Shown piece after piece: positions 1 through 20,067 of a stretch of DNA of 20,067 bases. Source of the stretch: a virus; the IMG/VR virus record IMGVR_UViG_3300042351_000004, positions 1 to 20,067 of that record; one strand, given 5' to 3'. Under the pieces are notes generated by a model. The model was given only the letters and a program-made list of their open reading frames with translations. It had not been told where the DNA came from and did no database searches. The position numbers and the translations under genes are program-made. Positions within the stretch are counted from its first letter, which is position 1. Every line of letters begins with the position of its first letter.

Positions 1-1
1 A

Positions 2-982
2 GATGGTAATGAACTTTCTAAAGGAACGTATGAAGTATGTCCATGTACAGCTTTACGTTGGTACGGGGTGGCTGGTGAGAACTATGGGCGATCTCATAGT
101 GAGGATACCTTAGGTGACCTCCAGTCGCTAGACAGTTACACAAAGGCTATGCTTGATGGTATGGCAGCAGCTACGGCTTTCTGGATGTGCCTTGACCCAA
201 GTGGTATCACTGAGATTGATGACATCTCAAACCAATCTAATGGCTCTTGGGTTCCTGCTAGGAAGGAAGATGTGTTTGTATTGTCTCCTAGTCAAACAAT
301 GAATCCTCAGATTGCTGCTGCTCAAGCAGCGGTAGAAACAATGAGACGAGAGATTGGTCAAGCATTCTTAATGACTGCTGCTGCCCTGCCTAGTGGAGAT
401 CGGGTAACAGCTACAGCTGTGCGTATGATTGGTTCTGAATTAGAAACAGTTCTTGGTGGTGCCTTTGGTGCTATTGCAAGAGACTTAATGGAACCAATTA
501 TTAAACGAGTGATCTTCCTAATGATTGAAGATAATCAACTAGACAAGAGAATGTACAATCAATTCTTTAATAAGGATGGTACTTTAACTGTTGAAGTTGT
601 TACAGGTCTACAAGCTTTATCACGGGATACTGATTTACAGAAGCTGATGCAAATGGGTGAGATGGTGCGTAACCTACCGCCTGAGGCACTACAAGCATTC
701 AAGTGGGAAGAGTATGCCAAGGCTTTGATCTCGTCTCTTGGATTTGATTCCCGTAACTGGGTTATCTCTGAAGAAGAGAAGAATCAAAAGATCCAAGAAG
801 AGCAAGCTAGACAAGCTCAAGCAATGGCTCAGCAACAATCTCAGGCTGCTTCTACTCAAGTCATGGCTGCTGCAGGAGCTAAGGCTGCTGAAATGGATAT
901 ACAACAAAATGGTGGACAAGGTATAGCTAATGTCTTACAAAATTCGGGGGCTGATATGTCAGCTTTCCAAGGAATGCAATAA
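2..982 (+). CDS. Portal (head-tail connector) protein, 3' part; 5' end outside window
   Basis: This is the C-terminal 326 residues of a T7 gp8-type portal, the dodecameric ring through which DNA enters the capsid and on which the tail is built. The frame is open from base 2 with no stop, and the GTG at 68 lies inside conserved portal sequence (it is preceded by an in-frame CPCTALRWYG), so the gene begins upstream of the window. The stretch GENYGRSHSEDTLGDLQSL matches the T7 portal signature GEPYGRGRGEEYLGDLRSL. GDRVTATAVRMIGSELE and LGGAFGAIARDLMEPII match GERVTAEEIRYVASELE and LGGVYSILSQELQLPLV. The C-terminus is rich in Gln, Ala and Met, as in T7. T7 gp8 has 536 residues, so about 200 N-terminal residues should lie upstream. 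The stop is followed within 50 bases by the next gene. Confidence 0.95.
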   Translation, partial: DGNELSKGTYEVCPCTALRWYGVAGENYGRSHSEDTLGDLQSLDSYTKAMLDGMAAATAFWMCLDPSGITEIDDISNQSNGSWVPARKEDVFVLSPSQTMNPQIAAAQAAVETMRREIGQAFLMTAAALPSGDRVTATAVRMIGSELETVLGGAFGAIARDLMEPIIKRVIFLMIEDNQLDKRMYNQFFNKDGTLTVEVVTGLQALSRDTDLQKLMQMGEMVRNLPPEALQAFKWEEYAKALISSLGFDSRNWVISEEEKNQKIQEEQARQAQAMAQQQSQAASTQVMAAAGAKAAEMDIQQNGGQGIANVLQNSGADMSAFQGMQ

Positions 983-984
983 TT

Positions 985-1011
985 ATGGCTAAAAAAACAA
1001 AGTGGAAATAA
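985..1011 (+). other. Eight-codon mini-ORF (MAKKTKWK) just after portal
   Basis: An ATG two bases after the portal stop opens a basic peptide of eight residues, MAKKTKWK, ended by TAA. An AAGGA lies 11 bases upstream (969-973). The TAA is in the same frame as the next gene, whose ATG is at 1030, so the mini-ORF could be an upstream leader of that gene or the remnant of a longer N-terminus. In the +1 frame the same stretch continues as NNPRKKYK and stops at the TGA that overlaps the ATG at 1030. No function can be assigned, and translation is unproven. Confidence 0.25.
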
Positions 1012-1029
1012 TCCAAGAAAGAAATACAA

Positions 1030-1560
1030 ATGATTCACACACACACAATGTCTCAAACAAAGCAAATGAAAGAGGATATGTTTATTGGTGCTTCCACTAA
1101 TTTTACATCTGTCGCTTCTTATGTTGAACATGTTAGTTTAACAAGTATGGCAAATGACAGTACTAGTTTATTTATTCCCTCAGGTCCATATACACATGTA
1201 AGAATACATCCTCTTTTAGCAGTATATGGATCTGGTAGTGGCATACGTGTAACAGGTTGGTCTAAGCTGAGTGGTACAAATACTTACTACCCAACACTGT
1301 TGTTTGCAGGTGCAATTGCAGGAGTTCAGGCTACTTCTATGATAACAAACAACACTGTTAACCTTAAGGGTGTACATGGTATCACAGTAACAGCGGGTTT
1401 TGGTGCAAATACACTGATTAATAACTCTGCTAACTTATCAGTAGCATCAATAGTTGTTCCATCATTTGGATCTTCTTTTTTAGAAGTAGATTTTTTAGTA
1501 TCAACTACTGGTGTTGCAAATAATTGCAATATTCTTTATAGTTATTGTTCTATTGGTTGA
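1030..1560 (+). CDS. Unrecognised protein between portal and scaffold; candidate head decoration protein
   Basis: This is a 176-residue protein that I do not recognise. It is rich in Ser, Thr, Val, Asn and Gly with alternating hydrophobic residues (for example residues 109-160), has few charged residues after residue 16, and shows no signal peptide or long membrane segment. That pattern suggests a small beta-sandwich structural protein. It lies between portal and scaffold, a place where T7 has no gene, so a capsid decoration or head-fibre role is a reasonable guess from context only. The start is uncertain. ATGs at 1030, 1048, 1066 and 1078 are all in frame. None has a good ribosome site at ideal spacing; the AGAGG at 1071-1075 is only two bases from the 1078 ATG. 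The conserved-looking part begins at MFIGASTNF (1078). Confidence 0.6.
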   Translation: MIHTHTMSQTKQMKEDMFIGASTNFTSVASYVEHVSLTSMANDSTSLFIPSGPYTHVRIHPLLAVYGSGSGIRVTGWSKLSGTNTYYPTLLFAGAIAGVQATSMITNNTVNLKGVHGITVTAGFGANTLINNSANLSVASIVVPSFGSSFLEVDFLVSTTGVANNCNILYSYCSIG

Positions 1561-1609
1561 TGGTGTAACTCTACACTATCACATGGTTAATTCAACGAAA
1601 GGTTACTAA

Positions 1610-2569
1610 ATGGTTAATGACGAGACTCCAGAATTTGCATATCAAGCTGAAGAACCTGTTCCTCAGGCTCAGGTTGATCTAGCAGCTTCGGAACAATCCC
1701 TAGTGTCATCTCCCGCAGATGCTGTTAATGCTAAGGAGCGGATTGCTTTTGCTGCATACGTTAAGAATCAAGGCGATACTATTCCTCCCAACTTCAAGGA
1801 TGCAGGGGCTTGGTTTGATTCGCTTAAGAATGCTCAGAAAGAATACACACAATCTCGACAAGAGATTGCTGCGTTAAAGACTAAGTACAAGGAAGATGGT
1901 GGGGCTAACCCTAGCTTTGCAGAAGCACCCCCAGCTATTACTCCTAAGGTAGAAAAACCTGTAGTTGGTAAGGAAGAACTCAGGATTCCTGATGCTCCCG
2001 CAATCACACCAACCCCCACGGCTGTTGATTCAGTTGTCAGTCAGGATGATTGGAAAGCTTGGACTGTTGAGTATGCAACTAAGGGAACCCTTAGTGCAGA
2101 GACACAGGAAGTGATTAAGACAAAGACAAAGCTTCCAGACTTTGTGATCAATGAATACATGGCAGGTCAGAAGGCTAAGATTGAAGTTGCCTATGCAAAG
2201 GCAGCTGAGGTTATTGGTGGTAAGGATAAACTTACAACCCTGTTTACTTGGGCAAGCCAGAACTTGTCAAAGCCTGAGCAAGAGAATATGAATGCCTCCT
2301 TAGCATCCCCTAACTGGGAGATTGCTTTGTTGGGGCTAAACAGTAAATACGATAAAATGAATCCTAATAACAAACAGGGTGAGCCTGTTGTTAGTGCAAC
2401 CGCAGCAAAAGTACCAGTTGCATCGACTCAAGTTCCTAATCAACCTTATCGCACAAAGCGAGAGTTTGCTAATGAACGAAACAATCCTAGGTTCCAGACG
2501 GATATTAAGTATCGTCAAGCTGTGGAACAAAGGATGATGAAAACAGATTTTAATAAACTACAAGCATAA
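1610..2569 (+). CDS. Capsid assembly scaffolding protein
   Basis: This 319-residue protein fits the T7 gp9-type scaffold, which guides capsid shell assembly around the portal and leaves before or during packaging; T7 gp9 has about 307 residues. The N-terminal two thirds are acidic and Glu/Gln/Ala/Pro-rich, with helical segments (residues 62-92 and 185-220) separated by a Pro/Thr-rich linker (residues 96-137). The C-terminus turns basic and aromatic, with YRTKREFANERNNPRF followed by DIKYRQAVEQRM, the type of helix that contacts the capsid protein in this family. An AAAGG lies 8 bases before the ATG. Its position between portal and major capsid protein is the standard T7 order. Identification is by composition, size, C-terminal pattern and context rather than a catalytic motif. 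Confidence 0.88.
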   Translation: MVNDETPEFAYQAEEPVPQAQVDLAASEQSLVSSPADAVNAKERIAFAAYVKNQGDTIPPNFKDAGAWFDSLKNAQKEYTQSRQEIAALKTKYKEDGGANPSFAEAPPAITPKVEKPVVGKEELRIPDAPAITPTPTAVDSVVSQDDWKAWTVEYATKGTLSAETQEVIKTKTKLPDFVINEYMAGQKAKIEVAYAKAAEVIGGKDKLTTLFTWASQNLSKPEQENMNASLASPNWEIALLGLNSKYDKMNPNNKQGEPVVSATAAKVPVASTQVPNQPYRTKREFANERNNPRFQTDIKYRQAVEQRMMKTDFNKLQA

Positions 2570-2754
2570 CTCAATTCAAGACTGAGAGTTAGCTTAGGTC
2601 TAGTAGGTAATAGAAAAACCCCCTTAGGGCAATGGTTATCTACCCTGCTAGATCACACTCAACATTAACTCCCTAAACAGGAATACTTAATGGGGTATGT
2701 AACAAACATTGTCTTACATGGTAAGAAAACAATTTTATTTTGGAGATTATAATT
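2570..2754 (+). promoter_or_regulatory. Intergenic region before the capsid gene with hairpins and possible promoter
   Basis: This is the longest non-coding gap in the window, 185 bases. It holds an imperfect hairpin with stem 2599-2607 (TCTAGTAGG) pairing with 2644-2652 (CCTGCTAGA, one G-T pair). Inside its loop is a short CCC-TTA-GGG inverted repeat around 2621-2629. A 5-bp inverted repeat CTTAC-ATG-GTAAG lies at 2713-2725, followed by the GGAG ribosome site of the capsid gene at 2742-2745. In T7 the matching gap before gene 10 carries a strong phage promoter and an RNase III processing hairpin, so a transcription start or processing site is plausible here. No T7 consensus promoter is visible, and the phage's own promoter sequence is unknown. 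Confidence 0.35.
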
Positions 2755-3966
2755 ATGGCAGCAGTAGGTGATTTAGCAGCAACAGACTTGGTTTTACGTA
2801 CCAGTCTTACGGATGGTCCTAATGGTGGTGCAGCAGGAGCAAATAAACTTTGGCTTCCTCTGTGGAGTGGTGAAGTTATTAATGCATATGATCAGTACAA
2901 TATTTTCGAGAACCTCATTTCATCTAAGTCTTTATCTGGTGGATTCTCATACGAATTCCCAGTCACAGGACTTGTGTCTTTGAATGCATCATGGGATGCA
3001 GGAGAAGAGTTGGTTGGTGGTGACTCCAGTTCGACAACTTTCAAGGTCAACCTTGACAAGCGTCCAATGGCAGCTCACTTTGAAACAGACAATGTCGATC
3101 TCTTGATCACTCAATGGGATTATCGTTCAGAACTTGCTCGTCAAGCTGGACTTACATTATCAAGTACCCGTGACAAGCAGATTGTTTCTGCTCTTATAGC
3201 AGCTTCGGTTGCAGCTCCTTTAGATTCGGATCCCCGTGGCTTGGGTGTCAGTAACTTCCCAGCTCCAGCTATCGTTAATACTGTTAACACTGGTGCTATT
3301 GGTTTTGCGGTATCAAATTGCACTGATGCAGTTGCTCTCACAATTCTGCAAAAGATTGAAAACTATCTTGTGCTTATGCAAGAGAATGATTACCCAGTGC
3401 AAAACGTGATGTGTGCAGTACCACCAAAGGTATTCCAAGTCATCCGTGCTCTTGGTATTCCACGATCTGGTAATACAACATTTGCTAACCAACCAATGTT
3501 TGGTGCAAGTGATGCTTATGGTGGTGCAGGTATGAATATTCAAGCTGGTATGAATGCCTTGTCTGATTCATTGGATTACATGGGTGTAAAGATCGTCAAG
3601 ACGAATCACATCCCACGTACCACTGTTGCAGCAGGACAAGCCAAATACAACTTGACTTGTGGAACTGTTGACATCTTCGGCATCATCTTCCAAAAGGAAG
3701 CTGTGGCTGGTTTGTCTTTGATGGGTATGAAGGTTGATTCCATTCAGGACATTCGCCGTAACACTCAGTTCACAGTTGCAAGCATGCTCAAGGGAACGGG
3801 AATTCTTCGTCCTGAGTTGTGTCAGATTTTGATTGGTCTTACTGCTGTACAGGTGTCTAGTGTTGCAGTAGCTGATACTGAAGGTGAGGTTAATACCCGT
3901 GCTTTACTTGCAGCACTCCTTGGTGCTGGTACATTCATTGGTGAATATGCAGTTACGTCTGCTTAA
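2755..3966 (+). CDS. Major capsid protein (T7 gp10-type)
   Basis: This 403-residue protein forms the icosahedral shell with the HK97-type fold known for T7 gp10A. I chose the ATG at 2755 because GGAG at 2742-2745 is 9 bases upstream; the in-frame TTG at 2740 precedes that site and would add only five residues. Recognisable capsid features are LWLPLWSGEVINAYDQYNIF near the N-terminus, the segment LVGGDSSSTTFKVNLDKRP, the helical EKIENYLVLMQEN-like region around residues 205-225, and the C-terminal DIRRNTQFTVASMLKGTGILRPE. It is longer than T7 gp10A (345 residues), with extra sequence at the C-terminus. A strong intrinsic terminator follows directly, as in T7 where the terminator lies after gene 10; this suits the need for very high capsid expression. 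Confidence 0.93.
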   Translation: MAAVGDLAATDLVLRTSLTDGPNGGAAGANKLWLPLWSGEVINAYDQYNIFENLISSKSLSGGFSYEFPVTGLVSLNASWDAGEELVGGDSSSTTFKVNLDKRPMAAHFETDNVDLLITQWDYRSELARQAGLTLSSTRDKQIVSALIAASVAAPLDSDPRGLGVSNFPAPAIVNTVNTGAIGFAVSNCTDAVALTILQKIENYLVLMQENDYPVQNVMCAVPPKVFQVIRALGIPRSGNTTFANQPMFGASDAYGGAGMNIQAGMNALSDSLDYMGVKIVKTNHIPRTTVAAGQAKYNLTCGTVDIFGIIFQKEAVAGLSLMGMKVDSIQDIRRNTQFTVASMLKGTGILRPELCQILIGLTAVQVSSVAVADTEGEVNTRALLAALLGAGTFIGEYAVTSA

Positions 3967-4006
3967 TAGTGATTCATTTCCTTAAATGGAATACATTTTA
4001 AATACG

Positions 4007-4039
4007 CCCCCAGATCTCTAACGGGATCTGGGGGTTTTT
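4007..4039 (+). terminator. Intrinsic terminator after the capsid gene
   Basis: A perfect 10-bp stem, CCCCCAGATC at 4007-4016 and GATCTGGGGG at 4025-4034, encloses an 8-base loop and is followed at once by TTTTT (4035-4039). It lies 40 bases after the capsid stop and 24 bases before the tail tubular A start. This is the textbook Rho-independent form and is placed like the T7 late terminator after gene 10. It probably ends a part of late transcripts, so capsid mRNA exceeds that of the downstream tail genes. Confidence 0.93.
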
Positions 4040-4062
4040 GATTCATTACACAGGAGATACAA

Positions 4063-4731
4063 ATGGGATTTATAACAAGACTACAAGCTGTAAATCAAAT
4101 GTTATTAACATCAGGAGAAAACCTTGTATCTGACCTAGAAGATGCAAGCGGTATTGACACAGGCATTGCTCAGAATATTCTTGAGCAATGCTCATTGGAC
4201 TTTCAGATGCGTGGTATGGCAAACAATAAATGTATCCGTAAGATGTTAATTAACAGTAGTGGTTATTTATTGCTGCCTAGTGGTGATGGAGATGAAGAGG
4301 GTGTCATAGCCACAGAATTAATTAGCTACCATCAAAACTCAGATGGTGATCAAATTAAAATTAGAATGTTAAGTGCATCCCCCAGTAGACTGTGGAATAT
4401 TACAGATGATACTGATGTATTTGTAGAAGCTGATTACTATGTTGAGTTTATTATGAAGTTACTGTGGGAGAATCTTGATACATCTGTTCAACGAGCTATT
4501 CTTAGCTCTGCTATGCGTACCTATCAGATTCTGACTCAAGGTGATGGTGAGGCTGATGCCTACTTGAACCAACAAGAACAGATTTTTAATGCGAAAGGTC
4601 GAGCTGCAGATGTTAATGATAAGAAACGTAACATCTTCATGACTGGTGACCTTAGCTTGCGTTCAGCTGTTAATCGAAACCCATACTTAAATGACCCAAG
4701 TCGATTTAGATTCTGGCGAACAATAGGATAA
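4063..4731 (+). CDS. Tail tubular protein A (gp11-type adaptor)
   Basis: This is a 222-residue homologue of T7 gp11, the dodecameric adaptor that joins portal and nozzle and serves as a fibre attachment ring. The N-terminus AVNQMLLTSGENLVSDLE is the family signature (T7: AVNDILASIGEPPVSTLE), followed by a helix ending in DFQMRGMANNKCIRKM, equivalent to the QSRGW region of T7. The C-terminal half has the helical WENLDTSVQRAILSSAMRTYQ segment and an Asp/Asn/Arg-rich tail. At 222 residues it is somewhat longer than T7 gp11 (196), with the surplus at the C-terminus. An AGGAG lies 8 bases before the ATG. Tail tubular B follows after 5 bases, so the pair is translated together. Confidence 0.92.
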   Translation: MGFITRLQAVNQMLLTSGENLVSDLEDASGIDTGIAQNILEQCSLDFQMRGMANNKCIRKMLINSSGYLLLPSGDGDEEGVIATELISYHQNSDGDQIKIRMLSASPSRLWNITDDTDVFVEADYYVEFIMKLLWENLDTSVQRAILSSAMRTYQILTQGDGEADAYLNQQEQIFNAKGRAADVNDKKRNIFMTGDLSLRSAVNRNPYLNDPSRFRFWRTIG

Positions 4732-4736
4732 ATAAT

Positions 4737-7709
4737 ATGGCTAATATACGAAGACGACAACCTAAAGGTGCTAATATCTCAACTAAGATATCTATACCTA
4801 ACATTTTATCTGTCAGTAGATTAGCTCCTGTTAAACGTCAACCTTATGAAGCTGAAGAATTAGATAATGTTCTTATCTCTCTTGAACGTAACGTAGAGAA
4901 AAGAGCTGGGTTTACTATTATTCCTCAAGATACAATTGGAACAGCTACATATACAAATGGGTGGGACTTTAGTTCTAACAATACCAAGCCAGAACTTTTT
5001 CAGCTTACTAGTTTAGATAAAGATGACCTATGGTATTATTGGTACAACATCAATGAAGATACACGATTCATGGTTGTTATTAACTTTGCTGCCTCAGGTA
5101 AAGATGATCAGCTCTTTTACATGTATCAGTTATTAACCACTGGTCAATGGAAGAACGTATCTTCCAGTACTCAATGGGATCCTACAGATTCAACTATTGC
5201 TAACTCATCTGTAGGTAATGCAAACAACAGTACTGTTGTTCAGGCTTATGCTACGGCTCAGAGTATTAGCTATGCTACTGCTCTAACTCACGGGACTCTC
5301 AAGCGGGACTCTAGGAACTACATTACATACAACCCTAACAGTAAGACCCCACGTGAGTCCCTGAAGGCGGTTACCTTAGGCTCTAATGTAATCATTCTGA
5401 ACACTAATGTTTATGCGGGGTTTTCTTCTGATATAGATGGTCTACAGTTTGATCTTGGTGGTGTGGCTACAGGTACTGCGGATGTCGCAGGTCGTAAACT
5501 CACCTACTACTCAGCTGCCAAAGTCAGCAAAGTCTATGACGTAGGGGCTGATAACGCAGCTGGAGGTGGAGATGATATTTTTTTAGGATACATTCCTGAT
5601 TCTGCTGCTGGCAAGTATATTGATGTATCAGATTATACGTATTATAAGTCTGGCTTACAATACCTTGGTCAAAAGGTTAATGATATCAGTTCAATTAAAC
5701 TACCACCTCAGTCAGATGATTGGTATTCTACTAATACAAACGTAACACTGTCAGATACAAAAGCAAGTGCTATGTTAGCTTTGTTATATGATTCTACCCA
5801 TCCATTCAGTACTGTTGTGGCTGGTAGGGGCAAAATTTATCAAACTCTATATCCTTTTTTAAACCTATCCTCAGGATACTATAGAGTTATTTCTTTTTCT
5901 GATTCTGAAATATATGGTTTTTCAACTACATCAATCCCTGTAACTTCTTTAGTTGTAGGGCAATCTTATAAAATTCTTTCAGTAGGAACTACTACTACGT
6001 GGGCATCAGTAGGTCTATCTGGTACTGCGGCTACAAACAGTACGTTTACCGCAACTGCTATTGGTACTGGTAATGGTACTGTTACAGCTGCGTATGCTGG
6101 AGTTGGTTATCCATATCTTCAAAAGATCAGAACACCTGATGAACACTCGTACATTGATCCCCGCAGGATGCCTCAGCGCATGGTTGTAACCATTGTTGGT
6201 ACAACTCCTACTGTTGCCGTAGAGTCTATGAAGTGGAAACCACGTGAGTCTGGTACTAAGGATACAAATACTGGACCTAGCATCTTTAAAACTATCAGTG
6301 GTAAAGCTTTAAAGCATGTTAAAATTAAATCACTGAGTGTGTTTAAAGATAGATTATGGTTTGCAGCAGAAGATATAATATTTTCCTCTCAGTTAGGAGA
6401 GTATGAAAGTTTATTTATTGATGATCCTACAAACATTGTTGATACAGATCCTATTGATATCCGAGCGTCTTCTAATACCTATGCTGAAATTGTCAGTATG
6501 ACTCCCTTTGAAGATTATTTATTTGTGGATACTAAAGCAAACATTCAATTTCAACTTACAGCTGGTAGTGATATATCTCTCCTATCCCCAACCAATGTTA
6601 TTGTTTCTCCAGCTACTTACTACTCAACAACTCCTATCCTTGAGCCACAAACTATGGGCTCTCAGCTTTACTTCTTTGATGCAGGTCGTTTGTACTTGTA
6701 TCTTGGTAAAGATAAACTAGGACTAGCAAAAGCAGTTGATGTTTCTGCTAGTATTCCAGGTTATTTACCTAAAAATTATAAGGTTGCCTGTACAGCTCCA
6801 ACACAGGACAGTATTGTTTGTGTTGATGCTGATAATCTGAATCATATTTACGTCTTTACTGTACGTTTTTCAGGTGAGCGAGTTGTTCAAAGTTCATTCT
6901 ATCGTTTTGTTTTAGATACTGCTTCAGAAATTCAAACTATCCAAGCATATGAAGATTATTTATATGTTATTATTAGAAATTTAGATACAGGTGTTTTCTC
7001 TTTTCAGAAAACAGATATATCAACTGTTGATATAGAAGTACCTAGATTAGATGATATGTTTATTTTTAGAACTAAACTAGGGGGCACATATCCAAATACA
7101 TCTTACAACGCTACTACTAATTTTACTACATTCAAAGTTCCATATAATTTACCATATGTAAAAGGAACATCTCTCCTAGTCTTTGGACCTAAGAATGGAT
7201 CTGGAGCTGCGTGGGATCCAGAAACAACACTAGGTACAATTATTTCATGTGATGTTAATGATGGAGGTACCTATAAAGAACTGGTAGTTCTTGGTGATTA
7301 TGGTTATGATGATCATACTGTTTATATAGGTAACCCCTTTGAAATGAATATTACTCTTAGTAGTTTATTTTTACGGGATGTGAATGGACAAGTAGTTGAT
7401 GGTACATTAAATATTAAAACAGGTGTTATTCGTCATAATAAATCAGGTCCATATACTATCAGTGTATCATCTCGTTTTCGCACAGCATTAGAATCTACAT
7501 TCTATCCTAACTATGCCGATTTAGTTTTAGATGAAGGAAATCTTCCTTTGTCTATTGTAGATAATCAAGGTGAGTTTACATTTAAAGTCTTTGGCTATTC
7601 TGAGATTACAGTAATTTCTATTATTGATTCTAGTGTAACTCCTGTGAATATTGTTGGGTTAGATTTTAGAGGTAAGTTCAAACAAAAATCAAATATAATA
7701 GATCATTAA
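4737..7709 (+). CDS. Tail tubular protein B (gp12-type nozzle) with inserted module
   Basis: This 990-residue protein is the hexameric nozzle that closes the tail tip. The N-terminus contains NILSVSRLAPVKRQPYEAEE and LERNVEKRAGF, the conserved start of gp12-type proteins. Later segments such as RTPDEHSYIDPRRMPQRMV (residues 467-485), the FKDRLWFAAEDIIFSSQLGEY region and FEDYLFVDTKANIQFQL are typical of the beta-propeller body. T7 gp12 has 794 residues. Part of the excess is a Thr/Gly-rich insert at residues 402-453 (5940-6095) with VVGQSYKILSVGTTTTWASV and TFTATAIGTGNGTV, a module known from many unrelated phage tail proteins. The ribosome site AGGATAA is at 4726-4732, overlapping the tail tubular A stop. 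Base use is AT-rich throughout, and more so in the last third. Confidence 0.92.
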   Translation: MANIRRRQPKGANISTKISIPNILSVSRLAPVKRQPYEAEELDNVLISLERNVEKRAGFTIIPQDTIGTATYTNGWDFSSNNTKPELFQLTSLDKDDLWYYWYNINEDTRFMVVINFAASGKDDQLFYMYQLLTTGQWKNVSSSTQWDPTDSTIANSSVGNANNSTVVQAYATAQSISYATALTHGTLKRDSRNYITYNPNSKTPRESLKAVTLGSNVIILNTNVYAGFSSDIDGLQFDLGGVATGTADVAGRKLTYYSAAKVSKVYDVGADNAAGGGDDIFLGYIPDSAAGKYIDVSDYTYYKSGLQYLGQKVNDISSIKLPPQSDDWYSTNTNVTLSDTKASAMLALLYDSTHPFSTVVAGRGKIYQTLYPFLNLSSGYYRVISFSDSEIYGFSTTSIPVTSLVVGQSYKILSVGTTTTWASVGLSGTAATNSTFTATAIGTGNGTVTAAYAGVGYPYLQKIRTPDEHSYIDPRRMPQRMVVTIVGTTPTVAVESMKWKPRESGTKDTNTGPSIFKTISGKALKHVKIKSLSVFKDRLWFAAEDIIFSSQLGEYESLFIDDPTNIVDTDPIDIRASSNTYAEIVSMTPFEDYLFVDTKANIQFQLTAGSDISLLSPTNVIVSPATYYSTTPILEPQTMGSQLYFFDAGRLYLYLGKDKLGLAKAVDVSASIPGYLPKNYKVACTAPTQDSIVCVDADNLNHIYVFTVRFSGERVVQSSFYRFVLDTASEIQTIQAYEDYLYVIIRNLDTGVFSFQKTDISTVDIEVPRLDDMFIFRTKLGGTYPNTSYNATTNFTTFKVPYNLPYVKGTSLLVFGPKNGSGAAWDPETTLGTIISCDVNDGGTYKELVVLGDYGYDDHTVYIGNPFEMNITLSSLFLRDVNGQVVDGTLNIKTGVIRHNKSGPYTISVSSRFRTALESTFYPNYADLVLDEGNLPLSIVDNQGEFTFKVFGYSEITVISIIDSSVTPVNIVGLDFRGKFKQKSNIIDH

Positions 7710-7722
7710 GGTTAATTTATTC

Positions 7723-8199
7723 ATGAATAAAACTGATTATACAAGACAAGTATTAAATAGACTTTCTTTAGAGACTAAGACTATTAAAAACTTTACGTCA
7801 GCTGGTAATGTTCCTACTTGGCTTGCAGAAGGAGAGCTAGCTACTAATATAGTTGATAAAAAATTATGGGTTGGAAATACATTAAACACTCCCGTATTAT
7901 TAATTAATGCATCAACAACACCAACAGCCCAAGGTCTTAATACAGAGATACAATTTAATGATGGTGGTCTTGTTGGAGCGCATGCTGGTTTAACATACAA
8001 TAAAACAACCAGTACACTAACAGTTACTAACATAACAGCATTAACAAACATTACTGGAAACGCTGGTACAGCTACTCAATTATCAAGTTCAAGAACAATT
8101 GCTCTTGATGGTGAAGCATCTGGCAGTACTAGTTTCAATGGTGCAAGTAATGTAACAATAACAACAACAATACCACTTCTAGATGGTGGAAACTACTAA
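7723..8199 (+). CDS. Short tail fibre-like protein
   Basis: This 158-residue protein opens a run of fibre-type genes. Residues 25-60 (NFTSAGNVPTWLAEGELATNIVDKKLWVGN) are a small N-terminal module also seen at the start of the next two proteins, likely the part that docks to the tail. Then comes EIQFNDGGLVGAHAGLTYNKTTSTLTV, a common strand-rich fibre motif that recurs in the 602-residue fibre as QVQFNSSGTFAADAGLVYS. The Thr/Asn-rich remainder ends in PLLDGGNY, similar to the end of the following fibre (STIDGGTYT). It carries no receptor-binding domain that I recognise, so it may be an adaptor or a truncated fibre. An AAGG lies 11 bases before the ATG, and the next gene starts 9 bases after the stop. 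Confidence 0.75.
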   Translation: MNKTDYTRQVLNRLSLETKTIKNFTSAGNVPTWLAEGELATNIVDKKLWVGNTLNTPVLLINASTTPTAQGLNTEIQFNDGGLVGAHAGLTYNKTTSTLTVTNITALTNITGNAGTATQLSSSRTIALDGEASGSTSFNGASNVTITTTIPLLDGGNY

Positions 8200-8208
8200 A
8201 GGAAAATT

Positions 8209-10794
8209 ATGGCAAATACAATTAGAATTAGAAGAAGTACAGGATCCACTGCCCCAGGAACGCTTACTAATGCTGAATTAGCGTTTACCGAAACAACCAA
8301 GATACTGTATATTGGTACTGGTATTTCGTCGGGAGTAACTGCAGCACAAATCCATGCAATAGGTGGAATTGGTGCTTTTGTTTCTCTTGGAAGTGATGCA
8401 CAAACTATTGCAGGTGTTAAGACATTCTCTGGTGCTATTGCATTGGGAACCCCAGGATCTGGAACTCTTAGTAACTGTACTGGTCTTTCATTAACAACAG
8501 GTGTATCTGGTATTCTTCCTGTTGCTAATGGTGGTACTGGTTCATCTAGTGGCATTAGTTTAACAACTGGTGTCAGTGGTATTCTTCCTATTGCTAATGG
8601 TGGTACTGGTTCAGCAAGTGGTGTAGATTTATCTAACGCAACTGTTTTCAGTATACTTCCACAATCAAAAGGTGGTACTGGTTTTAGTACGTTTGCTGGT
8701 GCAGGACTTGCTACCACAGCAAGTCCAACTTTTACTGGAACGTTAAATTGCGCAGCACTTACGTCTTCTGGTAATATTATTGTTGGTGGTACTCTTACTT
8801 TATCGGGTCCTCCAACTACTGATCTACACGCAGCTACTAAAGCTTATGTAGACGCTACGGCGCAAGGAATAGATGTAAGAGCTTCTTGCCGAGTTGCATC
8901 TACTACAAACATTGTATTGGCTACAGGAGGAACACAAACTGTAGACGGAGTAGTAACTGTTGCTGGAAATAGAGTATTAGTAAAAGACCAAACTGCATCC
9001 GCAGAGAATGGTATATATGTAGTTGCTGCTGGAGCATGGACTAGAGCTACAGATGCTGATAGTTCTGTAGAAGTTACTGCAGGTATGTTTACATTTGTTA
9101 CTGAAGGTACTGCGAATGCTGACACTGGGTGGGTATTAACTACTAATGACGTTATTACTCTAGGGACAACTGGTTTAGCTTTTTCACAGTTCTCTGGAGC
9201 TGGTGCAGTTGTTGCAGGTAACGGTTTAACTAAAACAGGAAATACTTTAGATGTTGGTACAGTTAGTTCTGATCGCATTGTTGTAAATGCAGATAATATA
9301 GATCTTGGACAACCTACAATCACCAATGGCACTGGTACCGCTGGTATTAGCTTTATTCAAGCACAAACCGTTGATAGTTATGGAAGAACTACTAGCAAGA
9401 CAACAGCTGACGTTAGAGCTGCCACAACTTCAGTGACAGGAATAACTTCACTGACGGACTCAACTAGCTCTACCTCCACAACCACAGCAGCTACTCCGAA
9501 TTCTGTTAAGTCCGCATATGACATAGGAGCTGCAGCACTGCCTAAGGCAGGCGGTACTATGACTGGTAAAGTTACAACGGGAGCAGGTGGTGCATCTTAT
9601 GCAAGTTTGTTGTTGGGAGTATCTGCTGCTGATCCATCACCTCTAACTTCTGGTGACTTGTGGAATAACACAGGTTCAATTAAATTCTATAATGGCTCTG
9701 CTACTAAGACTGTAGCTTTCTTAGATTCTACTAGTACAGGTACTTGGAATGGAGCTGTTATTGCTGGACAATATGGTGGCACAGGTATTGCAAATACAGG
9801 TAAAACAATAACTCTTGGTGGTAATTTAATTACATTAGGATCATTTGTTACTACTGTTACCGTATCTGGTACTACAACTGTTACGCTACCCCTGACAGGT
9901 ACTTTAGTAACGCTAGATGGTGCTGAAACACTCACCCAAAAAACTCTTACTACACCAAAAATAGCACAGATTAATGATACAAATGGTCTTGCTGTCTTGA
10001 AAACTGCTGCTATTGCTTCTGCGGTAAATCAAGTTACCATTACAAACAATATAACAGCACAAGCTCCTCACGTTTCTGCAACGGGAACTGATACAAACAT
10101 CAGTTTGCATCTTGCTCCAAAAGGAACAGGAAAATATGTTGTTGTTGAAAACGGCGCAGACGGAACAAAACAAATTGCTATTGGAGTAGCAGGAGCAACC
10201 ACAGCAACGACAACATATTTTAATGCAGCACAGACTGTTGATAGAACTATTACTCTGCCAGATGCAACAGATACTCTTGTGGGTAAAGCAACTACTGATA
10301 CCTTAACCAATAAATCAATTGCTGCTAATACTTCTGGAAATACTATTACTGGTTTAACTAATACTAATTTATCAGGTACTGCTGGTATTACTAATGCAAA
10401 CTTAGCAAACAGTTCAGTTACTATTGGTAGCACAGCAGTGTCTCTTGGTGCAACTGTTTCTACTTTTGCAGGTTTAACATCAGTAACTTCTACTGGCTTT
10501 ACTGGTGCTTTAACAGGTAACGCATCCACTGCTACAACCTTAGCAACTACTAGAGGAATTTATGGTAATAACTTTAATGGTTCTGCAAACCTTACTCAAG
10601 TAATTGCAGGAACTTATGGTGGTACTGGTGTTAATAACGGTGCCAATACTATTACTGTTGCAGGTAACGTATCACACGCTGGTTCCGCATTTACGCAAAC
10701 ATTCACAGCAACAGCTAATACAAGTGTTACACTACCAACTTCTGGTACTTTATTAAGTGACGGAAGTACTATTGATGGCGGCACTTATACTTGA
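8209..10794 (+). CDS. Large repeat-rich tail fibre protein
   Basis: This 861-residue fibre is very rich in Thr, Gly, Ala, Ser and Val. It starts with a docking-type module, MANTIRIRRSTGSTAPGTLT. It then has tandem GGTG repeats (two 23-residue units at residues 95-140 plus a diverged third). The block AATKAYVD at residues 208-215, followed by NRVLVKDQTASAENGIYVV around residues 252-272 and AWTRATDAD, is a well-known fibre domain of many phages. Two 55-residue modules starting VIAGQYGGTG and VIAGTYGGTG occupy residues 517-571 and 798-852. Between them lies a LTQKTLTTPKI-type segment. It most likely forms a long trimeric shaft for host contact. A good ribosome site, AAAGGAAAAT, precedes the ATG. 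No peptidase or lyase domain is recognisable. Confidence 0.85.
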   Translation: MANTIRIRRSTGSTAPGTLTNAELAFTETTKILYIGTGISSGVTAAQIHAIGGIGAFVSLGSDAQTIAGVKTFSGAIALGTPGSGTLSNCTGLSLTTGVSGILPVANGGTGSSSGISLTTGVSGILPIANGGTGSASGVDLSNATVFSILPQSKGGTGFSTFAGAGLATTASPTFTGTLNCAALTSSGNIIVGGTLTLSGPPTTDLHAATKAYVDATAQGIDVRASCRVASTTNIVLATGGTQTVDGVVTVAGNRVLVKDQTASAENGIYVVAAGAWTRATDADSSVEVTAGMFTFVTEGTANADTGWVLTTNDVITLGTTGLAFSQFSGAGAVVAGNGLTKTGNTLDVGTVSSDRIVVNADNIDLGQPTITNGTGTAGISFIQAQTVDSYGRTTSKTTADVRAATTSVTGITSLTDSTSSTSTTTAATPNSVKSAYDIGAAALPKAGGTMTGKVTTGAGGASYASLLLGVSAADPSPLTSGDLWNNTGSIKFYNGSATKTVAFLDSTSTGTWNGAVIAGQYGGTGIANTGKTITLGGNLITLGSFVTTVTVSGTTTVTLPLTGTLVTLDGAETLTQKTLTTPKIAQINDTNGLAVLKTAAIASAVNQVTITNNITAQAPHVSATGTDTNISLHLAPKGTGKYVVVENGADGTKQIAIGVAGATTATTTYFNAAQTVDRTITLPDATDTLVGKATTDTLTNKSIAANTSGNTITGLTNTNLSGTAGITNANLANSSVTIGSTAVSLGATVSTFAGLTSVTSTGFTGALTGNASTATTLATTRGIYGNNFNGSANLTQVIAGTYGGTGVNNGANTITVAGNVSHAGSAFTQTFTATANTSVTLPTSGTLLSDGSTIDGGTYT
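8491..8628 (+). repeat. Tandem 69-bp repeat, two copies, in the large fibre gene
   Basis: Two adjacent in-frame 69-bp units (8491-8559 and 8560-8628) encode 23 residues each, beginning LTTGVSGILP and containing ANGGTGS. They differ at a few codons only. A third, diverged unit follows with SILPQSKGGTG. Such units are typical fibre shaft repeats and can change number by recombination. Confidence 0.9.
9757..9921 (+). repeat. Dispersed 165-bp fibre module, copy 1 (copy 2 at 10600-10764)
   Basis: This segment and 10600-10764 encode 55-residue modules of exactly equal length. Both start VIAG-YGGTG, have TIT-GGN or TIT-AGN in the middle, and end in TLP-TGTL or TLP-SGTL followed by DG. They are diverged in DNA sequence, so the duplication is old, or the modules are independent members of a common fibre domain family. 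Confidence 0.8.
10600..10764 (+). repeat. Dispersed 165-bp fibre module, copy 2
   Basis: This is the second copy of the 55-residue module described at 9757-9921. It ends only ten codons before the stop of the fibre gene, so the C-terminus of the protein is formed by this shaft-type module and not by an evident receptor-binding tip. Confidence 0.8.
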
Positions 10795-10812
10795 GATAAA
10801 CGGAGATAAAAC

Positions 10813-12621
10813 ATGGCTAATACAATACAACACAAAAGAAGTTCAACAGCAACTACAATTCCCACATCTGGTCAATTATTAGCAGGAGAACTTGCTGTTA
10901 ATACAGCCGATGGAAAATTGTTTCTTAAAAAAGACAATAACTCAATTGTACAAATTGGAACTGTTGCGTCAGGTTCATCGGGTCAAGTGCAGTTTAACAG
11001 TAGTGGAACTTTTGCTGCTGATGCTGGATTAGTATACAGCAATGGCACTGCAGGATATGAAGAATTACAGGTTGGCAGTGGAGCAACAAGATTCCTAACA
11101 ATACTCGGTAGAGTTGCAACAGGAGGCGCAGGATCTGCAATACAACCAAATAATGCGCTAGACATTGAATCGGTAGGCGGTAGTGAAATTACAATCGGGG
11201 ATGCATCTGGCACTTATGACGGGACAAAAATTGTCGTTGGTTCAACAGACATTTCGTTGAGTGCATCAACAATCCACATTGATGGAGTAATTACAGGCTC
11301 AAACACAACCGCATCGACATCATCAGCGACAGGTGCGCTGATCGTTTCAGGTGGTGTTGGCGTTGCGAAGGATTCACACATCAACAGTCAACGCATCGGC
11401 GTTGGGCTTTTGCAGAACACCACAAACTTAGCAGTCGGTGCAAATACTCTTGCTGCAACAATCACAGGCGGCATAAACAACACGGCGATTGGATCGGGAT
11501 GCGGTAGCGGCATCACGAGTGGCAGCCAAAATACTTTTCTCGGCTATGCGGTCGGAACGCTTGTGACAACAGGTGCGGGAAATTGCTCAATCGGATACGC
11601 ATCTCTGAATCAAAATATTGGTGGAAATTACAACACAGCGATGGGCTATGGTGCTCTGCAAAACACGACCGCAAGCAACAATACGGCAGTCGGTATTGCA
11701 GCACTTCAGAACATTACGACAGGTGCGCTTAATACTGCAGTCGGTCGTGAAGCGGGATGTTTTCAAGCGGACGGTACGACCGCACTAACAACCGCAAACA
11801 ACTCGGTCTATCTCGGTCGTGACACACGGGGAACGCAAAGCGATTCTAACTCTGTTGTCATTGGATATCAAGCCATTGGTCTCGGCGCAAACACGACGGT
11901 GCTTGGAAATTCATCCACGACCGCTGCAACTGTCTACGGAGTACTGACCCCTAGTAAGGGGCTACTTGCACCAGCAGGAACAACTGCGATTGCTCCCATT
12001 AAGTTACAAAGCGGAACAAATCTGACAACACCAACTTCAGGCGTAGTTGAGTTTGACGGAAAGGCTATGTACGGTACTGTTGCAAGCGGTCGAGGTTTAA
12101 TACCAACCGAACAATTTTCAATTATCACAACAACTAAAAGCTTAACTAGTTCTACTGCTGCTCAAAATATTTTTGATACACCAGAAGATACAATTACACT
12201 TGCTCTTGACACGGCGTATTCCTTTGAGGGCTTTTTCAGTATTGTGAGTGGGACGACCAGCCACACAACAGCCATTACGTTGGTGGATGCTACGGCTGGA
12301 TCAGAAAATATAAGTTGGCGTTGGATGGCTATGGGGCATAGTTCAGCTGCTGGAACTGTTATTAGAACGCAAGACACCGTTGTTTTTACTACTAATGGTG
12401 GAGTAATCACTGCATCCTCAACTAGTGCGCTTACAACAATATGGTGTCGAGGAGTTGTAATTGTTACATCTGCGGGTGCAACACCAATAGCAAGAAATAT
12501 TGTTCCAAAAATAACTTTTTCTGCTGCCCCTACTAATACAAATCAAGTCGCTGTAGGTTCGTTTATTCGGTTTGTTCCTCTTGGTTCAAACTTAGTAAAA
12601 AGCGTAGGACCTTGGTCTTAA
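10813..12621 (+). CDS. Tail fibre protein with YadA-like head repeats
   Basis: This 602-residue protein starts with MANTIQHKRSS and GQLLAGELAVNTADGKLFL, a docking-type module related to that of the preceding fibre. The strand motif QVQFNSSGTF follows. Residues 222-316 hold repeats of about 15-25 residues with the core NTA(I/M/V)G plus a GY-ALQN spacer, like the stalk-head repeats of YadA-type trimeric adhesins, which form left-handed beta-rolls. The C-terminal part, from about residue 434, looks like a globular beta-sandwich (FSIITTTKSL, SFEGFFSIVSG, FIRFVPLGSN) and probably forms the receptor-binding tip. A ribosome site CGGAGA lies 8 bases before the ATG. The DNA from about 11100 to 11950 is clearly richer in G+C than its surroundings (see findings), which suggests that the head-repeat part was acquired separately. 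Confidence 0.85.
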   Translation: MANTIQHKRSSTATTIPTSGQLLAGELAVNTADGKLFLKKDNNSIVQIGTVASGSSGQVQFNSSGTFAADAGLVYSNGTAGYEELQVGSGATRFLTILGRVATGGAGSAIQPNNALDIESVGGSEITIGDASGTYDGTKIVVGSTDISLSASTIHIDGVITGSNTTASTSSATGALIVSGGVGVAKDSHINSQRIGVGLLQNTTNLAVGANTLAATITGGINNTAIGSGCGSGITSGSQNTFLGYAVGTLVTTGAGNCSIGYASLNQNIGGNYNTAMGYGALQNTTASNNTAVGIAALQNITTGALNTAVGREAGCFQADGTTALTTANNSVYLGRDTRGTQSDSNSVVIGYQAIGLGANTTVLGNSSTTAATVYGVLTPSKGLLAPAGTTAIAPIKLQSGTNLTTPTSGVVEFDGKAMYGTVASGRGLIPTEQFSIITTTKSLTSSTAAQNIFDTPEDTITLALDTAYSFEGFFSIVSGTTSHTTAITLVDATAGSENISWRWMAMGHSSAAGTVIRTQDTVVFTTNGGVITASSTSALTTIWCRGVVIVTSAGATPIARNIVPKITFSAAPTNTNQVAVGSFIRFVPLGSNLVKSVGPWS

Positions 12622-12654
12622 TTTAACATAAACTAACAAAAGAAATAAAAAAAT

Positions 12655-12939
12655 ATGACCGTTGATCCAAGTATTGCCATTGTCATTGATTCAACTCTAC
12701 GATCTCCTGAACAGATTGCACAGGACATCAAAGCATCTTATGACTCAGTCAATCTCATCAATCAGATTGTTGCTGATGATCAACACAGCGACGAGGTACA
12801 CAATACCGTAATACGAAACGTGATCCACCTTCGTTCTTGTTTCACACTAGAGCACATCATAGAAAACGCAACGACCGAAGACAAGATCGCATTTGCAGAT
12901 GCTGCGACACTTGGTGATACTTTTTTAATTAACAACTAA
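12655..12939 (+). CDS. Small protein of unknown function between fibre genes
   Basis: This 94-residue acidic protein has no recognised domain. It begins MTVDPSIAIVIDST and looks largely helical (SPEQIAQDIKASYDSVNLIN, then TVIRNVIHLRSCF), with no signal peptide or membrane segment. Size, charge and position between two fibre genes would suit a fibre chaperone or a small baseplate-like subunit, but nothing in the sequence proves that. The upstream AAAGAAA is a poor ribosome site. Its middle part uses more G+C-rich codons than the flanking spacers, similar to the GC-rich patch in the fibre before it, so it may have travelled with that segment. Confidence 0.6.
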   Translation: MTVDPSIAIVIDSTLRSPEQIAQDIKASYDSVNLINQIVADDQHSDEVHNTVIRNVIHLRSCFTLEHIIENATTEDKIAFADAATLGDTFLINN

Positions 12940-12953
12940 CACAAGAAAATAAA

Positions 12954-14366
12954 ATGACATATACAAACACACCTATAGTAGTCAGTCAACAAACCACTGG
13001 TTATACTTCTGGAAACATTCCATACTCCAGTATTGTTTTAATTCCAAGTATTCCACACGCAGCTCAACTAGAGGTTGAAAGAATTTTTACACAAGATAGA
13101 GATGGAAGTACAGCAACTCTATTGGCTTTCTTAGCAGACCCAGCTGTTACTACTGCTCAAAAGAAAGCTGTGTTTCTTATCCCCATCAGTCGTTGTACCT
13201 TGGATTCTATTACAAGTAACATCACAGCAATCGACTTACCTGCTTCAGGAGCTACTATTTATAATTATGTAGTAATAACCCCAACCCCTACTACTTATAC
13301 TATAAAGGTACCAGCTTTAAGCAGCTCTACAGTTACAGTACGTCGTAAAACCGTATCAAATGAACCATTTGTAAACTGGCAAGCAGGAAGTCGTCTTACC
13401 AGTAAACAGTTAAACTTAGCAACAACTCAATCGTTATATCTTATACAAGAAGCTTTAGAAAAGATTGGTACATCTGTAACAATTGAAACAACACAGATTA
13501 CAGCTGCCAGTCTATCAGATAATTCTGTAACCAATTCTGCTATTGCAAGCAATGCTGTGACAACTGCTAAGATTGCAGACAATGCTGTTACTACAGCTAA
13601 GATTGCAGACAATGCTATTACAACAGCTAAAATTATTGATGTAAATGTTACGACAGCTAAGCTTGCAGATAATTCTGTAACCTCAGCAAAGATTGCCGAT
13701 GCTAATGTTACAACTGCTAAGATTGCCGATGCTAATGTTACAACTGTTAAGATTGCAGATAGTAGTGTTACAACTGCTAAGATTGCCGACAGTGCTGTTA
13801 CATCTGCTAAAATTTTAGATGGTACTATTGTAAATGCAGCTATAAGTGCAACTGCTGGCATTGTTGATACAAAGCTATCTACTATTTCTACTGCTGGTAA
13901 AGTAGCTAATAGTGCAACTACAGCTGTGACTGCAGCTACTGCTGATACTATTGTGTTGCGAGGAACTAGTGGAGCTGTTACAACAGGTCTTTTAACCGCA
14001 TCATCAATTTCAACTTCAGGAAATCTTTTATTTAACAGTGGGTTTGGGTCTGCTGCGGTTGGTTATGGATGTCGTGCGTGGGTAAATTTTAATGGTACAG
14101 GAACGATTGCTATAAAAGCAAGTGGTAATGTAAGTTCAATTGGTGATAATGGTGCGGGTGATTACACAGTAAATTTTACCACATCTATGTCCGATGCTAA
14201 TTATTGTATAGCAACTTCTGGTGCTCGCACTGCTGCCGAAATTCAAGTAATTGGTGTTGATTACACAAACTCTACAAAAACGGCATCGGCTGTTCGGCTA
14301 GGCGCAAAGTTAATAGGACTTGCTAGATCAGATTCTGCCGAATGTAATGTAGCTATCTTCCGTTAA
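12954..14366 (+). CDS. Tail fibre with T7 gp17-like N-terminus
   Basis: This 470-residue fibre has three parts. Residues 1-170 resemble the tail-attachment domain of T7 gp17: a strand-rich start, VTVRRKTVSNEPFVNW, then GSRLTSKQLNLATTQSLYLI and QEAL, comparable to the LRRVTS...FTDGSILRAYDLN...HVAEEA region of T7. Residues 190-289 are ten 10-residue repeats of the pattern (N/S/A)xVTTAKIAD, a typical shaft. The C-terminal 100 residues begin with AWVNFNGTGTIAIKASGNVS and contain DYTVNFTTSMSDANY, a domain common at the ends of phage fibres. It is probably the fibre that binds tail tubular A/B directly, with the other fibres attached to it or beside it. The start has only a weak AAGAAAA ribosome site, 15 bases after the preceding stop. 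Confidence 0.88.
   Translation: MTYTNTPIVVSQQTTGYTSGNIPYSSIVLIPSIPHAAQLEVERIFTQDRDGSTATLLAFLADPAVTTAQKKAVFLIPISRCTLDSITSNITAIDLPASGATIYNYVVITPTPTTYTIKVPALSSSTVTVRRKTVSNEPFVNWQAGSRLTSKQLNLATTQSLYLIQEALEKIGTSVTIETTQITAASLSDNSVTNSAIASNAVTTAKIADNAVTTAKIADNAITTAKIIDVNVTTAKLADNSVTSAKIADANVTTAKIADANVTTVKIADSSVTTAKIADSAVTSAKILDGTIVNAAISATAGIVDTKLSTISTAGKVANSATTAVTAATADTIVLRGTSGAVTTGLLTASSISTSGNLLFNSGFGSAAVGYGCRAWVNFNGTGTIAIKASGNVSSIGDNGAGDYTVNFTTSMSDANYCIATSGARTAAEIQVIGVDYTNSTKTASAVRLGAKLIGLARSDSAECNVAIFR
13521..13820 (+). repeat. Ten 30-bp tandem repeats in the gp17-like fibre gene
   Basis: Ten consecutive 30-bp units stay in frame and encode 10-residue units such as NAVTTAKIAD. The units differ by point changes; units 2 and 3 (13551-13610) are nearly identical, as are units 7 and 8 (13701-13760). 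An eleventh degenerate unit (GTIVNAAISA) follows. The array is a coding minisatellite that forms a fibre shaft. Confidence 0.95.
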
Positions 14367-14383
14367 TTTAAAAGGAACAAACA

Positions 14384-14584
14384 ATGAACAAACGAATTAT
14401 ATATCCAACAGACGAAGGAACAGTATCTATTATTATTCCGTCACCAGAGTGGTTGCAAACTCACACAATTGAAGAACTTGCAGCAAAAGATGTTCCTGCT
14501 GGCAAGCCGTATAAAATTGTAGATGTATCTGAAATTCCAACAGATCGCACATTTAGAAACGCATGGGAGTACACAGCATTATGA
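14384..14584 (+). CDS. Small conserved phage protein after the fibre genes
   Basis: This 66-residue protein has the pattern MNKRIIYPTDEGTVSIIIPS, an EELAAKDVPAGKPYKIVD core and DRTFRNAWEY at the end. I recognise this pattern from small proteins encoded next to tail fibre genes in various phages, whose function is not known to me. The core KDVPAGxPYxIVD and the closing RTFRNAWE are the family-like parts. AAAGGA lies 8 bases before the ATG. The stop overlaps the next start (ATGA at 14581-14584), so both are translated together, as expected for a pair of fibre accessory proteins. Confidence 0.7.
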   Translation: MNKRIIYPTDEGTVSIIIPSPEWLQTHTIEELAAKDVPAGKPYKIVDVSEIPTDRTFRNAWEYTAL

Positions 14585-14808
14585 GTATTATTATAAACTT
14601 TGAAAAAGCACAAGAAATTACAAAAATAAGATTAAGAACTGAACGAACACCTTTGTTAATAGAGCAAGATATTTTATTTCAACGTGCATTAGAAACAGGA
14701 GCAAGCACAATAGATATTATAGCAGAAAAACAGCGATTAAGAAACATAACAAATTTAGTAAATGAAGCCACAACTTTAAATCAACTTAAAACACTAACAA
14801 GCTACTAG
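14581..14808 (+). CDS. Small protein, possibly a tail fibre assembly chaperone
   Basis: This protein has 75 residues when started at the ATG at 14581, which overlaps the preceding stop as ATGA; the in-frame ATG at 14563 would add six residues overlapping the upstream gene and has no better ribosome site. The protein is helical and charged: FEKAQEITKIRLRTERTPLL, then EQDILFQRALETG, EKQRLRNI and TTLNQLKTL. The order (Arg-rich helix, Leu/Asp turn, KQRLRNIT, short terminal helix) resembles the C-terminal domain of tail fibre assembly proteins, which typically carry a LRD or LRN motif. This is an inference from pattern and place only. Confidence 0.55.
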   Translation: MSIIINFEKAQEITKIRLRTERTPLLIEQDILFQRALETGASTIDIIAEKQRLRNITNLVNEATTLNQLKTLTSY

Positions 14809-14830
14809 ATAATAAACCTTAATTATAACT

Positions 14831-15112
14831 ATGACAAACAATAACACTAATAAACCCTTCTCTCCATCTATAGCTTTGCAGTGGTTACAACTAATTGTAT
14901 TAACAATAGGAGTAGCTGGTTTTTTTACTGTGTTAGGCGGTAAAAATGAAACAATAAATAGAACAACATCAGACCTCAGTGAACTAAAAAACATTGTGCA
15001 AGATCTTGTAAAAAGTCAAATTACATTTGCTGTGAATGATGGAAGACATCAAGAAATGTTAGATGATCTTCGTATAAGAGTGTTTGATTTAGAGAAAAGG
15101 AGTATTCGATAA
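14831..15112 (+). CDS. Membrane-anchored coiled-coil protein (holin or inner-membrane spanin candidate)
   Basis: This 93-residue protein has one membrane segment (about residues 17-37, LQWLQLIVLTIGVAGFFTVL) after a short polar N-terminus, followed by a charged helical region (residues 43-93) with heptad-like spacing of Leu, Ile and Val. The topology is that of an inner-membrane spanin subunit (N-in, coiled coil in the periplasm) or a small single-span holin. T7 gp18.5 spanin is longer (143 residues). No ribosome site is visible before the ATG; the 22-base gap is AT-rich. The stop overlaps the next ATG (TAATG), starting a chain of coupled genes that runs to TerS. Confidence 0.6.
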   Translation: MTNNNTNKPFSPSIALQWLQLIVLTIGVAGFFTVLGGKNETINRTTSDLSELKNIVQDLVKSQITFAVNDGRHQEMLDDLRIRVFDLEKRSIR

Positions 15113-15546
15113 TGCCATTAGAGTTAATCAGTTTGTTAGGTGGTGGTTTAGCTGGGTTTGTCTTTCGATACCTTGCTCAACGAGCATCAGATCAAAAGGA
15201 AATGTTTGTTCAACTACTTGCAGTCAATAAACAAACAACCGAGAACCAAGACAAGGCAGCCCTCAGGGTTCCATTAGATGTTGGTAAGGTTGTCCGTCAG
15301 ACCATTGTGTTGGTTGTGTTGTTTGGAACCATTGTGGCTCCATTTGTATTGCCTTTCTTTGGGGTCCCTACCTTTGTAGAAGTCGATACAGTTAACCCAG
15401 AAGGTTTGTTTGGTATCATTCCCCAATACAGCCGTAAGGTTTTTGTTGAGGTGAATGGGTTTCTTTACACGTCTGAGAATCGTCAAATCTTGGTATCCCT
15501 AGTGGGCTTTTACTTTGGAACCGCAGCAGCAGGAAATAAATCATGA
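15112..15546 (+). CDS. Membrane protein, candidate holin
   Basis: This is a 144-residue membrane protein. Residues 5-21 (Gly-rich SLLGGGLAGFVFRYLAQ) form a short hydrophobic or amphipathic helix, a polar stretch follows, residues 62-84 are a strong membrane segment (RQTIVLVVLFGTIVAPFVL), and residues 126-141 (ILVSLVGFYFGTAAAG) form a third. The short Gly-rich N-terminal segment followed by charged Arg/Gln/Lys, and a terminal FYFG segment, recall small membrane proteins in lysis regions of other phages that are often annotated as holins. No enzymatic motif is present. It overlaps both neighbours by 1-4 bases. Holin is the best guess; a head-associated membrane factor cannot be excluded. Confidence 0.55.
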   Translation: MPLELISLLGGGLAGFVFRYLAQRASDQKEMFVQLLAVNKQTTENQDKAALRVPLDVGKVVRQTIVLVVLFGTIVAPFVLPFFGVPTFVEVDTVNPEGLFGIIPQYSRKVFVEVNGFLYTSENRQILVSLVGFYFGTAAAGNKS

Positions 15547-15755
15547 AATATATTCTATCTTTAATGTGTTTAGTTGGCTGTTCCACAGTCCCTATTCTTG
15601 TCCCTGATGCATCTCGACCATCGGTCATGGAAACCGTTATTACCCATGGGATTGATAAGCCTAGTTACTACTGGGTGTTGTGGTATGTACCTGTATTAGT
15701 TGTTGTATTGGGTTGGTCCTATGTCACCTTCATTAAGAAAGGCACTAAAGAATGA
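15543..15755 (+). CDS. Tiny lipoprotein-like membrane protein, spanin or holin candidate
   Basis: This protein has 70 residues. The N-terminus MKYILSLMCLVGCS is a lipoprotein signal with lipobox LVGC, predicting acylation at Cys13. A second hydrophobic segment, about residues 43-65 (YWVLWYVPVLVVVLGWSYV), ends in the basic KKGTKE. A lipoprotein with a C-terminal membrane segment is the layout of the one-piece spanins (T1 gp11 type), but here only about 30 residues lie between the anchors. If the lipobox is not processed, it would be a two-span class II holin-like protein, similar in size to T7 gp17.5 (67 residues). It overlaps its neighbours by ATGA at both ends. Confidence 0.6.
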   Translation: MKYILSLMCLVGCSTVPILVPDASRPSVMETVITHGIDKPSYYWVLWYVPVLVVVLGWSYVTFIKKGTKE

Positions 15756-15991
15756 GTCGTAAACAAACAGTTAATAGGATTTATGATAAGCTGCTGAACG
15801 CATTACTGGAAGATCTATCTGACAGCTCTAAGTGTGGTCCTGGATTATATCAAGTAATCCGTGGAGTCATGCAGGACAATAGAGAGTTATTGGACAGTAT
15901 TCCAAGTGATTCAATGGAAGCGGTTGAGCGGAAGATGGCTGCTTCTGTTCCCTTTAAGTTTGCCTCTACAAACCCAGCACCCCTTCAGTAA
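15752..15991 (+). CDS. terS: Terminase small subunit
   Basis: This 79-residue protein directly precedes TerL, and the T7 small terminase gp18 (89 residues) has the same build. LLEDLSDSSKCGPGLYQVIRG aligns by eye with ADLSDHERRSPQLYNAINK of T7, followed by a charged helix and a short tail. The small subunit recognises the concatemer and stimulates the packaging ATPase. The start overlaps the upstream stop (ATGA). The stop falls in CCC CTT CAG TAA. In the +1 frame the reading continues as FSKAEVTYDAFVPAGATDA to 16043, which looks like a natural acidic C-terminus, so the gene may be frameshifted or may use a CCC-C slip (see findings). The 97-base gap to TerL is otherwise non-coding. Confidence 0.78.
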   Translation: MSRKQTVNRIYDKLLNALLEDLSDSSKCGPGLYQVIRGVMQDNRELLDSIPSDSMEAVERKMAASVPFKFASTNPAPLQ

Positions 15992-16065
15992 GGCTGAGGT
16001 GACCTATGATGCGTTTGTTCCTGCAGGGGCTACAGATGCCTAGGGTAACATAAGAAACGCAACAC

Positions 16066-16084
16066 AGGAGATCCTAGAAAGGAT
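16066..16084 (+). promoter_or_regulatory. Double ribosome site with small hairpin before terL
   Basis: AGGAG (16066-16070) and AAAGG (16078-16082) lie 18 and 6 bases before the TerL ATG. The second is partly held in a 5-bp inverted repeat, ATCCT (16071-16075) and AGGAT (16080-16084), with a 4-base AGAA loop. The hairpin could limit TerL translation. The string ACACAGGAGAT here also occurs before the tail tubular A start (4049-4059). Confidence 0.4.
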
Positions 16085-16088
16085 ACTA

Positions 16089-17777
16089 ATGAATGTACCT
16101 CAAGAGGTGTTAGATGACTTTAGAAATCATCTATATTTTTGTTTCAAGTATTTAGGTCTTGGGTTACCTACCCCAAAGCAGTATGCTATGGCAGAGGTTC
16201 TTCAGAACGGCAGTAATGACTTTTTAATGCAAGCTGGTCGTGGGGATGGTAAGTCTGTTATCAATGCTTGCTTTGTGTCTTGGAAGATTCTTAAAGATAT
16301 TAACAGAACTCAACTTGTTCTTTCAGCTGCTGGGGATAAGGCTATTAAGTTTGTATCTCAGGTTCGTCAGACCCTAGCTTTAGTTCCGTATATGCAACAT
16401 TTGATTCCTCAGGAGTTTGAGAAGGATTCGGCATTCGGGTTTAATGTACATGGTCGTACTAGAATCAGCCAAGATCTTTCGGTATCCGCAAAAGGTATCA
16501 CCAGTCAGATCACAGGATCCCATGCAGATGATATCTTGTGTGATGATATAGAAGTACCTGAGAACTCCGATAGCCCTGCATCCCGTGAAAAGTTATGGGA
16601 TAGGTGTATGGAGTTAGAGAATGTAAGAAACAAAATAGATGATGCAACTATCAGATTCCTAGGGACACCTCAAACAAAAGACTCTATATACAATAAACTT
16701 GCAAGTCTATATACAGTTGTTAAGTTTCCTGCTGTTATGCCTGATATAACATCTCCTCAGGATTGTGAGAATGTTCATAAGTATATCCTTGGTTTAGAAT
16801 TAGAAGCGGGTCAATCAACTCAAGTAGAAAGATTCTCTGATGAAAGACTGTTGGAGATTGAAGCAAAGATTGGTCCCAGCTTATTTGCATTGCACTATAA
16901 GCTTGATACAAGTTCATCCGACAGTAAACGATATCCACTTCATCTTGCAGACTTGTTAGTATTAGATGTTGATGTTGATATCTTTCCTACTAAAGTAACT
17001 TGGTCAAACTCAACACAGAATAAAAGAGTTGCATCCTTTGGTATGCGTGGTGATATCTGTTATGAACCCATGTGGGTATCTTCGGATCATACTGATTATA
17101 TGGAAACAGTATTGTTTATTGATCCATCAGGTCGAGGAGAAGATGAGACAGCTTTATGTGTGGCATCCTTTGTCAATGGTTACATTGTGGTACATGAGTT
17201 GTTTGGTCTTCAAGGAGGATATGATAATATTACTTTACAAAAGATATGTAAGTTAGTTATCCAATACAAGATAAAGAAGATCAGTTATGAATCAAACTAT
17301 GGTGATGGTATGTTTGGTCAGATACTGAAACCAGTCGTTGCATCTTCTTGTGGGCAAGTTGCCATCAAGGAATACAAAGTAACTGGGAATAAGGAGAGTC
17401 GTATCTTGCGGACACTGGAGCCTGTGTTTGCTCAGCATCGTTTAGTGTTTGATACGAAAGCAATTCAAGACAAAGAAAATCAAATACAAATAACGAGAAT
17501 AACAGAAAGACGGGGGTCATTAAAACATGACGATAGAATTGACGTATTATCTGCTGCTGTGTCTTATTGGGCTGATGCCATTGCAATTGATCCTGATACC
17601 GCTATTAAAAAGAATCAATCTGATGAACAAAAAAAGATCACTAAAGACTGGATGTCCAATAAAAGATCATTAGGTTTACTTGGAGAGCGCATCAGTGGAG
17701 CTGTGTTATTGAATGGTCAAGAAGTTGGAAAGAAAAAATCTAAGTTTGGTACTTCAATACTAAAGAGGAGACAATGA
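16089..17777 (+). CDS. terL: Terminase large subunit
   Basis: This 562-residue protein is the packaging motor: an N-terminal ATPase that pumps DNA through the portal and a C-terminal RNase H-like nuclease that cuts the concatemer. The Walker A-type loop GRGDGKS is at residues 50-56, equivalent to FRGVGKS in T7 gp19. ITSQITGSHADDILCDDIEV (residues 137-156) holds the Walker B acidic pair and matches T7 [26 protein letters not shown] at residues 191-196 is the coupling motif. The nuclease motifs are IDPSGRGEDET (D345), YESNYGDGMFG (E401) and HDDRID (D481, D482, D485), almost identical to T7. The length is close to T7 gp19 (586). The stop is overlapped by the next gene (ATGA). All expected catalytic residues are present. 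Confidence 0.97.
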   Translation: MNVPQEVLDDFRNHLYFCFKYLGLGLPTPKQYAMAEVLQNGSNDFLMQAGRGDGKSVINACFVSWKILKDINRTQLVLSAAGDKAIKFVSQVRQTLALVPYMQHLIPQEFEKDSAFGFNVHGRTRISQDLSVSAKGITSQITGSHADDILCDDIEVPENSDSPASREKLWDRCMELENVRNKIDDATIRFLGTPQTKDSIYNKLASLYTVVKFPAVMPDITSPQDCENVHKYILGLELEAGQSTQVERFSDERLLEIEAKIGPSLFALHYKLDTSSSDSKRYPLHLADLLVLDVDVDIFPTKVTWSNSTQNKRVASFGMRGDICYEPMWVSSDHTDYMETVLFIDPSGRGEDETALCVASFVNGYIVVHELFGLQGGYDNITLQKICKLVIQYKIKKISYESNYGDGMFGQILKPVVASSCGQVAIKEYKVTGNKESRILRTLEPVFAQHRLVFDTKAIQDKENQIQITRITERRGSLKHDDRIDVLSAAVSYWADAIAIDPDTAIKKNQSDEQKKITKDWMSNKRSLGLLGERISGAVLLNGQEVGKKKSKFGTSILKRRQ

Positions 17778-18253
17778 ATGCAGTCACAGGCATCGGTCCC
17801 CGCACAGGGACATCGTGGGTCATGGGCAAACTGCAAGAAGCAGGGCTTAAGGTCAATGGTCATAAATTCCTACCTGACCTATTAGTGCCCAAACATAACC
17901 CACAAGGTTACTGGGAGTTAGACCCTGATGAACCAATGCCAACCACAGGCATCAGTAAGTTATGGGGTATCTGGCATAACACAAATGTCAATAAGGTTGT
18001 GGTGTTAGAACGAGCTGATACCAAAGCACAACTAAAGTCAATGGATAAAGTTTTAAAAGATGAGTTACTGCTGCCGAAATGTGCATCACTGTGGAAACCT
18101 GAATGGACATCTAAAGCAGTCTTATCAATGTACATTACAGCAATGAATGAATGGCTAACAACAAGAGACTTAGAAAAGACTATGATAGTTTATACTGAGA
18201 ATCTAAATAACGAAATAGACAATATAATTAAATTCTTACAGGAGGATAACTAA
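17774..18253 (+). CDS. Small sulfotransferase-like P-loop protein
   Basis: This 159-residue protein has the layout of a PAPS-dependent sulfotransferase, which moves a sulfuryl group from PAPS to an acceptor. VTGIGPRTGTSWV (residues 4-16) matches the 5'-phosphosulfate loop (G-PRSGTS/TW type). GYWELDP (residues 45-51) is like the GYWE segment after that loop. VVVLERADTKAQLKSM (residues 75-90), with R80 and S89, fits the strand and helix that bind the 3'-phosphate. MIVYTENLNNEIDNIIKFL (residues 137-155) fits the usual YEDL...L..FL end. It is much shorter than typical enzymes (about 250-350 residues), so substrate-binding parts are reduced. It overlaps TerL by ATGA and the next gene by TAATG, so it is co-translated with virion genes. 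Acceptor and activity are unknown. Confidence 0.7.
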   Translation: MNAVTGIGPRTGTSWVMGKLQEAGLKVNGHKFLPDLLVPKHNPQGYWELDPDEPMPTTGISKLWGIWHNTNVNKVVVLERADTKAQLKSMDKVLKDELLLPKCASLWKPEWTSKAVLSMYITAMNEWLTTRDLEKTMIVYTENLNNEIDNIIKFLQEDN

Positions 18254-18948
18254 TGGGAGTAGCAGCAGGAGTAATGGGTGGGCTTGCTTTAGCGCAAGGA
18301 GTAATGGGTGCTTTTTCAGCAAGCTCAGCAGCATCAGCGCAAGCACAAGCACAAAAACTACAACAACAACAAGCTAATTTTAAGAATGAATGGGCACATG
18401 CAGCTGAGCAACGAAATCAGATGCGTCAGTTCCAAGCAAACCTAGAAAGAAATGCACTGATTGAACGTGGTGCTAATACAGATCGAGCACTAGCTGAATT
18501 GTATTTAGATAAGAACTTTCAGAATGCAAAGGGAACCTTATCAAAGCAAACTGCAGCAACCAATGCTCAGTTTCTTGGAACAATGCAAGCACGTGGTATG
18601 GGGTCAACCTCAGGTACAGCAAGAGCATTGTTACGACAAAACATGTCAGCAGTCAGTGCAAACATGATTGCACTTAAGACAAACTATAGGCAATCCTATA
18701 AGGATATTGAAAATCAACAAAGCCAAAAGCTGGGGCAAAGACAATTTTCTTTTCAAGAACAATCAGTCTTTCTACCAGTTACTGGGGGTATTGCAGATTC
18801 ATCATCAAGTGCATTAACCACAGGTCTTATTAGTGCGGGCATCCAAGGTGTTGCTGCTGGTTACTCAGCAAACCTACAGTATGGTGGTGGTGGTGGTGGT
18901 GGTGGTGATTATACAGCGTCTCCATATTTTGTTGGACCACGACAATAA
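18253..18948 (+). CDS. Internal virion protein, gp14-type
   Basis: This 231-residue protein resembles T7 gp14 (196 residues), a core protein ejected into the cell envelope at infection. It starts with an Ala/Gly-rich hydrophobic stretch (residues 1-30), then has a long Gln/Ala-rich helix (about residues 28-75, with repeated AQAQAQ and LQQQQ). RGMGSTSGTARALLRQN and NIENQQS-like Gln-rich helices follow. The C-terminal part holds eight consecutive glycines (residues 211-218) before a short tail. The strong ribosome site AGGAGG (18240-18245) is 7 bases before the ATG, inside the preceding gene, indicating high expression. The Ala/Gln-rich helix and the pairing with the next gene support the call. 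Confidence 0.82.
   Translation: MGVAAGVMGGLALAQGVMGAFSASSAASAQAQAQKLQQQQANFKNEWAHAAEQRNQMRQFQANLERNALIERGANTDRALAELYLDKNFQNAKGTLSKQTAATNAQFLGTMQARGMGSTSGTARALLRQNMSAVSANMIALKTNYRQSYKDIENQQSQKLGQRQFSFQEQSVFLPVTGGIADSSSSALTTGLISAGIQGVAAGYSANLQYGGGGGGGGDYTASPYFVGPRQ
18883..18906 (+). repeat. (GGT)8 microsatellite coding for eight glycines
   Basis: Eight perfect GGT codons encode Gly211-218 of the gp14-type internal protein. Such pure trinucleotide runs are prone to slippage but keep the frame. The run probably makes a flexible linker near the C-terminus. Confidence 0.97.
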
Positions 18949-18957
18949 GGATAAAAT

Positions 18958-20019
18958 ATGTCACAACTAAACAATAACTTTTACAATGAACTGCAGAATA
19001 TTGCTTCTGCATCTATGCCAGTTACAACTACAAACACAAACCCAACAAACATTGAAGAAGGTTTATCAAAACAAGCTACAGCTAGACTAAAAGAATCAAC
19101 TGATCTTGCAATGCAAATGTATCCATCAGAAGCAGGAGAAAGATTTGATTTCTGGAAGAAACAAAACAACCCAGAAAGTATGGATACAGATACAAAGAAT
19201 GTTTATTGGAAGACATATGAACAGATGCATCCTGAAGGTATTGTTGGGGCTAAAAGAGATTTCGTAGATGTTACTAAGAGAGAGTTAGATGTTATTGGTA
19301 GTAATGTTGGTAAGGAGTATTTCCTAAGGGATAGGTTGGTGAATACACCAGCATGGGCACGTAAAGAATTAGATCCTATTTTAGGTGAACTTAGTGCAAA
19401 CGTTGCTAACTCAAACTACTCTAAATCACAACAAGTCTATATGAAAGATTTAGATCTCAGGGCTTCTCACTTTGCTGCTAAGGCTCAGTTAGATCCTGAT
19501 GTGTCTATAGATACCCATACAGAAGATGCTGTTAAATTGGAACAACTAAATCTTTTAGAATTGGGTACAGTTGTTCAAGGTCGTATAGGTGTTTATAATG
19601 AAGATGGTCAATTCTACCCAGCCTTTGGTATTAAAGATAGAACTGAGATTTTTAAAAAAGATATTGACGCATCTCCTTCTTTGGAAGAACAAAGTGTTGT
19701 TCGTGGTATTGCTCCTAACATTATCCGAAGAGCTGTTGAAGGAAATCTTGCGTTAAACCGAAACAAGATTCAAGCACAAGAACGCACAGGAGAAGCAGTC
19801 GCTACTGAGTATTTAACAACTGGTGCTTTTGGTATTGATAAATGGAATACAGCCTTTGCTATGTTACCTAACGTTACTAATTATGATAAACTAAAACAAG
19901 GTATTCAAGGAGAGATTTCTTCTGGCAGAATAACCTCTGAAAAAGATTTAATAAGAACAATCTATCAATCTATGGTCACTTATGGTCATCTATTTGAAAA
20001 AAATAAGGAACAGAAATAA
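18958..20019 (+). CDS. Putative internal virion protein (gp15-type position)
   Basis: This 353-residue hydrophilic, mostly helical protein is rich in Glu, Lys, Gln and Asn and has no signal or membrane segment. It follows the gp14-type gene after 9 bases, the place of the gp15-type core protein in T7. The N-terminus is Asn/Thr-rich (NNNFYNELQNIASASM, then TTTNTNPTN), followed by charged helices such as RDFVDVTKRELDVIGSNVG and DRLVNTPAWARKELDPI. T7 gp15 has 747 residues, so this protein would be less than half that length. Either the family member is short here or its function is split with the next gene, which starts at the overlapping TAATG. I recognise no motif that proves the family. AAGGAT lies 7 bases before the ATG. 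Confidence 0.65.
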   Translation: MSQLNNNFYNELQNIASASMPVTTTNTNPTNIEEGLSKQATARLKESTDLAMQMYPSEAGERFDFWKKQNNPESMDTDTKNVYWKTYEQMHPEGIVGAKRDFVDVTKRELDVIGSNVGKEYFLRDRLVNTPAWARKELDPILGELSANVANSNYSKSQQVYMKDLDLRASHFAAKAQLDPDVSIDTHTEDAVKLEQLNLLELGTVVQGRIGVYNEDGQFYPAFGIKDRTEIFKKDIDASPSLEEQSVVRGIAPNIIRRAVEGNLALNRNKIQAQERTGEAVATEYLTTGAFGIDKWNTAFAMLPNVTNYDKLKQGIQGEISSGRITSEKDLIRTIYQSMVTYGHLFEKNKEQK

Positions 20020-20067
20020 TGCCTCCACTTCAGCCTCTTCAACAAACAATCTTTGAACAAGGTCCAC
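20019..20067 (+). CDS. Start of a further gene, cut by window edge
   Basis: An ATG overlaps the previous stop by one base (TAATG) and opens MPPLQPLQQTIFEQGP up to the window end. With only 16 residues nothing can be assigned. From position it is likely the next internal virion protein (gp15/gp16-type). Confidence 0.6.
   Translation, partial: MPPLQPLQQTIFEQGP

Follow-up and report, generated by a model that had tools for sequence, protein, structure and literature searches.

The phage described here carries a compact sulfotransferase-like (ST) gene at its TerL-gp14 junction. Its protein belongs to a separate compact clade with computed homology to sulfotransferases, and the gene behaves as facultative cargo at that site: it passes down mainly with the phage and has frequently been lost. 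With a probability of about 0.7, we read it as encoding a small soluble PAPS-dependent sulfotransferase, carried as facultative late-operon cargo before the gp14-position gene; the protein is likely to be catalytic. The features are given in Table 1, where the window is the whole stretch of DNA analysed (20,067 nucleotides).

Table 1. Features of the window around the ST gene.
Feature	Position	Strand	Basis
Compact sulfotransferase-like gene, 159 aa	17774..18253	+	ORF, family, structure model
Proposed 5'-phosphosulfate-binding loop, G8-PRTGTS-14	17795..17815	+	Alignment
Family signature KHNPxGYW[E/D], residues 40-48	17891..17917	+	Alignment
Proposed 3'-phosphate site, Arg80...Ser89	18011..18040	+	Alignment and profile comparison
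TerL (T7 gp19 type), upstream neighbour, ATGA overlap	16089..17777	+	
gp14-position gene (internal virion/ejection type), downstream neighbour	18253..18948	+	Position and family conservation
gp15-position gene	18958..20019	+	Position alone, without Pfam match
TerS/gp18-like DNA packaging protein	15752..15991	+	Sub-threshold Pfam DNA_Packaging_2, E 0.016

The ST gene is a real open reading frame running from ATG to TAA. It is coupled to both neighbours as the first-pass annotation had described: the TerL stop codon (TGA, 17775-17777) overlaps its ATG as ATGA, and the last base of its own TAA (18251-18253) is the first base of the next gene's ATG, giving TAATG. By eye, purine-rich stretches resembling ribosome sites (AGAGGAG and AGGAGG) precede the ST gene and the next gene. 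The motifs and length claimed from the sequence were all recovered in the 159-residue protein, namely G8-P-R10-T-G12-T-S14-W, G45-Y-W-E48, R80, S89, Y140-TENL and F154-L155. Because TerL is kept upstream, dN/dS is low and the PAPS-site residues are invariant (see below), the ORF is more than a chance reading frame. The gp14 identity of the downstream gene rests mainly on position: its product matched named gp14-position proteins weakly (0.0053 to HTVC025P, in a set of 13 sequences) and the T7_gp14 model gave 9.5 on the copy in contig L010. The L010 counterpart of the gp15-position gene had a weak match to a PHROG 'portal' (0.001). Within 12600-20067, sigma-70-like matches (21 versus 21.5; T7-type promoters lay outside the scan) and terminator-like matches (5 versus 4.3) stood at the shuffled level, and the window held no Rfam match and no tRNA gene.

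Searched alone, the window's ST protein (P0001) matched no Pfam family at E<=10, including PF00685, PF13469 and PF03567, the sulfotransferase families in which the first-pass annotation had proposed to look for it. Nor did it match a PHROG or NCBIfam model or any of 50,697 named phages, and against PDB sequences it gave nothing of use. PF13469 matched one of 24 clade members, at 0.13; the clade does not reach the gathering cut-off and is not filed under any of these three families. Relatives of the gene were found on 60 IMG/VR contigs, all of one clade. A first scan of the genome collection, with a six-member phage alignment as query, yielded 27 stretches that fit its patterns and confirmed no relative, and the family was therefore bridged through L113/L114. 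An L051-based scan returned no contigs beyond those from earlier scans.

A cellular (bacterial and archaeal) Sulfotransfer_3-type family, GLPRSGTSMMM...NPxGYxE (alignment A6; A7 omits one of its 30 rows, L134), showed full-length profile homology to the ST protein. The 24 phage and 30 cellular members aligned over 158 columns (hhalign, probability 98.5, E 3.2e-15) with a score of 96.8, whereas 20 column-shuffled controls reached no more than 18.6 and the reversed control 13.1. Residues 51-159 alone kept the same register (score 28.5, E 5e-4, probability 30.6). At E<=0.1, every one of the 30 cellular members hits Pfam Sulfotransfer_3, with a best E of 8.5e-14, and the viral bridge P0003 lies just over that model's cut-off (27.3 versus 27 bits). 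Against solved structures, the joint phage and cellular profile found sulfotransferases (best E 2.3e-7), with named sulfotransferases in all of the best 22 matches and no kinase name among the 60 matches listed. The cellular rows alone found them at 4e-5, and the phage profile alone reached SULT1B1 at 0.08 (A2), beneath two ubiquitin ligases (0.014-0.021), or at 0.22 (A3). The original description of the gene as sulfotransferase-like is thus upheld by controlled profile-profile homology and the joint-profile search, together with the PAPS-site conservation and Foldseek matches described below.

We take P-[RK]-x-G-T-[ST] to be the 5'-phosphosulfate-binding loop of sulfotransferases, and the R10-S14 segment fits it. 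An arginine and a serine presumably bind the 3'-phosphate in PAPS-dependent sulfotransferases, roles that we assign to R80 and S89; in a SULT1A chain, the R...S segment aligns with that of the cellular profile. R10, G12, S14, R80 and S89 are invariant in 59/59 aligned rows, which bears out the Arg80/Ser89 pair claimed at the putative 3'-phosphate site. Position 13 is T in 57 rows and T or S in all 59. Phage and cellular rows alike also keep K62 and the N, G and Y of NxxGY without exception, so that the cellular family and the phage clade have the loop core, NxxGY, Lys62 and Arg80/Ser89 in common. E/D48 (E in 49 rows, D in 10) is a candidate catalytic base, an assignment that is unsure because H41 is replaced by K in 2/27 phage rows and residue 48 is D in 9/27. 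The phage clade differs from the cellular family by one additional residue in each PAPS loop: G8 is present in 27/27 phage rows and a gap in the other 32/32, and the Arg80...Ser89 spacing is longer by one. It also lacks the C-terminal tail of the cellular proteins, estimated by eye at about 20 residues, and has residues of its own in W64, Q86, E97, T141 and L144 (27/27 each). With the PAPS loops lengthened and the tail missing, the pocket may therefore be altered.

TerL lies directly upstream of the ST gene in 59/60 family contigs, many of which are near-copies, and a window-type gp14 gene comes next in 57 of the 58 clade contigs with downstream sequence. The TerL-sulfotransferase-gp14 order, proposed at the outset for checking in neighbouring genomes, is thus kept. 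Among 80 related gp14 loci, 45 carry the ST gene, 32 have an empty junction and 3 (L282, L291 and L292) hold a Bbp23-like gene, leaving the ST gene absent from 35/80. Presence and absence on the TerL tree require 12 changes, 9 of them forced by starred branches, and ST distances are correlated with TerL distances (r 0.83). The median dN/dS of the ST gene is 0.206 (69 pairs); in the 37 pairs common to three genes, the values are 0.147 for ST, 0.075 for TerL and 0.273 for gp14. Although purifying selection acts on the gene, it is facultative and therefore not a core virion gene of this phage group. Its assignment to the late structural operon of a T7-like phage accordingly holds for position and not for core virion status. 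ST-carrying T7-like phages are known from environmental DNA.

A first structure model from six sequences was poor (pLDDT 70, residues 30-70 below 50) and was replaced by one built on 59 rows (pLDDT 93.6), in which the predicted fold is of P-loop type. Foldseek matched this model to six PDB chains at E<=0.001, all heparan sulfate 3-O-sulfotransferases (3-OSTs; best 1.8e-4), with TM-scores of 0.51-0.54 by query length. The viral structure library gave no match at E<=0.001, and its weak matches included named sulfotransferases, kinases and others. Membership of another P-loop family had been named as what would overturn the sulfotransferase reading, and here the methods differ: profiles find sulfotransferases and Foldseek ranks 3-OSTs first, whereas VIA-align places nucleotide kinases (Z 10.5 to hCINAP, 10.4 to NRK1) slightly above Stf0 (9.3) and 3-OST-1 (8.9). 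Fap7, which is adenylate-kinase-like, also appears at Foldseek rank 9. However, the Walker A motif of P-loop nucleotide kinases is GxxxxGK[ST], and the ST loop reads GxGPRTGTS, without the Walker-A lysine. As the sequence profiles also find sulfotransferases and not kinases, a nucleotide or nucleoside kinase is extremely improbable. We consider it unlikely, too, that the protein is a non-enzymatic PAP/PAPS binder descended from a sulfotransferase. Its short length, lost tail, lengthened loops and uncertain base would fit such a protein, but invariant PAPS-site residues, K62 and N/G/Y of NxxGY, together with purifying selection, argue against it.

As a PAPS-dependent sulfotransferase, the protein would bind host-made PAPS through the P-loop-like 5'-phosphosulfate loop (R10, G12, T13, S14) and hold its 3'-phosphate with R80 and S89, with E/D48 of NxxGYW[E/D] as a possible base. 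Among long contigs, which may be incomplete, an APS kinase gene was found in 0/16 and a PAPS reductase gene in 0/19, so PAPS would have to come from the host; Sulfotransfer_3, a model blind to the ST clade itself, was found in 0/19. With its gene coupled to TerL on one side and to the gp14-position ejection gene on the other, the protein would be made with the late operon. The acceptor may be a virion or ejection component, which we place slightly ahead of a host-surface glycan. By analogy with T7 gp13, the protein might modify or help to assemble gp14-gp16 type proteins, a tentative reading to which we give a little less than an even chance. Gp13 lies directly before the gp14-position gene in T7 and three named relatives, and its profile, which found 3/3 of the named phages it was built from, is silent in 23/23 IMG/VR contigs. 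In BA3, Vibrio phage D478 and the three contigs above, this place is taken by Bbp23-like genes. In L051, a podovirus with a different gene order, the ST gene again lies just before a gp14-position gene, although the product of that gene has no match to the window's. The 32/80 empty slots argue against a necessary virion role, and in the 15 ST-less contigs searched (two Bbp23-like; some perhaps incomplete) both gp13 and ST were absent from other places too, which suggests that the slot need not be filled. The three slot families, moreover, have no detectable homology. It is somewhat unlikely, on the other hand, that the protein acts in the dying cell by sulfating a glycan of the surface or a lipid precursor, which would stop sibling phages or progeny from adsorbing (superinfection exclusion or debris avoidance). 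A facultative gene with repeated changes of state is what host interaction would lead one to expect, the nearest Foldseek folds are carbohydrate sulfotransferases, and a bacterial LPS-modifying sulfotransferase is described in LpsS of S. meliloti (PMC12445080). However, the position is fixed before an ejection-type gene, L051 included, late expression would leave little time for surface remodelling, and no glycan genes were noticed by eye among the ORFs of one long contig.

Viral surveys meet sulfotransferases as unexplained auxiliary genes; here they form a defined clade whose location is constant, with closely related phages that naturally differ in having or lacking the gene and with a compact protein (about 160-175 residues), which makes function testable by comparison. 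An unlikely proposal is that ST is specific to its slot, which in other podoviruses houses a GNAT-like gp13 or Bbp23-like gene, and sulfates the ejection or virion proteins of its own phage; if true, this gene position would be a module for virion-tailoring proteins whose folds are unrelated, and the phage particle would contain sulfated protein. The slot before the ejection-type gene is filled by three families. The view that T7 has no counterpart stands as to homology, the ST protein having no detectable similarity to gp13 (PF11090, hhalign E 0.26), but not as to place, since gene 13 of T7 holds the same position. PF11090 was found in 0/19 long contigs by a search that finds T7. Gp13 (Pfam Phage_T7_Gp13) has 138 residues in T7 and 150-154 in three relatives; simple replacement of gp13 by ST is weakened by the empty junctions. 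T7 gp13 is described as a GNAT (PMC6775973), and its PDB matches were only weak acetyltransferases (E 0.39). The record of Bbp24 annotates it as a GNAT, but it showed no detectable similarity to gp13, and a GNAT-like protein is mentioned for JG068 (PMC3765740). Bbp23-like proteins (BPP-1, BA3, D478) show no detectable similarity to ST (hhalign E 0.085). Elsewhere among viruses, a study of OM43 phages mentions PF13469 in two MVGs, sulfotransferase AMGs are recorded from glacier ice and an estuary, and one account states that sulfotransferase function in phage genomes remains unclear (PMC10580990). Unlike the ST gene, the viral sulfotransferase P0003 is flanked by a T7-type primase/helicase (L054) on one side and by DNA polymerase A (L055) on the other, and that of L114 lies just before a T4-type terminase gene.

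The ST gene of the window starts within the stop of the TerL gene (ATGA overlap) and its own stop overlaps the start of the next gene (TAATG). The first-pass annotation had described the gene with the same coordinates and overlaps, and all of the motifs that it named were found at the residues assigned to them. TerL belongs to the T7 gp19 type (PHROG phrog_38, 5.5e-88; Pfam Terminase-T7_RNaseH-like). Together with further Pfam matches to Head-tail_con, Phage_nozzle and Phage_T7_tail, this identifies the window, a virus record of 20,067 bases, as the late region of a T7-like phage and bears out the proposed late-operon setting. A locus of 99.9% identity to the window over the 7,294 bases compared (L006) is part of a contig of 60,949 bases. 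This contig encodes a T7-type RNA polymerase and, judged by eye, a primase/helicase, a DNA polymerase and what is probably a ribonucleotide reductase. T7-type RNA polymerase was found in 12/19 long contigs. The coordinates of these and other genes are collected in the table.

Locations of the ST gene, of genes found in its place and of other genes observed in the window and related contigs
Feature	Location	Remarks
ST gene	window 17774-18253 (+)	159 residues
Bbp23-like gene in the slot instead of ST	L282:2513-2971; L291:2457-2975; L292	BPP-1, BA3 relatives
P0003 gene	L054:4562-5215; L055:91-744	sulfotransferase-type, in another phage group; 4-base overlap with T7-like primase/helicase gene (L054); DNA polymerase A next (L055)
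Long ORF, L006 contig	L204:9241-19998	at least 3,586 aa, runs off the piece; directly after a 1,733-aa ORF in gp16 position
Second, weaker RNA polymerase match, L066 contig	G018:C1:40516-41667	PF00940, E 6e-33, 687-aa frame; main match E 1.4e-86
Protein between portal and scaffold-type genes	window 1030-1560	176 aa; best PHROG match 0.2
Consecutive proteins with like N-termini	window 8209-10794, 10813-12621 (perhaps 7723-8199)	MANTI..RRS / ..GELA.. type, by eye; possibly fibre or fibre-attachment proteins, ahead of T7-type tail fibre gene

The Pfam profile check suggested by the first-pass annotation gave no model at E<=10 for the ST protein of the window (P0001) alone, and no match was found in PHROG, NCBIfam or named phage records. 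Nor did the related proteins from L010, L113, L114 and L051 match named phages. Iterated IMG/VR scans recovered a clade of 60 contigs, many of them near-copies and 2 truncated where the contig ends; two further carriers (L265 and L266) came from scanning with the gp14 alignment. When 84,980 genomes of bacteria and archaea were scanned for patterns of a six-member phage alignment, no relative was confirmed. The bridge between the phage clade and cellular proteins is viral, consisting of P0003 (217 aa), which scores above the Sulfotransfer_3 cut-off (27.3 bits against 27), and the L113 and L114 proteins, which fall under it (21.9 and 25.3). Scanning genome contigs with the latter two gave at least 566 relatives in at least 590 stretches, of which 80 were kept and 30 aligned; at E<=0.1 all 30 matched Sulfotransfer_3 and 28 Sulfotransfer_1. 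The profile of 24 phage rows matched that of these cellular rows across 158 columns at prob 98.5 and E 3.2e-15, with a score of 96.8; none of 20 column shuffles exceeded 18.6, and the reversed profile reached 13.1. Most of the signal is held by the first 50 residues, which scored 71.6, since residues 51-159 alone gave an in-register but weak alignment with a score of 28.5 (E 5e-4, prob 30.6). The half after the loop (positions 73 onward) is covered by matches of the joint 59-row alignment to solved structures, namely SULT1 (E 2.3e-7) and tyrosylprotein sulfotransferase 2 (2.9e-5); the best SULT match was 4e-5 with the cellular rows alone and 0.22 with the phage rows alone. No kinase was named in the best 60 of 62 structure matches. 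With these controls the original family call proves right in substance, and the profiles indicate that the ST gene is a compact variant of the known sulfotransferase superfamily, with predicted activity.

The predicted structure (model m6262bb9d475f, pLDDT 93.6, pTM 0.89) was compared in two ways. At E<=0.001 Foldseek matched six PDB chains, each of them a heparan sulfate 3-O-sulfotransferase (TM-scores 0.51-0.54 by query length), and the first non-sulfotransferase came at rank 9. Among the same candidates, VIA-align ranked Stf0 (Z 9.3, rank 28) and 3-OST-1 (Z 8.9) below hCINAP (Z 10.5), NRK1 and adenylate kinases. The modelled fold alone does not decide between a sulfotransferase and a kinase; the decision for a sulfotransferase comes from the sequence profiles and from the lack of a Walker-A lysine.

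Thirteen residues are identical in all 59 rows of the joint alignment (V4, G6, R10, G12, S14, M17, G24, N42, G45, Y46, K62, R80 and S89). By analogy with sulfotransferases, the 5'-phosphosulfate loop would correspond to R10-S14 and the 3'-phosphate pair to R80/S89; when the cellular profile was aligned with a SULT1A chain, its R...S coincided with the R...S segment of the SULT. The phage members form one clade (support 100/99), whose loop has one Gly more than that of all 32 other rows. Compared to the cellular rows, they are one residue longer between R and S, lack the C-terminal tail and carry W64, Q86, E97, T141 and L144 (27/27 phage rows; Q86 is also in one bridge protein). Of the 27 phage rows, 18 have E and 9 have D at residue 48, the proposed base; at residue 41, H occurs in 25 of these rows and K in the other 2.

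The TerL-sulfotransferase-gp14 order, which had been put forward for checking in related phages, is kept almost throughout the clade. TerL lies directly upstream in 59/60 clade contigs, where it overlaps ST by either 4 bases or 1, and a gp14 gene of the window type comes next in 57/58 with downstream sequence. It is called gp14 mainly for its position: in a 13-sequence set the gp14-position protein of the window reached only 0.0053 to the HTVC025P protein and no better than 4 to T7 gp14. The exception, L051, lies in a contig that by eye appears to have another gene order; its ST copy is nested inside the clade (97/91) and also precedes a gp14-position gene. The product of the latter bears weak likeness to named gp14-position proteins (0.03-0.9) and no resemblance to that of the window.

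The ST gene is facultative, not core. Among 80 loci kept from 90 in the gp14-alignment scan, the gene directly upstream of gp14 was ST in 45, an abutting TerL in 32 (28 by script, 4 read by hand) and a Bbp23-like gene of 152-172 aa in 3. No ST was found elsewhere in 15 ST-less contigs searched whole, a search that found 8/8 carriers. On a quick TerL tree (85 rows, 63 different) presence changes 12 times, 9 of them forced by starred branches, against a shuffled mean of 25, and close pairs are split (L280 without, L285 with). In two aligned with/without pairs the TerL genes are alike until the last few bases (~15 in L255/L242), where the insert starts; its border on the gp14 side was not resolved by the alignment script. 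ST and TerL distances are correlated (r 0.83, 0/999 permutations as high, 34 chosen carriers of 60), and thus ST appears mostly inherited and often lost, although the TerL tree cannot tell gain from loss. Median dN/dS was 0.206 (range 0.015-0.659; 69 pairs with synonymous differences of 0.05-0.55); on 37 pairs common to three genes it was 0.147 for ST, 0.075 for TerL and 0.273 for gp14.

We propose that the product would be a late, soluble, PAPS-using sulfotransferase. PAPS would be host-supplied, since neither PAPS reductase (0/19) nor APS kinase (0/16) genes were seen in long contigs. The slot before the gp14-position gene speaks in favour of an acceptor that is a virion or ejection component; the frequent absence of ST speaks for a role that is host-directed or conditional. 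Sulfotransferases are listed among viral AMGs in passages of PMC8290583 and PMC12285232, and excerpts of PMC11309003 and PMC13299392 mention one viral sulfotransferase domain and a sulfotransferase in a podovirus, respectively. Exact phrases for a phage-encoded sulfotransferase had no match in the open-access literature, and the two papers that matched sulfotransferase with superinfection exclusion contain the word once each.

Lastly, other phages fill the same slot with different genes, and no homology is detectable among the three slot families (ST, gp13 and Bbp23-like). The gp13 profile was silent in 23/23 IMG/VR contigs searched, with and without ST. Gene 13 of T7, an 'internal virion protein', directly precedes gene 14. 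A gp13 homologue also occupies the slot between tail tubular protein B and the gp14-position gene of a Limnohabitans phage, of Roseobacter phage CRP-403 and of pelagiphage HTVC025P (E 4e-7, 9e-5 and 6e-10 to T7 gp13 in the 13-sequence set); a P-SSP10 stretch did not settle the slot. Bbp23-like matches occur in 42 records, and in the 3 examined for gene order the gene lies just before one annotated 'DNA ejection' (Thalassomonas phage BA3 and Vibrio phage D478) or, in BPP-1, in the order terminase, GNAT (as annotated), Bbp23, Bbp22, portal-type.
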